From Selenomonas sp. (lineage in GTDB: Bacteria > Bacillota > Negativicutes > Selenomonadales > Selenomonadaceae): DNA of 64,000 bases. How positions within the stretch are numbered: the first letter of the stretch is position 1; every line of letters starts with the position of its first letter. The notes beneath the pieces are model-generated. The model searched no databases. It had not been told where the DNA came from and saw only the letters and a program-made list of their open reading frames with translations. Shown here in pieces: positions 1 through 64,000 of the stretch. Position numbers and translations under genes: made by a program. The stretch is from positions 124,001-188,000 of the forward strand of contig JAKVOG010000003.1 of assembly GCA_022482925.1 (NCBI GenBank), read 5' to 3'.

Positions 1-1
1 C

Positions 2-181
2 TTTGAATATTGTACGGTTGATGCAGATATCACAGGTGGTGTGGACAGCGTCTTGAATCCGACCAGTGGCACGATCCGGGCAGATCGTATCGGGGAACTA
101 ATCATGGAGCCGGATAAGGTGAATGTAACGAAGACCACGATCATCTGCCGCCAGGAAGTTCCCATGGAACAGACGGTATAA
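2..181 (+). CDS. C-terminal end of an unidentified protein (partial)
   Basis: An open frame enters from the left edge and ends at TAA 179-181, giving the last 59 residues of a protein. The piece is hydrophilic, with an acidic start (VDADITGGVDS) and an end rich in Thr and Ile. I do not recognise the family. The stop lies 12 bases before the next start, and AAGGAG of the next gene overlaps it, so the two genes are probably co-transcribed. Nothing visible suggests a function. Confidence 0.5.
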   Translation, partial: FEYCTVDADITGGVDSVLNPTSGTIRADRIGELIMEPDKVNVTKTTIICRQEVPMEQTV

Positions 182-193
182 GGAGTAATCGAC

Positions 194-1348
194 ATGGTAT
201 ATGATTTTGATGCAGTCACCAACCGCAGCGGGACGAATGCCTATAAATGGGAGATCGGGGCGGGTGAATTGCCAATGTGGGTGGCCGATATGGATTTTCC
301 TACGGCACCGGCTGTGAGGGAGGCCATTGAACGGCGCGCCGCGCATGGTGTCTTTGGTTACTCGGTGATACCGCCTGCCTGGAATTCTGCCATCGTGGCT
401 TGGTGGCAGCAGCGCCATGCGGTGATTTTTTCGCCGGAGTCTGTGATCTTCTGCGCCGGTGTTGTTCCGGCTATCTCCAGTATGATCCGTAAACTGACGA
501 CACCGGCCGAGAAGGTACTGGTGCAGACACCTGTCTACAATATTTTTTTTAACAGCATCTGCAATAACGGTCGGTTTCCGGTTGAGAATCCACTGCAACG
601 GACTGCCGATGGGTATGAAATAGACTGGACGGATCTGGAGCAGAAACTCAGCAATCCGCAGGTCACGCTGATGCTGCTCTGCAATCCACAGAATCCAGGC
701 GGGATCATCTGGGGCAGGGAAGATCTGTCCAGGATTGGTGCTCTGTGTGCCAGATACCATGTGACGGTAATATCCGATGAGATCCACTGCGACCTGACTG
801 ATCCGGGGTATGATTATGTGCCATTTGCTTCGGCATCGGATACTTGCCGTGCCATCAGCATTACCTGTGTGGCGCCGTCGAAAGCATTCAATATTGCCGG
901 TTTGCAGGGAGCTGCTGTTATTGCGGCGGATGAAGCGCTGCGGCATAAGGTCTGGCGGGGGCTTAATACCGATGAATGCGCTGAACCGAATGCTTTTGCC
1001 ATTCAGGCAGCTATAGCAGCTTTTACGGTCGGTGGGGAATGGCTGGATGCACTGCGGATGTATATTGCAGCAAACAAGGCGATGGTCCGGGGCTATCTGC
1101 AGCAGGAACTGCCTGAGATCACCATGGTGGATGGACATGCTACGTACCTGTGCTGGCTGGACTGTCGGCAGATCAGCCGCGATGATCTGCAGTTGGCTGC
1201 GGATATTCGGCAGAAGACGGGACTATTCCTTTCGAATGGCAGCCAGTATGGCGCAGCCGGAGCGGGTTATCTGCGGATGAATGTTGCCTGTCCGCGTCAT
1301 ATGGTAGAAGATGGGCTGGATCGTTTGCGACGGGCGGTTCGGTTATAA
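194..1348 (+). CDS. MalY/PatB family PLP-dependent C-S lyase / aminotransferase
   Basis: This 384-residue protein is a full-length fold-type I PLP enzyme of the MalY/PatB group. Members cleave cystathionine or cysteine (beta C-S lyase) to pyruvate, ammonia and a thiol in the cytoplasm. The N-terminus contains the MWVADMDF motif typical of this group. The cofactor-binding region shows NPQNPGG, then SDEIHCDL, then the PLP lysine in APSKAFNIAGL near residue 235. The start ATG follows AAGGAG by eight bases. A terminator closes the transcript immediately downstream. Family assignment is firm; whether the enzyme acts mainly on cystathionine, or as an aminotransferase, cannot be read from sequence. 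Confidence 0.9.
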   Translation: MVYDFDAVTNRSGTNAYKWEIGAGELPMWVADMDFPTAPAVREAIERRAAHGVFGYSVIPPAWNSAIVAWWQQRHAVIFSPESVIFCAGVVPAISSMIRKLTTPAEKVLVQTPVYNIFFNSICNNGRFPVENPLQRTADGYEIDWTDLEQKLSNPQVTLMLLCNPQNPGGIIWGREDLSRIGALCARYHVTVISDEIHCDLTDPGYDYVPFASASDTCRAISITCVAPSKAFNIAGLQGAAVIAADEALRHKVWRGLNTDECAEPNAFAIQAAIAAFTVGGEWLDALRMYIAANKAMVRGYLQQELPEITMVDGHATYLCWLDCRQISRDDLQLAADIRQKTGLFLSNGSQYGAAGAGYLRMNVACPRHMVEDGLDRLRRAVRL

Positions 1349-1361
1349 AAAAACAAAACAG

Positions 1362-1405
1362 CCGGTTTTGTTGGTCTTGAAGCCAATCAGACCGGTTATT
1401 TATTT
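1362..1405 (+). terminator. intrinsic terminator after malY-like gene
   Basis: CCGGTTTTGTTGG (1362-1374) pairs with CCAATCAGACCGG (1383-1395) through Watson-Crick and G-U pairs with one mismatch. The eight-base loop is followed by TTATTTATTT. Confidence 0.65.
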
Positions 1406-1411
1406 ACAAAA

Positions 1412-1469
1412 TAAAGACATGACATATGAAATAAAAGATATTGAAAATTAACTTAAAAAGAAATATAAT
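1412..1469 (+). promoter_or_regulatory. manA promoter with upstream AAAGAYAT repeats
   Basis: TTGAAA (1441-1446), a 17-base spacer and TATAAT (1464-1469) form a near-consensus sigma-A promoter 30 bases before the manA start. Upstream lie AAAGACAT (about 1413-1420) and AAAAGATAT (about 1433-1441), the same half-site seen before the PTS operon and gntR. A GntR-family operator is inferred. Confidence 0.65.
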
Positions 1470-1499
1470 GGATAAGTCTATGGAAAGGAGAATGTATTT

Positions 1500-2465
1500 A
1501 TGTTATATCCAATGAAATTGCAGGCACCTTTGAAGGATTATCTTTGGGGTGGCACGAAATTGAAGGAAGAGTATGGCAAGAAAAGCGATCTCGCTAAAGT
1601 GGCAGAGAGCTGGGAACTGTCCTGCCATGAGGCCGGAAAGAGTATCATCCGTAATGGAGCAGCTGCGGGGATGACACTGTCGGACTGGATTGAAAAAGAA
1701 GGCAAAGCTGTATTGGGCGTCAATGCCAACTGTTTTTCGTATTTTCCCTTGTTGATCAAGCTCATTGATGCACATGACAATCTGTCGGTACAGGTTCATC
1801 CGGATAATGAGTATGCGCTCCGGGTAGAGGGCGAGTATGGCAAGACGGAGATGTGGTACATCGTGGACTGTGAGCCTGGCGCATCGTTGATCTATGGCTT
1901 CAAGGACACAATCACGAAAGAGGAATTTCGTCGGCGTATCCAGGATAATACTCTGCTGGAGGTATGCAACCAGGTGCCGGTCCATAAGGGCGATGTGTTC
2001 TTTATTGAGTCTGGTACACTTCATGCTATCGGGAAAGGTATTCTGATCTGTGAGATCCAGCAGAATTCCAATACGACTTACCGCGTCTATGATTATGACC
2101 GTCGGGATAAGGATGGTCATACGCGTGAACTGCATGTTGGGAAGGCGCTGGATGTCACGAAATGCATACCACCGCAGCATCCGGTAAAGCCGCTTGCTCG
2201 TCTTGATGTGTTGGCAGGGGCTCAGGGCGAGCTGCTGGCCGCCTGTGATTATTTCACGGTCTATCACTTTGATTTGGATGGCAAATTGAATCTCAAGGCA
2301 GGTATGGATTCATTCCAGTGCCTGACGGTATTGGATGGCCAGGCAGAGCTGACTACTGGTCTGGAGAAGTTGTCTCTCAGCAAAGGTGAATCGGTATTTT
2401 TACCAGCAGGCTTAGGGGATTATCAGTTGCAGGGGAATATGTCATTTATTTTGAGCAAGGTCTGA
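1500..2465 (+). CDS. manA: mannose-6-phosphate isomerase, class I (ManA)
   Basis: The 321-residue protein matches the short Bacillus-type class I phosphomannose isomerase in length. It is a zinc enzyme of the cupin fold that interconverts mannose-6-phosphate and fructose-6-phosphate. Metal and substrate motifs are visible in order: QVHPDNEYA near residue 98, EMWYIVDCEPGA near 118, and ESGTLHAIGKG near 172. GGAAAGGAG precedes ATG 1500. The gene has its own strong promoter and sits beside a beta-glucoside PTS operon, so sugars entering by this or another PTS can feed glycolysis. The shared upstream motif suggests control together with that operon. Confidence 0.93.
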   Translation: MLYPMKLQAPLKDYLWGGTKLKEEYGKKSDLAKVAESWELSCHEAGKSIIRNGAAAGMTLSDWIEKEGKAVLGVNANCFSYFPLLIKLIDAHDNLSVQVHPDNEYALRVEGEYGKTEMWYIVDCEPGASLIYGFKDTITKEEFRRRIQDNTLLEVCNQVPVHKGDVFFIESGTLHAIGKGILICEIQQNSNTTYRVYDYDRRDKDGHTRELHVGKALDVTKCIPPQHPVKPLARLDVLAGAQGELLAACDYFTVYHFDLDGKLNLKAGMDSFQCLTVLDGQAELTTGLEKLSLSKGESVFLPAGLGDYQLQGNMSFILSKV

Positions 2466-2503
2466 AAAAAGAGGGTTTCTTTATAGAGAATGACAAAATT
2501 GAT

Positions 2504-2549
2504 AAAAGACATATCTTTTGTTGACAAAAGAAGAACAATGAAATATAAT
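2504..2549 (+). promoter_or_regulatory. promoter and palindromic operator of the beta-glucoside PTS operon
   Basis: TTGACA (2521-2526), 17 bases, then TATAAT (2544-2549) is a fully consensus promoter. Immediately upstream is AAAAGACATATCTTTT (2504-2519), palindromic at 14 of 16 positions and matching half-sites near manA and gntR. A weak catabolite-repression-like site (GTAAGCGTTTCTT, about 2593-2605) lies in the leader. The regulator is inferred to be the GntR protein at 9155-9865. Confidence 0.65.
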
Positions 2550-2637
2550 ATGAATTGGCAATAAGAAGGAACACGGAAAAAGCATAGCAAGTGCGTAAGC
2601 GTTTCTTTTTGGTCAGAAAAAAATAGGAGGAGTCGAA

Positions 2638-2943
2638 ATGAACATTTACTTGGTCTGCAATGCTGGAATGTCCACATCTATCCTTGTCAGGAAGATGCAG
2701 GAAGCTGCAGAGAAAAAGGGACTGTCAGATGTCACGATTGAAGCGTTTTCGGTAGAGATACTGGATGAGCGTGTGGATACGGCAGATGTTGTCCTGCTCG
2801 GACCGCAGATTCGTCACATGCTGGGTGATATGCAGAAAGTCGTAGCCGGCAAGTGTCCGGTAGCTGTAATCGACATGCGTGATTATGGTATGATCCGAGG
2901 AGACAAGGTTTTGGAAAAAGCGTTGGCTATGATCAACAGCTGA
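2638..2943 (+). CDS. PTS system, lactose/cellobiose-family IIB subunit
   Basis: At 101 residues this is a stand-alone IIB protein of the lactose/cellobiose (Lac) family. IIB takes phosphate from IIA and passes it to the sugar during uptake through IIC. The phosphorylated cysteine is in the N-terminal loop CNAGMSTS (Cys8). GGAGGAG precedes ATG 2638. It is the first gene of an operon with IIC, IIA and a 6-phospho-beta-glucosidase, which points to cellobiose or another beta-glucoside as substrate. The exact sugar (cellobiose, lichenan fragments, chitobiose) cannot be fixed from sequence. Confidence 0.92.
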   Translation: MNIYLVCNAGMSTSILVRKMQEAAEKKGLSDVTIEAFSVEILDERVDTADVVLLGPQIRHMLGDMQKVVAGKCPVAVIDMRDYGMIRGDKVLEKALAMINS

Positions 2944-2980
2944 ATGCCGGTTTAATCATTATGTAGGAGGAAATATAGAG

Positions 2981-4327
2981 ATGGGTTCGTTTATTTCTAC
3001 CTTTGAGCGGGTCATGATGCCATTTGCCGGAAAGATTTCTGGTAACAAATATTTGCTGGCAATGCGTGATGCCTTCTCTATGCTGCTGCCATTTATTATC
3101 GTAGGATCATTTTTCGGAATCATTGAATGGGTTGTCCTGGATCCATGGGGGACAATCATGGGCGAGAATGGTTTGAATCTGGGACAAAGCCTTTCGGGCG
3201 GCCTGACTGGCGATGCTTATAAAGCATCGAGCTTCGTCGGAACGATGCAAGTGCTGCAGGGACTATGCAACAATGTAGTCACGGTTGGTTTTGGTATCTT
3301 CTCATTCCTGCTGGTAGCTGCTTTTTCCTATCGCTTAGGCGGTATTTGGGGCGGCGATAAGTTTTCTACCGCATTGACTGCAATCGGTGCATTCATCATC
3401 ATCACGCCGCAGCAGGTTATCGGCAAAGCGGGCGACAAGATGGGCGCGTTCAGCCTGGATTACTTCGGTAACAAGGGCGTTTTGACGGCAATCATCGTAG
3501 CAACCATAGCATCCTGGCTCTTTGTCAAACTGTCGAAGAATGAGAAGATCCGCATCAAGATGCCGGATACCGTACCTCCGGCAGTATCGCAGTCGTTTGC
3601 TGTATTGGTTCCGGTCATGATCACGCTGAGTGTGTTCACGATTTTCTCCACGCTGCTGGCACAGGGAAATCTGCTGGGCAAATCCGCATTGAATGATCTG
3701 ATCTATGCACTGATTCAGGCTCCGCTCATGGGCTTCTCCCAGGGCATCGGCTTCTCTCTGCTGTATCAGTTCATTGTCTGGTTTTTCTGGTGGTTTGGTA
3801 TTCATGGGCACAATGTCACGGCAGCTGTCCAGAATATGGTTTATATGCCGGCACAGTTGGCTAACCAGGCGGGCGACGCAGCGTATATCTTCAGTAATGG
3901 ATTCTTTGAAGCCGGTCTTATGCATGTCATGGGTCTGGTTATCGCGATTTTCATCTTTTCCAAGAAAGACAGCTGGCGGGCCGTTGCAAAACTCGGTTTC
4001 CCGGCAATGCTCTTCAATATCCAGGAACCAATCGCTTTTGGTCTGCCAATCGTACTGAACCCGATTCTGCTGATTCCGTATATCCTGGCACCGCTGGCTA
4101 ATACGGTTGTAGGCTGGCTGGTCGTATCTGCAGGTCTGGTACCAATCTTTAAGTATGTAGTTCCGTGGACGATGCCATTGTTCTTTGGCGGTACAATCGG
4201 AACGGGCTCTATTGCCGGTGGATTACTGCAGGTAGTATGGTTGGTTATGGATGTCTTTATTTATGCACCTTTCGTCATTGCTTCGAATAAGCTGAAGGAT
4301 GAGGAAAGTGAGGATGACTCAAATTAA
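2981..4327 (+). CDS. PTS system, cellobiose/lichenan-type IIC permease
   Basis: This 448-residue, strongly hydrophobic protein has the length and pattern of CelB/LicC-type IIC permeases, with about ten membrane segments. The conserved sugar-binding stretch is recognisable in GIHGHNVTAAV near residue 270 and FNIQEPIAFGLPI near 347. It forms the membrane channel that moves the beta-glucoside inward while IIB phosphorylates it. TAGGAGG precedes ATG 2981. It lies 37 bases after the IIB gene and before IIA, all in one operon. The C-terminus is acidic and cytoplasmic. Confidence 0.93.
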   Translation: MGSFISTFERVMMPFAGKISGNKYLLAMRDAFSMLLPFIIVGSFFGIIEWVVLDPWGTIMGENGLNLGQSLSGGLTGDAYKASSFVGTMQVLQGLCNNVVTVGFGIFSFLLVAAFSYRLGGIWGGDKFSTALTAIGAFIIITPQQVIGKAGDKMGAFSLDYFGNKGVLTAIIVATIASWLFVKLSKNEKIRIKMPDTVPPAVSQSFAVLVPVMITLSVFTIFSTLLAQGNLLGKSALNDLIYALIQAPLMGFSQGIGFSLLYQFIVWFFWWFGIHGHNVTAAVQNMVYMPAQLANQAGDAAYIFSNGFFEAGLMHVMGLVIAIFIFSKKDSWRAVAKLGFPAMLFNIQEPIAFGLPIVLNPILLIPYILAPLANTVVGWLVVSAGLVPIFKYVVPWTMPLFFGGTIGTGSIAGGLLQVVWLVMDVFIYAPFVIASNKLKDEESEDDSN

Positions 4328-4345
4328 ACAGAAAGTATGTGAACA

Positions 4346-4666
4346 ATGGACGAGAAAACAGTAGAACAATCAATGCAACTGATTCTGCATTCTGGTACAG
4401 GCCGGTCAATGGTTATTGAGGCTGTACGTGATATGCTGAAGGATGGCAACGTGCAGGCTGCCAAGGATAAGATCGCTGATGCGGGCAAAGAGATTGGTGA
4501 AGCACATGATATCCAGACGGCCATGATGTCGGCCGAGTGTGATGGACAGCCAGTGGAGAAATCCATTCTGCTGATTCATGCACAGGATCATTTCATGTCA
4601 TCTCTGGCTGTACGCGATATGGCACAGCTTATGGTAGAGATGTATGAACACGTGAAAAAGGATTAA
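4346..4666 (+). CDS. PTS system, lactose/cellobiose-family IIA subunit
   Basis: A 106-residue, largely helical protein of the Lac-family IIA group. It accepts phosphate from HPr on a histidine, here in LIHAQDHFMSS near residue 78, and hands it to IIB. Family members are trimers; the length is typical. No strong ribosome site is seen close to this ATG, so translation may be coupled to the IIC gene that ends 18 bases upstream. The next gene, the phospho-beta-glucosidase, starts ten bases after its stop. Confidence 0.9.
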   Translation: MDEKTVEQSMQLILHSGTGRSMVIEAVRDMLKDGNVQAAKDKIADAGKEIGEAHDIQTAMMSAECDGQPVEKSILLIHAQDHFMSSLAVRDMAQLMVEMYEHVKKD

Positions 4667-4676
4667 GGGATAGCAG

Positions 4677-6074
4677 ATGGTACAAAAATATTCATTTCCT
4701 GACGGATTCTGGTGGGGCGCGGCCACATCGGGACCACAGTCAGAGGGAAGGTTCCATAAGGCACACCGGAACGTCTTCGATTACTGGTATGATAAAGATC
4801 CACAAGCCTTTTTCAATCAGGTAGGGCCAAATACCGCATCCAATTTCTATAACGATTATCCGCAGGATATCGCACTTATGAAGGAAATCGGGCTCAATAC
4901 GGTACGAACTTCGATACAGTGGACCCGGTTGATCCGGGACTTCGAGACTGGTGAGACGGATCCGGATGGTGTGCGCTTCTATAATGATGTAATTGATACA
5001 TTCTGCCGGAATGGAATCCGGCCGATCATGAATCTGCATCATTTCGATCTGCCGATTGATCTCTATAAGAAATATGGTGGTTGGGAATCAAGGCATGTAG
5101 TGGATCTCTTCATACTGTTTGCTCGTAAGTGCTTCGAACTCTTTGGCGACCGGGTCAAAAACTGGGTTACGTTCAATGAACCGATGGTCATTGTAGAAGG
5201 CGAATACCTTTATCAGTTTCATTATCCGAATCTCGTTGATGGCAAGAAAGCCTGTCAGGTACTCTATAATCTGAATCTGGCATCTGCCGGTGCTATCGAA
5301 GCATTTCGCAAGACCGAGTGTGCGGCCCATGGTGGCCGGATCGGTATTGTACTGAATCTGACGCCGGCGTACCCGCGGTCGGATGCACCGGAAGATGTCC
5401 AGGCTGCAGCGTTTGCTGAGGATTTCAAGAATAAATCATTCCTGGATCCGGCAGTCCTGGGCAGATTCCCGGCCTCCCTGGAAAAGATCTTGCGGGAAGA
5501 TGGCGTTCTATGGCAGGCAGAGCCTGAAGATTTGGCAATCATCCAGAATAATCGGGTGGATTTCCTGGGCGTCAATTATTATCAGCCGTTCCGGGCAAAA
5601 GCCCCGGAGGGAATGTTCGATGAAAGTCATGGATGGCTTCCAGAAAAACATTTTGCTGCTTATGAGATGCCAGGACGCCGCATGAATCCTTATCGCGGCT
5701 GGGAAATCTATCCGCGGTCAATCTACGACGTGGCTATCAATATCCGTGATAATTATGGGAATATTCCCTGGTATATCTCGGAAAATGGCATGGGCGTAGA
5801 GGGCGAAGAGAAATACCGCAATGCGGAAGGATTCCTGGAAGATGATTATCGGATTGATTTCTTCAAGGAACATCTGGGATGGCTGCATAAGGGAATAGCA
5901 GAAGGCTCGAACTGCTTTGGTTTCCATGCCTGGACGCCGATTGACTGCTGGTCATGGTCGAACGCCTATAAAAACAGGTATGGCTTCATTGCTCTGGATC
6001 TGGCTACTCAGAAAAAGACTATTAAGAAATCTGGTTATTGGATCCGTGATGTTATCAAACATAACGGTTTCTGA
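4677..6074 (+). CDS. GH1 6-phospho-beta-glucosidase
   Basis: The 465-residue enzyme belongs to glycoside hydrolase family 1. It starts with the usual FPDGFWWGAATS. The acid/base glutamate is in TFNEPMV near residue 168 and the nucleophile glutamate is in ISENGMG near residue 365. As the last gene of a PTS operon it most likely hydrolyses 6-phospho-beta-glucosides delivered by the transporter, yielding glucose-6-phosphate and an aglycone or glucose in the cytoplasm. GGGATAG lies before ATG 4677. A terminator follows about 60 bases downstream. Confidence 0.93.
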   Translation: MVQKYSFPDGFWWGAATSGPQSEGRFHKAHRNVFDYWYDKDPQAFFNQVGPNTASNFYNDYPQDIALMKEIGLNTVRTSIQWTRLIRDFETGETDPDGVRFYNDVIDTFCRNGIRPIMNLHHFDLPIDLYKKYGGWESRHVVDLFILFARKCFELFGDRVKNWVTFNEPMVIVEGEYLYQFHYPNLVDGKKACQVLYNLNLASAGAIEAFRKTECAAHGGRIGIVLNLTPAYPRSDAPEDVQAAAFAEDFKNKSFLDPAVLGRFPASLEKILREDGVLWQAEPEDLAIIQNNRVDFLGVNYYQPFRAKAPEGMFDESHGWLPEKHFAAYEMPGRRMNPYRGWEIYPRSIYDVAINIRDNYGNIPWYISENGMGVEGEEKYRNAEGFLEDDYRIDFFKEHLGWLHKGIAEGSNCFGFHAWTPIDCWSWSNAYKNRYGFIALDLATQKKTIKKSGYWIRDVIKHNGF

Positions 6075-6130
6075 TATACATTCCCCAAAGACCCCATTTG
6101 TGTCCCCTAACGTAACTCTTCATATTTAAA

Positions 6131-6164
6131 GAAAGAACTGCCTATCCGGGCAGTTTTTTCTTTA
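6131..6164 (+). terminator. intrinsic terminator of PTS operon
   Basis: AACTGCC (6136-6142) pairs with GGCAGTT (6149-6155), and an A-rich/T-rich extension continues the stem. It is followed by TTTTCTTT. Confidence 0.8.
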
Positions 6165-6271
6165 ATGAGCAGATATTTTGGATTATGGGGGCTTATTGTC
6201 CTGGCAGGTATTGATGACCTGCGAAACTGGAATAATGAAATTCTGTCTGTTTTAAGGAGGCCACTAAGTTT

Positions 6272-7969
6272 ATGGACAAACTATCAATCCGGCAAAAGCT
6301 TTATCTTGTGTTCAGTATGCTTATTATCATATTTATCTGTAACGGACTTTATTCTGCCTTTACCCTGAATAAAGTTAATGATGGTGCAATGCGTATAGCA
6401 ACTGAACATCTGCAGGGGGTGCTGGCAGCTACGGACAGCAGCTCAGCTATGGCAAATTACCGGCAGGGCGAATATGCTATCGTGACGGCAACGTCATTAC
6501 CGAATCGCGTACGTGCGGCGCAGGAAACGAAGAAGTTAGGGGATCAGATCGACATTACCTTTGATCAGATGGCCCCCACACTTACCGGCGATGCTGCCCA
6601 GGATTTCAATGAGATGCGTCAGATCTGGGATAACTATAAGAATAATTCAACCAGACTTATGCAACTGGCTGAAAATAACCAGTCTCCTGAAGCACTAAAG
6701 CTTCTGGAGCGTTCCAGCACAGACTATGATGCAATCACGAATAAGCTCAGTACCGTTGTCGATAACCGCAAGGATTTCATTCATGAGGAAAATGTTGCAG
6801 CAGCAGCAGAATATTCACGGGCCAAAATCACCCTGATTCTCTCTATCCTGTTTGTCATCGTTCTTTCCGGGGTTATGGCCTGGTATCTGAGCTCAACGAT
6901 TCATGTTTCAATTCACTATCTCATGGATGTATCAAAAGAAGTTTCCAGTGGCAATCTGACGGTCCGGGTTGAAGCAAAAAGTCAGGATGAATTTGGTGTC
7001 CTGACGAATGCATACAAGGATACCATAGCCAACTTGCGTACATTGATCCACAATATCCAGAAAACGTCAGAAAACGTTGCGGCATTTTCTGAGGAGCTTA
7101 CAGCTAATGCCAGTCAATCGGCTCAGGCTACCCAACAGGTGGCAATCTCTATTGGCAATGTGGCTGCGGCTACTAGCCAGCAGGGGACTGCTGTAAGCTC
7201 GTCGGCTGCGGATATCCGGGTCATGTCAGAAGATATCCGTGGGTTCGAGGACAGCGCATCGGCATCATCGGACTCAGCGCACCGTGTGGAAGATATTGCC
7301 GTAAAAGGTAAAACTGCAATCGCAGGGGCGGTTACGCAGATGAATCAGATTACGGATTCGGTTACGGAGTTGGCTGCTGTCATAGAAAAGCTTGCTGAGC
7401 GGTCAATGGAAATCGGACAGATCAGTGATACGATTTCAAATATTGCAGATCAGACGAACCTGTTGGCATTGAATGCTGCAATTGAAGCTGCCCGTGCGGG
7501 GGAAGCCGGCCGTGGATTCTCGGTGGTTGCGGAAGAAGTTCGTAAGTTGGCGGAGGAATCCGGACAGGCAGCTCAGCAGATTGCGGCACTTATTGCGAGT
7601 ATCCAGACCGATACGACCCAGGCGGTTGATCGCATGAAGAACGGTACCGAAGATGTACAAAGTGGCAAGGAGGTAGTGAATAAGGCCGGTGTTGCTTTTG
7701 AAACAATCACCAGCGCAGTTAAGGAACTTACCAGCAATTCAGAAGCCATTCTTTCCGCTGCCCGGCGTTCCGCGAAAAAAGCTGCTGAACTGGTAGCTGT
7801 GATGGATGGCATCAACGAAAGCGGTCGTGAGGTTGCTGTAGAAACAGAATCCGTATCTGCAGCCACCGAAGAACAGTCTGCGTCTATGGACGAAATTGCC
7901 AATGCCAGCCAAATGCTGGCAGGGCTTGCCCAGGAATTGCAGGATTCAACAACAAAATTCAAGTTATAA
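6272..7969 (+). CDS. methyl-accepting chemotaxis protein
   Basis: A 565-residue chemoreceptor. A first membrane helix is at about residues 10-30. An external domain of some 155 residues has the helical look of a four-helix-bundle sensor. A second membrane helix (about 187-210) leads to a HAMP linker (210-262) and the long coiled-coil signalling domain. The hairpin tip that binds CheA and CheW is visible around residues 385-430 ([20 protein letters not shown]). TAAGGAGG precedes ATG 6272. A sugar-binding lipoprotein gene follows after 14 bases, so the receptor may sense the loaded binding protein rather than a free ligand. Confidence 0.93.
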
Positions 7970-7983
7970 GGAAGTGTGCGACC

Positions 7984-9009
7984 ATGAAAAAAATAGGTAT
8001 GGTATTCTCCCTGATCAGCCTACTCCTCATTACCTTACTCTTTAGCGGCTGTGGTTTTAATACGACAGCGAAGACGCAAAAAAATGTAGCGCTTTGCTTT
8101 TCACACAGCCCGGAACGCTGGCAAAAAGGAGCGGAAGATATGAAAACTCAGCTGGAAAAGGAGGGGTATACGGTTACGGCAACCTTCTTTGATTCAGAGG
8201 AAACCCAGCGTGAGGCCGTCGAAACAGCAATCCAGGGAGGAACCGCCTGTATTGTTATTGCTGGTGGTGATAGCAAAACTTTGGAAAAACAGCTTACTGA
8301 AGCCAAAGAAAAAAAGATTCCTATTATCGGTTATGATTCTATGCTAAAGGATACCGATGCGATTTCTTACTTTGTCTCGTTCGATAATGAAGGAGTAGGA
8401 ACCGCCATGGGAAAATATATCGAAAACCGTTTTCAGCTGAAAAATGGTGCAGGTCCTTTCAATCTGGAATTCTTCTCAGGAAGCGCTACAGACAGCAATG
8501 CAGAGCTGATGTTCAAAGGGACATATGATATACTGAAACCGTACATTGATAATGGTCAGCTGGTTGTTCCATCCGGAAAAACGACTTTTTCAGCTACAGC
8601 AACTCAGGACTGGGATGCGAAGAATGCCGCAGCACGCCTGAAAGAAATGATGGCTTCGCAGTATGCCGGCAAATCACTGGATATCGTCGTTGCTGCCTCT
8701 GATGGCATAGCTTATGGGATTGTTGATGGTCTTGATGGCTATACCGGTAAATGGCCATTTATAACGGGACAGGATGCGGATAAAAAGGCATTGGACTATA
8801 TCCGGCAGGGGAAAATGACTTTTTCCATCAAAAAAAGTTCGGATGAACTCAATAAGAAATGCATTCGCATGATTAAAGCGGTTGTTGAGGGGACTCAGCC
8901 GAGTTTGAATGATGTAAAAACCTATAATAATAATGTCATTACAGTGCCGGCTTATCTGTGTATTCCTTATATCATCGATAAAGATAACCTGGACAAGGTT
9001 GTTGAATAA
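7984..9009 (+). CDS. sugar-binding lipoprotein (periplasmic binding protein, LacI-like fold)
   Basis: A 341-residue exported lipoprotein with signal peptide and lipobox FSGC (lipidated Cys23). The mature part resembles the ribose/galactose-type periplasmic binding proteins: FSHSPERWQKGAEDMK at the start, IPIIGYDS near residue 115, and ITGQDADKKALDYI near 260. Such proteins normally feed an ABC importer, but no permease or ATPase gene is near. It follows the chemoreceptor gene by 14 bases with its own AAGGAAG site, so I infer a co-receptor role in chemotaxis. It could instead serve an importer encoded elsewhere. Confidence 0.85.
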   Translation: MKKIGMVFSLISLLLITLLFSGCGFNTTAKTQKNVALCFSHSPERWQKGAEDMKTQLEKEGYTVTATFFDSEETQREAVETAIQGGTACIVIAGGDSKTLEKQLTEAKEKKIPIIGYDSMLKDTDAISYFVSFDNEGVGTAMGKYIENRFQLKNGAGPFNLEFFSGSATDSNAELMFKGTYDILKPYIDNGQLVVPSGKTTFSATATQDWDAKNAAARLKEMMASQYAGKSLDIVVAASDGIAYGIVDGLDGYTGKWPFITGQDADKKALDYIRQGKMTFSIKKSSDELNKKCIRMIKAVVEGTQPSLNDVKTYNNNVITVPAYLCIPYIIDKDNLDKVVE

Positions 9010-9050
9010 GAGCAGACTAGTCAACGATTTAAATAATGATATTATAAATA

Positions 9051-9116
9051 AAAAGACATGTTGTTTTGTTTAAAATGTATCTTTCCTTTGACTAATACTA
9101 GATAATACAATATAAT
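9051..9116 (+). promoter_or_regulatory. gntR promoter with candidate auto-operators
   Basis: TTGACT (9088-9093), 17 bases, TATAAT (9111-9116). Upstream are AAAAGACATG (9051-9060) and GTATCTTT (9078-9085), which together form an inverted pair of the half-site found before manA and the PTS operon. Autoregulation is inferred. Confidence 0.6.
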
Positions 9117-9154
9117 GAAGAAGAAGTTTATACGAATTTGGAAGGATTACGTCT

Positions 9155-9865
9155 ATGTTAAAGTATGAAAAAATAGCAGAAGATCTTCGAGAGGATATAC
9201 TTCGTGGCAAGTATCAGTCCGGTGAGCAGCTGGCTTTGGAAAAAGAAATGTGTGCGCAGTACAAAGTAAGCCGTATTACCATCAAGCGTGCAGTTGATGC
9301 ATTGGTCAGCCAGGGACTGGTGGTAAAGCGTCGGGGCTCAGGGACATTTATCAAATCCTTGAAGGATGAGGATGTCAAGGAGCTGGGGATGGCCAATCAG
9401 TTCAGCGGTTTTGCGGCTACTTATCGTGATCGTAAGGTAGAGACCGATATACTGAGATTTGATATTGTTCATCCGGATGAAGCTGTGGCTGCCAAACTGC
9501 AGATTACGACTGAGGATTTTGTCTATGATATTATCCGTGTCCGCAAGCTGGATGGAGAACCGGTAGTCATTGAATATACGAAAATGCCGATTCAGCTGAT
9601 TCCAGGAATCAAGAAAAGTGTACTGGAGACATCGATTTATGCCTATATCGAGAAAAAGCTGAAATTCAAGATTCAGTCAGCTCATCGTACGGTGAAGGCA
9701 GATATGCCGACGGCGGAAGAAAAGAAAGCTCTGCAGATTGAGGGTATTTTACCGATACTAGAGGTAGAACAAGTTGCTTTTCTGGATGATGGATTGCCTT
9801 TTGAATATTCGGTTTCCCGGCATAGAGGCGATCGTAATGTGTTCCGGTCGGTCAGTATCCGTTAA
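9155..9865 (+). CDS. GntR-family transcriptional regulator with UTRA domain
   Basis: The 236-residue protein has an N-terminal winged helix (residues 1-70; CAQYKVSRITIKRAVDAL is the recognition region, RRGSGTFIK the wing). A C-terminal UTRA effector domain (about 90-230) normally binds a sugar phosphate or related metabolite. Regulators of this HutC/YvoA subgroup often control PTS operons for beta-glucosides. GGAAGG lies before ATG 9155. Upstream half-sites match those before the PTS operon 6.5 kb away and before manA, so this is the probable regulator of both. Confidence 0.92.
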   Translation: MLKYEKIAEDLREDILRGKYQSGEQLALEKEMCAQYKVSRITIKRAVDALVSQGLVVKRRGSGTFIKSLKDEDVKELGMANQFSGFAATYRDRKVETDILRFDIVHPDEAVAAKLQITTEDFVYDIIRVRKLDGEPVVIEYTKMPIQLIPGIKKSVLETSIYAYIEKKLKFKIQSAHRTVKADMPTAEEKKALQIEGILPILEVEQVAFLDDGLPFEYSVSRHRGDRNVFRSVSIR

Positions 9866-9903
9866 AAGATATTTGCATTGTTTTACAGGGTAGTGAAGTG
9901 TGT

Positions 9904-9931
9904 GGGCACAGGTGTTTATCTGTGCCCTTTT
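9904..9931 (+). terminator. intrinsic terminator after gntR
   Basis: GGGCACAG (9904-9911) pairs perfectly with CTGTGCCC (9920-9927), followed by TTTT. Confidence 0.8.
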
Positions 9932-10085
9932 GCTATACAGGGATATTATAGCGGGAAGATCAGGGGAACAGTAGAAAAAATTTGATGAAAATAAAGGATT
10001 TTCATTCAAATTGTAGAAGTTTTATCTTATATGAGATTTTAATCGAGGAAATGGATATTTATGCTGTTAATGAGGAAGGTATTGT

Positions 10086-11861
10086 ATGTATCATGTCAAC
10101 TTGACAATCGGGCTTATTGGAATCCCTGAGGACGTAATACTGGACTGGAAACTGGTGCCCACGGAGCCACGTTATACGTATGCATTCTATATGGTAAAGG
10201 ATCTTGATGAAATTCAGTTGGCTGGACAGCCGCTGGTTATATTGAACCAGACAATGATAGATGAATATCCATTGCCCGTAATACGTGAGAAGATCGGCAG
10301 TGTCGGCAAACTGGTTCTTTGGGACAATGATTATGCATCGTTGTCTGAGGCCGATATGCGTTTGCTGGATGCCTGCTGGCCAGCAACGAAAAACAGCGCA
10401 TTGAATCGGATTACTTTTGAACGGTTTGTCCGCCGCTTGCGGGAGGAGAAAGATGCCTGGCTGGAACATATCTGGTTGCAGAAAACCATTAATATGCTGC
10501 CGGACATGATATGGTTCAAGGATCGGCAGGGACTGTATCTGGAGGTGAATGATGCCTTCTGTGCAAGGGTCAATAAGACGAAGGAAACGGTACGTGGGCA
10601 GGATCATTATACGATTTGGGGGATATCCCGCGAGGAATATGAAAGTTCGGATTATGTATGTGTGGATACCGATGCAGAAGTCATTAAAGCGGGTAAAACG
10701 TGCATCTTTGATGAAGAAGTCATGGGCGCGGATGGACTGCGGAAGCTGAAAACATACAAGACACCGATTTTTGAAGAAGATGGACAGATTATAGGCACGA
10801 TCGGTATTGCGCGGGATGTGACTGAGGCAGGTGAATACGAGCGGACTCTGCATGATCTGGCCTATCGGGACTATCTGACCAGTCTGTTCAATCGGGCTTA
10901 TCTGCTTAAAAAGATGGATGAGTATGGTTCCGGTCCGGTACTTATGATCGTATTCGATCTGGATTACTTCAAGGAACTTAACGACCATTATGGCCATCAG
11001 AGTGGAGATGCAGCGTTGATGGTTGTCGGGGAACTCATGCAACAGGAATTCCCCGATGGGTTCAATATCCGGTATGGTGGCGATGAATTCCTGACGGTAT
11101 TTTTTGGCGCAAGTGATAAAAACGTTATTTTGCCACGCGTTGAAAGATTTATGCATCGTCTGAAAAATTATTTTTCTTCGGATAAGGATCTGGGCTGTCT
11201 GACCGTCAGTGCAGGGATGCATTGCCAGACGATTACGGATGGCGCTATCGACTTGTTGTTCTCGGCTTGTGATAAGGCTCTTTATGCAGCAAAATTGCAT
11301 GGCCGGAATCGTGTTGTCCAGTATGAGGATATTGATCAGGTTATGTCGAAGCCAGCGATTATTCAGTTTGAAAGTCGTGAGGCAACGGAGAAGATGCTGC
11401 AAAGAGAAATTGGGGTATTAGGTCATTTGCGTGTGGCGCGGACAGGCGTTGCAGAGGCTGTTTCTGCGATGCTGGTATTTGCTGCGGATCTGCCAGAGAT
11501 TGAGACAAAGTATGGAAAGGCTTTGGTGCATCAGGTAATCGCTGGGGTAGTCAATATCATAAACGCCAGTATTCGTGACAGCGATAAACTGGGACGCTGG
11601 AGTGAGGAGACCTTTCTGGTAGTTTTGCCGGCGACGGACGTGAATGCGGCTGTGCGTGTGGCAGAACGCATTCGTCATCATATCAAGGATTTGGACATAT
11701 TGCCGGATGGTCAACCATTGTCAGTCAACTGCAGCATAGCGGCTATACGGCCTAATGAAGATTATAAGGCGTTCAGTCAGAGACTGGAAGATGCTTTGAC
11801 TAAAGCCCGTCAAGCCGGTAAAAATCTGTTGCACGTGGAAGATGTTTCCAGTCCTAAGTAA
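10086..11861 (+). CDS. PAS - GGDEF - degenerate GGDEF signalling protein (diguanylate cyclase)
   Basis: A 591-residue soluble protein. Residues 1-130 form an unassigned domain. A PAS domain follows at about 135-250 (MLPDMIWFKDRQG to GTIGIARDVTEA). Next is a canonical GGDEF domain (about 255-420) with LTSLFNRAYL, FDLDYFKELND and an intact GGDEF at residues 331-335, expected to make cyclic di-GMP from two GTP. The last 160 residues look like a second GGDEF fold, but its signature is replaced by RWSEETF near residue 505, so it is probably inactive and regulatory. GAGGAAGG precedes ATG 10086. The gene stands alone, with the polyamine leader RNA downstream. Confidence 0.88.
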   Translation: MYHVNLTIGLIGIPEDVILDWKLVPTEPRYTYAFYMVKDLDEIQLAGQPLVILNQTMIDEYPLPVIREKIGSVGKLVLWDNDYASLSEADMRLLDACWPATKNSALNRITFERFVRRLREEKDAWLEHIWLQKTINMLPDMIWFKDRQGLYLEVNDAFCARVNKTKETVRGQDHYTIWGISREEYESSDYVCVDTDAEVIKAGKTCIFDEEVMGADGLRKLKTYKTPIFEEDGQIIGTIGIARDVTEAGEYERTLHDLAYRDYLTSLFNRAYLLKKMDEYGSGPVLMIVFDLDYFKELNDHYGHQSGDAALMVVGELMQQEFPDGFNIRYGGDEFLTVFFGASDKNVILPRVERFMHRLKNYFSSDKDLGCLTVSAGMHCQTITDGAIDLLFSACDKALYAAKLHGRNRVVQYEDIDQVMSKPAIIQFESREATEKMLQREIGVLGHLRVARTGVAEAVSAMLVFAADLPEIETKYGKALVHQVIAGVVNIINASIRDSDKLGRWSEETFLVVLPATDVNAAVRVAERIRHHIKDLDILPDGQPLSVNCSIAAIRPNEDYKAFSQRLEDALTKARQAGKNLLHVEDVSSPK

Positions 11862-11868
11862 AAAAATC

Positions 11869-11896
11869 TTGACATTTCCGTTATTTTTGTTAAACT
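11869..11896 (+). promoter_or_regulatory. promoter of the structured RNA / polyamine operon
   Basis: TTGACA (11869-11874), a 16-base spacer and TAAACT (11891-11896). Transcription would begin near 11903, leaving about 340 bases before the decarboxylase start. Confidence 0.65.
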
Positions 11897-11902
11897 AGTT
11901 CT

Positions 11903-12218
11903 GAACTTAACGGATAGATACACATTAATCTATCGTTGCAATACTTAGGCCTGATACGGATTGGATTCCGTGAAAAGCTCATCGGACAGGGCTGGCCGTT
12001 GCCGGCGTGGCGAATGACGTCACATATTGATCGAGTTAAAAGCTCAATTTTATAAGTTGGTTACTTCATAACCACGTGCGGATGCACACCACTTGTGAAA
12101 CGTTCAATAGAGCAGGCCAGTATATGCAGGTAGACATAATGGTGTTACCCTAAAATACAAGTCAATTCCTGGAGATATTCACAGACAGTGCTGCATCTAT
12201 GCGGTACTGTCTTTTTTT
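11903..12218 (+). ncRNA. structured RNA, unassigned, leader of polyamine operon
   Basis: No protein is encoded in this interval between a clear promoter and a clear terminator. Local helices are evident: AACGGATAGAT pairs with ATCTATCGTT (about 11909-11938), ACGGA with TCCGT (about 11956-11971), GGTTA with TAACC (about 12059-12073), and GTGC with GCAC (about 12076-12087). I could not match it to motifs I know for RNase P RNA, tmRNA, SRP RNA, the T-box, or the lysine, SAM, TPP, cobalamin, c-di-GMP or guanidine riboswitches. It could be a free small RNA or a terminating riboswitch for the operon that follows. Confidence 0.55.
12184..12218 (+). terminator. intrinsic terminator at end of leader RNA
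   Basis: A 13-pair stem (12184-12211, beginning GACAGTG and ending ACTGTC, with two G-U pairs) is followed by seven T. It lies upstream of the decarboxylase start, so it either ends a stand-alone RNA or attenuates the operon. Confidence 0.85.
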
Positions 12219-12240
12219 GACCCTTGCAGTGGGAGGCGAT

Positions 12241-13710
12241 TTGCGGAAAATGAACCTGAATAATCAAAAACATGCGCCAATCTATGAGGCGCTGGAACGC
12301 TTTCGTAAGCAGCATGTTGTTCCATTCGATGTTCCTGGCCATAAACGGGGTCGGGGGAATCCGGAGCTCGTGGATTTCCTCGGGCAGCGTTGTGTCGGTA
12401 TTGATGTGAATTCAATGAAGCCGCTGGATAATCTCTGTCATCCGGTCTCGATTATCAAGGAAGCAGAGGAACTGACCGCAGATGCTTTCGGGGCAGCGCA
12501 TTCGTTCCTGATGGTCGGTGGCACGACATCTGCTGTGCAGGCCATGGTGCTGTCAGCCTGCAAAGCCGGTGATAAGATCATCCTGCCGCGAAATGTGCAT
12601 AAAAGTGCAATCAATGCACTGGTCCTGTGCGGGGCCGAGCCGGTCTATATCGATCCCAAGGTCGACGTGAAACTGGGTATTCCTTTGGGTATGGAGCTGG
12701 CTGATGTGCAGAAAGCCATGGAAGAGAATCCTGATGCCAAGGCGGTACTGATCAATAATCCTACGTACTATGGAATCTGCTCGGACCTGCGCGCGCTGGT
12801 GAAGCTGGCGCATGCCCATAATATGCTGGCCCTGGTTGATGAAGCGCATGGTACGCATTTTTATTTCAATGAGACATTGCCCTGCTCGGCAATGGAGGCC
12901 GGGGCAGATATGGCTTCGGTCTCGATGCACAAGTCAGGGGGCAGTCTTACGCAGAGTTCACTGCTGCTGCTTGGGCCGGATGTGAATGAAGGCTATGTGT
13001 CACAGATCATCAACCTGAGTCAGACGACCAGTGCGTCCTATCTATTGATGTCCAGTCTCGACATCAGCCGCCGGAATCTTGCTCTCAGGGGGCATGACTC
13101 CTTTGCCAAGGTAGCCGAGATGTCGCAGTATGCCCGTGAGGAGATCAATGAGATCGGCGGCTACTATGCCTATGGTCGGGAACTGATCAATGGCGGCAGC
13201 GTTTATGATTTCGATGTGACGAAGCTGGCAGTCCATACGCAGAGTATCGGACTGGCCGGAATCGAGGTCTATGATCTCCTGCGGGATGAGTATGATATTC
13301 AGATCGAGTTTGGGGATATCAATAACATCCTGGCCTATATCTCGATCGGCGACCATATCCAGGATATTGAGCGGCTCGTGGGGGCGCTGGCTGACATCCG
13401 TCGGCTTTATGCGCAGCCGCAGCGGACGTTGTTCTCGGCCGAGTATATCACACCGGCTGTCGTGACGACACCGCAGAAGGCGTTCTATGCGGACAAGGAA
13501 GCGGTTCCCATCCGGCAGTGCGCCGGACGAATCTGCAGTGAATTTGTCATGTGCTATCCGCCGGGTATCCCGATCCTGGCACCGGGGGAGATCATCACGA
13601 AGGAAATCATCGATTATATCCAGTATGCACAGGAAAAAGGCTGCTCGATGCAGGGTCCGGAAAGCCCGGATATTTCGACGCTGAATGTGCTGAAAGAGGG
13701 GACTTACTGA
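12241..13710 (+). CDS. speA: arginine decarboxylase, Orn/Lys/Arg fold-type I (SpeA)
   Basis: A PLP-dependent decarboxylase of the Bacillus SpeA group, about 489 residues. PLP motifs are VDEAHGTHF near residue 200 and the Schiff-base lysine in SMHKSGGSL near 230. The family also takes lysine or ornithine. The two agmatine-processing genes in the same operon make arginine the likely substrate, giving agmatine. Start choice is uncertain: GGGAGG (12231-12236) is four bases before TTG 12241 and thirteen before ATG 12250. An ATG further upstream lies inside the terminator hairpin and was rejected. The next gene starts two bases after the stop. Confidence 0.9.
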   Translation: MRKMNLNNQKHAPIYEALERFRKQHVVPFDVPGHKRGRGNPELVDFLGQRCVGIDVNSMKPLDNLCHPVSIIKEAEELTADAFGAAHSFLMVGGTTSAVQAMVLSACKAGDKIILPRNVHKSAINALVLCGAEPVYIDPKVDVKLGIPLGMELADVQKAMEENPDAKAVLINNPTYYGICSDLRALVKLAHAHNMLALVDEAHGTHFYFNETLPCSAMEAGADMASVSMHKSGGSLTQSSLLLLGPDVNEGYVSQIINLSQTTSASYLLMSSLDISRRNLALRGHDSFAKVAEMSQYAREEINEIGGYYAYGRELINGGSVYDFDVTKLAVHTQSIGLAGIEVYDLLRDEYDIQIEFGDINNILAYISIGDHIQDIERLVGALADIRRLYAQPQRTLFSAEYITPAVVTTPQKAFYADKEAVPIRQCAGRICSEFVMCYPPGIPILAPGEIITKEIIDYIQYAQEKGCSMQGPESPDISTLNVLKEGTY

Positions 13711-13711
13711 A

Positions 13712-14572
13712 ATGGAATTCTGGTTTGAAGAACTACATACCGACAATGTAAAAATGTCCATTCGGGTCGATAAGCAGCTTTTTTCGGCCAAGAGTGATTA
13801 TCAGCAGATTGACGTGTTTCATTCACCGGAATTCGGACGGTTCCTCTGCTCGAATGGCAGTGTAATCTTTTCGGAGGCGGATGAGTTCGTCTATGATGAG
13901 ATGATCGTCCATGTGCCAATGGCCGTACATCCGCATGTGAAGCGGGTGCTGGTGATTGGCGGCGGGGATGGCGGCGTGGCCCGCGAGCTCTCCTATTACG
14001 ATGAGATCGAGTCGATCGATGTGGTGGAAGAAGATCCGCTGTTCATCGAAGCCTGCAGGAAATGGTTCCCGGACAATGCCTGCGGGCTGGATGATCCGCG
14101 CGTGACCATTTCCAATGCCAACGGCCTGCGCTTCCTGCGCTCGCGCAAGGACTACTATGATCTGATCATCAATGACTGTACGGATCCATTGGGCCATACG
14201 GCGGGCATGTTCACGAAGGAATTCTATGGCAACTGCTACCGGGCACTCCATGATGATGGCATCATGGTCTATCAGCATGGCAGCCCGTTCTTCGACGAAG
14301 ACGAGGCATCCTGCCGTGCGATGCACCGGAAAGCATTTCGCAGTTTCCCAATCAGCCGGGTCTATCAGGCCCATATCCCTACCTGCCCGGCTGGTTACTG
14401 GCTGTTCGGCTTTGCCTCAAAGACCTATCATCCATTAAAGGATCTCAATGAAGAACGTTGGAATGAACGGCATATCAAGACCTGGTATTATACGACGCAT
14501 CTCCATCGTGGCGCGTTCATGCTGCCACGTTATGTAGAAGAACTATTGACAGAGGAGGAAACAAGATCATGA
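13712..14572 (+). CDS. speE: polyamine aminopropyltransferase (SpeE-like)
   Basis: A 286-residue Rossmann-fold aminopropyltransferase. Binding motifs are GGGDGGVAREL near residue 82 and the catalytic-loop NDCTDPLG near 152; overall length equals typical SpeE. These enzymes move an aminopropyl group from decarboxylated S-adenosylmethionine to putrescine, agmatine or another amine. No speD (AdoMet decarboxylase) is in this window, and the operon also encodes the alternative carboxyspermidine route. The real acceptor and donor supply are therefore open. It starts directly after speA and overlaps the next gene by ATGA. Confidence 0.9.
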   Translation: MEFWFEELHTDNVKMSIRVDKQLFSAKSDYQQIDVFHSPEFGRFLCSNGSVIFSEADEFVYDEMIVHVPMAVHPHVKRVLVIGGGDGGVARELSYYDEIESIDVVEEDPLFIEACRKWFPDNACGLDDPRVTISNANGLRFLRSRKDYYDLIINDCTDPLGHTAGMFTKEFYGNCYRALHDDGIMVYQHGSPFFDEDEASCRAMHRKAFRSFPISRVYQAHIPTCPAGYWLFGFASKTYHPLKDLNEERWNERHIKTWYYTTHLHRGAFMLPRYVEELLTEEETRS

Positions 14573-15828
14573 GCAAATTATTGGTTATCGGCTGCGGTGG
14601 CGTAGCCTCGGTGGCAATCCAGAAATGCTGCCAGAACAGCAAGGTATTCACGGAACTGTGCATTGCGAGCCGCACGCAATCGAAATGCGATGAGCTGAAA
14701 GCAAAATTGGCCGGCAAGACGGCAACCGTGATTACGACAGCACAGGTGGATGCGGACTCGGTAGAAGCTGTCAAGGCGCTCATCGAATCCTATCAGCCGG
14801 ATGCTGTGCTCAATGTTGCCCTCCCGTATCAGGACCTCACGATCATGGATGCCTGCCTGGCCTGTGGTGTACATTATATTGATACGGCCAATTATGAGCC
14901 GGAGGATACGGAAGACCCGAAATGGCGCGCCATCTATGAGAAGCGTTGCAAGGAGCTGGGGTTCTCGGCTTATTTTGATTATTCCTGGCAGTGGGATTAT
15001 GATCAGAAATTTAAGGAAGCCGGTCTCACGGCCCTGCTGGGTACGGGCTTTGATCCGGGTGTCACCAGCGTGTTCTCGGCCTATGCGCTGAAGCATTACT
15101 TTGACCGTATCGATACGATCGATATCCTCGATTGCAATGGCGGCGACCATGGCTATCCGTTCGCGACCAACTTCAACCCGGAGATCAATCTGCGTGAAGT
15201 CAGTGCGCCGGGCAGCTACTGGGAGAATGGCCACTGGGTGGAGACGGAGCCGATGGCAATCAAGCGGGAGTATGACTTCCCACAGGTCGGCCAGAAAGAC
15301 ATGTACCTGCTGCACCATGAGGAGATCGAGGCACTGGCCCGCAATATCCCGGGCGTCAAGCGCATCCGTTTCTTCATGACGTTCGGCCAGAGCTATCTGA
15401 CACACATGAGGTGCCTGGAAAATGTTGGGATGCTCTCGACTACGCCAATTGAGTTCAATGGGCAGGAGATCGTGCCGATCCAGTTCCTCAAGGCACTGCT
15501 GCCGGATCCGGCTTCGCTTGGCCCGCGCACGGTCGGCAAGACCAATATCGGTTGTATTTTCACGGGCGTGAAGGATGGCAAGGAAAAGACCATCTATATC
15601 TACAATGTCTGCGACCATCAGGAATGCTACAAGGAATTGGGCAGCCAGGCAATCAGCTATACGACCGGTGTCCCGGCCATGATCGGTACGGCACTGGTGA
15701 TCAGCGGCATCTGGAACAAGCGCGGTACGCTGACCACGGATGAGTTCGATCCGGATCCGTACATGGATATGCTGACGCAATATGGACTGCCATGGGTTGT
15801 CGAAGAAAATCCGGTTGTGGTGGAATAA
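14569..15828 (+). CDS. carboxynorspermidine/carboxyspermidine synthase (saccharopine dehydrogenase family)
   Basis: A 419-residue reductase of the saccharopine dehydrogenase family. It begins with the nucleotide-binding turn VIGCGGVASVA. The family reductively condenses L-aspartate semialdehyde with putrescine (or diaminopropane) using NADPH to give carboxyspermidine (or carboxynorspermidine). Some relatives use agmatine instead. The next gene encodes the matching decarboxylase, which supports this reading over a lysine-pathway role. Start ATG 14569 overlaps the speE stop by four bases, so translation is coupled. Confidence 0.92.
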   Translation: MSKLLVIGCGGVASVAIQKCCQNSKVFTELCIASRTQSKCDELKAKLAGKTATVITTAQVDADSVEAVKALIESYQPDAVLNVALPYQDLTIMDACLACGVHYIDTANYEPEDTEDPKWRAIYEKRCKELGFSAYFDYSWQWDYDQKFKEAGLTALLGTGFDPGVTSVFSAYALKHYFDRIDTIDILDCNGGDHGYPFATNFNPEINLREVSAPGSYWENGHWVETEPMAIKREYDFPQVGQKDMYLLHHEEIEALARNIPGVKRIRFFMTFGQSYLTHMRCLENVGMLSTTPIEFNGQEIVPIQFLKALLPDPASLGPRTVGKTNIGCIFTGVKDGKEKTIYIYNVCDHQECYKELGSQAISYTTGVPAMIGTALVISGIWNKRGTLTTDEFDPDPYMDMLTQYGLPWVVEENPVVVE

Positions 15829-15830
15829 GG

Positions 15831-16952
15831 ATGAAGCCATTACAGACGCCATGTTATGTGGTAGATGAAGCAAGACTGGAGGCCAATCTGCAGATCCTGG
15901 CCGGGGTGGCAGAGCGTACAGGCTGCCATATCCTGCTGGCGCAGAAGGCATTCTCCATGTTCCGGGTCTATCCGCTCATCCGGCAGTATCTTGCCGGCTC
16001 GACCGCCAGCGGCCTTTATGAGGCGCGGCTGGGGGCTGAGGAAATGGGCGGCGAGACGCATGTATTCTGCCCGGCCTATACGACGGCCGAGATGGAGGAA
16101 CTGTGCCGGATCTGTGATCATATCAGCTTCAATTCCCTGCGTCAGCTGGAACTGCACCGGCCAATCTGGCAGAAGGCCGGCGTCAGCGTCGGGCTGCGTA
16201 TCAATCCGGAATATTCGACGCAGGAAGGTCATGCTATCTATGATCCCTGTGCCCCGGGCTCCCGTCTGGGCATTCTGCGCCGGGATCTGCCGGAGCATCT
16301 GCCGGCTGGTGTCGAGGGCATCCATTTTCATACCCTCTGCGAGCAGGGAGCTGAGCCGCTGGCAGCCACTGTGGCTGCTGTTGAAGCTGCTTTCGGGCAG
16401 CTGCTGCATGAGGCGAAGTGGGTTAATCTTGGCGGTGGACATCATATCACCAAGCCGGACTATGATCTGGCTCTGCTGGAAAAGACAGTCCGTCATCTAC
16501 AGGATACCTATGCGGTGGAGGTCTATCTGGAACCGGGCGAGGCGATTGCCCTGGATGCCGGCTATCTCTACACGCAGGTAATGGATATCGTCGACAATAC
16601 GCTGCCCATCCTGATCCTCGATGCCTCGGCAGCCTGTCATATGCCCGATGTGCTGGAAATGCCATACCGCCCGCCGTTACGGGATGCTGGTCAGCCGGGA
16701 GAGAAGCCGTATACCTGCCGGCTGGGGGCCAGGACCTGCCTGGCCGGCGATGTGATCGGCGATTACAGCTTCGATACGATGCCGGCAATCGGCGATACCC
16801 TGATTTTTGAGGATATGGCCATCTATAGCATGGTGAAGAACAATACCTTCAACGGGATGCCCCTGCCGGACATCGTCCTGCAGCATAAGGATGGGCAGCT
16901 TGAGGTCGTACGCCATTTTGGCTATGAAGATTTTAAGGAGAGACTGTCATGA
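15831..16952 (+). CDS. nspC: carboxynorspermidine/carboxyspermidine decarboxylase (NspC)
   Basis: A 373-residue fold-type III (alanine-racemase-like) PLP decarboxylase. The PLP lysine is in LLAQKAFSMF near residue 40. The glycine-rich phosphate site NLGGGHH is near 200, EPGEAIALDAGYL is near 237, and DASAACHMPDVLEMPYRP is near 263. It removes CO2 from carboxyspermidine to give spermidine, or from carboxynorspermidine to give norspermidine. ATG 15831 is two bases after the dehydrogenase stop, with AATAAGG as ribosome site. An upstream in-frame ATG inside the previous gene was rejected. The next gene overlaps by four bases. Confidence 0.93.
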   Translation: MKPLQTPCYVVDEARLEANLQILAGVAERTGCHILLAQKAFSMFRVYPLIRQYLAGSTASGLYEARLGAEEMGGETHVFCPAYTTAEMEELCRICDHISFNSLRQLELHRPIWQKAGVSVGLRINPEYSTQEGHAIYDPCAPGSRLGILRRDLPEHLPAGVEGIHFHTLCEQGAEPLAATVAAVEAAFGQLLHEAKWVNLGGGHHITKPDYDLALLEKTVRHLQDTYAVEVYLEPGEAIALDAGYLYTQVMDIVDNTLPILILDASAACHMPDVLEMPYRPPLRDAGQPGEKPYTCRLGARTCLAGDVIGDYSFDTMPAIGDTLIFEDMAIYSMVKNNTFNGMPLPDIVLQHKDGQLEVVRHFGYEDFKERLS

Positions 16953-18064
16953 TCAATCCACAGCCCTGCCCGGCTGAGGTAGGCTTCTATATGCCGGCAG
17001 AGTTTTCCCCGCATGACGGGACAATCCTGATCTGGCCGGTGCGCCCCGGCAGCTGGGGACTTGATCCCCGCCCGGCGCAGCGGGCCTTTGCGGATGTGAT
17101 CCGGGCCATTGCTGTGCACGAGCAGGTCATCCTGATTGCTGATGAGGCCCATGCAGATGAAGCACGGGCTGCTGTCGGCGGACTGGCGGATCTGTGCGTT
17201 TTCCCGACCGAGGATTCCTGGGCCAGGGATTCCGGGCCCACTTTTGTCACGGATGGGCAGCGGGTCCGTGGCATCAGCTGGCGCTTCAATGCCTGGGGCG
17301 GCACTTTTGATGGACTTTATACGCATTGGGAGAATGATGATGCGCTGGCTGGTCGGATCTGTGATGCCCTGCAGCTGGACTGTTATGATTTGGGTGATTT
17401 CGTGCTCGAAGGCGGCTCTATCCATACGGATGGGGAAGGGACACTGCTCGTGACCGAAGCCTGCCTGCTGAGCCCCGGCCGCAATCCGGAACTGACCAGG
17501 GAACAGATCGAGGCCCGGCTGAAATCGGCCCTGGGCGTAGAGAAGGTACTCTGGCTGCCGCGTGGCATCTATAACGATGAGACGAACGAGCATGTCGATA
17601 ATATGTGTGCGTTCCTGGCACCGGGCGAGGTTGTGCTGGCCTGGACGGACCAGGTCGATGACCCGCAGTATGCGTTATCGCAGCAGACATTTGATTATCT
17701 GTCTCGGGTGACGGATGCGAAGGGGCGGCGGCTGAAGATACACAAGCTGCCTATCCCGGACCATCCAATCACGATAACGGCGGCTGATATGCATTCGTAT
17801 CACTTTGAGCCCGGGGAGGATGCCCGCATCGTCGGCGAACGGCTGGCCGCGAGCTATGTAAATTTCTATTTTGCCAATCAGTGTGTGATCGTGCCCCGGT
17901 TTGGCGGTGAAAATGCGGCCAGCGATGAGCGGGCCCTGCAGCTGCTGACGGAGCTCTGCCCGGACCGGCAGGTCATCGGCATCGATGCCCGGGCCATCCT
18001 GCTGGGCGGAGGCAATATTCATTGCATCACCCAGCAGATACCGAAAGGAGGCCTATCAAAATGA
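16949..18064 (+). CDS. aguA: agmatine deiminase (AguA)
   Basis: A 371-residue member of the guanidino-group-modifying (pentein) superfamily. It hydrolyses agmatine to N-carbamoylputrescine and ammonia. Signature pieces are in order: WARDSGPTFV near residue 90, the catalytic histidine in DETNEHVDN near 213, and the nucleophile cysteine in GGGNIHCITQQIPKG near 358. ATG 16949 overlaps the nspC stop, and its own stop overlaps the start of aguB, so it sits inside a tightly coupled operon. It supplies the second step from arginine to putrescine. Confidence 0.96.
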   Translation: MINPQPCPAEVGFYMPAEFSPHDGTILIWPVRPGSWGLDPRPAQRAFADVIRAIAVHEQVILIADEAHADEARAAVGGLADLCVFPTEDSWARDSGPTFVTDGQRVRGISWRFNAWGGTFDGLYTHWENDDALAGRICDALQLDCYDLGDFVLEGGSIHTDGEGTLLVTEACLLSPGRNPELTREQIEARLKSALGVEKVLWLPRGIYNDETNEHVDNMCAFLAPGEVVLAWTDQVDDPQYALSQQTFDYLSRVTDAKGRRLKIHKLPIPDHPITITAADMHSYHFEPGEDARIVGERLAASYVNFYFANQCVIVPRFGGENAASDERALQLLTELCPDRQVIGIDARAILLGGGNIHCITQQIPKGGLSK

Positions 18065-18936
18065 GTCTGGTAAAAACGGCTGCCATCCAGCTGGAGTGTG
18101 TGGCGGATCCCGCAGCAAATCTTGCGCATGCGGAAAAACTGGTACGTCAGGCGGCAGCTGATGGCGCAAAGATCATCCTGCTGCCGGAATTATTCGAGCG
18201 TCCGTATTTCTGTCAGGAGCGGCGCTATGATTATTACGCCTATGCCACACCCGTCGCTGAGAACCCGGCGGTAAAGCGGCTGTCTGCCGTTGCGAAGGAA
18301 CTGGAAGTAGTCTTGCCGGTCAGCTTCTATGAGAAGGATGGCACGAGGCTTTTTAATTCCATTGCCATGCTTGATGCGGATGGTTCAGTAATGGGCGTCT
18401 ACCGGAAGACCCATATCCCGGATGACCATTACTATCAGGAAAAATTCTATTTTACGCCGGGCAATACGGGCTTCAAGGTCTGGGAGACCCGCTATGGCAA
18501 AGTCGGCGTCGGCATCTGCTGGGATCAGTGGTTCCCGGAGGCTGCCCGCTCGATGGCCCTGCTGGGGGCTGATATTCTGCTGTATCCGACGGCAATCGGC
18601 AGCGAGCCAATCCTTGAGGTCGACAGCTCCGGTCACTGGATGCGGACGATGCAGGGACACTCGGCAGCGAATATCCTGCCCGTGATGGCGGCTAACCGCT
18701 ATGGGCTGGAGACCGTGACGCCCTGTCCGGAGAATGGAAATCAGTCCTCCAGCCTGACCTTTTATGGGTCCAGCTTCATCACGGATGAGACGGGGGATAT
18801 CCTGACCAGGGCTGGCCGGTCAGGTGACGAGATCCTGACCGCGGAATTTGATTTCGATCAGATTCGTACCGAGCGTCTGTCCTGGGGACTGTTCCGTGAC
18901 CGTCGCCCCGAAACCTATCAGCAATTGACCCGTTGA
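18061..18936 (+). CDS. aguB: N-carbamoylputrescine amidase (AguB)
   Basis: A 291-residue nitrilase-superfamily amidase that converts N-carbamoylputrescine to putrescine, CO2 and ammonia. The catalytic triad is visible: Glu in LLPELFERPYF near residue 43, Lys in YRKTHIPDDHYY near 118, and Cys in GICWDQWFPEAA near 156. GGAGG precedes ATG 18061, which overlaps the aguA stop. It is the last gene of the operon and is followed by a long-loop terminator shared with the converging MFS gene. Confidence 0.96.
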   Translation: MSLVKTAAIQLECVADPAANLAHAEKLVRQAAADGAKIILLPELFERPYFCQERRYDYYAYATPVAENPAVKRLSAVAKELEVVLPVSFYEKDGTRLFNSIAMLDADGSVMGVYRKTHIPDDHYYQEKFYFTPGNTGFKVWETRYGKVGVGICWDQWFPEAARSMALLGADILLYPTAIGSEPILEVDSSGHWMRTMQGHSAANILPVMAANRYGLETVTPCPENGNQSSSLTFYGSSFITDETGDILTRAGRSGDEILTAEFDFDQIRTERLSWGLFRDRRPETYQQLTR

Positions 18937-18940
18937 ACGT

Positions 18941-19010
18941 AAAAAGGCTATTGCCTATCAGATTCTTACTTATTAAGCAGGATCTTTTTAGCGCAATAGC
19001 CTTTTTATTT
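18941..19010. terminator. bidirectional terminator between aguB and MFS gene
   Basis: AAAAAGGCTATTG (18941-18953) and CAATAGCCTTTTT (18994-19006) are a perfect 13-base inverted repeat. The loop is about 40 bases, and A and T runs allow it to work from either side. Confidence 0.75.
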
Positions 19011-19027
19011 TATAAATGGTTGGTTAT

Positions 19028-20221
19028 TTAGCGTGGAACTGGCAGGTGCCGGCAGATGGCGAAGCGGCACCAGACCGCATTGATGAGCAGCAGGGCAGCC
19101 ACGATAAAGAACATATTGCCGATGCCAATCTCGGCGGCAATGTGCCCACCAAGGAATGCGCCGGTGAACATGCCGATGAACTGAGCCGACTGATTGAAGC
19201 CATAGATGCGGCCCAGGCAAACCGGCGGTGTGAGCTGCCGGATCAGGTTGTTGGCCGATGGCATGAGCCCTGCAATGGCAATGCCATGGATGAACCGCAG
19301 CAGCCCGAGCTGCCAGGGAGCTGTGACCAGTCCCTGCGGGATGGAGACAAAGCCGGCCAGCGTCAGGCAGGCGAACAGGATCCGATGGGAGCCGATACGG
19401 TCGGCAAGGTTGCCGAGCCGGGAAGCAAAGATCATGCTGGCAAAGCCCGCGCTCGAGAAGATAGCACCGGAGATGAGTGCCAGATGATCAGAGTCTGGTA
19501 CGAGCTCATGCACATAGACTGTGAGGATCGGCTGCACACAGGTCAGGGAGAAATGCAGGATCACCGTTGTAAGGAACAGGCCGATTATAGCCTGTTTCTG
19601 CGGCAAACGTTGGAATGTTTCCCGCAGGTTCATGGCAGCTGCTGCCGGGACTGGATGGAAATTCTCGTGCAGCTGCGTCAGTGCGAGGAAGCCCAGCAGG
19701 CAGCAGGAGCCGATCAGGAAGAACGTGTGCCGGTAGCCAATGAGCTCGGAGAGCCAGCCACCAGCCAGCGGCCCCATGAGCCCGCCGGACACCTGGGCCG
19801 TAAAGAACATGCCCATCGCCCAGCCGGAGCGTTCCTTCGGCGTTTCCTGGGCAATCAGCGGGATGGCGGCAGCCTGGAATCCGCTGAGCGCGCCCTGCAT
19901 GAGGCGCAGGATCACGAGGTGAGTGACACTCTGTGCGAGCCCCATACCGATCATGATAAAGCCCAGCCAGGCCGAAGCCCTGAGGATCATCGGCTTGCGG
20001 CCAAAACGGTCAGAGAGACGGCCCCAGATTGGGGAGAAGATGGCCAGGCTGATAAAGTTGCAGCCAAATACAATGCCGGCCCAGCGGGCAATATCACCCG
20101 GATCCGTGATGCCGAGCTCGGCAATATAGAGTGGCAGGATTGGCGCCATCTGGCTCATGCCGATTGATACGATAAAGGAGGCGGTGCAGCAAATGTACAG
20201 ATTACGCTTCCATATTTCCAT
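19028..20221 (-). CDS. MFS transporter, DHA1 drug/metabolite efflux type
   Basis: About 397 residues with 12 predicted membrane segments. The MFS motif A, GRLSDRFGRKP, sits between helices 2 and 3, and motif C-like glycine-rich sequence (SGGLMGPLAGG) is in helix 5, typical of proton-driven exporters. It resembles MdtG/Blt-type pumps. It converges on the polyamine operon rather than belonging to it, so polyamine export is only a possibility. ATG 20221 is preferred; an upstream GTG at 20236 is in frame and would add five residues. Confidence 0.85.
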   Translation of the reverse strand: MEIWKRNLYICCTASFIVSIGMSQMAPILPLYIAELGITDPGDIARWAGIVFGCNFISLAIFSPIWGRLSDRFGRKPMILRASAWLGFIMIGMGLAQSVTHLVILRLMQGALSGFQAAAIPLIAQETPKERSGWAMGMFFTAQVSGGLMGPLAGGWLSELIGYRHTFFLIGSCCLLGFLALTQLHENFHPVPAAAAMNLRETFQRLPQKQAIIGLFLTTVILHFSLTCVQPILTVYVHELVPDSDHLALISGAIFSSAGFASMIFASRLGNLADRIGSHRILFACLTLAGFVSIPQGLVTAPWQLGLLRFIHGIAIAGLMPSANNLIRQLTPPVCLGRIYGFNQSAQFIGMFTGAFLGGHIAAEIGIGNMFFIVAALLLINAVWCRFAICRHLPVPR

Positions 20222-20413
20222 GATATAAATCACCACTTTACAGAAAATAAAAACTCATGATTACCATTATACAACAGAATTGCAGGTATGGATAAGGGGA
20301 AATTCAATTTCAGGATGCAGTCAGTGGAGGATTAGAAAGTGACTGTATTACATGTTTATCAGATATGCACATTTTGCTATATATTCTTATGATGGATACA
20401 TGTACTTATAATG

Positions 20414-20442
20414 TTGACAAAATGACGATTATAACATATTAT
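20414..20442 (+). promoter_or_regulatory. strong promoter upstream of symporter gene
   Basis: TTGACA (20414-20419), 17 bases, TATTAT (20437-20442). Expected start of transcription is near 20449, only a few bases before a terminator-like hairpin. Confidence 0.7.
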
Positions 20443-20451
20443 ATAGGATAT

Positions 20452-20500
20452 AAGCAATGTTGCTTCTGATTGAAAGATAATCTTTGCAACATTGCTTTTT
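20452..20500 (+). terminator. attenuator-like hairpin in the leader of the symporter gene
   Basis: AAGCAATGTTGC (20452-20463) pairs perfectly with GCAACATTGCTT (20486-20497), followed by a T run. It lies directly after the promoter and before the gene at 20532, so most transcripts would stop after about 50 nt unless anti-terminated. Confidence 0.65.
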
Positions 20501-20531
20501 CTGTTATAAAAGTAATCTGGGGGATGATAAG

Positions 20532-21956
20532 ATGGATTTTTCAAAACTATTGGCAGACCTCAATAATTTCGTGTGGGGCCCCGTGATGCTGGTAATGCTG
20601 GTCGGAACGGGTATTTTTCTGACCATCCGGTTGAAGTTCCTGCCGTGGCGGAACCTTGGGTACGCCTTGCGAATGGTCGTTCATAAGCGTGATAATCATG
20701 AGGGCGATATCAGTCCCTTTCAGTCACTGATGACTGCGCTTTCGGCTACGATCGGAACCGGCAATATCGTCGGTGTATCGACGGCAATGGTGCTTGGCGG
20801 TCCGGGCGCATTGGTCTGGATGTGGATCAGCGCTGCGTTTGGACTTTCTACGAAATACGGAGAATCCGTACTGGCAGTGAAGTACCGCGAGACGAACAGT
20901 GTCGGAGAGATGGCTGGCGGTCCGATGTACGCGATGAAGAATGGTATTTCCAATAAATATATCGGTCGGACGCTGGCGGTCTTGTTCTCAACGTTCGTTG
21001 TCCTGGCTTCTTTCGGTATCGGCAATATGACGCAGGCCAATTCCATTGCGGCGGCACTGGATGGCAGCTATGCGATACCGCCCTGGCTGGTCGGTGGCAT
21101 CATTGCGGTATTGTCGCTGGCTATCCTGCTCCGGGGCATTCGCAGCATCGGTAAGGTATCGAGTATTGTGGTTCCGGTCATGGCGGCATTTTATTTCGTT
21201 ACCGCATCAATCGTCATCATCGCGAATTTTTCGGCGGTACCGGCTGGCATTGCAGAGATGTTCCGTATGGCGTTCTCGTTTGATTCGGTTGCCGGCGGCG
21301 TAGGTGGTTCTATCGTTGCCTCGATGTTCAACTCGATGCGCTGGGGCGTGGCCCGTGGCGTATTCTCGAATGAGGCCTGGACTTGGTTCGGCACCGATTG
21401 CAGCAGCCTGCAGCCCGCACGGATCATGCTTCCCGTCAGGGCTATGTGAATATGACCGGTACGTTCTTTGATACGATGGTCATCTGCATGCTGACCGGAC
21501 TGGTCATTGCTTCGTCCGGTGTGCTCGGCATGACGGATCCGGATACGGGCAAGCTGGTATCCGGTGCGCAGCTCACGATCATGGCGTTCTCTACGGTATT
21601 TGGTGACTATGGCAAGCTGATCGTCTCAATCGCAATCTCGCTCTTTGCGTTCTCGACCATCCTGGGCTGGGAATACTATGGCGAGAAAGCGCTGGAGTAT
21701 CTGATCAAGAAACGGCCGGTAATCATGGGATACCGGGTAGTCTTCGCATTGATTACTTTTGTTGGTGCGACGACAACCCTTGACGTGGTCTGGAACTTTC
21801 TCGGATACGATGAACGGCCTCATGATTATCCCGAATCTCATCTGTCTGTTGTGGCTCAGCAATGATATTGCGCAGGAGTGCTTCGAGTTCGAGGAGAAAG
21901 TGGTGGCCCACGAAAAGGTTGGCGAGGAAGTCGACTATCAGACATCAGAGAGCTGA
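20532..21956 (+). pseudogene. alanine/glycine:cation symporter (AGCS family), three frameshifts
   Basis: Joined across three one-base insertions this reads as a full AGCS sodium:amino-acid symporter of about 474 residues with roughly ten membrane helices. Characteristic stretches are SATIGTGNIVGVSTA, GGPGALVWMW, MAGGPMYAM and, in the last frame, LICLLWLSNDIAQE. Frames break near 21377 (GCCTGGA for GCTGGA), at 21409 (extra T) and at 21797-21799 (TTT for TT). The three insertions sum to a whole codon, so the true C-terminus is back in frame. GGGGGATG precedes ATG 20532. Either the gene is dead or, more likely, the sequence holds homopolymer errors. Confidence 0.85.
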
Positions 21957-21978
21957 GTGCTCGACGATAACCATAAAA

Positions 21979-22016
21979 AGAAGAGCCGAGGCAGTTTTTA
22001 CTGTTTCGGCTCTTTA
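21979..22016 (+). terminator. intrinsic terminator after symporter gene
   Basis: AAGAGCCGA (21981-21989) pairs with TCGGCTCTT (about 22006-22014), with an upstream A run and TTT at the end. Confidence 0.7.
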
Positions 22017-22063
22017 GCATATAAAGGAAGAAATAGATTCATCATCTCGATAAACTGGAATAC

Positions 22064-22172
22064 TGACCTGTCCAAGAGATGAACCCGGAGGGTGAAAGCG
22101 ATTGGGTAACAGGTCGTACGCGAAAACGTCCCAAGAGGTGAGTCCGAAGGACGAAGGCGATTGGCTGACGTT
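22064..22172. repeat. two imperfect direct repeats of about 45 bases
   Basis: Copy one (about 22065-22107) and copy two (about 22128-22166) share the skeleton CCAAGAGRTGARYCCGRAGG followed by GACGAAGGCGATTGG-like sequence. They lie at the start of a non-coding stretch running from 21957 to 22931. No plausible protein was found in that stretch on either strand. Confidence 0.55.
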
Positions 22173-22238
22173 GACCGCAAGGAATTTGCTTATTTAGGAT
22201 ACAGATTCGACGGAACGCGGAGATCGTGGAAAGAAGAC

Positions 22239-22442
22239 CGCCGCGGGGGCAGAGGGCAGCCAACGTTCCACCTAGATGTTTTGCTAAAGAATTTTTTTGT
22301 CCTTAATGAAGCATTCCAAAAGCAGCTTAACGCACTTCGTTTGGACGGACGCTCTTTTGAAACGATCGATAGAAGACAAAAAAATTCTTCTTCACGCAAA
22401 ACATCAAAGCTCCACTTATGGCTGTCCTCTGCCCCCGCGGCT
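22239..22442. repeat. long inverted repeat (fold-back) in non-coding DNA
   Basis: The left arm (22239-22302) contains CCGCGGGGGCAGAGG, CAGCC, ATGTTTTGC and AGAATTTTTTTGTC in order. The right arm (22375-22442) carries the same blocks in reverse complement. The loop is about 70 bases and itself contains a shorter inverted pair (CCAAAAG and CTTTTGA). RNA from either strand could fold into a hairpin of about 200 nt. It may be a miniature mobile element or a structured RNA. Confidence 0.65.
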
Positions 22443-22590
22443 GGGCTCGATGCGTCAATATCTGCTTTTCTCTAAATCAGCTGCATTGCTGCTTCTCCCT
22501 TTGATGCTGGAATCCAACAAATCTGCTCGAACCGAACCAAGACCTACCGTCAGAAGGAGAATGATTCAGAAGCCGATACTGACAGACGGC

Positions 22591-22780
22591 GGGCGAGGGG
22601 AAACTATTTTTTTCGTCCGGAACGACTTGCCGTAGGCTGGCACGCCGTAGGTACTGTCTAGGTCCGTCGATTCGTTGCGGCGCCGTGGTACCGGCGCGTT
22701 AGCTAAGTAAATACTACAATCTCAGGGCGGGACATTCAGTGGAAGCCAAAAAAATAGTTCCACCGAACCCCGTGCTGAAC
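22591..22780. repeat. second inverted repeat in the same non-coding stretch
   Basis: GGGGAAACTATTTTTTTCG (about 22597-22615) recurs as reverse complement around 22745-22762 (CCAAAAAAATAGTTCC), about 130 bases apart. Between the arms are a direct repeat of CGCCGTAGG-like sequence and a GGCGCC-rich patch. No coding potential was seen. Confidence 0.5.
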
Positions 22781-22931
22781 TCCTACCTACTCGTCACTTG
22801 TGTCTCACTTCCTGAATCTGTCCTTCAAATTCCAGTTTATCGTTGTGAGTAGTATGCTATAATATAGCCGGAGAATGGTCTGGGGCAGGTTTTATGGATG
22901 CTGCTCATTGCTGAATTGGAGGCTATTTAGT

Positions 22932-23336
22932 ATGAAGATACGTTTTACGCATAGTAATATTTCGGTGCTGGATCTGGAGCGGTCACTGGCATTCTATGAC
23001 GCGGCGCTTCACTTGAAGGAAGACCGGCGGCAGGATTTCGGGGACTTTGTCATGGTTTATCTGCAGGATGAAGCGCATCAATTTGAGCTGGAGATCCGCT
23101 GGACCAAGGGGCGGACGGAAGGTTATGAACTGGGTGAGAATCCGACGCATCTGGCTTTTGGGGTCGATGACTATGAATCCCTGCTCCGTGTGCATCAGAA
23201 AATGGGCTGTGTAACGTTTGTCAATGAAGCCCTGGGACTGCACTTCCTGAAGGATCCTGATGGCTATGCGATTGAGATCATGAGAGAGGATTTCTTTGAA
23301 CGCCTGCCGGAACGGCTCGCGAAACAGCAGCACTAA
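22932..23336 (+). CDS. lactoylglutathione lyase / glyoxalase I-like VOC protein
   Basis: A 134-residue single-domain VOC metalloprotein with the glyoxalase I pattern. Metal ligands are predicted at His in FTHSNI (residue 6), Glu in ELEIRW (near 57), His in PTHLAF (near 75) and Glu in YAIEIM (near 117). The family isomerises the hemithioacetal of methylglyoxal and a thiol, detoxifying methylglyoxal. GGAGG is nine bases before ATG 22932; an upstream in-frame ATG lacks a ribosome site. TATAAT at 22858-22863 may be its -10 box. The thiol cofactor in this organism is unknown. Confidence 0.88.
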   Translation: MKIRFTHSNISVLDLERSLAFYDAALHLKEDRRQDFGDFVMVYLQDEAHQFELEIRWTKGRTEGYELGENPTHLAFGVDDYESLLRVHQKMGCVTFVNEALGLHFLKDPDGYAIEIMREDFFERLPERLAKQQH

Positions 23337-23345
23337 GGCGCTGAC

Positions 23346-24182
23346 TCACATTTGGCGGAATACTTCGATCATCTCGTGCGTCAGGCTGATGTCGAGCGTA
23401 TGATGCGGCATCTCTGCGCGGCTGTACCATTCTGCTGTAGCCAGCTCGGAGGCGTCGCGGTGATTTCCGGTGAGCCGTCGAGCTCGGCGAAAAAGCCGAC
23501 CAGCAGGGAGTCGGAGAATGACCAGGGCTGATTTTTGTAGTAGCGCAGGTTCTTGACCTTGAGCCCGACTTCTTCCATGACCTCGCGGTGGACGGTCTCT
23601 TCCAGCGTTTCACCAATCTCGGTAAAGCCTGCAATCAGGGCGAAATTCGGGATTGGTCCTGCCGGCATATTTGGTCATCAGGATGCGGTCCTGATCGGTG
23701 ACGGCTACGATGATGCCCGGTGAGATTTTGGGATACTCGACATTATGGCATACCGGGCAGATCAGGGCCCGTTCATCGGTTTTCTTGTTCATCTTGTGCC
23801 CGCAGCAGCCGCAGTAGGTACGGCTGCGATAGAACCGGTGCAGCTGGGTACCGGTGACACCGGCGAATCCGGTCCAGGATGGGGTGAGTGTCCGCAGTAT
23901 GGTTGGTGCGGAAAAGAGATAGCCGTCGCTTTCGTCCAACTGGATGGCCTGTTCATCTATGAGGTAGAAATCATGCTGGCTGATGGAGAATAGATAGTCG
24001 GCATGTTGATAGATGTCCGGCTGCTTCAGTGCGAATGCCTGAAACGACGGAAAGGGAAAATGATCGATGGTGGGATCCAGCAGGATCCTGCCATCTTTTA
24101 TGTAGAAGAAGTGGTCCTGGCTTTGCGGTGTCCGGATATAGAATTCATTATGATAGACTTGTGGTGCAATGTCTTGCAGCAT
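23346..24182 (-). pseudogene. nudC: NADH pyrophosphatase (NudC-like Nudix hydrolase), two frameshifts
   Basis: Read across two single-base errors this is a NudC-type protein of about 278 residues. The N-terminal domain carries a zinc ribbon (YCGCCGHKM then CPVCHNVEYP). The Nudix box follows (GFTEIGETLEETVHREVMEE). The C-terminus is SLTHEMIEVFRQM. NudC hydrolyses NAD(H) to NMN(H) and AMP and can decap NAD-capped RNA. The frames break at a CCC for CC (plus-strand GGG near 23649-23651) and at a missing C near 23457. The shifts cancel, so the end is in frame. Confidence 0.82.
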
Positions 24183-24310
24183 GGGAAATCAACTCCTTTA
24201 TCGCATCATTATACTACAAGATTGACGGTAAACCATGGCATTTTGGCGGTCGGAAGTATGATATAATAGAAGATAGATTGGAATAGGTATAAAAGCAGGA
24301 GGAAAACTCT

Positions 24311-25260
24311 ATGAGTTATAAAGTGGTTGTCGTCAATGCGGCTAAGATGAATTTTGATGGAAAACTGGATTTTTCGTCACTGTCAGATGATGTTCAGGTA
24401 TTTGCGGACAGCAGTCCGGAAGAACTGCTGCAGCGGATCCAGGGAGCTGACGTCGTGGTCACGAAGGAACTGCCGGTTCCGGCTGAGCTGCTGGCGCAGT
24501 TCCCCGCGAGTGTCAGGCTGCTGGTTGAGGCCGGAACGGGCTATAACAACATCGATCTGCCGGCAGCGAAGGCGAAAGGCATCACGGTCTGCAATATCCC
24601 GGCCTACAGCTCGCAGCGTGTGGCGCATACGGCTATCATGCTGATGCTGAATCTGGCCTCATCCATGCAGGTGCAGCTGGCGATGCTGGCTCGTGGGGAT
24701 CATCAGAATTTCACGCAGCATCTGCTGGTACCGCATATCGAGCTGAATGGCAAGACACTTGGTGTGCTGGGAGCCGGCCATATCGGCCGTCAGGTCATCC
24801 GCATTGCCCAGGCTATGGAGATGAATGTGCTGGTTGCGACGCGCACACCGCGCCCCGATGAGGAGGGAATCCGTTATGTCAGCGTGAGGAGATGCTGCGG
24901 GAAAGTGATTTCGTCTCGCTGCATTGCCCGCTCAATGAAAAGACGCATCATGTCATTGATGCAGCGGCATTGTCGCTCATGAAGCCGACCGCATTCCTGA
25001 TCAATACGTCGCGCGGCGCATTGATCGATGAGATGGCACTCATCAAGGCCCTGCAGGCACATGAGATTGCTGGTGCCGGCCTTGATGTCCAGGAACAGGA
25101 GCCACCTGCTGACAACAATCCGCTCTATACGATGCCCAACGTCATCCTGACGCCGCACATGGGCTGGAAGGGCATGGAAACGCGTCAGCGTCTGGTGTCC
25201 ATCATTGCCGACGATATCCATCAGTTCATGGCCGGTACGCCGGTCAATGTTGTTGGCTGA
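24311..25260 (+). pseudogene. D-2-hydroxyacid dehydrogenase (NAD-binding), one frameshift
   Basis: Two frames join into one protein of about 316 residues of the D-isomer-specific 2-hydroxyacid dehydrogenase family (glycerate, phosphoglycerate or hydroxypyruvate type). Visible are the substrate-side VEAGTGYNNIDLPAAKAKGI, the dinucleotide motif GVLGAGHIGRQVI, the NTSRGALIDE loop with its catalytic Arg, the Glu in DVQEQEP, and the catalytic His in LTPHMGW. A missing G near 24884 (GTGAGG for GTGGAGG) causes the frame change. AGGAGGAAAA precedes ATG 24311. An MFS gene follows 13 bases after the stop. Confidence 0.85.
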
Positions 25261-25273
25261 GAGGTCGGTACTG

Positions 25274-26632
25274 ATGCAAAATCAAATCCTGTGGATCATG
25301 ATGCTGTCGTCATTCCTGACGCCATTTACGAGCAGTGCGCTGACCTTGTCGCTGCCGGATATCGGGCAGGCGTATCAGGCCACTCCGAATGAGCTGGGCT
25401 GGGTCATCGAGATATTCCTGCTGACCTCCATCATATTCCTGCTGCCGATGGGCAAGCTGGCGGACCGGCTCGGGAAGCGACGGATCTTCCTGTGGGGCAT
25501 GAGCCTCTTTACCGTGTCATCGCTGGCTGTGGCTTTGGCTCCGGGGATGGGCGGACTGCTGTTCTTTCGGGCCGTTCAGGGTATCGGCGCAGCCATGATC
25601 TATGCGACCAGCATGTCGATCCTGACATTGGTCTCTCCGCCGGACAAGCGGGGACGGGCTATCGGCTGGAATGTCTCGATGGTCTATGTCGGGCTGGCCT
25701 TTGGGCCGGTCCTCGGAGGCCTGCTGAATTATTATCTGGGCTGGCGCAGCATTTTCTGTTTCATTACGGCTGTTGGTCTGGTCACGGTTCTGGCGATCAT
25801 GCGCTTCCTGCGTCAGGAATGGATCGAGGAAAAGGCATCCGGCCGGGATGGGCTCGGGGCACTTCTTTATGGGCTGGCGATGGTGCTTATGATGTATGGC
25901 CTGTCCGAGTTGCTGAACCAGTCCTATGCCTGGATCTGCCTGGCAGTGGGCTGTGTGATCTTCGCGGGCTTCCTGTTCCATGAGCTGCAGGTCACGCAGG
26001 CCATCCTGCCAATTCGGCTGCTGCTGGAAAATCGGGAGTTTTCGCTGTCGAACCTCACGGCGATGTTGAACTACAGCGCAACCTTTGCCATCAGTTTCCT
26101 GCTGTCCATCTATCTGCAGTCGGTTCTGGGACTGAGTTCGCGGGAAGCAGGACTCATGCTGCTCGTACAGCCGGTCATGATGGCGGCATTGTCGCCGCAG
26201 ACGGGCAAGCTTTCGGATCATCATTCCGCCGCCAAGCTGTCTTCAATGGGCATGGGCATCATTGCCATTGGGCTGCTGGGCTTTACACTGACAGTCTATC
26301 TGCGGTCTCTGTGGCTGCTGATTCCGGTACTGCTGATTGTCGGGACGGGGTTTGCCTTCTTTGCGGCACCCAATAATAACGCTATCATGAGCTCCGTACC
26401 GAAAAAGTATTATGGTCTGGCTTCGTCCATGCTCTCGACGGTGCGTCTGGTCGGTCAGGTCCTGAGCATTGCAATCGTGACCTTGCTGCTGTCCATTGAC
26501 TGGAGCTGGCTGGAGGCGACGGACCGTGTGGTCCGGAATATCGAGCTGTCATTCCTGGTGTTCACGGTGCTTTGTATTATCGGTATCGTTCCTTCTTTAT
26601 CCAGGAAAAAGCATCCATCAGAAAAGAACTGA
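25274..26632 (+). CDS. MFS transporter, DHA2 (14-helix) drug efflux family
   Basis: About 452 residues with 14 predicted membrane helices, as in QacA/EmrB-type proton antiporters. Motif A appears as GKLADRLGKRR and the second half contains LSDHHSAAKLSSMG. Such proteins export lipophilic cations, drugs or metabolites. GAGGTCGG precedes ATG 25274; a longer open frame starts inside the upstream dehydrogenase gene and was rejected. It probably shares a transcript with that dehydrogenase. A perfect hairpin terminator follows. Confidence 0.88.
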   Translation: MQNQILWIMMLSSFLTPFTSSALTLSLPDIGQAYQATPNELGWVIEIFLLTSIIFLLPMGKLADRLGKRRIFLWGMSLFTVSSLAVALAPGMGGLLFFRAVQGIGAAMIYATSMSILTLVSPPDKRGRAIGWNVSMVYVGLAFGPVLGGLLNYYLGWRSIFCFITAVGLVTVLAIMRFLRQEWIEEKASGRDGLGALLYGLAMVLMMYGLSELLNQSYAWICLAVGCVIFAGFLFHELQVTQAILPIRLLLENREFSLSNLTAMLNYSATFAISFLLSIYLQSVLGLSSREAGLMLLVQPVMMAALSPQTGKLSDHHSAAKLSSMGMGIIAIGLLGFTLTVYLRSLWLLIPVLLIVGTGFAFFAAPNNNAIMSSVPKKYYGLASSMLSTVRLVGQVLSIAIVTLLLSIDWSWLEATDRVVRNIELSFLVFTVLCIIGIVPSLSRKKHPSEKN

Positions 26633-26654
26633 TCTCTGGCAGGTCAGACTGACG

Positions 26655-26702
26655 ACGGGCGTTTCCTGCATGATTCAATCATGCAGGAAACGCCCGTTTA
26701 TT
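26655..26702 (+). terminator. strong intrinsic terminator after MFS gene
   Basis: A perfect stem of about 20 pairs with a two- to four-base loop. The arms are 26655-26675 (starting ACGGGCGTTTCC) and 26677-26697, followed by TTATT. Confidence 0.9.
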
Positions 26703-26868
26703 ATAATTTCATGAAACTCTCATAAATATCGGCAGCATTTTCTAATAAAGGTTTGCTAGTATCAGCGGCAGATGTTTTCCTGATGTGCTTCAAATGGTAA
26801 TCGATCCGTATACTGGTCCAATGGAAAACGCAGCATTATGATGGCAGGAGAATGATGAGGTGCAGGCA

Positions 26869-28710
26869 ATGAATGATTGGAAAAAAGCCGTTCTGCTGGC
26901 AGGTATCTGCTCAGGAACGTTATTTATGGGCGTACTGCCCGCGCAGGCCGCAGACAAGCAGGTATCTGCAGGTTCGCAGCAGCAGCAGGGCATACAGTCC
27001 GTATCCGTGATCACGAAAGTGTATGGTGATGGAGAAAAGCCGGCTTATGCGGTATTGAAATATCCGCAGCCGGTAGCTCCGGGCATTTCGCCGGCGGCAT
27101 TCAAAGTAGCCGGACAGACGGTAGCAGCGGTTTCGGTAAACCGTAACCCGGAACCGGCAGCGAAGTCTGTGGCCGGCCGCTACGTGGTATTGGAGCTGGC
27201 CCATACGAATACGGTCTACGATGGAGATCTGAGCAAGCAGCCGGGTCATCATCAGGAGGAAAAGAAACCGGGGCAGGGAACGGATGCGCCGCGGGACTCG
27301 AACCGCAAGCTGCCGGATCTGTCGGTGCGGGTACAGCAGACGGGGGAAGTCCGGGCGGTCAACGGGACCATCTATGCAGCAAACGAGCGGGAAATCGCCA
27401 GTACGGCAGCTGCGGAGCCGGAGATCAGCCGGTTTAAGCAATTCACGTATACAGATCCGACAACCGGCTATAAGATGCCATACAATCTTTATCTGCCGGC
27501 AAACTATGATGCCCATAAGAAGTATCCGCTCGTGTTCTTCGTAGCCGATGCCAGTGCCAATATCAATGAAGTGAAGACACCGCTTTTCCAGGGGAACGGA
27601 GCCACGGTCTGGACTGATCCGGCCGAACAGGCGAAGCATGAGTGCATCGTCCTGGCACCACAGTATACCAAAGATCTGGTCAATCAGATCGGCATGATGA
27701 CGACCGATGAGAATAAATGGACGCCGGGGCTGACGCTGATCAGTAATCTGCTGTTTGATGTCATGAAACAATATCCGGTCGATACGGATCGTATCTATGG
27801 CACGGGTCAGTCTCAGGGCGGGATGACGAACATTGCCCTGAGTGATAAATATCCCGATCTCTTTGCCGGCCAGCTGCTGGTGGCCTGCCAGTGGAATGTT
27901 GAAGAGATGGCAGCGATGAAGGACAAGAATCTCTGGATCGTTGTCTGTGAAGGCGATACCAAAGCCTATCCGGGGATGAATGCGGCAACGGCCAGCTGGG
28001 AGAAACTGGGCAGCAAGGTTGCCCGGAACAAGGTGCTCTGGGACAGCAAGTCCAGCATTGCGGCACTGGATGTACAGGTAAAGGGAATGGAAGCACAGGG
28101 GGCGAAGATCAACTACAGTGTATTCCAGGGCGGCAATCATATGTATACCTGGTCTTTTGCCTATAATATCGATGCACTCAGAGACTGGCTTTTCCGTCAG
28201 AATAAGTCGGCGGCTCCGGGAAAATTCCATCGGGATCCGGCCACCAGGGCGCTGCTGGATAAAGGCATCGGTTATCTGAACGGCACCGGGGAAGCGAAGG
28301 ACTATGCAAAAGCCAGACATTATTTTGAGCTGGCCGATCAGCGTGGTGACTTCAAGGCTTCCCGTTACCTCGGCCTGATCTATGAGCATGGTTATGGGGT
28401 CAAAGCAGATATGAAGACCGCCGTCCGTTGGTATCAAAAAGCGGCCAATGCCGGCGATATCACGGGAACCTGTTATCTCGGCCATATGTATGAAGCCGGA
28501 CTGGGTGTGGTGCAGGACTATCAGCAGGCACTGCGCCTGTATCTCAAATCGGCAGAGCGCGGGGATAGCATAGCGGCACCGGGCATGGTAGCAGCGGCCA
28601 ATCTGTACCGGAACGGATATGGTACGGTCAAGGATGAGGCCATAGCCCGTCAGTGGCTGGAAAAAGCAGCGGCGACCGGCTATCAGCCGGCCGTTGATGC
28701 GCTGAAATAA
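26869..28710 (+). CDS. secreted alpha/beta-hydrolase esterase with C-terminal Sel1 repeats
   Basis: A 613-residue exported protein. A signal peptide ends at PAQA-ADK near residue 28. Residues 40-150 look like the beta-rich N-terminal domain of large secreted esterases and peptidases. The hydrolase core (about 165-445) has the nucleophile elbow GQSQGG (Ser near 315) and a catalytic His in GGNHMY near 424. The final 150 residues are about four Sel1-like repeats (GIGYLNGTGEAKDYAKA, GLIYEHGYGV, GHMYEAGLGV, AANLYRNGYG), which usually bind protein partners. GATGAGG precedes ATG 26869. The substrate is unknown. Confidence 0.85.
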   Translation: MNDWKKAVLLAGICSGTLFMGVLPAQAADKQVSAGSQQQQGIQSVSVITKVYGDGEKPAYAVLKYPQPVAPGISPAAFKVAGQTVAAVSVNRNPEPAAKSVAGRYVVLELAHTNTVYDGDLSKQPGHHQEEKKPGQGTDAPRDSNRKLPDLSVRVQQTGEVRAVNGTIYAANEREIASTAAAEPEISRFKQFTYTDPTTGYKMPYNLYLPANYDAHKKYPLVFFVADASANINEVKTPLFQGNGATVWTDPAEQAKHECIVLAPQYTKDLVNQIGMMTTDENKWTPGLTLISNLLFDVMKQYPVDTDRIYGTGQSQGGMTNIALSDKYPDLFAGQLLVACQWNVEEMAAMKDKNLWIVVCEGDTKAYPGMNAATASWEKLGSKVARNKVLWDSKSSIAALDVQVKGMEAQGAKINYSVFQGGNHMYTWSFAYNIDALRDWLFRQNKSAAPGKFHRDPATRALLDKGIGYLNGTGEAKDYAKARHYFELADQRGDFKASRYLGLIYEHGYGVKADMKTAVRWYQKAANAGDITGTCYLGHMYEAGLGVVQDYQQALRLYLKSAERGDSIAAPGMVAAANLYRNGYGTVKDEAIARQWLEKAAATGYQPAVDALK

Positions 28711-28784
28711 ACACGCGCTCTGACATAAGAACGGAAGCATAATGATCGTTGGCATGTATTCGTCAAAAAGGAACAGGCAGCTGG

Positions 28785-28940
28785 ATGATTAGTATCTTGT
28801 TGATGGACTTTGTGCTCCTGTTTGGGGCGTTGGCCGGAACCATGCTGCTGGTAGTGGCGGCGGCTGTTGCTATAGGGGTATTGCTCCTTATTGCAGCAGG
28901 TATTTTCTTCTGGCGCAGACATAGAAAAAAGAACAAATAA
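28785..28940 (+). CDS. small single-helix membrane protein
   Basis: About 51 residues: a hydrophobic segment of some 40 residues rich in Leu, Val and Ala, then a basic tail (WRRHRKKNK). It has no recognised family. The start is uncertain: an upstream ATG at 28749 is in frame, and no strong ribosome site is seen before either. Its stop abuts a perfect terminator hairpin, and codon use resembles its neighbours, which favours a real gene. Confidence 0.5.
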   Translation: MISILLMDFVLLFGALAGTMLLVVAAAVAIGVLLLIAAGIFFWRRHRKKNK

Positions 28941-28992
28941 AAACTCTCCCTGAGTGATCAGCGACGTCGTGCGGATCACTCAGGGAGAGTTT
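28941..28992. terminator. bidirectional intrinsic terminator
   Basis: AAACTCTCCCTGAGTGATC (28941-28959) pairs perfectly with GATCACTCAGGGAGAGTTT (28974-28992). It separates the small membrane gene from the converging hemerythrin gene. Confidence 0.85.
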
Positions 28993-29024
28993 GTGTGTAA
29001 AGGGTGTGTAACGTGCTCCAGCGA

Positions 29025-29429
29025 TTACACCAGGGGGTAAAGATCACAATCTTCGTGTTCAAGGCGTTTGAGCAGAGAGCCGACGGCGGCATCTGTTGCC
29101 GCCAGGAAACCAGCCGGGTCATGCTTGATCTTCGTGGCGGTCATGAAGGTATCTTTATAGGCCATGAATTCTTTGGCCAGGCCGCCCATTTCCTGATGGA
29201 AGGCAATGGAAGTTTTGCGGACCTGCTCGTTTTCGCTCTTGGCCAGGTTCGGATAGAGATAGTTATCCTCAGCTGCCAGATGGATGGAAAGCAGGCCGGC
29301 CAGCTTGGCCAGAGTCGTGGACAGCTCAGCGGCATGGGCATCGACGGCTGCGGCTGTCTTGTACTGCTGCAGGCTGTGGATGTGGGTATAGATGTCACGG
29401 TGATTGTTTTTCAGGTTATCTAAATACAT
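29025..29429 (-). CDS. hemerythrin-domain protein
   Basis: A 134-residue all-helical protein with the iron-ligand pattern of bacterial hemerythrin-like proteins. The pattern is H in KNNHRD near the start, H-x3-E in LSIHLAAEDNYLYP near residue 50, H in AFHQEM near 75, and H-E in LEHEDCDLYP at the end. It should bind a di-iron centre and reversibly bind oxygen or nitric oxide, or help repair iron centres, in an anaerobe exposed to air. AAGGAG lies ten bases before the ATG at 29429. A GTG nine bases upstream is too close to the ribosome site. Confidence 0.85.
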   Translation of the reverse strand: MYLDNLKNNHRDIYTHIHSLQQYKTAAAVDAHAAELSTTLAKLAGLLSIHLAAEDNYLYPNLAKSENEQVRKTSIAFHQEMGGLAKEFMAYKDTFMTATKIKHDPAGFLAATDAAVGSLLKRLEHEDCDLYPLV

Positions 29430-29505
29430 GAGGGTCACGCTCCTTATCTGTATAAGCTCTTTCGTCTTTATGGGTTTAGTTTAACAGTTACACCAGTGTG
29501 GAGCG

Positions 29506-29519
29506 GTAACATGTGTTAC
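29506..29519. promoter_or_regulatory. palindrome GTAAC-N4-GTTAC upstream of hemerythrin gene
   Basis: GTAACATGTGTTAC lies 77 bases before the hemerythrin start on the opposite side from the HD-domain gene. It could be an operator for a redox or nitric-oxide regulator; no regulator is identified here. Confidence 0.35.
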
Positions 29520-29665
29520 GTCTATTGGATTGATTTCAGACAGGTTGGCGAAAGGTATATGAAACAGATAGGATAATCACAGAAAAGCGCAAAGAAATCT
29601 GTTATACTGAAAGTATATTAGCGGCAAGTACAACAGATAGGATAGAAACAACAGGGGGCGTATTT

Positions 29666-30172
29666 ATGCAAAGTATTGAGTTGCTGCAGCGTATGATTGA
29701 ATTTGATGCCGGGGATGCGAAGCGTATCCAGCATTTTCTGAAGGTATATGAATTTGCCTCGCTGATCGGGCAGCTGGAAAAGCTGCCGGCAGCGCAGCAG
29801 CAGGTGCTGGAGCTTGCTGCGATTGTCCATGATATCGGGATCCATGCCGCGGAACAGAAGTATGCGAGCACGGCCGGAACCTATCAGGAGCGCGAGGGCC
29901 AGCCGCTGGCGGAGGAGATGCTGCGGGCGGCCGGCTGCGGGGAAGCTGTCGTACAGCGGGTGGGTTTCCTGGTCGGGCATCATCATACCTATGATGCGGT
30001 GGACGGGCCGGACTATCAGATCCTGCTGGAAGCAGATTTTCTGGTCAATACGTATGAAGATCAGCTGTCGCCCCATGCAATTCATGCGGTCCGGGACAAG
30101 GTGTTTCGCACAGAAAGTGGCCGGAATTTGCTTGAAACGATTTATGGGTTGTCGGTTGAGGGAGAAGAATGA
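29666..30172 (+). CDS. HD-domain phosphohydrolase
   Basis: A 168-residue metal-dependent HD-superfamily protein. The metal site is built from H in IQHFLKVYEFA, the HD pair in AAIVHDIGIHAAEQ near residue 53, and HHHTYDAVDGPDY with a distal D in LEADFLVN. Such proteins hydrolyse nucleotides or phosphoesters; the substrate is unknown. CAGGGGGCG precedes ATG 29666. Its stop overlaps the ogt start by ATGA, so the two are co-translated. Confidence 0.88.
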   Translation: MQSIELLQRMIEFDAGDAKRIQHFLKVYEFASLIGQLEKLPAAQQQVLELAAIVHDIGIHAAEQKYASTAGTYQEREGQPLAEEMLRAAGCGEAVVQRVGFLVGHHHTYDAVDGPDYQILLEADFLVNTYEDQLSPHAIHAVRDKVFRTESGRNLLETIYGLSVEGEE

Positions 30173-30672
30173 TGAGCTGCTGTTATCAGATCTATCAGTC
30201 ACCGCTGGGCCGGCTGATCCTGGCTGGTAATGCGCTGGCACTGACCGGGTTATGGTTTGAGGTGGAAGTGGAAAATGATGTTTTAAAGGCAGCCGGACTG
30301 CCGGGGACAGACCTTCCGGTGTTCAGGCAGACACGAATCTGGCTGGACCAGTATTTCGGCGGGCAGATTCCGGATTTTCTGCCACCGCTGCGGGCGGAGG
30401 GGACGGCCTTTCAGTGTAAGGTATGGGATCTGCTGCGTCAGATTCCCTATGGAGAGACGACCACCTATGGTGCAATTGCGCGCGAAATGGCAGCCAGGAA
30501 CCCTCAGGGACGGATGTCGGCGCAGGCGGTAGGTGGAGCCGTCGGGAAAAATCCGATTGCGATACTGATTCCCTGTCATCGCGTCATTGGATCGGATGGC
30601 AGTCTGACCGGTTATGCCGCTGGCGTGGATAAGAAGCAGGCACTGCTGGCACTGGAGGCTGGCTTGAACTAA
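30169..30672 (+). CDS. ogt: methylated-DNA-[protein]-cysteine S-methyltransferase (Ogt)
   Basis: A 167-residue DNA-repair protein that takes O6-methyl groups from guanine onto its own cysteine. The active site is PCHRVIGSDGSLTGYAAG near residue 128, with the helix-turn-helix region (QIPYGETTTYGAIA) before it. Length matches Ogt. The start overlaps the HD gene by four bases; a second ATG three bases on is also possible. There is no sign of an Ada-type sensory domain. Confidence 0.95.
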   Translation: MMSCCYQIYQSPLGRLILAGNALALTGLWFEVEVENDVLKAAGLPGTDLPVFRQTRIWLDQYFGGQIPDFLPPLRAEGTAFQCKVWDLLRQIPYGETTTYGAIAREMAARNPQGRMSAQAVGGAVGKNPIAILIPCHRVIGSDGSLTGYAAGVDKKQALLALEAGLN

Positions 30673-30690
30673 TTGGGCGGACGGTTGTGA

Positions 30691-30719
30691 TTGACAGCCG
30701 TCACTTTATATAGTAAAAT
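30691..30719 (+). promoter_or_regulatory. promoter of the PHP-ROK-MFS-HAD gene group
   Basis: TTGACA (30691-30696), 17 bases, TAAAAT (30714-30719), placed 39 bases before the PHP gene. Confidence 0.7.
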
Positions 30720-30757
30720 GACTTTATAAAGTTAGTTTACTAAGTGAGGCGAGCGAT

Positions 30758-31666
30758 ATGGAAAACTGGTTGGATCTGCATATGCATTCCTGTTACAGCG
30801 GGGACGGAGAATACGAGCCGGGACGATTGATGGAGCTGTGTGCTGAGGCCGGATTGAAGACGGTGGCACTGGCTGATCATAATTCAGTACAGGGGATTGC
30901 GGCTGCCCGCAAACGGGCACATGAGCTGGGCTTGGCCTATCTGAATGCGGTTGAGATCGACTGCCGCTATGCTGGAAGGACATTTCATCTGTTGGCTTAT
31001 GGAATCCGGGAAGATGATGCGTTCTTTATTAACCTTGAAAAAGAATTCCATAAGCAGCAGCTGACTGCGGGTGAACAGCTGATGCAGCTGGTAAAGGCCC
31101 AGAAATTCTATTTTGATGAGCAGGCAGCCCGGAAACTGGCGGGCAATGGCGGTGTCGAGGCAGAGCAGATTGCCGAAGTCATGCTGGCTGATTCACGGAA
31201 TGATTCGGATGAACGGTTGCAATGCTATCGGCCTGGTGGCAGCCGCAGCGACAATCCGCTGGTGAATTTCTTCTGGGATTTCTGTGCGGATGGCAAACCT
31301 TGTAACGTTCCTATGGAGTTTCCTTCATTTGCGGATGTGGTGGATCAGATTCACCAGTCTGGTGGTGCAGCTGTTCTGGCTCATCCCGGGGCAAATATCG
31401 GGCAGGATGAGCTGCTGGCTGAGGGACTGATCCGTACAGGCATTGATGGCATTGAGGCATTCAGCAATTACCATGATGCGGCCACCCGCCAGTTTTATCA
31501 GACATTGGCTGAAAAACATGGGCTTATCGTTACGGCTGGCAGCGATTTCCATGGCAAATGCAAGCCGGCAATCCATTACGGAGAGCTGGTGCATCCGTAT
31601 CCGCTGGTGACTTGTGAGCGATTGAACCAGCTGATTTATGAGCGTGGCGGCCAGATCCTGGCCTGA
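30758..31666 (+). CDS. PHP-domain phosphoesterase
   Basis: A 302-residue PHP-family metal phosphoesterase. Metal ligands appear in LDLHMHSCYSGDGE at the start, ALADHNSV near residue 39, AVEID near 66, LAHPGAN near 205 and GSDFHGKCKP near 260. Relatives include nucleoside 3',5'-bisphosphate phosphatase/RNase AM and trehalose- or histidinol-phosphate-like phosphatases; the substrate here is unknown. GTGAGGCG precedes ATG 30758. It leads a group with a ROK regulator, an MFS carrier and a HAD phosphatase. Confidence 0.88.
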   Translation: MENWLDLHMHSCYSGDGEYEPGRLMELCAEAGLKTVALADHNSVQGIAAARKRAHELGLAYLNAVEIDCRYAGRTFHLLAYGIREDDAFFINLEKEFHKQQLTAGEQLMQLVKAQKFYFDEQAARKLAGNGGVEAEQIAEVMLADSRNDSDERLQCYRPGGSRSDNPLVNFFWDFCADGKPCNVPMEFPSFADVVDQIHQSGGAAVLAHPGANIGQDELLAEGLIRTGIDGIEAFSNYHDAATRQFYQTLAEKHGLIVTAGSDFHGKCKPAIHYGELVHPYPLVTCERLNQLIYERGGQILA

Positions 31667-31684
31667 TCGGGAGGCAGAGAAATC

Positions 31685-32683
31685 TTGGACAAGAATGGAT
31701 TGCGGCAGCAGAACCTTTCGCTGCTGCGAAGGACGCTGAAAGAATTGCGCCTGGCGACGAAACCTCAGCTGTCAGAGGCTTCCGGCCTTAGTGTGGTTAC
31801 GGTTAATTCGCTGGTGAAGGAACTGGTTGAGCGGGATGAGGCACAGGTGGTGGAAGAAGTCTCCAGCACTGGTGGTCGGCCGGCTGTGCAGTACCGGTTC
31901 TATGCGGAGCGTCGTCTGGCACTGGTTGGGTACATGTATGAGCAGGCTGGCGTCGATCAGCTGTATGTTATGCTGGTCAATCTGCTGGGGGAGCCGTTGA
32001 CGCTCCTGCAGGAACGGTTTCCGGCAGTGCGGGTGGATATGGATTTTCTGGTGGGGGTATTGCGTCCTTATCTGCAGCAATATCCGGCTATCTCGACTGT
32101 TCTGATCGGCCTGCCAGGGGTTGAGACTGCCGGACGGCTGAAGGTGGTGGATTATCCGGCACTCATGGACTGCGCATTTTCAGAGGAGATGAGCAGCCGG
32201 CTGCAAAGACCAGTGCAGATGGTCAATGACATCAATGCGGCGGTGGTCGGACTTGGTGCCTCGCTGGGGGCTGTGAGCCAGAAAGAAACGGTGCTGGGGG
32301 TCTATTGGCCACAGGATTATCCGCCTGGTGCGGGGATATTGATCCGGGGACAGTTGTATACCGGCCGTGATGGCGTGGCTGGCGAGATCGGTCATCGTTT
32401 CGGTCGTCCGGGACGGGTAAAGCAGCAGGTTTCCCATCAGGCGGAGGTCATGGAGATGACGGAACTGCTGACGCGGATGTGGAATCCGCATCGGTTGGTC
32501 TTTTATGACGAGCAATTGACTGAGGCTGCTATTGCGGAGATACAGGCCGGCTGCAGTGGGCGTATTCCGGCCCGCTTTCTGCCAGAGCTGTCCCTGCGCA
32601 CGAGTATCCATCAGGATTATCGGCGGGGCATGTGTCTGCTGGCCGAGTCGTTACTGGAAAATGGGAGGACAATGGATGAGTGA
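31685..32683 (+). CDS. ROK-family transcriptional regulator
   Basis: A 332-residue protein with an N-terminal winged helix (LRLATKPQLSEASGLSVVTVNSLVKELV) followed by a ROK sugar-kinase-like domain (GGRPAVQY; IGLPGVETAGRL; GEIGHRFG). It is of the NagC/XylR type, somewhat shorter than the usual 380-400 residues. The zinc-binding cysteine motif of kinases is not evident, so a regulator rather than a kinase is likely. A TTG start at 31685 follows GGGAGGC at good distance. The MFS gene overlaps its end by eight bases, suggesting joint expression and possible control of that carrier. Confidence 0.85.
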   Translation: MDKNGLRQQNLSLLRRTLKELRLATKPQLSEASGLSVVTVNSLVKELVERDEAQVVEEVSSTGGRPAVQYRFYAERRLALVGYMYEQAGVDQLYVMLVNLLGEPLTLLQERFPAVRVDMDFLVGVLRPYLQQYPAISTVLIGLPGVETAGRLKVVDYPALMDCAFSEEMSSRLQRPVQMVNDINAAVVGLGASLGAVSQKETVLGVYWPQDYPPGAGILIRGQLYTGRDGVAGEIGHRFGRPGRVKQQVSHQAEVMEMTELLTRMWNPHRLVFYDEQLTEAAIAEIQAGCSGRIPARFLPELSLRTSIHQDYRRGMCLLAESLLENGRTMDE

Positions 32684-33836
32684 GATACAGGGAATGAAGG
32701 TACAGCCGGGCGTTCCGCAGCAGCATGCAACCCGGGCCGTATTCTTTATTGGTGGTTTTGGTGCTGCTTCATGGGCTCCGCTGGTGCCGCTGCTCAAGGA
32801 CAGACTGGGGATTGCGGAGGATGTACTTGGGCTGCTGCTGCTGTGTATCGGCATCGGCTCTCTGCTGACCATGCCGCTGTCTGGTGCGGCGGCTGCCCGG
32901 CTGGGCTGTCGGCGGGTGCTGGCAGCCGCCAGTGCCGCCTATGCCTGCATCCTGCTGATCTTGTGTCAGGTTTCCAGTCTCTGGCTGGCTGTACCGGTTC
33001 TGCTATGCTTTGGAGCAGTCATGGGCTGTATCGATGTGGTCGTGAATATCCAGGCCGTCATCGTCGAGAAAGCTGCCGGACGGCGGCTGATGAGCGGGAT
33101 GCATGGTCTGTGGAGTGTTGGTGGTTTTGTCGGAGCCGGTTTGTTCGGGATATGGGTCGGTATGCTCGGCTTTACGCCGCTGGTTTCCACGGCCATTGCA
33201 GCAGGAATCATCCTGATTATCCTGGTGCTATCGGTACGTCATCTGCTGCCTTATGGCGGGGAACCAGGTGGTCGCCTGATTGCGATTCCGCACGGCATCG
33301 TGACCTTTGTCGGGATCATTGCCTGCATTGCGTTTCTGGTGGAAGGCGCAGTTATGGACTGGGGTGGTGTATTCCTGACAACGGTGCGTGGATTTGATTT
33401 GTCGATGGCCGGGACAGGCTTTACGGTCTTCTCCGCTGCAATGCTTACCATGCGGCTGGTGGGAGACTGGGTGGTGCAGCGGATCGGACAGAAACGGGTC
33501 GTGCTCGGTGGCAGCGGGCTGGCATTCCTTGGCTTCCTGCTCGTCATCTTTGCGCCGGATCAGCTGCTGCTGTTCCTGGGCTTTTTCTGCATCGGTCTGG
33601 GCAGTGCGAATATCGTGCCGGTATTTTTCTCCCTGCTGGGGAAACAGACGGTCATGCCAATCAACACGGCCGTGCCGGCTGTCAGCACGCTGGGGTATCT
33701 CGGCATCCTGATGGGGCCGGCAGCTATCGGTTTCCTGGCACATCAGACCAGCCTGTTTGCTGCTTTTGGTTTCCTGGCGTCATTGGTTGCCTTGCAGGCA
33801 ATCGTGGCTGCTTATGTATATCGCCGGATTTTATGA
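32676..33836 (+). CDS. MFS transporter (YbjJ/FucP-like group)
   Basis: About 386 residues with 12 hydrophobic segments. The start ATG 32676 follows GGGAGGAC and overlaps the ROK gene; a longer open frame begins inside that gene and was rejected. Position between a ROK regulator and a HAD sugar-phosphatase-like gene suggests transport of a sugar or related metabolite, in either direction. No substrate motif was recognised. Internal glycines (SVGGFVGAGLFG, LGYLGILMGPAAIG) fit a flexible carrier. Confidence 0.85.
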   Translation: MSEIQGMKVQPGVPQQHATRAVFFIGGFGAASWAPLVPLLKDRLGIAEDVLGLLLLCIGIGSLLTMPLSGAAAARLGCRRVLAAASAAYACILLILCQVSSLWLAVPVLLCFGAVMGCIDVVVNIQAVIVEKAAGRRLMSGMHGLWSVGGFVGAGLFGIWVGMLGFTPLVSTAIAAGIILIILVLSVRHLLPYGGEPGGRLIAIPHGIVTFVGIIACIAFLVEGAVMDWGGVFLTTVRGFDLSMAGTGFTVFSAAMLTMRLVGDWVVQRIGQKRVVLGGSGLAFLGFLLVIFAPDQLLLFLGFFCIGLGSANIVPVFFSLLGKQTVMPINTAVPAVSTLGYLGILMGPAAIGFLAHQTSLFAAFGFLASLVALQAIVAAYVYRRIL

Positions 33837-33860
33837 GGTTATATGATGGAGGTTTGCTGT

Positions 33861-34694
33861 ATGAGTAAGATCGTATTCCTGGATGTTGATGGTACCCTGG
33901 TCGATTATCATGGCGTGCTGCCGCAGTCAGCGGTAGAGGCAATCCGTCAGGCAAGGAAAAACGGACACCGTGTCTACATCAGTACCGGCCGCAGCAAGGC
34001 CGAGGTTTATCCGAACCTGTGGGATATTGGCCTGGACGGCATGATCGGTGGCAATGGCAGCTATGTCGAAGACCATGATCAGGTGGTCATGCATCAGCTG
34101 ATCACGGCGGAGCAGGGCCGTCATATCGTGGACTGGCTGCATGAGCGTGGTCTGGAATTCTATCTGGAAAGCAACAATGGCCTCTTTGCCAGCGAGCATT
34201 TTGAGCAGCGAGGGCAGTCGACTATGCAGGAATATTCCGCCCGCAAGGGCAAGACGGATGCCGATAAGATGACCATCCGGCAGGCATTCCCGGATATGAT
34301 TTTTGATGGTGAGCTGTATCGTGATGACCTCAACAAGGTGAGCTTTGTGCTGGACAGCTATGAGGACTATCTGGCGGCAAAAGCAGAATTCCCGGACCTG
34401 CAGGTCGGGACCTGGGGCGGAGCCGGAGAAACGGCTTTGTTCGGCGATCTGGGGGTCAAAGGGATCACGAAAGCACATGCCATCGATGCACTGCTTGATT
34501 ATCTGCAGGCCGATGTCAGGGATACGATTGCCTTTGGCGATGCGAAAATCGATATTCCGATGCTGGAGTACTGTGCAGTCGGCGTAGCGATGGGCAATGG
34601 CGGTCCGGAGATCAAGGCCATGGCGGACAGCATCACCGATGCGGTAGAAGATGACGGGCTGCAGCATGCCTTTGAACAGCTGCATTTGATTTAA
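33861..34694 (+). CDS. HAD-superfamily Cof-type phosphatase
   Basis: A 277-residue HAD hydrolase of the IIB (Cof) subclass. Motif I is FLDVDGTLVD, motif II ISTGRSK, the conserved Lys is in VKGITKAHAI, and motif IV is FGDAKIDIPML. Members dephosphorylate sugar phosphates, FMN or pyridoxal phosphate with broad specificity. GGAGG lies nine bases before ATG 33861. It ends the gene group, followed by a terminator. Confidence 0.9.
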   Translation: MSKIVFLDVDGTLVDYHGVLPQSAVEAIRQARKNGHRVYISTGRSKAEVYPNLWDIGLDGMIGGNGSYVEDHDQVVMHQLITAEQGRHIVDWLHERGLEFYLESNNGLFASEHFEQRGQSTMQEYSARKGKTDADKMTIRQAFPDMIFDGELYRDDLNKVSFVLDSYEDYLAAKAEFPDLQVGTWGGAGETALFGDLGVKGITKAHAIDALLDYLQADVRDTIAFGDAKIDIPMLEYCAVGVAMGNGGPEIKAMADSITDAVEDDGLQHAFEQLHLI

Positions 34695-34697
34695 GCA

Positions 34698-34752
34698 GGC
34701 GCACAAAAGACCAATCCATTGATGAAAAATGGATTGGTCTTTTTGTGTGCCG
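34698..34752. terminator. bidirectional terminator between HAD gene and threonine aldolase
   Basis: GGCGCACAAAAGACCAATCC (from 34698) pairs with GGATTGGTCTTTTTGTGTGCC (ending 34751), a stem of about 20 pairs with A and T runs near its centre. Confidence 0.8.
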
Positions 34753-34760
34753 GTTATCGA

Positions 34761-35850
34761 TCAATCGGTGCGCTGCGTCTGATGCTTGCACAGGATTGCA
34801 CAGAGTGCATCCGTGTCTGGTTTATTGGTTGCCCAGCTGGTGGCAAAGCGGATGACCGTGTGGGTATCATCCAGCCGTTCCCAGAAGCCGAACTCTGTTT
34901 CCTGCTGCAGTTCATCCATCCGGTCATTGCTGATGATGACGAAAATCTGGTTCGTGAGCGTATCGAAATAGAGCGGGTATCCGCATTCGCGGAGCGTCTG
35001 TCGGATCTGGTCAGCTGCCTGGATTGCGGGCTGTCCGATGGTCTGGTAGAGGTTATCGGTGAACAGCGTATCGAACTGGATGCCGAGCAGCCAGCCTTTG
35101 GCCAGCAGGGCACCATGCTGCTTGATGATGGTGAAGAAATGGGGAATGCGGCCCTTTTTCGGCAGGACGACGGCCTCGCCCAGCAGTGCGCCGCATTTGG
35201 TTCCGCCGATATAGAAAACATCACAGAGCCGGGCCAGATCCGGCAGGGTCAGTTCATTGGCCGGGCAGGCCAGCGCATAGGCCAGCCGGGCACCATCCAG
35301 ATAGAGCGGGATATGATGAGCCTGGCAGACATCATGGATGTCTGCAGTTCCTGTTTCGAATACAGCGTGCCATATTCGGTCGGATGGGACAGGTAGACCA
35401 TGCCCGGCATAACCATATGATCGTGGTTGGCATCGGCTGCGAAATTGTCCAGGAAAGCTGCAATCTGTTCGGCAGAGATCTTGCCGAGCTTGTGTGGCAG
35501 CTGTAATACTTTATGGCCGCCATATTCGATGGCACCAGCCTCATGCAGGCTCACATGGCCGGTATCGGCTGCGATGACGCCCTGATAAGAGGCCAGCATG
35601 GCATCGATGACCACGGCATTGGTCTGCGTGCCGCCCGTGAGGAAATAAACCTCGCCATCCGGGGCATTACAGGCCGCCAGTATCTTCTGGCTGGCGCTGG
35701 CACAGATGTCATCCGTGCCATAGCCGGGCATCTTCACCGTATTGTTGTCCCCAGACGTTTCAGGATAAGCGGATGCGCGCCCTCCATATAGTCGCTGGCA
35801 AAAGAAAGTTTTTGCTGATGTATTGCGGTCTGATCTTGCTGTATATTCAT
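34761..35850 (-). pseudogene. low-specificity L-threonine aldolase (LtaE-like), two frameshifts
   Basis: Three frames join into a PLP aldolase of about 363 residues that splits threonine to glycine and acetaldehyde. Visible are FASDYMEGAHPLIL, MPGYGTDDICASA, LTGGTQTNAVVIDAM, LSHPTEYGTLYS, LDGARLAYAL and the PLP lysine in YIGGTKCGALLGE. One base is missing near 35750 and one near 35343 (GCAGACATC for GCAGGACATC). GGAGGG precedes the ATG at 35850. The coding meaning is otherwise intact from end to end, so sequence error is as likely as decay. A LysR regulator is divergent. Confidence 0.85.
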
Positions 35851-35874
35851 ACTGCTGTTCCCTCCAAAGTTTAC

Positions 35875-35922
35875 TTGACGAATCCTGAGTATTATTCTAC
35901 TATGATTGCAGATATGATACAA
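35875..35922. promoter_or_regulatory. overlapping divergent promoters of ltaE-like and lysR genes
   Basis: Plus strand: TTGACG (35875-35880), 17 bases, TACTAT (35898-35903), for lysR. Minus strand: TTGTAT (35922-35917), 17 bases, TAGAAT (35899-35894), for the aldolase. The two -10 boxes overlap, so the promoters should exclude each other. Confidence 0.55.
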
Positions 35923-35944
35923 ATGGCTAATTTACATAAATAGC

Positions 35945-35959
35945 ATGACAAAGTGTCAT
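35945..35959. promoter_or_regulatory. LysR-type operator candidate (T-N11-A palindrome)
   Basis: ATGACA-AAG-TGTCAT is a perfect inverted repeat with T and A eleven bases apart, the classic LysR-family box. It lies 27 bases before the lysR start and downstream of its promoter, fitting negative autoregulation. Confidence 0.6.
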
Positions 35960-35986
35960 GGATAACTGATTGATGGAGGGATGAGA

Positions 35987-36853
35987 ATGGACAGCATGAA
36001 ATGTGAAGCATTCCTGACGGCGGTGGAGCGTGGCAGTCTGACGGCTGCCGGCGATCAGCTGGGGTATACCCAGTCCGGCATCACACGGATGATCCGGGCG
36101 CTCGAACGTGAGGCTGGATTTACGCTGCTGGTGCGTACGAAACATGGGGTACAGCCTACAGCGAACGGCCGGCAGATGATGGCGGTATTCCGCGATATCG
36201 TTCAGGCGCAGCGTCATGCTGCTGAAATGGGGGCCGATATACGCGGCATGTTGAGCGGCGTATTGACGATTGGCAGCTATTACAGCGTATCGGCTTTCTG
36301 GCTGCCTAAGATCCTGAAGACCTTTCAGCAGCAGTTTCCCAAGGTGAAGATCCATCTGCGTGAGGGAACCAATCAGCAGCTTTCGGTCTGGCTCAATGAG
36401 AAGTCTGTTGATTGCTGCCTTTCAGCGGAACCGACCAGGGGCACGATCTGTGACTGGCTGCCAATCTGTGAAGATGACCTGATGGTCTGGCTGCCACCGG
36501 ATCACCCTATGGCTGGAGCAGCTACCTTTCCCATTGATGCGTTGGATGGGGCACCATTCATTATCACATTACCGGGGCATGATACGGATATTGACCGGTT
36601 CCTGGAGCAGGAACAGATCAATCCGGATATCCGTTTCACGACAGCCGATCCTTATACGACCTACTGTATGGTCGAGGAAGGTCTGGGCGTGAGTCTGAAT
36701 AACCGCCTGACAACCCAGAACTGGCAGGGGAAGGTCGTGACGATTCCATTTGCCCCTGCCCGTCATATTTCACTGGGACTGGCTGTGCCGAAGCTGAAAG
36801 AAGCTTCGCCAGCGGCCAGACGTTTCGTTGATTGTGTCATGTCCAGTCTTTAA
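35987..36853 (+). CDS. LysR-family transcriptional regulator
   Basis: A 288-residue LysR-type regulator: winged helix-turn-helix at residues 1-60 (AVERGSLTAAGDQLGYTQSGITRMIRALE) and a two-lobed effector domain from about residue 90. GGAGGG is six bases before ATG 35987; an ATG six bases earlier is too close to it. It is divergent from the threonine aldolase gene with overlapping promoters and a T-N11-A box between, so it is the likely regulator of that gene. The effector is unknown. Confidence 0.92.
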   Translation: MDSMKCEAFLTAVERGSLTAAGDQLGYTQSGITRMIRALEREAGFTLLVRTKHGVQPTANGRQMMAVFRDIVQAQRHAAEMGADIRGMLSGVLTIGSYYSVSAFWLPKILKTFQQQFPKVKIHLREGTNQQLSVWLNEKSVDCCLSAEPTRGTICDWLPICEDDLMVWLPPDHPMAGAATFPIDALDGAPFIITLPGHDTDIDRFLEQEQINPDIRFTTADPYTTYCMVEEGLGVSLNNRLTTQNWQGKVVTIPFAPARHISLGLAVPKLKEASPAARRFVDCVMSSL

Positions 36854-36870
36854 AATTGAGATTTATTGCT

Positions 36871-36928
36871 AAGGCTTGCAGTATGTATCGTTGCCGGTTC
36901 GGCACGAGCAGTATTGCAGGCCTTTTTT
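36871..36928 (+). terminator. intrinsic terminator after lysR
   Basis: AAGGCTTGCAGTA (36871-36883) pairs with TATTGCAGGCCTT (36912-36924) with two G-U pairs, then TTTT. The loop (about 28 bases) contains a smaller hairpin. Confidence 0.7.
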
Positions 36929-37033
36929 AGAGAATTTTTTTAGGCACTTTATAAAATGTTTAGCATTTTTCTATATAGTAGGTCGATATGAATACCTGTC
37001 AAAAAGGTAAATCAAGATATCTGGAGAGGGCGT

Positions 37034-38286
37034 GTGGACCTTATGAGACAAGGTTTGAAGCAAATCGATCGAAAAAAACTATTGCGGGCTGGTGGAATCT
37101 TCTGCTTGCTGCTACTGGTGGCTGGTTATTTCTATTGGGGGCATTCCGGAGTCGGGACAAAGGTGAAAGCGGGTAAAGGAACGCCGTCAGTCGGCAGTTA
37201 CACCGTGAAGCGTGGAGATATGATGCGTCATATCGTATTATCCGGGCAGACGATCGCCGATGCCAATATTGCGTTGGCACCAAAATATACCGGGCGGATC
37301 ACGGCTGTGAATGTGAAGCTCGGTGATCATGTGAAAGCCGGCGATATCCTGATGGTTCAGGACCAGGGGGACCTGGACCTTTCCATCGGCAGAATGAAGC
37401 AGCTGCGCAGGCAGCCGGGGCTGATGCTGTGACCGAAGAGGCTTCTTATAATGCAAATTATCTGAAGGCACAGGAAGCCTATAACATCGATCAGCAGAAA
37501 TATGAGCGCAATCAGTATCTCTATTCCATCGGGGCGATATCGAAAGATACGCTTGACTCGGTTCAGGAGACGTATGAAGCCAGTCGGGCAGCCTTTGCCG
37601 CTCTGGAGAACCAGAATAATGGGGCGGCACCTGCCAGCGTGCAGTCCAAACAGTTCCTGGCACAGAAGGATGTCTATGCGACCGATGCACTCCGTAAGCA
37701 GCGGGATGATATGATCCTGCGGGCTCCACGTGATGGTGTCATCGGCTATCGAGCGGCGGAGGTCGGTGCCATTGCTTCGGCCGGCACCAAGGTCCTCAGT
37801 CTGGTCGATAACAGCCATAGTTATGTGGATTGTGCAATCTCGGAAAGTGATGCGGCAATCCTTTCCCCAGGCATGAGCGTGGCTCTTACGATTGATGCCC
37901 TGGGGACGACTGTATCCGGTCAGCTCGTTTATGTGAGTCCTGCCATGGATGACAGTGCCAAGACCTATACGGCCCGCATTGCGCTGGATGAGTCCCCAAA
38001 GACGATTCAGGCTGGCCTGTTTGCCCAGGGGGAAGTAGATATCCAGCAGCGCGCAGATACGCTGGTCGTTCCGAAAGAAGCCGTACTGACGAAGAATGGA
38101 CATACAACGGTATTCGTGATCAAGGAGGATCAGACGGTTGAGGAACGCGAGGTAACCATCGGTCTGTTGAATGATACCGAAGAGGAAATCCTTTCGGGAA
38201 TATCAGATGGTGAAACCGTCGTCTTGTCGAATCAGGATCGTCTGAAAGATGGGATGAAGGTCGATCTGGCGGAGGCAGCATCATGA
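37034..38286 (+). pseudogene. RND efflux periplasmic adaptor (HlyD/AcrA family), one frameshift
   Basis: The gene encodes a membrane-fusion protein of about 415 residues: an N-terminal membrane helix (about 15-35), a lipoyl-like half-motif (GRITAVNVKLGDHVKAGDIL), a helical hairpin, the second lipoyl half (LRAPRDGVIGYRAAEVGAIASAG), and a beta-barrel domain. It would link the inner-membrane RND pump to an outer-membrane channel. A missing C near 37390 (GGCAGAAT for GGCCAGAAT) splits it, but both frames are well conserved. GAGAGG lies upstream; GTG 37034 and ATG 37043 are both possible starts. The permease start overlaps its stop. Confidence 0.85.
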
Positions 38287-41200
38287 ATCTAACACGGTTT
38301 TCCATCAGGCGCCCGGTCGGCATTTCCATGATCGTTGCTTTTTTCGTGGTTCTCGGCGCATACAGTTATTTCCATATCGGCGTTGAGCTGCTGCCGGCAC
38401 TGAATACGCCTTATGTGACGGTCTCGGTCAGTTATCCGGGCGCCAGTGCCGACTCGGTGGAGCAGCAGGTCGTCAAGCCGCTGGAAGATGCCTTGTCGTC
38501 GGTTTCTGGTGTAAAGAAGATGACTTCGCAGGCCAGCTACGAGAAAGCAAAGATCAGCCTTGAGTTGGATTTTTCGGTCAATGCCGATATGGCTGCAATT
38601 GATGCGACGAAAAAGGTAGAGGCGGCTAAGGGAAAACTGCCGGATGAGGCAGGGACGCCAGTGGTGGTAAAGAAAGACCTTGACGCAACACCGCTGATCG
38701 AACTGGCTGTGACATCGCCACAATCCCTGTCGACCATCTATTCGCGCACCTATAATGACTTCCAGAACACGATCCAGCAGGCCGAAGGCGTATCCGATGT
38801 GGAGCTCAGCGGCGGCCGGGACAGGGAAGTCGCTATCGAAGTCGATAAGAATAAGATGGCGTCCTATAAGCTCACCCTGCCGAAACTGGTAGCGGCCGTC
38901 AAAGCAGAGAATCAGCTGCTGCCGTCCGGTTCGGTCTATACGGAAACGACGAAATCGGATGTAAGGGTGCTGGCCCAGTATCAGACGGCTGCAGATATCA
39001 GCAAGATTGCGGTCACGAATTCAGATGGGACGAGCATCCCCATTACCTCGGTTGCCACGGTGCGTGATCAGGAGGCACGCATAGACCGCTATGGACGTGT
39101 GAACGGGCAGGATGCGGTCACCATGATGATCTATAAGAACAGTGATGCAAATGTCGTCAAGACAGCAGCAAACATCCTGCAGAGTGTGGAGAAGCTGCGC
39201 CAGCAGAATCCGGACTATCAGTTCACCATCGTGAGCAATGATGCGGATTTCGTCAATATGTCGCTGCATAACACATTGGGCACACTGGTCGAAGGACTGA
39301 TCACGACCGGACTGGTCTTGTTCCTGTTCCTGAGGGGGTGGCGTTCCACCGCGGCGGTCATGATTGCGATCCCGACTTCGCTGGTCTCGACTTTCTTTAT
39401 CATGTATGCCGCCGGTTTCACTTTCAATATGATGTCCCTGATGGGGATGACCCTGTGTGTTGGCATCCTGGTGGATGACTCGATCGTGGTATTGGAAAAT
39501 ATCGTGCGGCATCTGCAGATGGGAGAAAAACCAATGCTGGCGGCTGAAAATGGCCGTACGGAGATCGGCATGGCAGCCATAGCCATCACCCTCTGTGATG
39601 CGGCAGTTTTCATGCCGATTGCTTTCATGAACAGCATGACCGGGCAGTTCTTCCGGCAGTTTGGCCTGACCATCGTATTTGCCGGACTGTTTTCTCTGTT
39701 TGTATCGTTCACACTGACCCCGATGCTGGCATCCCGTTTTTTCCGTGAAGGCTTCCACCCTGAGCATAAGCCATTGTGGGATTTCATGGACCGGCTGGAA
39801 AATGCGGCCGTGCAGCATTATGAGCGCATCCTTCGCTGGAGCCTGGCCAATCAGAAGAAGATCATCAGCACGGTGCTGGCGGTATTCCTGGCCGTGATGG
39901 CGACGATCCCGCTGGGACTGGTCGGCACGGAGTATATGCCGAAAACGGATGAAAGCAGCTTTCAGATCAATGTCGACCTGCCCGTAGATAAGACGGTAGA
40001 GGAAACCGATAAGGTCATGAGACAGCTGGAAACCAAACTGGATGATATCCCTGAGGTGAAATGCTATCTGACCAGTGTCGGCGGAGCCTCGACAGCCTAT
40101 GAAGGACGAATCAAAGTACAGCTCGACAGCCGCAAAGACCGCAGCCGCTCCATTTGGGAAATAACCGATGAGATGCGCAAATTTGCATCGCAGTTCAAGG
40201 ATGCGAAGATCCGTGTGTCTGAAACGCAGAGCTCTGTGGCTGGGGTATCCGGTGGCAAGGGCGGCGGCAACGGCTCCCTGAGCATCGAGTTGCGTGGCAA
40301 TGATCCCAAGACTTTGCTGGCAGCATCCGAAAAGGTCCAGTCAATCCTGAAACAGGATGTTGCTGGAATAACGGATGTATCCAGTTCGTATACAGAGGGG
40401 ATGCCGGAATTGCAGCTGGCCGTGGACCGGACCCGTCTCAAGACTTATGGTGCGGCACTGGCTGATGTCGACAATGCATTTTCGTCGGCAATCTCCGGAC
40501 GTTCGGCCGGGACGCTGACAGGGGATGCGCTGAACGGCGGTCAGGATACGGATATCAAGGTACGGTTCAAGGGCGCGGATGCTTTTCGTCCGTCGGATGT
40601 CGCTTCGATTCCGTTGAACGTGAACGGCAAACTGCTGTACCTGGGAGATGTAGCCACGGTCCGCTATGGATCCGGACCGGTGACTATCCAGCGTATCGAT
40701 AAGCAGCGGGCAATCAAGATCGGCGCCAATATCAGCAACCGTCCACTGGGCGATGTCGTGAATGACGCCCAGCAGCAGTTGGCTGCGGCAGATCTTGGTG
40801 AAGGGATCACCTTCCGTTTTGCCGGCCAGACAACCCAGATGTCGGACACGTTCTCTGAGCTGTTTTCCGCTCTGCTGCTGTCAATGGTGCTGATCTACAT
40901 GTTGCTGGCGGTGCTGTATGAATCGATGGTTACGCCGTTTATCCGTATGTTCTCCCTGCCATTAGGCCTGATCGGGTCAGTCCTGCTGCTGCTGCTGACC
41001 CATAATACCCTTAACCTGTATTCCCTGATCGGTATTCTGGTCATGGATGGTATCGTAGCCAAGAATGGTACGTTGCTGCTGGATTATACGCTTACCTTGA
41101 TGGATCGCGGCCTGGCGGCAAAAGATGCGGTCATTGAGGCAGGAAAAGTACGTCTGAAGCCAATCTTCATGACCACCATCACGATGATGGTCGGTATGAC

Positions 41201-41399
41201 TCCAACGGCACTGGCCATGACTGAAGGCGCGGAAACACGGGTAAGCATGGCCTGGGTCATCATTGGCGGACTGCTTACCTCGACGGTATTCACGCTCATT
41301 GTCATTCCTATCATTTTCCTTTTCTTTGAGAATCATTCATTGGCAGGTTTTCTGATTCGGCTGAAAAACAGATTTTATCCGCCCCGGAAAACTGTTTAG
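38283..41399 (+). CDS. RND-family efflux permease (AcrB/HAE1 type)
   Basis: A 1038-residue inner-membrane pump of normal RND length. It starts with the typical NLTRFSIRRPVGISMIVAF first helix, has two large periplasmic loops, and carries the proton-relay aspartates in GILVDDSIVVLENI near residue 395. The second half has MVGMTPTALAMTEGAE. It exports drugs, lipids or other amphiphiles by proton antiport, with the upstream adaptor as partner. ATG overlaps the adaptor stop by four bases. No TolC-like gene and no TetR regulator are adjacent, so the outer-membrane channel must be elsewhere. Confidence 0.94.
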   Translation: MNLTRFSIRRPVGISMIVAFFVVLGAYSYFHIGVELLPALNTPYVTVSVSYPGASADSVEQQVVKPLEDALSSVSGVKKMTSQASYEKAKISLELDFSVNADMAAIDATKKVEAAKGKLPDEAGTPVVVKKDLDATPLIELAVTSPQSLSTIYSRTYNDFQNTIQQAEGVSDVELSGGRDREVAIEVDKNKMASYKLTLPKLVAAVKAENQLLPSGSVYTETTKSDVRVLAQYQTAADISKIAVTNSDGTSIPITSVATVRDQEARIDRYGRVNGQDAVTMMIYKNSDANVVKTAANILQSVEKLRQQNPDYQFTIVSNDADFVNMSLHNTLGTLVEGLITTGLVLFLFLRGWRSTAAVMIAIPTSLVSTFFIMYAAGFTFNMMSLMGMTLCVGILVDDSIVVLENIVRHLQMGEKPMLAAENGRTEIGMAAIAITLCDAAVFMPIAFMNSMTGQFFRQFGLTIVFAGLFSLFVSFTLTPMLASRFFREGFHPEHKPLWDFMDRLENAAVQHYERILRWSLANQKKIISTVLAVFLAVMATIPLGLVGTEYMPKTDESSFQINVDLPVDKTVEETDKVMRQLETKLDDIPEVKCYLTSVGGASTAYEGRIKVQLDSRKDRSRSIWEITDEMRKFASQFKDAKIRVSETQSSVAGVSGGKGGGNGSLSIELRGNDPKTLLAASEKVQSILKQDVAGITDVSSSYTEGMPELQLAVDRTRLKTYGAALADVDNAFSSAISGRSAGTLTGDALNGGQDTDIKVRFKGADAFRPSDVASIPLNVNGKLLYLGDVATVRYGSGPVTIQRIDKQRAIKIGANISNRPLGDVVNDAQQQLAAADLGEGITFRFAGQTTQMSDTFSELFSALLLSMVLIYMLLAVLYESMVTPFIRMFSLPLGLIGSVLLLLLTHNTLNLYSLIGILVMDGIVAKNGTLLLDYTLTLMDRGLAAKDAVIEAGKVRLKPIFMTTITMMVGMTPTALAMTEGAETRVSMAWVIIGGLLTSTVFTLIVIPIIFLFFENHSLAGFLIRLKNRFYPPRKTV

Positions 41400-41488
41400 G
41401 TAGTGTTAGTGTTAATTTCGATTGTGGTTAATCTTTGTTTAGAAGTTCCCGGTATACTGAACACAATAAAGAAAAAGGGGGATTTCAA

Positions 41489-42082
41489 GTGGATCAGATC
41501 ATTATTTTTTGGATACAGGATCATATCGTGACGGGGTGGCTTTCTCCATTGATGCTTACGTTTTCATCACTGGGCAACCTTGGCGCGGTATGGATCGTGG
41601 CCGGGCTTGGACTGCTGGCCACCAAGCGGTACCGGCGGGCTGGGCTGGCGGTGCTGATTGGCTTATTGCTCAGTCTGATTATCGGCAATGGCTTGTTGAA
41701 GCATCTGGTGATGCGCGCCAGACCTTGTATTGATTTTCCAAATGTACCGATGCTGCTCCATGTTCCGGCGGCCAATGATTTTTCGTTCCCATCGGGGCAT
41801 ACCTTCGGTTCCTTTGCCGCAGCGGCAGCAATGTTCGGTGGCTTGAAACGCCGCTGGGGGATTGCTGGACTCATGCTGGCCGGTGCCATCGGATTTTCAC
41901 GGATCTATCTGTTCATGCACTATCCGACCGATGTAGCAGCCGGAGCCGTGCTGGGGGTGATCAGTGGTTATGCTGCCTGGAAAGCAGCCGGAAACCTGCT
42001 GAACTGGTGGGAACAGTGTCAGTCAGCAGCTGTAGGTGAGTATGAGAACGGGGAGGCCGAAGACCGTTCGCTTCCATTATGA
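41489..42082 (+). CDS. PAP2-family phosphatase (undecaprenyl-diphosphatase-like)
   Basis: A 197-residue membrane phosphatase with about five to six helices. The three PAP2 motifs are present: KHLVMRARP, PSGHTF and SRIYLFMHYPTDVAAG. The family dephosphorylates lipid phosphates such as undecaprenyl diphosphate or phosphatidylglycerol phosphate at the outer face of the inner membrane. The GTG start at 41489 follows AAAAGGGGGA by six bases; an ATG further upstream has no ribosome site. Confidence 0.9.
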   Translation: MDQIIIFWIQDHIVTGWLSPLMLTFSSLGNLGAVWIVAGLGLLATKRYRRAGLAVLIGLLLSLIIGNGLLKHLVMRARPCIDFPNVPMLLHVPAANDFSFPSGHTFGSFAAAAAMFGGLKRRWGIAGLMLAGAIGFSRIYLFMHYPTDVAAGAVLGVISGYAAWKAAGNLLNWWEQCQSAAVGEYENGEAEDRSLPL

Positions 42083-42094
42083 TAGAATATGGCA

Positions 42095-42135
42095 GAAAAA
42101 ATCCCAGTACGTATCAGAATGCACTGGGATTTTTT
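42095..42135. terminator. bidirectional terminator between PAP2 and oadB-like genes
   Basis: AAAAAATCCCAGT (42095-42107) pairs with ACTGGGATTTTTT (42123-42135) perfectly, with a 15-base loop. Confidence 0.85.
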
Positions 42136-42152
42136 GATGGAAGCGTATGTTT

Positions 42153-43280
42153 TTATTTGACCAGCAGAGCCAGCATGATACCACCGGAGATGGCAGTACC
42201 GAATACACCGGCCAGATTCGGGCCCATGGCATGCATGATCAGGAAGTTCTGGCGGTTTTCCTGCTGTCCGACAAGGTGCGATACACGAGCCGCAATTGGG
42301 ACAGAGGCGATACCAGCAGAACCAATCAACGGATTGATCTTGCCACCGCTGATCTTGTTCATGATGCGGGCGCAGACAACACCCGAGCCTGTGCCGAAAA
42401 CAAAGGCAACGAGGCCAAGCGCGATGATCAGCAGCGTGTTCGGCGTGAGGAAGGTGTCAGCGGCCATCGTTGAACCGATAGCAACCGTCAGAACCAGCGT
42501 CACGACGTTCAGCAACGCGTTGGAAGCAGTCTCAGCGAGGCGGTCAACGCACAGGCACTCACGCAGCAGATTGCCGAGCATCAGCATCGTGATGAGCGGA
42601 GCAACCGGCGGCAGGAAGAGATTGACAATGACCGCGATAACGACCGGGAATACGATCTTTTCCAGCCGGGATACATAACGTGGCTGCTTCATGATGATCT
42701 GCCGTTCTTCTTTCGTCGTGAGCAGGCGCATGACCGGCGGCTGGATGAGTGGCATTAGAGCCATATAGGAGTAGGCTGCCACTGAGATCTGCGGCAAGAG
42801 ATGCGGCGCCAGCTTCATGGTCGTATAGATAGCCATCGGGCCATCCGCGCCACCGATGATGCCGATCGAGCAGGCCTCAGCCAGGCTGAATCCGAAGAAC
42901 TTGGCACTGATCAGGGCGACAAAGATGCCGAGATGAGCCGCTGCACCCAGGATAACGAGACTTGGATTGGCAATCATTGGGCCAAAATCCGTCATAGCGC
43001 CGACACCCAGGAAGATGAGCGGCGGCAGGATGAGGTTCTCTACGCCTTTATAGGCATACCAGAACAGGCCGCCTTCTTTTGTCAGCTCGGAGCCAGGGAC
43101 ATTGGCGACAATACAGGAAAGGCCAATACCTACGAGCAGGAATGGTTCATATTTCTTTACAATGCCGAGATAAAGCAGGACGCCACCAACTGCAATCATC
43201 ACAAGATTGCCGATCGTAAGTGCCGGTAATCCGGTCTGATTCAGAAGTTCCTGCATGAGTGTGAGAAAAAGTGTATCCAT
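42153..43280 (-). CDS. sodium ion-translocating decarboxylase, beta subunit (OadB/GcdB/MmdB)
   Basis: A 375-residue, very hydrophobic protein of the beta-subunit family of biotin-dependent Na+ pumps. These subunits decarboxylate carboxybiotin and export sodium. Characteristic segments are PPLIFLGVGAMTDFGP, GGADGPMAIYTTMKLAP and SAGIASVPIAARV. GGAGGG precedes the ATG at 43280; an in-frame ATG at 43298 overlaps the ribosome site. It follows a 50-residue OadG-like gene and a thioesterase gene. The carboxyltransferase (alpha) and biotin carrier (gamma) genes are not in this window, so which acid is decarboxylated is unknown. Confidence 0.93.
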   Translation of the reverse strand: MDTLFLTLMQELLNQTGLPALTIGNLVMIAVGGVLLYLGIVKKYEPFLLVGIGLSCIVANVPGSELTKEGGLFWYAYKGVENLILPPLIFLGVGAMTDFGPMIANPSLVILGAAAHLGIFVALISAKFFGFSLAEACSIGIIGGADGPMAIYTTMKLAPHLLPQISVAAYSYMALMPLIQPPVMRLLTTKEERQIIMKQPRYVSRLEKIVFPVVIAVIVNLFLPPVAPLITMLMLGNLLRECLCVDRLAETASNALLNVVTLVLTVAIGSTMAADTFLTPNTLLIIALGLVAFVFGTGSGVVCARIMNKISGGKINPLIGSAGIASVPIAARVSHLVGQQENRQNFLIMHAMGPNLAGVFGTAISGGIMLALLVK

Positions 43281-43316
43281 TATTATAAATCCCTCCAAGG
43301 ACTAAGCGATAGCTGC

Positions 43317-43469
43317 TTAGTTCTTTTTCTCTGTAATTTCGCCAAGTTTGTTGAGTTTGGGGAAGAAATAAAGTATGACGCCGATGCATGAGATAAAGAG
43401 AAAACTGAGCAGAAAATCGATACCGCTCAGGAGCAGTGCACCGCTCATACTGTCTGGTAATGTAGTCAT
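43317..43469 (-). CDS. 50-residue OadG/MmdE-like membrane protein
   Basis: A short gene between the thioesterase and the beta subunit. GGGAGATGATCAT leads into the ATG at 43469, and the stop is at 43317. The product has one membrane helix (about residues 13-36, DFLLSFLFISCIGVILYFF) and a charged tail (KLGEITEKKN). Size and position fit the small delta or epsilon subunit that anchors the soluble part of Na+-pumping decarboxylases. It lacks the long Ala/Pro linker of full OadG, so it resembles Veillonella MmdE-sized proteins more. Function rests on context. Confidence 0.7.
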   Translation of the reverse strand: MTTLPDSMSGALLLSGIDFLLSFLFISCIGVILYFFPKLNKLGEITEKKN

Positions 43470-43473
43470 ATGA

Positions 43474-43920
43474 TCATCTCCCGTTTAATGCTTCAGCAGC
43501 CTGACGGTTCATCAGCAGGCGCGTACGTTCTTCGGCCTTTTCGAGTACTTCCTGTTTCGTCACGACCACACGCTTGTGCGTGCCGTGTCCGATATCGCCC
43601 TGCTCATCCCAGGCTTTGAGCTCGATGAGCACATCATGTTCTTCGATGGCAATGATCGAAGCCCGCACGGTCACATGCATGCCAAGACTGGTCGGAGCCG
43701 TGTGGACGAAATTAATGGATACACCCACACTGACATAATCCTCTGGCAGATACGGATCAATCGCCTGAATTGAGGCATCAATCGCCAGATGGAGCAGTTT
43801 CGGTGTAGCCAGCAGATTCTTGAGGTCATTGGAATAATTGTCAGCTGTATCCGAATGCTGGACAACCTTTGTGGCCATGGCATTCTGACCTACAGACATG
43901 TAATCGGTTAAATTAAGCAT
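43474..43920 (-). CDS. hotdog-fold acyl-CoA thioesterase (FlK-like)
   Basis: A 148-residue hotdog protein similar to the fluoroacetyl-CoA thioesterase group. Motifs are ATPKLLHLAIDASIQAI (helix region with a catalytic acidic residue), SVGVSINFVHTAPTSLG (strand with the active His) and IGHGTHKRVVV at the end. It should hydrolyse a small acyl-CoA. GAGGAGG precedes the ATG at 43920; TATAAT at 43957-43952 could be its -10 box. It is the first gene of an operon with the OadG-like and OadB-like genes, so its substrate may be linked to a CoA-ester decarboxylation. Confidence 0.85.
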   Translation of the reverse strand: MLNLTDYMSVGQNAMATKVVQHSDTADNYSNDLKNLLATPKLLHLAIDASIQAIDPYLPEDYVSVGVSINFVHTAPTSLGMHVTVRASIIAIEEHDVLIELKAWDEQGDIGHGTHKRVVVTKQEVLEKAEERTRLLMNRQAAEALNGR

Positions 43921-44051
43921 AATGGGGTCCTCCTCTTTGTGATTGGATTAAATTATAATAACATTTTAAACAATTATGTTTGAAATGTGAAATATATTTA
44001 ATAGATTCCGACAATAACTTAAAGGCATGATTGGTCGGAAGCCCTTGCCGG

Positions 44052-44096
44052 AAAAAGCATGACGCCCCGGATTTTATTGTATCCGGGGCGTCATGC
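44052..44096 (-). terminator. intrinsic terminator of PepSY-like gene
   Basis: GCATGACGCCCCGGAT (44057-44072) pairs perfectly with ATCCGGGGCGTCATGC (44081-44096). On the minus strand it ends in TTTTT (44056-44052), so it terminates the gene at 44140-44742. Confidence 0.88.
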
Positions 44097-44139
44097 TGCT
44101 GTTTTATTGCCTGTTTACTTGTAATGATTGGGCTTATTT

Positions 44140-44742
44140 TCAACCTACTGTGCATTTCAGGACCTGACCGGTCACGGCATCGATGCGCAGGTTGTACTTC
44201 ACATTATTGGCTTTGCAGGAAACTCGGTAGATTGGACGGAAGTTTGACTCGACAGGTACGGCTGCGGTCTGTGGTACGGCAATGGCTGCATAGTCGGCTG
44301 CAGTAGCAGTGCCATGAAGCTTGTGCGGCTCGGCCGGAGTCGTATCGCCATTGGAAGCAGCTTCTTCCTGATGCTCTTTATGTTCCTTCTGCTTGTGTTC
44401 AGATTTGTGCTTTGAATCCTTCTTTTTGTCATCCTTATTGGTGCCGATATGCTGGGATTTGTCCATCAGCGAGATCTCCCGGTAGCTGATCGTTGTCTCG
44501 TCGATGCCGATGGCATTTGCTGCGAGGGTACGGACCGTATCTGTGCTCAACAGCGCCAGATTATGCTGGGCAGCCTGTGTCTCAATCAGCTGATTCCGGG
44601 CTTCCAGTATCTGGGCATGCTCGACCTGCTTCTGCTGATGGTGATACCAGGCCGCGCCCCCGGCGATGACCGCACAGATACCCAGGCAGGCACCTGCTTT
44701 TTTCAGACGGGCGGCAGTAAAGATGTTCTTGATTTTCTCCAT
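44140..44742 (-). CDS. membrane-anchored PepSY-like protein with His/Lys-rich linker
   Basis: A 200-residue protein: an N-terminal membrane helix (residues 16-33), an external coil (HHQQKQVEHAQILEARNQL), a PepSY-like half (TLAANAIGIDETTISYREISL), a linker of about 35 residues packed with Lys, His and Glu (residues 100-130), and a second PepSY-like C-terminal part (YRVSCKANNVKYNLRIDAVTGQVL). PepSY domains often inhibit peptidases or sense envelope conditions and lie beside two-component genes, as here. TAAGGAGG precedes the ATG at 44742. The His-rich linker might bind metal; that is inference. Confidence 0.75.
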   Translation of the reverse strand: MEKIKNIFTAARLKKAGACLGICAVIAGGAAWYHHQQKQVEHAQILEARNQLIETQAAQHNLALLSTDTVRTLAANAIGIDETTISYREISLMDKSQHIGTNKDDKKKDSKHKSEHKQKEHKEHQEEAASNGDTTPAEPHKLHGTATAADYAAIAVPQTAAVPVESNFRPIYRVSCKANNVKYNLRIDAVTGQVLKCTVG

Positions 44743-44949
44743 GATGAAATCCTCCTTATACGATGATAAATGAGTTCTTATTGATCTTATGGTTTGAGTA
44801 TAGCGGGGAAATCTAAACAGAGGCTAAAAAAAAAAGAAAAGCTTTCAAAATTTGCCGGGAAGCATTATTTTTGCAGAATAAAGGATTTCTGTTAGCTATT
44901 GTTTAAATTTATATTCTATAATGGAAAAAATGATGGAGGAGGGAATCTT

Positions 44950-46446
44950 ATGCGGTTACGGGATTTTTCCGTGCGGACGAGGCTGATGGCAGCCAATTTC
45001 CTGATGGTATTCATCCCAGTGTGCGTGCTGGCTGTCTTGGGAGCTGGTATCCTGACGGGAATCAAATTCACGAGCTCGACAGAGCAGAGTGAACTGGCGA
45101 TGCTCTGGCCGGAAAAGGGCCCGGCGCTGTCGGTTCAGCTGGCCGTGAGCTCGCTGCGAGTGAAGGCTGCCCGCAAGGATGAGCACAAGTGGAAGGATAT
45201 GCTGGAAGATTGTGAGCGCCTGGAAGCGCAGGGCATCCGCACCGAGATCATTCAGGATGGCAGGGTACGCTATGTAACAGCGGGGACTGATGCCGAGAGC
45301 CTGCAGCAGGAAGTCCTGGCGAGATGTGGCGACAGTACCTCCACAATGCTCTGGGAAGATGAGCATTTTACCTTTTACTATGTCGCTCCACGCAGCCAGA
45401 CAACCATTCTGGCTGCCGGAGATGCCCCCTTCCTGGGCCAGGAAAGGCCTATGGGGCGTGACAAAGCTCTATGGCGCTATATCCTGACGGCGATACTTGG
45501 CGTGGCGATATTAGTCATCCTGCTGGTCGGGGCATATCTTTCCCGGCTGCTTTCCCGGCAGATCATCGAACCTCTGTCGGAACTGCGGCGGGCGGCGGCA
45601 GAAATCAGGCGTGGCAATCTGGACACGGCGATGACGATCCGGACGCAGGATGAATTTGGCGATGCCTGCCGGGACTTTGATCAGATGCGGCTGGAACTCA
45701 AGCGTTCACGTGAGCAGCAGCGTAAATACGAACAGAACCGGAAAGAACTTATTGCCGGAATCTCGCATGATCTCTCGACGCCGTTGACTGCTCTCAAAGG
45801 TTATGCCAGTGGCATCATCGAAGGTATTGCCCATACCCCTGAGAAGCAGCGGCACTATGTCGAGATGATCTATCAGGGAGCGCTGACCATGGAAAAACTG
45901 GTCGACAGCCTGTTCCTGTTCTCGAAACTGGATCTTGGCCGGATTCCCTTCCACCTTGAGCCGGTTGTCCTGCAGGACTATTTCAAGGATTTCGTGGCAG
46001 AAAAGTGTCAGGAACTGCGAGAGCGGGGGATTGACCTGAAATTCCAGGGGCAATCGACGGCCTGCGTATCAATCGATCGCATGCAGTTTCAGCGCGTGAT
46101 CGACAATCTGCTCACGAACAGCTGGAAATATCGTCGGGGAGACCGGTCCGGGGTGAAACTGATCTTGTCAGACCGGGAGAACCAGCTGCAGCTGGATTTC
46201 ATCGATGATGGAATCGGCGTAGGAGATGAGGATCTGCCCAAACTGTTCGATAGCTTCTATCGGACGGATCCGGCCCGGAGCAACGTCGCGAAGGGCAGCG
46301 GCCTGGGACTGGCCATCGTGAAGCAGATCATCCTGGGGATGAAAGGGACAATCTGGGCGGAGCAGAATCCCACAGGGGGACTCGTGATCCGTATTGTGCT
46401 GCCGACTATAGAGAGGAAAGAACATGAAACAGATATTGATTGTTGA
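44950..46446 (+). CDS. sensor histidine kinase (HAMP, HisKA)
   Basis: A 498-residue transmembrane kinase. A first membrane helix lies at about 15-37, an external sensor domain of about 140 residues follows, then a second helix (about 178-200), HAMP, the H-box GISHDLSTPLTALKGYASGI with the phosphorylated His near residue 277, an N-box region (RVIDNLLTNSWKY), and G-boxes DDGIGVGDEDLP and KGSGLGLAIVK. GGAGGAGGG precedes ATG 44950. The response-regulator gene overlaps its end by 23 bases, and a PepSY protein is divergent. The stimulus is unknown; an envelope signal is likely. Confidence 0.93.
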   Translation: MRLRDFSVRTRLMAANFLMVFIPVCVLAVLGAGILTGIKFTSSTEQSELAMLWPEKGPALSVQLAVSSLRVKAARKDEHKWKDMLEDCERLEAQGIRTEIIQDGRVRYVTAGTDAESLQQEVLARCGDSTSTMLWEDEHFTFYYVAPRSQTTILAAGDAPFLGQERPMGRDKALWRYILTAILGVAILVILLVGAYLSRLLSRQIIEPLSELRRAAAEIRRGNLDTAMTIRTQDEFGDACRDFDQMRLELKRSREQQRKYEQNRKELIAGISHDLSTPLTALKGYASGIIEGIAHTPEKQRHYVEMIYQGALTMEKLVDSLFLFSKLDLGRIPFHLEPVVLQDYFKDFVAEKCQELRERGIDLKFQGQSTACVSIDRMQFQRVIDNLLTNSWKYRRGDRSGVKLILSDRENQLQLDFIDDGIGVGDEDLPKLFDSFYRTDPARSNVAKGSGLGLAIVKQIILGMKGTIWAEQNPTGGLVIRIVLPTIERKEHETDIDC

Positions 46447-47116
46447 AGACGACAAAAGCATAGCTGAACTGGAACGCGACTATCTGGAAGCAGCAGATTT
46501 CGAGGTGACGATTGCTGGTGATGGGCGTCAAGGCCTGGAACTGGCGCAATCAGAAGAATATGACCTGCTGCTGCTCGACGTCATGCTGCCGGGCGTTGAT
46601 GGATTCCAGATCTGCCGCGAAGTGCGGAAGACAAGAGAAATCCCCATCCTGATGGTATCCGCCCGCCGGGAGGACATCGACAAGATCCGTGGCCTGGGCC
46701 TGGGCGCCGATGACTATATCATCAAACCCTTCAGCCCCAGTGAACTCACGGCCCGTGTCAAAGCTCATCTGTCCCGCTATGAACGGCTGCTGGCCAACAG
46801 CGGGAAACAATCACTCAAAAGCATCCAGTGTGGCGATCTGGAAATCCAGCCGGATACACACCGGGTATTTCAGGCAGGAAAAGAAATCTCGCTTACCAAT
46901 CGGGAATTTGAGCTGCTGCTGTTCCTGTCCGAGAATCCGGGCATCGTATTCAGCAAAGACCGTCTGTTTGAACGCGTCTGGGGACTGGATGCCGCTGGAG
47001 ATACTGCGACAGTCATGGTACATGTGAATCGTTTGCGGGAAAAGATTGAGCCGGAACCATCCAAGCCCATCTATATTGAGACCGTCTGGGGTGCTGGCTA
47101 TCGCTTCCATGGCTGA
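46424..47116 (+). CDS. OmpR-family response regulator
   Basis: A 230-residue regulator. Its receiver domain (1-120) has acidic pocket VEDDKS, phosphoacceptor Asp in LLLLDVMLPGVDG near residue 52, and Lys in DDYIIKPFSP. A winged-helix DNA-binding domain (about 135-230) ends with TVWGAGYRF. It starts within the kinase gene, 23 bases before that gene's stop, with GAGAGGAAAG as ribosome site, so the two are translated together. A DMT transporter gene follows 22 bases on and may be part of the same transcript. Confidence 0.95.
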   Translation: MKQILIVEDDKSIAELERDYLEAADFEVTIAGDGRQGLELAQSEEYDLLLLDVMLPGVDGFQICREVRKTREIPILMVSARREDIDKIRGLGLGADDYIIKPFSPSELTARVKAHLSRYERLLANSGKQSLKSIQCGDLEIQPDTHRVFQAGKEISLTNREFELLLFLSENPGIVFSKDRLFERVWGLDAAGDTATVMVHVNRLREKIEPEPSKPIYIETVWGAGYRFHG

Positions 47117-47138
47117 GAAGCCGGGAAAGGGGATTTTT

Positions 47139-47567
47139 ATGGAAACATGGTTGTTTTATGCATTGCTGTCTGCACTGAGCGCAGCAATGGTATCGATATT
47201 TGGCAAAGTCGGCCTGCAGGGCGTCGACAGCAATGTTGCCACGACTGTACGGTCCATCGTCATGGCTGTATTCCTGATCGGTGTAGTAACCATGCAGGGA
47301 AACCTGGCCCATCTGCCGGATGCCTGGGCAGATAAGCGGGGACTGTTGTTCATCGTGCTGAGTGGTGTTGCCGGGGCAACTTCGTGGCTATTCTACTTCC
47401 TGGCATTGAAAGTCGGCAAGGTGTCTCAGGTAGCCCCTATCGATAAACTGAGTGTCGTATTTGCCGTGCTGCTGGCTATCGTTCTGTTCGGCGAGCGGGT
47501 CAGCCTGATTCACGGCATCGCCATCGGCCTGATCGCAGTCGGTGGTCTGATGCTGGCTGTCTTTTAA
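47139..47567 (+). CDS. EamA/DMT-family half-size transporter
   Basis: A 142-residue protein with five predicted membrane helices, the length of single-EamA-domain transporters, which work as pairs. The conserved end of the domain is visible (APIDKLSVVFAVLLAIVLFGE, then a final helix). Export of a small metabolite or drug is typical. GGGAAAGGGG precedes the ATG. It lies 22 bases after the response regulator, so it may be a target or a passenger of that system. Confidence 0.88.
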   Translation: METWLFYALLSALSAAMVSIFGKVGLQGVDSNVATTVRSIVMAVFLIGVVTMQGNLAHLPDAWADKRGLLFIVLSGVAGATSWLFYFLALKVGKVSQVAPIDKLSVVFAVLLAIVLFGERVSLIHGIAIGLIAVGGLMLAVF

Positions 47568-47648
47568 GTAATTGTCGCATTAACCGGTGCAATTCGTTTC
47601 CGGATGTTGTACAATAAGAGGTATACAACATTACAGGGGGAATCAGAT

Positions 47649-48209
47649 ATGAGCAGTTTGACACTGGCAAAAGCAAAAGAGATCTTAGCAAAACATACAT
47701 CAGAGGAACACCTTTTCACCCATGCAAAAGCCGTAAGCGCCGCCATGGGCGCAATGGCCGATCACTTTCAGGCTGATAAGGAACACTGGGAAGCTATCGG
47801 CTATCTGCATGACGTAGACTATGAAAAATATCCGGACGAACACTGCCACCATGTCCGTGAACTCCTGGAACCGGAAGGCGTTGATGAAGCAGACATCGCG
47901 ACCATTATCTCCCATGGCTACGGCATCACAACCGACGAAACAGCACCGGTAACCGACATGGACAAAAGCCTGTTCACCGTTGATGAACTGACCGGCATCG
48001 TCCAGGCCTACGCTCTTATGCGGCCGGAAGGCATGGACGGGATGACCGTCAAGAGCCTCAAGAAGAAATTCAAGGATAAGCATTTCGCAGCAAAATGCAG
48101 TCGTGACATCATCAAAAAAGGCTTCGACATGCTCGAACTTGACGGCAGCATCGTCATGCAGTGCTGCATCGACGGCATGCAGGCACATAAGGAAGAATTG
48201 GGATTCTGA
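47649..48209 (+). CDS. HD-domain hydrolase
   Basis: A 186-residue HD-superfamily protein. The N-terminal half has LFTHAKAVSAAM (first His), the HD pair in GYLHDVDYEKYP near residue 58, then HCHHV and ISHGYG. Metal-dependent phosphohydrolase activity is likely, substrate unknown. GGGGGAATC precedes ATG 47649; TACAAT about 40 bases upstream may be a -10 box. The terminator at 48226 closes the gene. Confidence 0.85.
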   Translation: MSSLTLAKAKEILAKHTSEEHLFTHAKAVSAAMGAMADHFQADKEHWEAIGYLHDVDYEKYPDEHCHHVRELLEPEGVDEADIATIISHGYGITTDETAPVTDMDKSLFTVDELTGIVQAYALMRPEGMDGMTVKSLKKKFKDKHFAAKCSRDIIKKGFDMLELDGSIVMQCCIDGMQAHKEELGF

Positions 48210-48225
48210 GAAGAGAATCCACATA

Positions 48226-48264
48226 AGATCGGCGCACTTCGGGAATGGAGTTGCGCCGATTTTT
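48226..48264 (+). terminator. intrinsic terminator after HD gene
   Basis: ATCGGCGCA (48228-48236) pairs with TGCGCCGAT (48252-48260), followed by TTTT. Confidence 0.8.
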
Positions 48265-48337
48265 AATGTAGATAGAGGAATTCAAACAATTATGCTGAAT
48301 ACAGTATAATATGCAGAGTCCATGGTTAGACATATAG

Positions 48338-48646
48338 AGCACCATTTGGCGGCAAGAATGCAGACGTGGGGATGAACCGAATCGGGCGGGCGAGCGTACG
48401 CCGGACTCAAATGCCATAAAGACCTTAGCACGGCAGTTTAATGTATCAACTGACTACTTACTAGGTAACGATGCACCCCATCAGGAATATTACCACGATC
48501 CAGAGGTTGCAGCCATAGCCCGGGAGATGCACGACAACCCGGAGATTAAGGTACTTTTCCACGCCACTAAGGGCATGAAGAAAGAATCTACAGAAGAAAT
48601 ACGGAAATTTGTAGAGCTTCAGAAAGCCAAAGAGAACATGGAGTGA
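48338..48646 (+). pseudogene. phage-type XRE/cI-like repressor, N-terminus lost
   Basis: The frame opens after TAG 48335-48337 without a start codon and ends at TGA 48646. It holds the second half of a helix-turn-helix domain (STIWRQE near the start, RTPDSNAIKTLARQFNVSTDYLLG) and an acidic tail (EEIRKFVELQKAKENME). The first 20-25 residues of the DNA-binding domain are missing. This and the next gene are the usual repressor-ImmA pair of temperate phages and integrative elements, marking the left edge of a degraded element. Confidence 0.7.
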
Positions 48647-48670
48647 TGCGATACGCTAGGGATTGTCTAT

Positions 48671-48856
48671 ATGAATCTCCCCTATGATTGCCGAGGATAC
48701 GTCACGACGAATGCAGATGGAGACTACACCGTTGTGTTAAACGCACGAATGAGCTATGATATGAACGTACAGACCTACGTCCACGAACTGAAACACATCC
48801 ATTATGATGATTTTCGGGATGGAAACGTCGGAGATATTGAGAAAGGGACGATGTAA
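48671..48856 (+). CDS. short ImmA/IrrE-like protein with HExxH motif
   Basis: A 61-residue product with TYVHELKHIHYDDF, which contains the zinc-protease HELKH signature and a downstream acidic residue. Full ImmA/IrrE proteases are longer, but small phage versions of this size occur next to repressors. It follows the repressor fragment by 24 bases, the order seen in prophages where the protease cleaves the repressor. Whether this short form is active is unclear. Confidence 0.6.
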   Translation: MNLPYDCRGYVTTNADGDYTVVLNARMSYDMNVQTYVHELKHIHYDDFRDGNVGDIEKGTM

Positions 48857-48995
48857 TATGCCTAACTGGTTAAGATGGATATTTTTAATACCAGGGTGCA
48901 TAGCCGCGTATACTGCTATATCAGCAATAAATTATGTAACGCTTTTATTGTACGGCGGATATGAAGCTGGAAGCTTTGTTGGAACGATACAAAAG

Positions 48996-50361
48996 GGGAG
49001 TGTATAATAAACTGTGTAAGTAAGACACCAGCAGTTTAGATTATGCTCCCCTGTCGGGGATGTCAAACACATGCGGAGGTAATGAATTTATGTCGAAGAA
49101 ACAACCCACACGTGGCGAGTCCCTGGCTAAGGCTATCATCAGTGAATATAAGCCCAAGACCGTTGAAGATATGCAGAACGCCCTTAAAGATGTTTTTGGG
49201 CCAATGTTTGAGGCCATGCTGAATGGTGAAATGGAAAATCATCTCGGTTATGAGGCTAATGAGCGTAATGAAAAAGAAACGACCAATCGCCGCAACGGTT
49301 ATACGCATAAGACGCTCAAGACGTCCGCAGGAGAAGTCCCAATCGATGTTCCACGTGATCGGGATGGCTCCTTTGAGCCTCAAGTCGTACAAAAGCGTCA
49401 AAAGGACGTCTCTTCCATTGAGGGCAAGGTGCTTGCCATGTATGCCCGTGGTATGAGTCAGAGGGATATCTCGTCGACCATTGACGACATCTACGGTTTC
49501 AAGCTGTCTGCCGGTCAGATCTCCAATATCACGGATTGTGTTTTGGATGAGCTGACCGAGTGGCAAAATCGGCCACTGAAGGCATTCTATCCTTTTGTGT
49601 TTGTTGATTGCATCTACGTTTCCATGCGTACGGAGCAAGGTGTTTCAGACCAGGCTGTGTACGTTATTTTGGGATACGATTTGAAGGGCAAAAAAGATAT
49701 CCTTGGTTTGTGGATGGGCGATACAGAAAGCAAGCATCGATGGATGCAGGTGTTTGATGAAATCAAATCCCGCGGAGTTCAGGATATCGGCTTCATTTCG
49801 ATGGATGGTGTAAGCGGACTTGAAGATGGAGCGAAGTCCATCTTCAAGAATGTCGTCGTGCAACGCTGCATCGTGCACCTAGTCCGTAACTCACTGAAAT
49901 ACGTGCCTAGCAAAGATTACAAGGCCTTTACCGCACAGCTCAAGAAGATCTATGGAGCAGTCAATCTGAAAGCAGCCCAGGCTGAGTTCGAGCGGTTCTG
50001 TGATACCTGGAGTAAGTATCCGGGAGCCATCCGTGTGTGGAAGGACAACTTCCGACACGTAGAGCAACTGTTCAATTACGGCAGCGATGTACGTCGTGTG
50101 ATGTATACAACCAATGCGATAGAGAGCGTCAACTCGAGCTTCCGTAAAGTTACCAAGAAAGGCTCTTTCAGCAGCGAGACTGCCGTTTTCAAGGTGTTCT
50201 ATCTGCGAATCAAGGAACTTTACCAGAAATGGCAAGGGCGCTCGATTCGCAATTGGGCCATGGTGATGAACCAGCTGATTATTGACGAACGGGTCGGCGC
50301 TATGGTCCAAAAATATCAGGCATCTTTTTAAATTAATTTACACACTTTACTTGACAGTCCC
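48996..50361 (+). mobile_element. IS256-family element, copy A (complete, 1366 bp)
   Basis: Imperfect terminal inverted repeats begin GGGAGTGTATAATAAACTG on the left and, read inward, GGGACTGTCAAGTAAAGTG on the right. It is flanked by a perfect 8-bp target duplication TACAAAAG (48988-48995 and 50362-50369). A hairpin (CCCCTGTCGGGG) lies just before the transposase start. Nearly identical to the element at 53571-54937. Confidence 0.93.
49090..50331 (+). CDS. IS256-family transposase (copy A)
   Basis: A 413-residue DDE transposase of the mutator-like IS256 family. Catalytic acids are expected at FVDCIYVSM, SMDGVSGL and the C-terminal TTNAIESVNSSFRK region; RCIVHLVRNSLKYV carries the family's C/H signature. 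GGAGG precedes ATG 49090. Upstream in-frame ATGs lie in the terminal region and are unlikely. It is near identical in sequence to the transposase at 53666-54907. Confidence 0.95.
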   Translation: MSKKQPTRGESLAKAIISEYKPKTVEDMQNALKDVFGPMFEAMLNGEMENHLGYEANERNEKETTNRRNGYTHKTLKTSAGEVPIDVPRDRDGSFEPQVVQKRQKDVSSIEGKVLAMYARGMSQRDISSTIDDIYGFKLSAGQISNITDCVLDELTEWQNRPLKAFYPFVFVDCIYVSMRTEQGVSDQAVYVILGYDLKGKKDILGLWMGDTESKHRWMQVFDEIKSRGVQDIGFISMDGVSGLEDGAKSIFKNVVVQRCIVHLVRNSLKYVPSKDYKAFTAQLKKIYGAVNLKAAQAEFERFCDTWSKYPGAIRVWKDNFRHVEQLFNYGSDVRRVMYTTNAIESVNSSFRKVTKKGSFSSETAVFKVFYLRIKELYQKWQGRSIRNWAMVMNQLIIDERVGAMVQKYQASF

Positions 50362-50520
50362 TACAAAAGATAGTGGTTCAATGTTCATTAGGTTATGCAG
50401 CTATGATAGGAGCGGCATATAAGATAGCTCCTACTAACAAGAAAACAACAATAATAGTAATATCCTCTATTCTAGGTTTGATGTCTTTATTCAGCTTGTT
50501 TTTAGTAATAACCGGCCTTA

Positions 50521-51870
50521 CGATAGTGTAAAATAACTTGTGTAAACTTTAAGAGGCCCATAGAAAAAGGAACCTCATTCCTGTATAGTGTTAAGTGCAA
50601 ACCAAGACACTACAGAAACGAGGTTCCCTAATGTCAAATCTTAACACAAAACTCATGCAAGCGCTAGTAGCAAAACGTTCCGTTGAAGATGTTTTTCGCC
50701 AGGAACTAGAAGATGCCATCAATCAGCTGCTTAAGGCTGAACTGTCCAGCTTTTTGGGCTATGAGAAACATAGCTCCAATGGCTGGGGCTCCGGCAACAG
50801 CCGGAATGGTTTTTATCCACGTGAGTTCCATACGGAATATGGTCTGCTTCAGCTTCAGATTCCGCGTGACCGCAATGGGCTTTTCCAACAACAGACCGTA
50901 CCTGAGCGCAAACGGCAGGACGACGCTTTGGAAACTACCATCATCCAGCTCTATCAGCATGGAGTCACCACACGCCAGATCAGCGACCTGGTTGAGCAGA
51001 TGTACGGACAGTACTACACGCCGCAGACCGTGTCAAATATTGCTAGCGCTGTAGAAACGCAGGTAGCAGAATTCCATAGCCGCAAGGTCAGCGGCCGGTA
51101 TGCCGTCATTTACTGCGATGCCACGTATCTGAATCTCAGACGGGATAGTGTTGCTAAAGAGGCTTTGCATGTTATCCTTGGAATTACGCCGGATGGGCAC
51201 AAGGAAGTATTGGAGTACAGCGTATATCCGACAGAGTCAGCAAGTAATTATGAAGACCTTTTTCATAAGTTGCAGGCTCGTGGTCTGGAGGATGTGCTGC
51301 TCTTCGTTACGGACGGCCTTTCAGGAATTCGTGAGAAGCTTCTGGAGTTATTTCCAAAGGCAAAGCATCAGTACTGCTATGTACATCTTGCACGCACGAT
51401 TTCGCGACTGGTCCGGCCTAAATTCCGTAAGGAAATCTTAGCAGATTTCAAGTTGGTATACCGAGCTGAAGACGCGAAGTCTGCTATGGAAAATCTTGGC
51501 AGGTTCCTTGATAAATGGGCCTCAAAGTATCCTAAACTTGCAAATATGTTTGCCAGTCAGGAAGGGCTCTTTGAATTTTACCGCTTTCCGTCCAGCATCC
51601 ATCGCAGTGTCTACACTTCCAACCTCATCGAGAATAACAACAAAGGCCTTAAGCACCATGCAAAGCTGAAGGAGCAATTTCCGAATGAGGCGTCACTAGA
51701 GCGGTTCGTCTGTACATATTACAGTGATTATAACCGGAAACAATCAGCACGTGTCCATCTTGGATTTAATGCAGCTGAAAGCGATTTATTAAGCATGTTC
51801 GATGATCCTGACCGGTGAGAACAGCGCGGAATACTTGCAGGAACGTTTACACAATTAACTTGACACTATC
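50521..51870 (+). mobile_element. second, distinct IS256-family element (complete, 1350 bp)
   Basis: Ends are GATAGTGTAAAATAACTTG (left) and, read inward, GATAGTGTCAAGTTAATTG (right). It is flanked by a perfect 8-bp duplication GGCCTTAC (50513-50520 and 51871-51878). It inserted into the same small membrane-protein gene as copy A, 143 bases further along the gene. Confidence 0.93.
50631..51818 (+). CDS. IS256-family transposase (different subgroup)
   Basis: A 395-residue mutator-type DDE transposase, clearly different from copies A and C. Acidic residues are expected at IYCDATYLNLR, FVTDGLSGI and TSNLIENNNKGLKHH; the HARTI-like signature is in YCYVHLARTISRLV. GAGG precedes ATG 50631. The element appears intact. 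Confidence 0.94.
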   Translation: MSNLNTKLMQALVAKRSVEDVFRQELEDAINQLLKAELSSFLGYEKHSSNGWGSGNSRNGFYPREFHTEYGLLQLQIPRDRNGLFQQQTVPERKRQDDALETTIIQLYQHGVTTRQISDLVEQMYGQYYTPQTVSNIASAVETQVAEFHSRKVSGRYAVIYCDATYLNLRRDSVAKEALHVILGITPDGHKEVLEYSVYPTESASNYEDLFHKLQARGLEDVLLFVTDGLSGIREKLLELFPKAKHQYCYVHLARTISRLVRPKFRKEILADFKLVYRAEDAKSAMENLGRFLDKWASKYPKLANMFASQEGLFEFYRFPSSIHRSVYTSNLIENNNKGLKHHAKLKEQFPNEASLERFVCTYYSDYNRKQSARVHLGFNAAESDLLSMFDDPDR

Positions 51871-51985
51871 GGCCTTACCCATGAAACAGAACTATGGGAA
51901 ATACTATTATCTATCATTGTTCTTATAGCTACTGTTTCATACATATTTATCGGATTGTTTAGATATGACAAGGAGCGTGTTTAAG

Positions 51986-52452
51986 ATGAAAAGAATTTCT
52001 ATTTTAGTAATGGCATTTATGGTGCTGTTCAGCTGTTCAGCTTTTGCTATACGGCATACGCCAAACACACAATGGGAATTTATAGCCCCAATATATGCTG
52101 ACGGTACAAATAGAAAAATAAGTAACGATTACCTTAATGTTGATTCAATGATAATGGATAAAGATGTTTTGTATTTTGAGATAAAATCTGTAAACACTGA
52201 CGAGGAATTAGAATATGAAAGAACTGCTCTAAAAGGTTATGATACCAGCGGCATAAAGAGAGTAAGATATACCATATATGCTTATAATATAAACAGTAAG
52301 AAATTCCATCCAGTTCTGATGATCGCCGCTTTTATCTTTCTGACGATGTATATACTACATGGAAAAGCGTTAATGATGATAGTATAGCTAAATTGTATTG
52401 CGATAAAGCCTTGCCAATATATGTCATGCAAAATATAGACCTGTCCAAATAA
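51986..52452 (+). pseudogene. exported protein of unknown function, one frameshift
   Basis: Starts at ATG 51986, one base after the preceding gene, with a hydrophobic leader (MKRISILVMAFMVLFSCSAFA) that is either a signal peptide or a lipobox. The mature part (TPNTQWEFIAPIYADGTNRK; DYLNVDSM) resembles the small exported proteins of Negativicutes with a repeated WE/W-I-x-S pattern. A missing T near 52317 changes frame; the other frame continues DDRRFYLSDDVYTTWKSVND to TAA 52452. Total about 155 residues. Its fold is similar in style to the protein at 53021. Confidence 0.6.
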
Positions 52453-52529
52453 TAAAAAGCCGCCTCGTAAAAAGGGCGGTAAAAAAATACCAGTTAATAG
52501 AACATAGGTTTTTCAAAAGTAGGTTATTT

Positions 52530-52820
52530 ATGTCGGTTTACTGCGATGAATCTAAGAAAACATACTACTGCAAATTCAGCTACGTTGATTGGATAGGCAA
52601 AACGCGCTGGACAACCAAAAGGGGATTCGACGGGAAGAAGAAAGCGGCCAAATACGAGCGAGAGTTCAAGCGAAGCAACAACGAATAATCAAATATAACG
52701 CTATCTGAGCTTATGGAAGTCTATATGGCGGATAGCAAGATACAGAAATCAACTGTCAATTCAGTTCAAAGGAACTTCATCGCCATGTTTAATTTTGCCG
52801 TGAGTGAAATTTGCACATAG
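52530..52820 (+). pseudogene. phage integrase, N-terminal fragment with in-frame stop
   Basis: ATG 52530 opens an arm-binding domain typical of tyrosine recombinases (KKTYYCKFSYVDWIGK, TKRGFDGKKKAAKYEREFK). An in-frame TAA at about 52686 interrupts it. The same frame then continues into a core-binding segment (ITLSELMEVYMADSKIQKSTVN) and ends at TAG 52820. The catalytic domain is absent. It marks the other end of the degraded element that begins at 48338. Confidence 0.75.
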
Positions 52821-53020
52821 TTGTTACTGCAATGGGACTTTTATCAGATACTGTGGAGGTGTAGCTCAATTCTTATTGACGTTCTGCCGTAGGTGATCCT
52901 TTGATTAAGAAAACATTACATAAAATTATTTTGGCTTTTAAGGGAATCCTTATATATTGTGTGTAAAATGAAAGCTGTTTTCAGATATTATTCAGGGAAG
53001 CCTTACAGGGAGGAAGCTTT

Positions 53021-53425
53021 ATGAAAAAACGGATGATTATCTTTTCGGCATTACTCATGTTGGGGATGAGCTCAGTATGCTCGGCAGCGAACTGGCAATG
53101 GATTCAATCGGATGCTAAATATGGTTTGTTCTTTGATACCGATTCAGTTCGTCATGTTGGGAGCAATCGGTATGATGTATGGGTGAAATGGTGTTATACG
53201 GGAGCTACGCAAGGGAAAAAAGGCGTTCCGGAGAATGCTGCTTATGCACGTAAATATATGGAACTGACCAAGAACAACTATCGGGTCATGGAAGTTATCT
53301 ATTATGATGACAATGATGAGGCTATTGTCCATCAGAAGCTGTACGGCAAGGAGACAAAGATCCGGCAGCATACTTATGGCGGTGATATTGCACAGGCTGT
53401 GCACAACTACATAAGAAACAGATGA
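53021..53425 (+). CDS. small secreted protein, unknown function
   Basis: A 134-residue protein with a clear signal peptide (cleavage after VCSA, residue 22) and a mature domain of about 110 residues (NWQWIQSDAKYGLFFDTDSV, DVWVKWCYTGATQGK, IHxHTYGGD-like end). The pattern recalls the surface-adhesin-E-like domain found in Gram-negative exported proteins, but I cannot confirm it. GGGAGGAAG precedes ATG 53021. A terminator follows. It lies just outside the integrase remnant. Confidence 0.7.
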   Translation: MKKRMIIFSALLMLGMSSVCSAANWQWIQSDAKYGLFFDTDSVRHVGSNRYDVWVKWCYTGATQGKKGVPENAAYARKYMELTKNNYRVMEVIYYDDNDEAIVHQKLYGKETKIRQHTYGGDIAQAVHNYIRNR

Positions 53426-53430
53426 AGAAA

Positions 53431-53480
53431 ACACCCGCAACAGTCAGCTGAGTAGGCTGCAGCTTGAAGCGGGTGTCTTT
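53431..53480 (+). terminator. intrinsic terminator after secreted-protein gene
   Basis: ACACCCGC (53431-53438) pairs with GCGGGTGT (53469-53476), with an inner hairpin (AGCTG and CAGCT) and a trailing CTTT. Confidence 0.7.
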
Positions 53481-53507
53481 GTAATGTTCAAAATGGGGGG
53501 ATATAAG

Positions 53508-53570
53508 ATGAATCGAAGCAGTGCGATGATTGCCGTGTTTTCTGCAGCGGCTATTGGTGTGTATATGACC
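53508..53570 (+). pseudogene. 5' end of a gene cut by IS256 copy C
   Basis: GGGGGG leads into ATG 53508, which opens MNRSSAMIAVFSAAAIGVYMTG. This looks like a signal peptide or first membrane helix, and is cut at 53570 by the insertion sequence. The rest of the gene is not on the other side of the element, so it was deleted. Confidence 0.55.
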
Positions 53571-54937
53571 GGGAGTGTATAATAAACTGTGTAAGTGAGT
53601 TAACGGCAGTTTAAAATATGCTCCCCTGTCGGGGATATCAAACACATGCGGAGGTAATGAAATCTATGTCTAAGAAACAACCCACACGTGGTCAGACCCT
53701 GGCTAAGGCTATCATCGGTGAATATAAGCCAAAGACCGTTGAAGATATGCAAAATGCCCTTAAAGATGTTTTCGGTCCCATGTTTGAGGCCATGCTGAAT
53801 GGTGAGATGGAAAATCATCTGGGTTATGACAATAATGAACGCGGCGAGAAAGCAACGGATAATCGCCGTAACGGCTATCTGCATAAGACGATTAAGACCT
53901 CAGCAGGAGAAGTCCCCATTGATGTTCCACGGGATCGCGACGGCTCCTTTGAGCCACAGGTCGTGCAAAAGCGCCAGAAGGATGTATCCTCCATTGAGGG
54001 CAAGGTGCTGGCCATGTATGCCCGTGGCATGAGCCAGAGAGACATCTCTGCGACGATTGATGACATCTATGGCTTTAAGTTGTCTGCAGGACAGATTTCT
54101 AATATCACAGACTGTGTTCTGGATGAACTGAATGAGTGGCAGAATCGACCATTGAAGGCCTTCTATCCCTTTATATTCGTCGATTGTATATATGTTTCCA
54201 TGCGTACGGAGAAAGGTGTTTCTGACCAGCCTGTGTACGTTGTATTGGGATATGATTTAAAGGGCGAGAAAGACGTACTGGGCTTATGGATGGGCGATAC
54301 CGAAAGCAAGCATCGCTGGATGCAGGTGTTCGATGAAATCAAATCTCGCGGTGTTCAGGATATAGGCTTCATTTCCATGGACGGCGTAAGCGGCCTGGAA
54401 GACGGCGCGAAATCAATCTTCAAGAATGTTGTAGTGCAGCGCTGCATCGTGCATTTGGTCCGCAATTCGCTGAAATACGTACCAAGCAAGGATTACAAAG
54501 CCTTTACGGCACAGCTCAAGAAAATCTACGGAGCAATAAACCTGAAAGCCGCGCAGGCAGAGTTTGAACGTTTTTGCGATGATTGGAGCAAGTACCCGGG
54601 GGCCGTTCGCGTATGGAAAACCAATTTCCGGCACATTGAGCAGCTGTTTAACTACGGCAGCGATGTACGTCGTGTCATGTATACGACGAATGCGATAGAG
54701 AGCGTCAACTCGAGCTTTCGCAAGGTAACAAAGAAAGGCGCTTTCAGCAGCGAAACAGCTGTATTTAAGGTATTCTACCTACGGATTAAAGAGCTTTACC
54801 AGAAATGGCAGGGCCACGCCATTCGTAACTGGGCTATGGTGATGAATCAGCTAATCATTGATGAACGGATCGGCGCTATGGTACAGAAATATCAGGCATC
54901 AATTTAAATTAATTTACACACTTTACTTGACAGTCCC
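53571..54937 (+). mobile_element. IS256-family element, copy C (1367 bp, no target duplication)
   Basis: Same terminal repeats as copy A (GGGAGTGTATAATAAACTG at left, CTTTACTTGACAGTCCC at right). Left flank ATATGACC and right flank AAAAAGAA do not match. The element therefore joins two unrelated sequences, a truncated 5' gene end and a LarA-like internal fragment. Confidence 0.9.
53666..54907 (+). CDS. IS256-family transposase (copy C)
   Basis: A 413-residue transposase, near identical to that of copy A with scattered synonymous changes and about 25 amino-acid differences. All family motifs are present (FVDCIYVSM, SMDGVSGL, TTNAIESVNSSFRK). GGAGG precedes ATG 53666. Base differences from copy A show the two are related but not a very recent duplication. 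Confidence 0.95.
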   Translation: MSKKQPTRGQTLAKAIIGEYKPKTVEDMQNALKDVFGPMFEAMLNGEMENHLGYDNNERGEKATDNRRNGYLHKTIKTSAGEVPIDVPRDRDGSFEPQVVQKRQKDVSSIEGKVLAMYARGMSQRDISATIDDIYGFKLSAGQISNITDCVLDELNEWQNRPLKAFYPFIFVDCIYVSMRTEKGVSDQPVYVVLGYDLKGEKDVLGLWMGDTESKHRWMQVFDEIKSRGVQDIGFISMDGVSGLEDGAKSIFKNVVVQRCIVHLVRNSLKYVPSKDYKAFTAQLKKIYGAINLKAAQAEFERFCDDWSKYPGAVRVWKTNFRHIEQLFNYGSDVRRVMYTTNAIESVNSSFRKVTKKGAFSSETAVFKVFYLRIKELYQKWQGHAIRNWAMVMNQLIIDERIGAMVQKYQASI

Positions 54938-55123
54938 AAAAAGAAAATTACCATTATCAGTTCCGATCATACACGGCCGGTTCCTTCTAAGATTACCATG
55001 CCAATTCTGCTCAAACGTATTCGAGCTGTTGAGCCAAAGGCTTCGATTAGCATCCTGGTAGCTACGGGATTTCATCGCCCGTCGACTCAGGAGGAGCTGA
55101 TATCCAAATATGGCGAAGATATT
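54938..55123 (+). pseudogene. internal fragment of a LarA-like nickel-dependent racemase gene
   Basis: A 62-codon open stretch without start or stop reads ITIISSDHTRPVPSKITMPI then LVATGFHRPSTQEELISKYG, which matches the N-terminal (DUF2088) domain of lactate racemase LarA and relatives. The DHTRPVPS motif is diagnostic. It is cut on the left by IS256 copy C and on the right by an ISL3-family end, so only a slice remains. LarA enzymes need a nickel-pincer cofactor; no lar genes are nearby. Confidence 0.75.
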
Positions 55124-55812
55124 GGGCTCTTCACTAGCATGTGTGGGTAAAACCACCATGCAAAAATCTTTCTAACGCCTTATGCCGTATAGGCTGCCGG
55201 GCGATTCGGCAAGGGTATGTTTATATTGGAGCAAACCAGCAGTATCATATCGAGCATATTCTGTATATTCCGGAAGCCAAATGAGCGCCGGATTATCAGC
55301 TTGATTTTATTGTTGTTTGCCTCAATTCTGGCATTGCTAATCTGTTGACGGATGATGTTCAGAATATGCTCGCGGTGCCGCATGATTTTCTTCTGTAGCT
55401 CCACGAACTCTGGGATTCGACAGTGCCGTGCCCATTTAACCCATCCGATAAGCGCTGCATCTGCCTCCTCAACATCCGTCATGTGAAGGATGAGCCGTAA
55501 GGCTTCCTTGAGTTTATATGCTCTGTACAGGCGGTTGTCTGAGAGCTGGATGAGTTCTAACTTGGCCTTCTGAGTCTCAGTTAGGTTCTCTGACGCCTTG
55601 CCTAACGCAAAGGTAGCGCCTTTGATGGATTTAGCCTTTTCCTTGGCGGCAGCGGCCTCAGCGGCTTGCTGGTCATCTTTCTTGGGGCGGCCAGCCTTCT
55701 GACGCTTCGGATAAGATTGGGCAGCGTCACGAGCTTCGTGCCAACTCTGTTTGCGGACAGCATCCAAAGCCTCCATAGCCCATTCCACCACATGGAATGC
55801 GTCTACGGCGAA
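55124..55812 (-). mobile_element. ISL3-family remnant (3' part)
   Basis: The right terminal repeat begins at about 55124 (GGGCTCTTCACTAGCATGTG, followed by GGTAAAACC). The transposase is truncated at 55812, where an IS30-family end starts. Its 5' half is not present elsewhere in the window. Confidence 0.75.
55180..55812 (-). pseudogene. ISL3-family transposase, C-terminal fragment
   Basis: About 210 residues open from FAVDAFHVVEWAMEALDAVR, the usual DDE_ISL3 segment, through a charged Ala/Lys stretch (residues about 40-60), to ARIEANNNKIKLIIRRSFGFRN. That last motif is the hallmark C-terminal region with the catalytic Glu. No start codon exists, as the 5' part was lost to the IS30 insertion. 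Non-functional. Confidence 0.85.
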
Positions 55813-55815
55813 TTG

Positions 55816-56242
55816 TCAAGCTAAGTGCAACACCTTTGAAAAATAGACTTCATAATGGTGTTCTGTAACCAAGGCACTTCCTAGGACGAAGATTCAGTTC
55901 GTGGAATTTCCGTTGGATGTAATCCTCTGGGGGATTCGTGATGTCTTTCCCCTTCTGGAAATACTCCCTCAGAAGCCCGTTGGTGTTCTCATTGGTTCCA
56001 CGTTTCCACGGCTGGTGCGGAGCGGGAAAATAAAATGGCACATGATCCAACTCTTCACTGAGCTGAACATGCTTCGAAAACTCTTTGCCTCGGTCCGGCG
56101 TGACCGACAGGTGTGGTTGTCCCCAGAGAGATTCACCCATTACTTGGTTTACAGCAGCAGCGGTTTTGCGCTCTGCCTTGCCACCAAGCAGATATCGACT
56201 CTTCCGGTCTACCAACGTAACGAGGCAAGCTGTTGTGGTCAA
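55816..56242 (-). pseudogene. IS30-family transposase, C-terminal fragment with frameshift
   Basis: About 140 residues of an IS30 transposase: ACLVTLVDRKSRYLLGG, then TPDRGKEF, FPAPHQPWKRGTNENTNGLL and RPRKCLGYRTP. The true end (YEVYFSKVLHLA) is in another frame because of an extra T near 55851. The 5' part is cut by the IS3-family element whose end lies at about 56240. One IS30 end is at about 55813 (AATTGTCAAGCTAAGTGC). Confidence 0.8.
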
Positions 56243-56271
56243 GCATTTTTGTAACAGTACAACCTACATTT

Positions 56272-57165
56272 TTAAGAATGACATCGAGCTTCATAAGGAG
56301 TTCGATAATCATTATATGAATGTGGCCTACCATGGTTGTACCAACCATAGGCAAATTCTTCAATGGAACTTGTGAGCTCTTCATCTGTATGGTAGCAATG
56401 CAATTCTATAAGCTCATTTTTCAAGGTATTATAATAACGTTCCATTGGGGCATTATCGTATGGATAGCCAGCCTTACTCATGCTCTGCTGGATTCCCTGT
56501 GATGCACAGAAATCAATGAACTCCTGAGATGTGTACTGGCTTCCTTGATCACTATGCAGCAGAAGCTGCTGGCATTTCGGCTTCTGCGATTGTATAGCCT
56601 TTTGCAAGGTTCGAATTGCCAGGTCGCTGGTGATTTTTTTGTCTGTGATGCTTGCAACTACACTACGATCATGAAGGTCAATAATCGTACAGTTATACCG
56701 CTTGCTGCCATTGCTAAGAAATAAATACGTAAAATCAGTGCACCACTTATGGTTGATCTCTTCTGCTGTAAAATTTTGCTGCAATAGGTTTGGAAATACT
56801 TTATGAGCATGTCCTTTGCAATAATTTGGCTTACGCCGACGAACTACAGCCAGCAGACCAAGCTCTCGATTCATGTACCGATGTACGGTTGGACGGCTGA
56901 TTACTATTCCTTCACGCCTTAGGTAGACCTGCATCGTACGATATCCTGGCACGCCATTATAGGTATGATAGATGTCCTTAATCTTCTGCAAAATTCTGTG
57001 TTTTTGTTGCTGATACGCCTTCTTTCGTTGTGCAAGATAGTTGTAATAAGCGTTAGGGTAGATATTCATCCGGCGGAATAACCACCGTAAGCCAAATAGT
57101 GGATGATATGTTTGGATAAATCGATAAGCCGTTAATCGATCTCCTTCGCGAAGAATGCTGCAGCT
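56272..57165 (-). CDS. IS3-family transposase OrfB (DDE domain)
   Basis: The integrase-like catalytic half. The frame is open from about 57165 (SILREGDRLTAYRFI) and the first ATG is at 57069. The DDE triad is visible in KWCTDFTYL, LLLHSDQGSQYT and MERYYNTLKNELI. It is normally made as an OrfAB fusion by a -1 slip on seven A (57171-57165) at the end of orfA. Start coordinates reflect the fusion point. Confidence 0.88.
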   Translation of the reverse strand, partial: SCSILREGDRLTAYRFIQTYHPLFGLRWLFRRMNIYPNAYYNYLAQRKKAYQQQKHRILQKIKDIYHTYNGVPGYRTMQVYLRREGIVISRPTVHRYMNRELGLLAVVRRRKPNYCKGHAHKVFPNLLQQNFTAEEINHKWCTDFTYLFLSNGSKRYNCTIIDLHDRSVVASITDKKITSDLAIRTLQKAIQSQKPKCQQLLLHSDQGSQYTSQEFIDFCASQGIQQSMSKAGYPYDNAPMERYYNTLKNELIELHCYHTDEELTSSIEEFAYGWYNHGRPHSYNDYRTPYEARCHS

Positions 57166-57416
57166 TTTTTTAGGAAAAGCACTTCCTTCTGGGCCTCTTC
57201 AAGCTCCTTTCGTAACCGAAGATTTTCTTTCATGTAATTATAGTCAGATTGGGCTTTAGGATTGTCCTGGCATTCATCGCGAAATTGTTTTACCCATTTA
57301 GAAATGGCGGCTTTTGAAACTGTATATTCTTTTTGCAGACTGATGATGGTACGACCTTCTTCTAAGTGCAACCGTACAATCTGTTTTTTAAACTCTGGAT
57401 CATAATGTTGTGGCAT
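57132..57416 (-). CDS. IS3-family OrfA (helix-turn-helix)
   Basis: A 94-residue protein. Its N-terminal helix-turn-helix (YDPEFKKQIVRLHLEEGRT, YTVSKAAISKWVKQF) is followed by a leucine-zipper-like coil (ENLRLRKELEEAQKEVLFLKK). GAGGAG precedes the ATG at 57416. Near its end CTAAAAAAAG provides the slippery site for making OrfAB. Confidence 0.88.
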   Translation of the reverse strand: MPQHYDPEFKKQIVRLHLEEGRTIISLQKEYTVSKAAISKWVKQFRDECQDNPKAQSDYNYMKENLRLRKELEEAQKEVLFLKKAAAFFAKEID

Positions 57417-57513
57417 AAGGCACTCTCCTCGTATAATATACTCAAACTTCGCACATCCCAAACAAGCCTGCAGTAATGCATGGCAAGGGAATGTGACTTA
57501 TTAAATACCAAAC

Positions 57514-58887
57514 TCATGCACACTGTTTCAAACAGTTGTGCCATAAATTTGGCAGATTTTTCAAGAAAGAATCCAGCATCTTATCCAATTCCTTTTCCAT
57601 GAAAAGTATTCGCTCTTTTATCTGGTCAACAAATGTCTTCAGTACCAAGAGCAATGCTTCCATATAGTGTAAATCCTGCAGTTCGTCATAAGATGCAAAA
57701 AACAGATCACCAATGCTTCGTTTATCTGTATTTCGGCGCTGTTCTAGCGACAACATCGTGTAACGAGCAAAGACAATAGATACGTGGGCTGTCATAGCAT
57801 CATAAGACATAGTTCTGCTTTCTTTTCCAAGCTTCAGGAATGACTTGCACATCTTGAAAAAGACTTCAATACTCCAGCGCTTGCCATAAGTCTGGATAAT
57901 TTCTTCTTCAGACAAGCTGACATCTGTCGAAGCTAAGATGAGGTATTCCTGGCGATTATTCTTATTCCTCACGAAAACCAATTTCACCGGTGTGGATTTG
58001 GAGCCTTTCACAGCCTCAACTTCTACAGACAGCAGGAATTTAGAACGTCCGCGACGCTTCGTAGCAGAACGAAAAATGGCTGGCGCACTTTGCATACGGC
58101 CATTGTAACGGAAATGGATTTTCTCCGATTTCTTGGACATGGCAATAACGTCATAGCCAATTTCCTTGATTTGAATCAGGGAAGATGGCGAGCAGAACCA
58201 AGTGTCAAAAAGAACGTGCTTCGCTGGAATCTGTGCAGTCTTTGCTTCTTTCAGAAGCGTCAGGACTACACTGGTCGCTTTGGATTGAGCCAGTTTACGC
58301 TGTTTGCCGCCATTGCTTCTAGCATCGATGTCAGAGGATGCTTCCTGGAGGCGGTTCTCACGATTTGCTGAGGACAGCAGGCAATGGCTGAGCGGCAGGA
58401 AAGAATTTCCATCACTCCATCCAAGCGTCAGCATGCGAAAACCTTTCGTATACTTATGCTCTACATGGTCAAAAACTTTTGCCAGAAGCTCAACCTTCTT
58501 AGAACGAGATCTGCTGAAAAGCGAATCATCGACAATGAGCACATTGCGGCGATTCTCGTCAGTCAGCGGAGCAACTTTCTGGATGACCTTAGCACCAAGA
58601 TGCAGTGTGAATTTTCGCCAGTTAATGCTGCAGGAATTCATGAAGCGGTAAAGCGTATCTTTTGCAAAGGGGATGGATGCTGAAGCTTCCTTCTCCTTCT
58701 GAAAAAACGATTTACTGCCGAATGCATTTTCAAAGGCAACTTGAAAGACGTCTTTTACCGAAAAGCCGCGTACTTTATACGCATTGCAGGATTTGAGAAT
58801 CTTACCAACCTGAAATTCTTCAAGAAAATGTGAGATTTTCGAGGAAAGGAGTTCACTGGACTGATGATTTTGTGCTACAATATTCAT
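57514..58887 (-). CDS. IS4-family transposase
   Basis: A 457-residue DDE transposase of the IS4 family. Motifs are VLIVDDSLFSRSRSKKVE (first Asp region), VLFDTWFCSPSSL (second Asp), and the YREK-like region in IIQTYGKRWSIEVFFKMCK with the catalytic Glu. It is full length with no internal stop. The element ends are not clear to me: candidate sequence lies around 57470 and 58975. It is oriented opposite to the ISLre2 gene downstream. Confidence 0.88.
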   Translation of the reverse strand: MNIVAQNHQSSELLSSKISHFLEEFQVGKILKSCNAYKVRGFSVKDVFQVAFENAFGSKSFFQKEKEASASIPFAKDTLYRFMNSCSINWRKFTLHLGAKVIQKVAPLTDENRRNVLIVDDSLFSRSRSKKVELLAKVFDHVEHKYTKGFRMLTLGWSDGNSFLPLSHCLLSSANRENRLQEASSDIDARSNGGKQRKLAQSKATSVVLTLLKEAKTAQIPAKHVLFDTWFCSPSSLIQIKEIGYDVIAMSKKSEKIHFRYNGRMQSAPAIFRSATKRRGRSKFLLSVEVEAVKGSKSTPVKLVFVRNKNNRQEYLILASTDVSLSEEEIIQTYGKRWSIEVFFKMCKSFLKLGKESRTMSYDAMTAHVSIVFARYTMLSLEQRRNTDKRSIGDLFFASYDELQDLHYMEALLLVLKTFVDQIKERILFMEKELDKMLDSFLKNLPNLWHNCLKQCA

Positions 58888-59141
58888 GGCATAAGCCCTC
58901 CGTTTTTGCTGTGATTTGTTTGACGACTTTATTATACAAAACGGAAATGGCTTATGCTATTTTATTTTTGGAAAGCTGATTTAAGAATTAATTGGCAGTT
59001 TCACAACTAAGCAAGATTTCCGCCTTGCTTACCAGTCTTAGTGTAAAATAATACTCGGTGAAGTTGCAAAAAAAGAGGATGACCATTATCCTAGAATATA
59101 TGCTTACCGAGGCAAATATAAACTAGGAGAAGGTCATCCCC

Positions 59142-60548
59142 ATGAAGAATATTGTAGCAGAAATCGTAGAAGTTTTAAAGAGCAGTAAAGATACTATCGA
59201 ACTGGAACAGCGGGTACATAAGAAATTGGGCGAATTTAGTTGTGAAATATTAAGTAAGGCGTTGGGCCTGCTGGATGACGAGCTATGGAGGGAGTACCAG
59301 CAACAGGGAGCACGCTCTTGTCATCGTGATGACCGGACACTCGTTACCAGCTATGGCGAAGTGAAAATCAAGCGCAGACTGTTGAAACTGGAAGATGGAC
59401 ATTCATTTTATGCACTTGATCAGGAAATGGGCTTCATGAAGCGTCAGCGCATGAGTCCTTATCTGCAATACTGTGTGGCACAAATCGCTAGTAAATCCAG
59501 CTACCGGGCGACAGCAAAGGCCGTAGATGTGTTGACCAATGCGAGTCTGAGCCATGCTCAAGTTGGGAACATATTGAAAACAGTCGGAAAAGCTTACAAG
59601 GCCTACGAACAAACGCAATTAGAGCATGAAGTGCCGATTGATGCCAAGCTGAAAAGGCCCAAAGTGTTACGCATCGAAGGGGATGCTGTAGAAATCAAAG
59701 GGCGTCATGGGAAGAGAAAATTTCTGCATCGGTTTCAAATAGCTGAGGGTGTCGAGCAAAGTGGCAAGCGTCATAGGCTGACAGATACGCACTGTGTTTC
59801 ATCGTTAAATCATGCCGAAGCTGTACGGCAAATAAAAGGATATTTGGAGCAGAATTACGATTTGAGCGAAACGGTAGTGCTCAGTAATAGTGATGGAGGT
59901 CCTGGCTATGGCAAGGAAGTCTTCGATGAAATACTGGGAGCTACAGGTGCGCATGAACATTTCCGTGACAGTTACCATGTAAATGAAAAATGCAAACAGC
60001 GGTTGAATTTTGTCACCAAAGATATAGTGGCTGACTTACAGCGAAAGATCTGGCAATACGATGAGGAAGGTGTACATACCCTGCTGGACACGGCAGAAAG
60101 TCTGGCTGAGGATACGACCCAGCTAGAGCAGGTGAAACGTCTAGGTGCCTACCTGAAGAGAAATTGGAAGTATCTCAAGCCACTATCGATGCGTAAGACA
60201 GGTATACGGGTAAAAGGATTGGGCGCATGCGAAAGCAACCACCGGCTCTATAGTTACCGCATGAAAAAACAGGGGCGAATATGGAGCGAAGCAGGAGCCG
60301 AAGCAATAGCCAAGATAATCACGGGGCAGCGTAACGGTGATCTAGCCCGTGCTATGAGCCAGCATAAGGAAGGCTATGCCCGGAAACCAAGCCGTGAGTA
60401 CAAAGATGCGGTACGTAATGCATTGAAGAAGTTAAAAGCCATACCGCATATAGGCGCACAAATGGGCAGAATAGCAATGAATTGCCCGAGTTCCAGTGCG
60501 ATAGGTAGATTGTCCCAAAGCATTAGCTTTTGTGGCATAAATATATGA
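59142..60548 (+). CDS. ISLre2-family transposase
   Basis: A 468-residue protein of the ISLre2 (UPF0236) family. Recognisable stretches are SYGEVKIKRRLL near residue 67, RIEGDAVEIKG near 184, VVLSNSDGGPGYGKE near 245 and RDSYHVNEKCKQRL near 270. GGAGAAGG precedes ATG 59142. The left end of the element is probably near 59040 (AGTGTAAAATAATAC). No matching right end is seen, and the last codons run into a foreign frame, so the 3' end may be cut or altered. Confidence 0.9.
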   Translation: MKNIVAEIVEVLKSSKDTIELEQRVHKKLGEFSCEILSKALGLLDDELWREYQQQGARSCHRDDRTLVTSYGEVKIKRRLLKLEDGHSFYALDQEMGFMKRQRMSPYLQYCVAQIASKSSYRATAKAVDVLTNASLSHAQVGNILKTVGKAYKAYEQTQLEHEVPIDAKLKRPKVLRIEGDAVEIKGRHGKRKFLHRFQIAEGVEQSGKRHRLTDTHCVSSLNHAEAVRQIKGYLEQNYDLSETVVLSNSDGGPGYGKEVFDEILGATGAHEHFRDSYHVNEKCKQRLNFVTKDIVADLQRKIWQYDEEGVHTLLDTAESLAEDTTQLEQVKRLGAYLKRNWKYLKPLSMRKTGIRVKGLGACESNHRLYSYRMKKQGRIWSEAGAEAIAKIITGQRNGDLARAMSQHKEGYARKPSREYKDAVRNALKKLKAIPHIGAQMGRIAMNCPSSSAIGRLSQSISFCGINI

Positions 60549-60633
60549 TGAAATTGAATATGCCTTAGATGCTTATATTTCAAGGATAGCTGGATTTGAC
60601 CGAGAATGGCTTGACACATACCTTACCAGTTAA
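60547..60633 (+). pseudogene. 3' fragment of an unidentified gene
   Basis: A 28-codon stretch ending in TAA reads DEIEYALDAYISRIAGFD then REWLDTYLTS. It has good coding character but no start. It appears to be the tail of a gene cut by the ISLre2 element. Family unknown. Confidence 0.4.
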
Positions 60634-60669
60634 AAACTTCTAATATGGAACTCCTGATGCTACAATTAC

Positions 60670-60922
60670 TTTAGAGATTTGTGGCCAAGGTTACGTCTTT
60701 CACCTCCTGCGGCACCTATCGGTGACTGCTCGAAAAGCTTGACGCCTGCCTTAGTTGTCAAATACCGCTTACACAGATGTTGCGTCCCTGGGCGAGAGTG
60801 GTTTCCAGCAACGTTGCCTCTCACGGGTGAATGCTTATTAGCGAGGGTGCGGTCAGCAATTAAGATCAGGATAATTCCTTGTTCACTTTTCCAACGCTTA
60901 GCCGGAAAGGTGGTGGTTTACT
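60670..60922 (+). other. non-coding left end of an IS110-family element
   Basis: About 250 bases without a gene lie directly before an IS110 transposase start. The stretch has several short complementary segments. In IS110-group elements the non-coding end next to the transposase start encodes the guide (bridge) RNA that chooses target and donor DNA, so this region is a candidate for such an RNA. No direct proof here. Confidence 0.45.
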
Positions 60923-61153
60923 TTGAAGAAGGCGGATCTTCTTTCTACTCTTTTTGTCGGGATTGACATCAGCTCCCGCAACAACGTTGTCGCACTCCTG
61001 GATTTTGAATCCCAGAAGACGCTTCAAAGCTTTGCGGTCGGCAATAATCAGCCCGGCGCAGTGGAACTTGCCAATCGGCTTGCAGATTATCTGCGTTCCC
61101 GTAAGGACCTTACTAAACTTGTGGTAGCTCTCGAATCTACGTCATTTTTATAG
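60923..61153 (+). pseudogene. IS110-family transposase, N-terminal fragment
   Basis: It opens LLSTLFVGIDISSRNNVVAL with the first catalytic Asp of the RuvC-like DEDD domain, and continues to KLVVALEST, which holds the catalytic Glu. It is then cut by an IS3-family element after about 75 codons. Start by GTG/TTG-type or internal codon near 60923 is possible (TTTGAAGAAGG region). The C-terminal half is not found beyond the inserted element. Confidence 0.75.
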
Positions 61154-61196
61154 TGGCACGTTTGTCAAGACCAAAATCGATGAATTTCTAAATGTA

Positions 61197-62075
61197 TCAG
61201 GCAGCAGACATTGCAGCATTGAGCAGCAGTGCCGGGAAGTAGCGCTCTGCTGGCGGGACGTTCCCGATGGCTGAGTGGCAGCGCTGGAAGTTATACACGT
61301 TGATGTAGTTGCGGATGGCCTTGCGAGCCTCCCGGATGTTGCGGTACTGCGTGAGATAGGCTTCCTCATACTTGAATGTCCGGAACCACCGCTCAATCTT
61401 GATGTTGTCGGCCCAGCGGCTCTTGCCATCCATGCTCTGGCGGATCTTGTGTTCCTTGAGGAAAGCCTTGTACTCCTTGCTGGTGAACTGGCATCCTTGG
61501 TCGGAGTTGAGAATCTGCGGCTTTGCTATACGGAGAGCCTTCCTTACGGCGGCAATGACCATCCGGGTGTCCAGGGTATCGTCCACCTCCCAGCCAACAA
61601 TGCAGCGGCTGTACCAGTCGATGATGGCTGTCAGATAAACGAAACCGTGCTCCAGGGGAATGTAGGTGATGTCGATGGACCATGCCTGGTTAGGCTGCTG
61701 AATATCCACATGCTTCAGCAGGTAGGGCATCACCTGCGCTTGTTGCTGCCGCTTGGAAAGGTTCATCTTCGGATAGATGACGTCGATGCCCATCTCGCGC
61801 ATATAGCGAGCTGTCTTGCGTCGTCCGGCCTGATGCCCGAGGCGCTGCAGCTGCGAGGCCAGCTGCCTTGCGCCCCAGGCAGGATTGTCCGTGTGGAAAC
61901 GATCGATGATGCGCTTGCATTCCAGCTCTTCATCTGATGGAGTGTTCTCTTTGGGGTGGTAGTATTGGCTTGTGCGGTTGACGCCGAGCAGCTTCGCTGC
62001 TTTCCGAAGGGAAAGCTCCTTGCACTCACTCCTCGAAAGGTTTTGGAGAATACTGTTTCTCGTAGTCCGGTCCAA
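61197..62075 (-). CDS. IS3-family transposase OrfB (second type)
   Basis: A 292-residue catalytic protein. It has a helix-turn-helix-like start (SLRKAAKLLGVNRTSQYYH), then the DDE residues in WSIDITYIP, ILNSDQGCQFTSKEY and NIKIERWFRTFKYEE. It overlaps orfA by 50 bases in the +1 frame; a run of nine A (62097-62089) lies just upstream. The listed start is a TTG-type codon; translation is probably by fusion or coupling with orfA. Confidence 0.9.
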   Translation of the reverse strand: MDRTTRNSILQNLSRSECKELSLRKAAKLLGVNRTSQYYHPKENTPSDEELECKRIIDRFHTDNPAWGARQLASQLQRLGHQAGRRKTARYMREMGIDVIYPKMNLSKRQQQAQVMPYLLKHVDIQQPNQAWSIDITYIPLEHGFVYLTAIIDWYSRCIVGWEVDDTLDTRMVIAAVRKALRIAKPQILNSDQGCQFTSKEYKAFLKEHKIRQSMDGKSRWADNIKIERWFRTFKYEEAYLTQYRNIREARKAIRNYINVYNFQRCHSAIGNVPPAERYFPALLLNAAMSAA

Positions 62076-62373
62076 GAATTTCCTCAGATTTTTTTTTCAA
62101 CCAATCCACCTGCATGGTGAGTTGGCCAACTTTGCGGGCATAGGAGGCTTTCTCCTTCCGCTCGGTCTCGAGTTTTTGATTGAGGTTGTCCTCTCTGGAA
62201 TCATCGAATATGATGCTTGCCTTGCTGAGAAACTCGTTCTTCCAGTTCCGCAAGAGGTTCGGCAGGATTTCGTTCTCAGCCGCCAGCGTGTTGAGGTCTT
62301 TCTCACCCTTGAGCAGCTCGATGACGAGATCGGATTTGAATTTCGACGTGAAATGACGGCGCGTGCGTGACAT
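62026..62373 (-). CDS. IS3-family OrfA (second type)
   Basis: A 115-residue protein with helix-turn-helix (RHFTSKFKSDLVIELLKG, LAAENEILPNLLRNWKNEF) and a coiled coil (QKLETERKEKASYARKVGQL). AAGGAG precedes the ATG at 62373. In-frame codons further upstream lack a ribosome site. Confidence 0.88.
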   Translation of the reverse strand: MSRTRRHFTSKFKSDLVIELLKGEKDLNTLAAENEILPNLLRNWKNEFLSKASIIFDDSREDNLNQKLETERKEKASYARKVGQLTMQVDWLKKKSEEILGPDYEKQYSPKPFEE

Positions 62374-62427
62374 GATGATTATCTCCTTTTTCATTGATCG
62401 CCTCCAGTATACCACGAGATTCACATT

Positions 62428-62572
62428 AAGAAATAGTTTCGAAGTTGTCTTAATTCATGGTTCCATTATAGTCGTGCAGGCACCGCTGCTGCGGACTTTT
62501 GTTGCTGTGTGTACGATCGGGATTATCCTGGTCGGTTATTTGTTTAATCTTTTGCAGGGCTGGTTTATCTGA
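62428..62572 (+). pseudogene. C-terminal fragment of a predicted permease
   Basis: About 45 codons end in TGA 62572 and read APLLRTFVAVCTIGIILVGY then LFNLLQGWFI, a last membrane helix like those of the DUF318/ArsP-type permeases. The rest of the gene was removed by the IS3-family insertion at 62425. Those permeases are typically followed by a small thioredoxin-like gene, as here, which supports the reading. Confidence 0.6.
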
Positions 62573-62593
62573 ATTTGACAGGAGGAGTTCGTC

Positions 62594-62932
62594 ATGGGGT
62601 TATTTGGTTTCAGCAGGAAAAAAGATGCATCGTCGTGTAAATGGGAGTGTAATCCGGCTTCCGCGGCAGAGCAGGAAGCGGCAATTAAAGTGTTGGGATC
62701 GGGCTGCGACAAATGCCGTGCGTTGGAAAAGTCCACGCTTGAGGCGCTCAAGGACTTGGGGCGGGAGCCGCGGGTCGAGCACGTGACGGATTTTGCGGAG
62801 ATTGCGAAATACGGTGTCATGCAGACGCCTGCCCTGGTGGCAGATGGCAAGGTCATTTCTTATGGCAAGGTATTATCCAAAGCAGAGGTTGTAGAACTCT
62901 TAAAGCAATCTGGTAATATGTCAACCCCATAA
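62594..62932 (+). CDS. small thioredoxin-like redox protein
   Basis: A 112-residue protein with an N-terminal Lys/Cys-rich stretch, then a thioredoxin-like fold carrying the active-site GCDKCRALE (CxxC), a cis-Pro in MQTPALV and a C-terminal helix. This is the MTH895/TM0996-type glutaredoxin-like family. GGAGGAG precedes ATG 62594. It normally partners a predicted permease; that gene is truncated just upstream, so this protein may now be an orphan. Confidence 0.85.
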   Translation: MGLFGFSRKKDASSCKWECNPASAAEQEAAIKVLGSGCDKCRALEKSTLEALKDLGREPRVEHVTDFAEIAKYGVMQTPALVADGKVISYGKVLSKAEVVELLKQSGNMSTP

Positions 62933-63024
62933 AAGAAAAGATTTCAAAAGGATTACCAGAAAATGAGTGCACTTAATAAGACTTTTCTTTCAAATTTCAA
63001 AAAAGAAAAGTATGTTCGAAAATA

Positions 63025-64000
63025 TTAAGCTTGGACTACTCTGTCAGAAGAGTAGAGCTGATGATTGGCCAGCAATCCAAAAATCAGTCGGACAAATTTT
63101 CGAGCGGTAAGAGCGAGTGCACGTTTATGCTGATGAATTTTTACTTCATCATATTTTTTCTGGTAGAATGCAGCGAATTCGCCGCAGTGATTCTTTACAT
63201 GGCTGGTCGCTTCAATCAGGTAATACCTGAGATAGGCATTGCCAGCTTTTGAGAGTGGTGTATCGTCAGCCTGGAAGTTTCCCGACTGATTCTCCCGCCA
63301 GACGAGGCCCGCGTATTTTGCCAGTGCCTCCTGGTTCTTGAATGCATCGATATACCCAATCTCAGACAGGATACCAGCAGCCATGACCGGCCCGATTCCT
63401 GGAATGGATAAAAGGCTTTGGTAAGCATTGGGGTCAATCCCCTTGAGCGTCTTCTCGATGGCCTTATTCACGGCCTTGATCTCAGTTTCATAGGTTGAGA
63501 TCAGTGTGAAGGATGAAGCGATGGAGACCGTTAACGGCTCATACAAACATTTATCCAGTCGATAGGAGTTGCGGGCTGCCTGCTGAAGCAGGGAGGCTGT
63601 TTTTTCCGGATTGGGGAACCGATTATGTCCCTTTTCGCAGATGTAGCTGATGAGGTCTTCTGTAGGCATTTCAATAATCTCTTCCATCGAGAGAAAGTCG
63701 GTTAGTACCGAGGATGCCGTAGCCCCGAAGCTATTGGAAAAGGGCTGATCTTCCGCATCGAGCAGCGAAAACTCGCTGAACTTGAGGAAGATATTGGAAA
63801 GCATGTAGGCCTTTTCGCGTGTTAGCGCTTTGGCCAGATGCAGGCGATGCCTGGTCAGTCTTTGCAGAGCAAGGAACTGACTGCCACGCCAAGGCTTGGT
63901 AGTAATCCGGTTGGCACGAGCGAAATCAGCGATGACAAAGGCATCGACATAGTCGTTCTTGCCAAGGTCAATAAAGGACTTTTTGTAGTTCTTGATGGCC
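63025..64000 (-). CDS. IS110-family transposase (5' end beyond window)
   Basis: Open from the right edge to the stop at 63025, about 325 residues. The visible start (IDLGKNDYVDAFVIADFARA) holds the last catalytic Asp residues of the DEDD domain. The C-terminal Transposase_20 domain follows, with SIPGIGPVMAAGILSEIG and a conserved serine region (LSKAGNAYLRYYLIEATS). The end is at the last few residues HQLYSSDRVVQA. This copy is on the opposite strand to the IS110 fragment at 60923. Confidence 0.9.
   Translation of the reverse strand, partial: AIKNYKKSFIDLGKNDYVDAFVIADFARANRITTKPWRGSQFLALQRLTRHRLHLAKALTREKAYMLSNIFLKFSEFSLLDAEDQPFSNSFGATASSVLTDFLSMEEIIEMPTEDLISYICEKGHNRFPNPEKTASLLQQAARNSYRLDKCLYEPLTVSIASSFTLISTYETEIKAVNKAIEKTLKGIDPNAYQSLLSIPGIGPVMAAGILSEIGYIDAFKNQEALAKYAGLVWRENQSGNFQADDTPLSKAGNAYLRYYLIEATSHVKNHCGEFAAFYQKKYDEVKIHQHKRALALTARKFVRLIFGLLANHQLYSSDRVVQA

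Follow-up and report, generated by a model that had tools for sequence, protein, structure and literature searches.

A conserved leader RNA of Bacillota polyamine genes, probably a riboswitch that turns transcription off in response to spermidine

The published spermidine riboswitch is a variant of SAM-I with 13 representatives, described by Salvail et al. (2023; PMC10853860), who, in the available text of that paper, call the earlier evidence for polyamine riboswitches unconvincing and expect more classes to exist. Closer to the locus described here is the Rfam family RF02440 (SpF59 sRNA, or ldcC RNA), for which we found no ligand in the literature searched, most subscription papers and all preprints lying outside the scope of that search. 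The name ldcC is said to come from Weinberg et al. 2017. The pneumococcal copy, known as F59, srn235, SN20 or Spd_sr49, is listed at TIGR4 869478-869804 (PMC12323649) and has been placed between SP0915 and SP0916 (PMC3395615); SP_0916 is arginine decarboxylase (PMC7531197), and the available portions of three sources count the pneumococcal RNA among putative sRNAs (PMC12323649, PMC3395615, PMC4387999).

We analyzed a leader at positions 11903-12219 (plus strand) of a 64,000-nt stretch of Selenomonas sp. DNA (hereafter the window), which lies between a sigma-70-type promoter and a 13-pair terminator, just 5′ of an Orn/Lys/Arg decarboxylase gene starting at 12250 (Table 1). Compared with its homologues, it appears to be a conserved cis-regulatory RNA that is best explained as a spermidine-responsive OFF riboswitch acting on transcription. 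The initial annotation of this DNA had reported a highly structured RNA devoid of coding frames, with four local helices, a TTGACA promoter and a 13-pair terminator followed by seven Ts, and all of this was borne out. Each of the four helices was located in the sequence (ACGGA/TCCGT within 11956-11971, GGTTA/TAACC at 12059-12063/12069-12073 and GTGC/GCAC at 12076-12079/12084-12087 among them), the promoter matched the consensus at 10 of 12 positions, and the longest plus-strand frame inside the leader was only 39 aa. The T tract has six Ts, or seven counting the last paired T. The calculated folding energy of 11903-12219 was -101 kcal/mol, compared with -77.65 (sd 4.96) for 100 dinucleotide shuffles, none of which came as low (z = -4.71). 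A consensus scan of 11700-12400 returned 4 promoter-like sites against 1.0 expected, and a terminator scan returned 1 against 0.5 expected; the promoter is also present in the sister genome. For the decarboxylase, the start at 12250, behind GGGAGG, is better placed than the longer ORF start at 12199. Upstream of the leader, the product of 10086-11861 is a PAS protein in which two GGDEF stretches occur, and a similar gene lies upstream in the sister species.

Table 1. Features of the leader and the operon behind it, in window coordinates.
Feature	Position	Strand	Basis or remark
Promoter	11869..11896	+	TTGACA 11869-11874, 16-nt spacer, TG-extended TAAACT 11891-11896; consensus scan, 10/12 matches
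5′ local hairpin, outside family core	11909..11937	+	Sequence: AACGGATAGAT 11909-11919 with ATCTATCGTT 11928-11937, one-base bulge
Outer helix P1, encloses core	11937..12128	+	11937-11945 with 12119-12128; MFE, flank pairing across relatives
Conserved core	11947..12110	+	Covariance model R1, G000:C3:135947-136110, E 2.8e-26; window copy among the 14 rows used for R1
5′ domain (part modelled by RF02440 in relatives)	11948..12004	+	Alignment and sequence
Pa	11948-11951/11994-11997	+	5′ domain helix
Pb	11956-11961/11966-11971	+	5′ domain helix
Pc	11976-11979/11990-11993	+	5′ domain helix
Loop CGGACAG	11983-11989	+	Candidate pseudoknot of 5′ domain
Strand UGCCG	12000-12004	+	Candidate pseudoknot of 5′ domain
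Helix Pd	12007..12023	+	Variable in sequence, covarying
Nested three-way junctions	12025..12109	+	Pe/Pg near-invariant; Pf, Ph, Pi covarying
Pe	12025-12030/12104-12109	+	Junction helix
Pf	12033-12035/12043-12045	+	Junction helix
Pg	12050-12057/12091-12098	+	Junction helix
Ph	12059-12063/12069-12073	+	Junction helix
Pi	12076-12079/12084-12087	+	Junction helix
Proposed antiterminator, left part (3′ strands of Pi and Pg)	12080..12096	+	13 pairs with 12185-12190 and 12192-12198, -14.0 kcal/mol
Intrinsic terminator	12183..12218	+	Hairpin 12183-12212, 13 pairs, then T tract; 5′ arm is right part of proposed antiterminator
Shine-Dalgarno-like GGGAGG and decarboxylase ATG	12231..12252	+	Sequence; GGGAGG at 12231-12236
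Orn/Lys/Arg decarboxylase, first controlled gene	12250..13710	+	Pfam OKR_DC_1, 232 bits
SpeE, carboxy(nor)spermidine dehydrogenase, NspC, AguA, AguB	13712..18936	+	NCBIfam, Pfam

At the gathering score, Rfam gave no match in the window, and a search of the leader (11840-12300) up to E 10 returned neither RF02440 nor RF00162. Atu_C4 and Thr_leader, weak matches at permissive thresholds, both end in the terminator and were rejected. A plain DNA search (4 of 60 genomes, the source genome included) had suggested a rare, sporadic element, an impression that was overturned by a covariance model and a pattern scan. The model, R1, which comprises 14 aligned cores with the window copy among them, matched 26 of 380 genomes of the class and 20 of 398 of the phylum, with one copy in each and the source genome counted in both. 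Twenty-four of the 26 class matches had E < 1e-20, the others being G258 (E 1.7e-4) and G008 (E 4.8e-3). The core of one relative, used as a query, listed 22 of 200 class genomes, some of which were not true matches. The pattern scan of public genomes yielded at least 120 stretches; among the matches listed were Paenibacillus, Bacillus, Neobacillus, Blautia, Faecalibacterium, Acetobacterium, Acidaminococcus and Phascolarctobacterium, and the element occurred, again among the matches listed, in Bacilli, Clostridia and Negativicutes. R1 recovered 100 of 100 and 65 of 65 gathered loci (L035-L199, n = 165); five pairs of these were identical over the core plus 30 nt (L037/L038 and four across collections), leaving 160 distinct loci, and 116 representatives remained below 85% identity.

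Gathering relatives and testing covariation had been proposed along with the initial annotation, and in all three alignments the covariation score exceeded that of 500 of 500 shuffles. In A4 (14 cores including that of the window, aligned by sequence, with the structure drawn from those same rows), the 52 pairs, candidate pseudoknot included, were 93.6% formed, 17 pairs varied on both sides, and covariation scored 0.181 against 0.090 (sd 0.009) for shuffled alignments (0/500 reaching it); the count of further pair types in A4 was not unusual, the same number being reached by 63 of 500 shuffles. A5 (100 rows) and A6 (65 rows, 64 distinct) were both fitted to the structure of the covariance model. 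Both-side changes were seen there in 28 of 47 pairs (A5; covariation 0.251 vs 0.089 shuffled, 0/500) and in 30 of 47 pairs (A6; 0.274 vs 0.118, 0/500). When partners were slid by 1-3 columns, about 30-41% of pairing was left in A4, A5 and A6 alike. Pe and Pg are nearly constant and give little covariation signal for or against either helix; moreover, segments of Pe, Pf, Pg and Ph were specified in the pattern by which the 120 pattern-scan loci (A5 together with part of A6) were picked, so that invariance there partly reflects selection. In 139 of 162 loci, the flanks that would form the outer helix P1 paired better with each other than after swapping (-21.4 vs -15.9). The whole fold spans about 165-200 nt, with near-invariant unpaired and junction bases (A5). 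Judged from these alignments, a conserved, covarying, aptamer-like core is present, as would be expected of a riboswitch.

We then compared the element with RF02440, whose model is 54 nt long, spans only Pa, Pb, Pc and UGCCGA, and carries the Rfam type 'Gene; sRNA'. At the gathering score of 37.2 bits, the family was matched by 22 of the 33 relatives tried (13 of 13, then 9 of 20 chosen as divergent) and was unmatched in 11 of the 33 loci, namely the window copy (L055), its sister (L054), G258, G008 and seven others. The label 'unassigned' in the initial annotation thus holds for the window itself at Rfam thresholds and fails for the family, since 22 of 33 relatives match RF02440; by homology, the window element is a divergent variant of a catalogued RNA family. 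The pairing of CGGACA with UGCCG showed no covariation in the alignments. The two sides tended to co-occur: of the 143 loci that have the CGG loop, 135 also have a GCC(G/A) partner, whereas GCCG occurs in 5 of the 20 lacking the loop, under a partner pattern that was slightly looser for the former group. The CGG loop was missing in 20 of the 163 loci long enough to judge, which indicates that the part modelled by RF02440 can be absent while the three-way-junction heart persists (L087, L108, L177), and the model may describe an accessory domain. Members without the 5′ domain modelled by RF02440 include L087, L108, L177, L062, L083 and L093. In five dehydrogenase-first loci (L070, L114, L124, L126, L153), a short loop that keeps CGG (CGGU...) stands in place of CGGACA, and the GCCG partner is present in 5 of 5.

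Downstream of the leader, the initial annotation had placed a six-gene polyamine operon, and Pfam and NCBIfam identified all six genes. SpeE, NspC, AguA and AguB scored above curated NCBIfam cut-offs, and the third gene reached 391.5 bits against the carboxynorspermidine synthase model, below its cut-off of 800. Such an operon leads from arginine through agmatine to putrescine, and then to spermidine by two routes; a SpeD homologue lies on another contig of the source genome. Between aguB and a convergent transporter gene, 18943-19010 holds a long inverted repeat (AAAAAGGCTATTGC ... GCAATAGCCTTTTT), probably a two-way terminator.

Across the gathered loci, the nearest recognised downstream gene was a decarboxylase in 89, carboxyspermidine dehydrogenase in 33 and speD in 27 (149 of 165 loci), and a PotA-type gene lay downstream in 11 more. 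Three of these 11 were called by NCBIfam (L091 and L176 above the NF043075 cut-off, L083 above that of TIGR01187) and the other eight from amino-terminal sequence. NspC came next in 22 of 33 dehydrogenase-first loci, the other 11 sequences ending within 1,500 nt, and a decarboxylase came next in 25 of 27 speD-first loci. Altogether, genes of polyamine synthesis or uptake lay 3′ of the RNA on the same strand in 160 of 160 readable loci, the remaining 5 of 165 ending within 403 nt; among the 116 representatives below 85% identity, all 112 readable loci preceded polyamine genes. In L130, a frame of about 130 aa, which we take to be PII-like, sits between the RNA and potA, and upstream of the RNA copy in L043, at a distance of about 1-1.3 kb, are a SAM riboswitch (RF00162; L043:2719-2822, minus strand) and a tRNA.

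A terminator-like hairpin was found by script 3′ of the core in 160 of 165 loci, and the 157 within 230 nt, a few of which may be miscalled, were used to examine pairing of the terminator 5′ arm with the leader, up to four loop bases being added to the arm. For 118 of 157 loci, the most favourable partner of the arm was formed by the 3′ strands of Pi and Pg, compared with 200 of 628 shuffled arms, with a mean energy of -14.8 there against -12.3 at the best other place; among representatives below 85% identity, the corresponding counts were 76 of 108 and 166 of 648. By first gene, own and shuffled arms scored 32/32 vs 41/96 (dehydrogenase), 58/84 vs 77/252 (decarboxylase), 19/27 vs 18/81 (speD), 6/11 vs 3/33 (potA) and 3/3 vs 4/9 (unread). 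L057 provides an example in which the pairing includes CAUCACUUGU with ACAGGUGAUG (-15.1). The window leader has its best site, with loop bases included, where 12080-12086 pairs with 12192-12198 and 12090-12096 with 12185-12190 (-14.0, the next being -11.3), whereas with loop bases excluded the best site lies elsewhere (-11.1 vs -8.0 at the Pi/Pg strands). The signal was weaker without loop bases in general: the Pi/Pg strands came first for 106 of 157 own arms and for 254 of 785 shuffled ones, mean energies were -12.3 for own, -10.8 for swapped and -9.6 for shuffled arms, own arms beat the swapped mean in 106 of 157, and 5 or fewer of 100 shuffled arms were as good in only 45 of 157. Another stretch of the leader paired better with the arm in 39 of 157 loci, for example in the sister species (-13.9 vs -9.7) and G008 (-14.6 vs -9.7). 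With the sister species and G008 excepted, a mutually exclusive expression platform is present, seen as complementarity only. The metabolite-sensing attenuator suggested in the initial annotation gains support from the polyamine contexts (160 of 165 loci) and from core strands that would be able to sequester the terminator arm.

In the mechanism we propose, the 3′ strands of Pg and Pi would leave the core when polyamine is scarce and base-pair with the terminator's 5′ arm, and RNA polymerase, with this antiterminator formed, would read into the operon. When polyamine is plentiful, the ligand, most probably spermidine, would hold Pg and Pi together, the terminator would form near 12218, and the operon would be off. 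Because formation of Pg and Pi excludes the antiterminator, stabilisation of the core would favour termination, i.e., an OFF switch. Spermidine is the shared end product or cargo of the decarboxylase, SpeD, the carboxyspermidine dehydrogenase/decarboxylase and PotABCD, and it is our leading ligand because, with a single sign of control, it would suit each of the four gene sets. The dehydrogenase route consumes putrescine as a substrate, so that shutting it off in response to putrescine or agmatine would hardly be sensible. Of the candidate ligands named in the initial annotation, spermidine fits best, and agmatine and arginine fit poorly given the 33 loci before carboxyspermidine dehydrogenase and the 11 before PotA. 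We regard it as reasonably probable that the leader acts in cis to control the polyamine genes by transcription attenuation, most likely as a riboswitch with an OFF sign and with spermidine as its most probable ligand. Homology, helices, gene context and the competing pairing are supported by comparison; direct binding, the identity of the ligand as spermidine, the OFF sign and the transcription of the leader itself are what we infer.

The same attenuator could instead respond to a different pathway compound (putrescine, agmatine, carboxyspermidine, SAM or decarboxylated SAM), and its specificity might vary by clade. The 89 decarboxylase-first loci, whose first enzyme directly yields agmatine, putrescine or cadaverine, and the 27 speD-first loci would suit this, as would the NCBIfam name of PotABCD, a spermidine/putrescine transporter; yet all 32 dehydrogenase loci tested show the same OFF layout before a route that uses putrescine as a substrate, and neither agmatine nor SAM takes part directly in that route or in uptake; we consider a different ligand unlikely. 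It is improbable, in our estimation, that the leader is bound in cis by a protein or other macromolecule rather than by a small ligand: large conserved leaders can serve as such targets, but a fold of about 165-200 nt with near-invariant unpaired and junction bases, kept across Bacilli, Clostridia and Negativicutes among the matches listed, argues against it.

An independent small RNA, here taken as acting in trans, was the other option raised in the initial annotation. The leader does have its own promoter and terminator, RF02440 is filed as 'Gene; sRNA', and the pneumococcal relative bears the name F59 and, in the accessible parts of the sources, stands among putative sRNAs (PMC12323649, PMC3395615, PMC4387999). 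Against this, same-strand polyamine genes follow in 160 of 160 readable loci, the core is complementary to the terminator, and a terminated leader would give the same band; in our view this option is highly improbable. Attenuation through a translated leader peptide starting at a GUG inside ACUUGUGAAACGG, whose frame reads VKRSIRVVKV in several loci, is scarcely credible, as the frame ranges from fewer than 5 to more than 60 codons, shifts and stops at varying points, begins within helix Pg, and in the window stops soon. A leader-peptide frame at GUGAAACGG was likewise dropped.

Within the genus of the window, an OKR decarboxylase homologue was present in 22 of 22 genomes, and a closer one (63-100% identity) in 19. 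The full RNA was found only in G000 and G015, and a reduced RNA in G008; the 14 other genus decarboxylase loci (L203-L210, L212-L217) had short leaders that lack the element, and L211 and L218 were unreadable. The element may be on its way out of this lineage, or else it may have been regained. The reduced copy of G008 (L060/L202, L060:1501-1682) retains the terminator, Pe, some of Pg and a Pf that is enlarged; its CGGACAG/UGCCG domain is gone, and the decarboxylase is still next. A second OKR decarboxylase homologue of the source genome (G000:C1:446772-447887, minus strand) is 42% identical, and paralogues of about 40% occur across the genus. The window copy lacks the GAGUAGUAAAAGU...GACUCU tail common in relatives; by a loose pattern, a GAGU tail stands right behind the core in 134 of 165 loci. 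The GGCC of Pa in the window can extend P1 with CAGGCC, which is 9.2 kcal/mol better in silico than Pa, and Pa is absent from the window MFE. This alternative, in which GGCCTG (11948-11953) can pair with CAGGCC (12113-12118) in competition with Pa, is shared by the sister species, and may represent either a second switch or drift.

If the proposed reading is true, it would show by what means polyamine output is set in many bacteria of gut and soil, and the catalogued sRNA family would model only part of the real element. The element offers a concrete terminator/antiterminator arrangement before decarboxylase, SpeD, carboxyspermidine and PotABCD genes. We are evenly divided on a broader proposal, namely that this is a widespread Bacillota class of spermidine riboswitch, unrelated to SAM-I, with a large aptamer that shuts two synthesis routes and import; that it came to be filed as a short sRNA because the model holds only a losable accessory domain; and that the versions in the genus of the window are divergent and partly dismantled.

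Among described systems, RNAs likewise lie before polyamine genes in the case of speF and odc1, leaders of alphaproteobacterial ornithine decarboxylase genes, and the Veillonella potE motif, as reported in the available text of PMC11477304 and PMC8632094. No Rfam family matches the window, and potE and odc1 are compared here from their descriptions; among the 165 loci, no potE-first locus was recognised, with reference proteins that did not include potE. As far as the accessible text on the SAM-I-variant spermidine riboswitch goes, that RNA resembles our proposed model for the window in being an OFF switch in a polyamine-gene leader, with the left arm of the terminator occluded by an antiterminator, and differs in that the window leader has no RF00162 match up to E 10. 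RF02440 differs in extent, covering 54 nt of the 5′ domain only, whereas the element described here consists of a core of about 165 nt together with P1, the terminator and the antiterminator; it differs also in its Rfam type, sRNA and not cis-regulatory. The GGCC/GGCC strands of Pa can pair in the window, where the alternative pairing is 9.2 kcal/mol better in silico. The likeness to RF02440 lies in the CGGACAG loop and UGCCG strand of the window copy, and in the fact that this copy and its RF02440-positive relatives are found by one full-length model and share their gene context.
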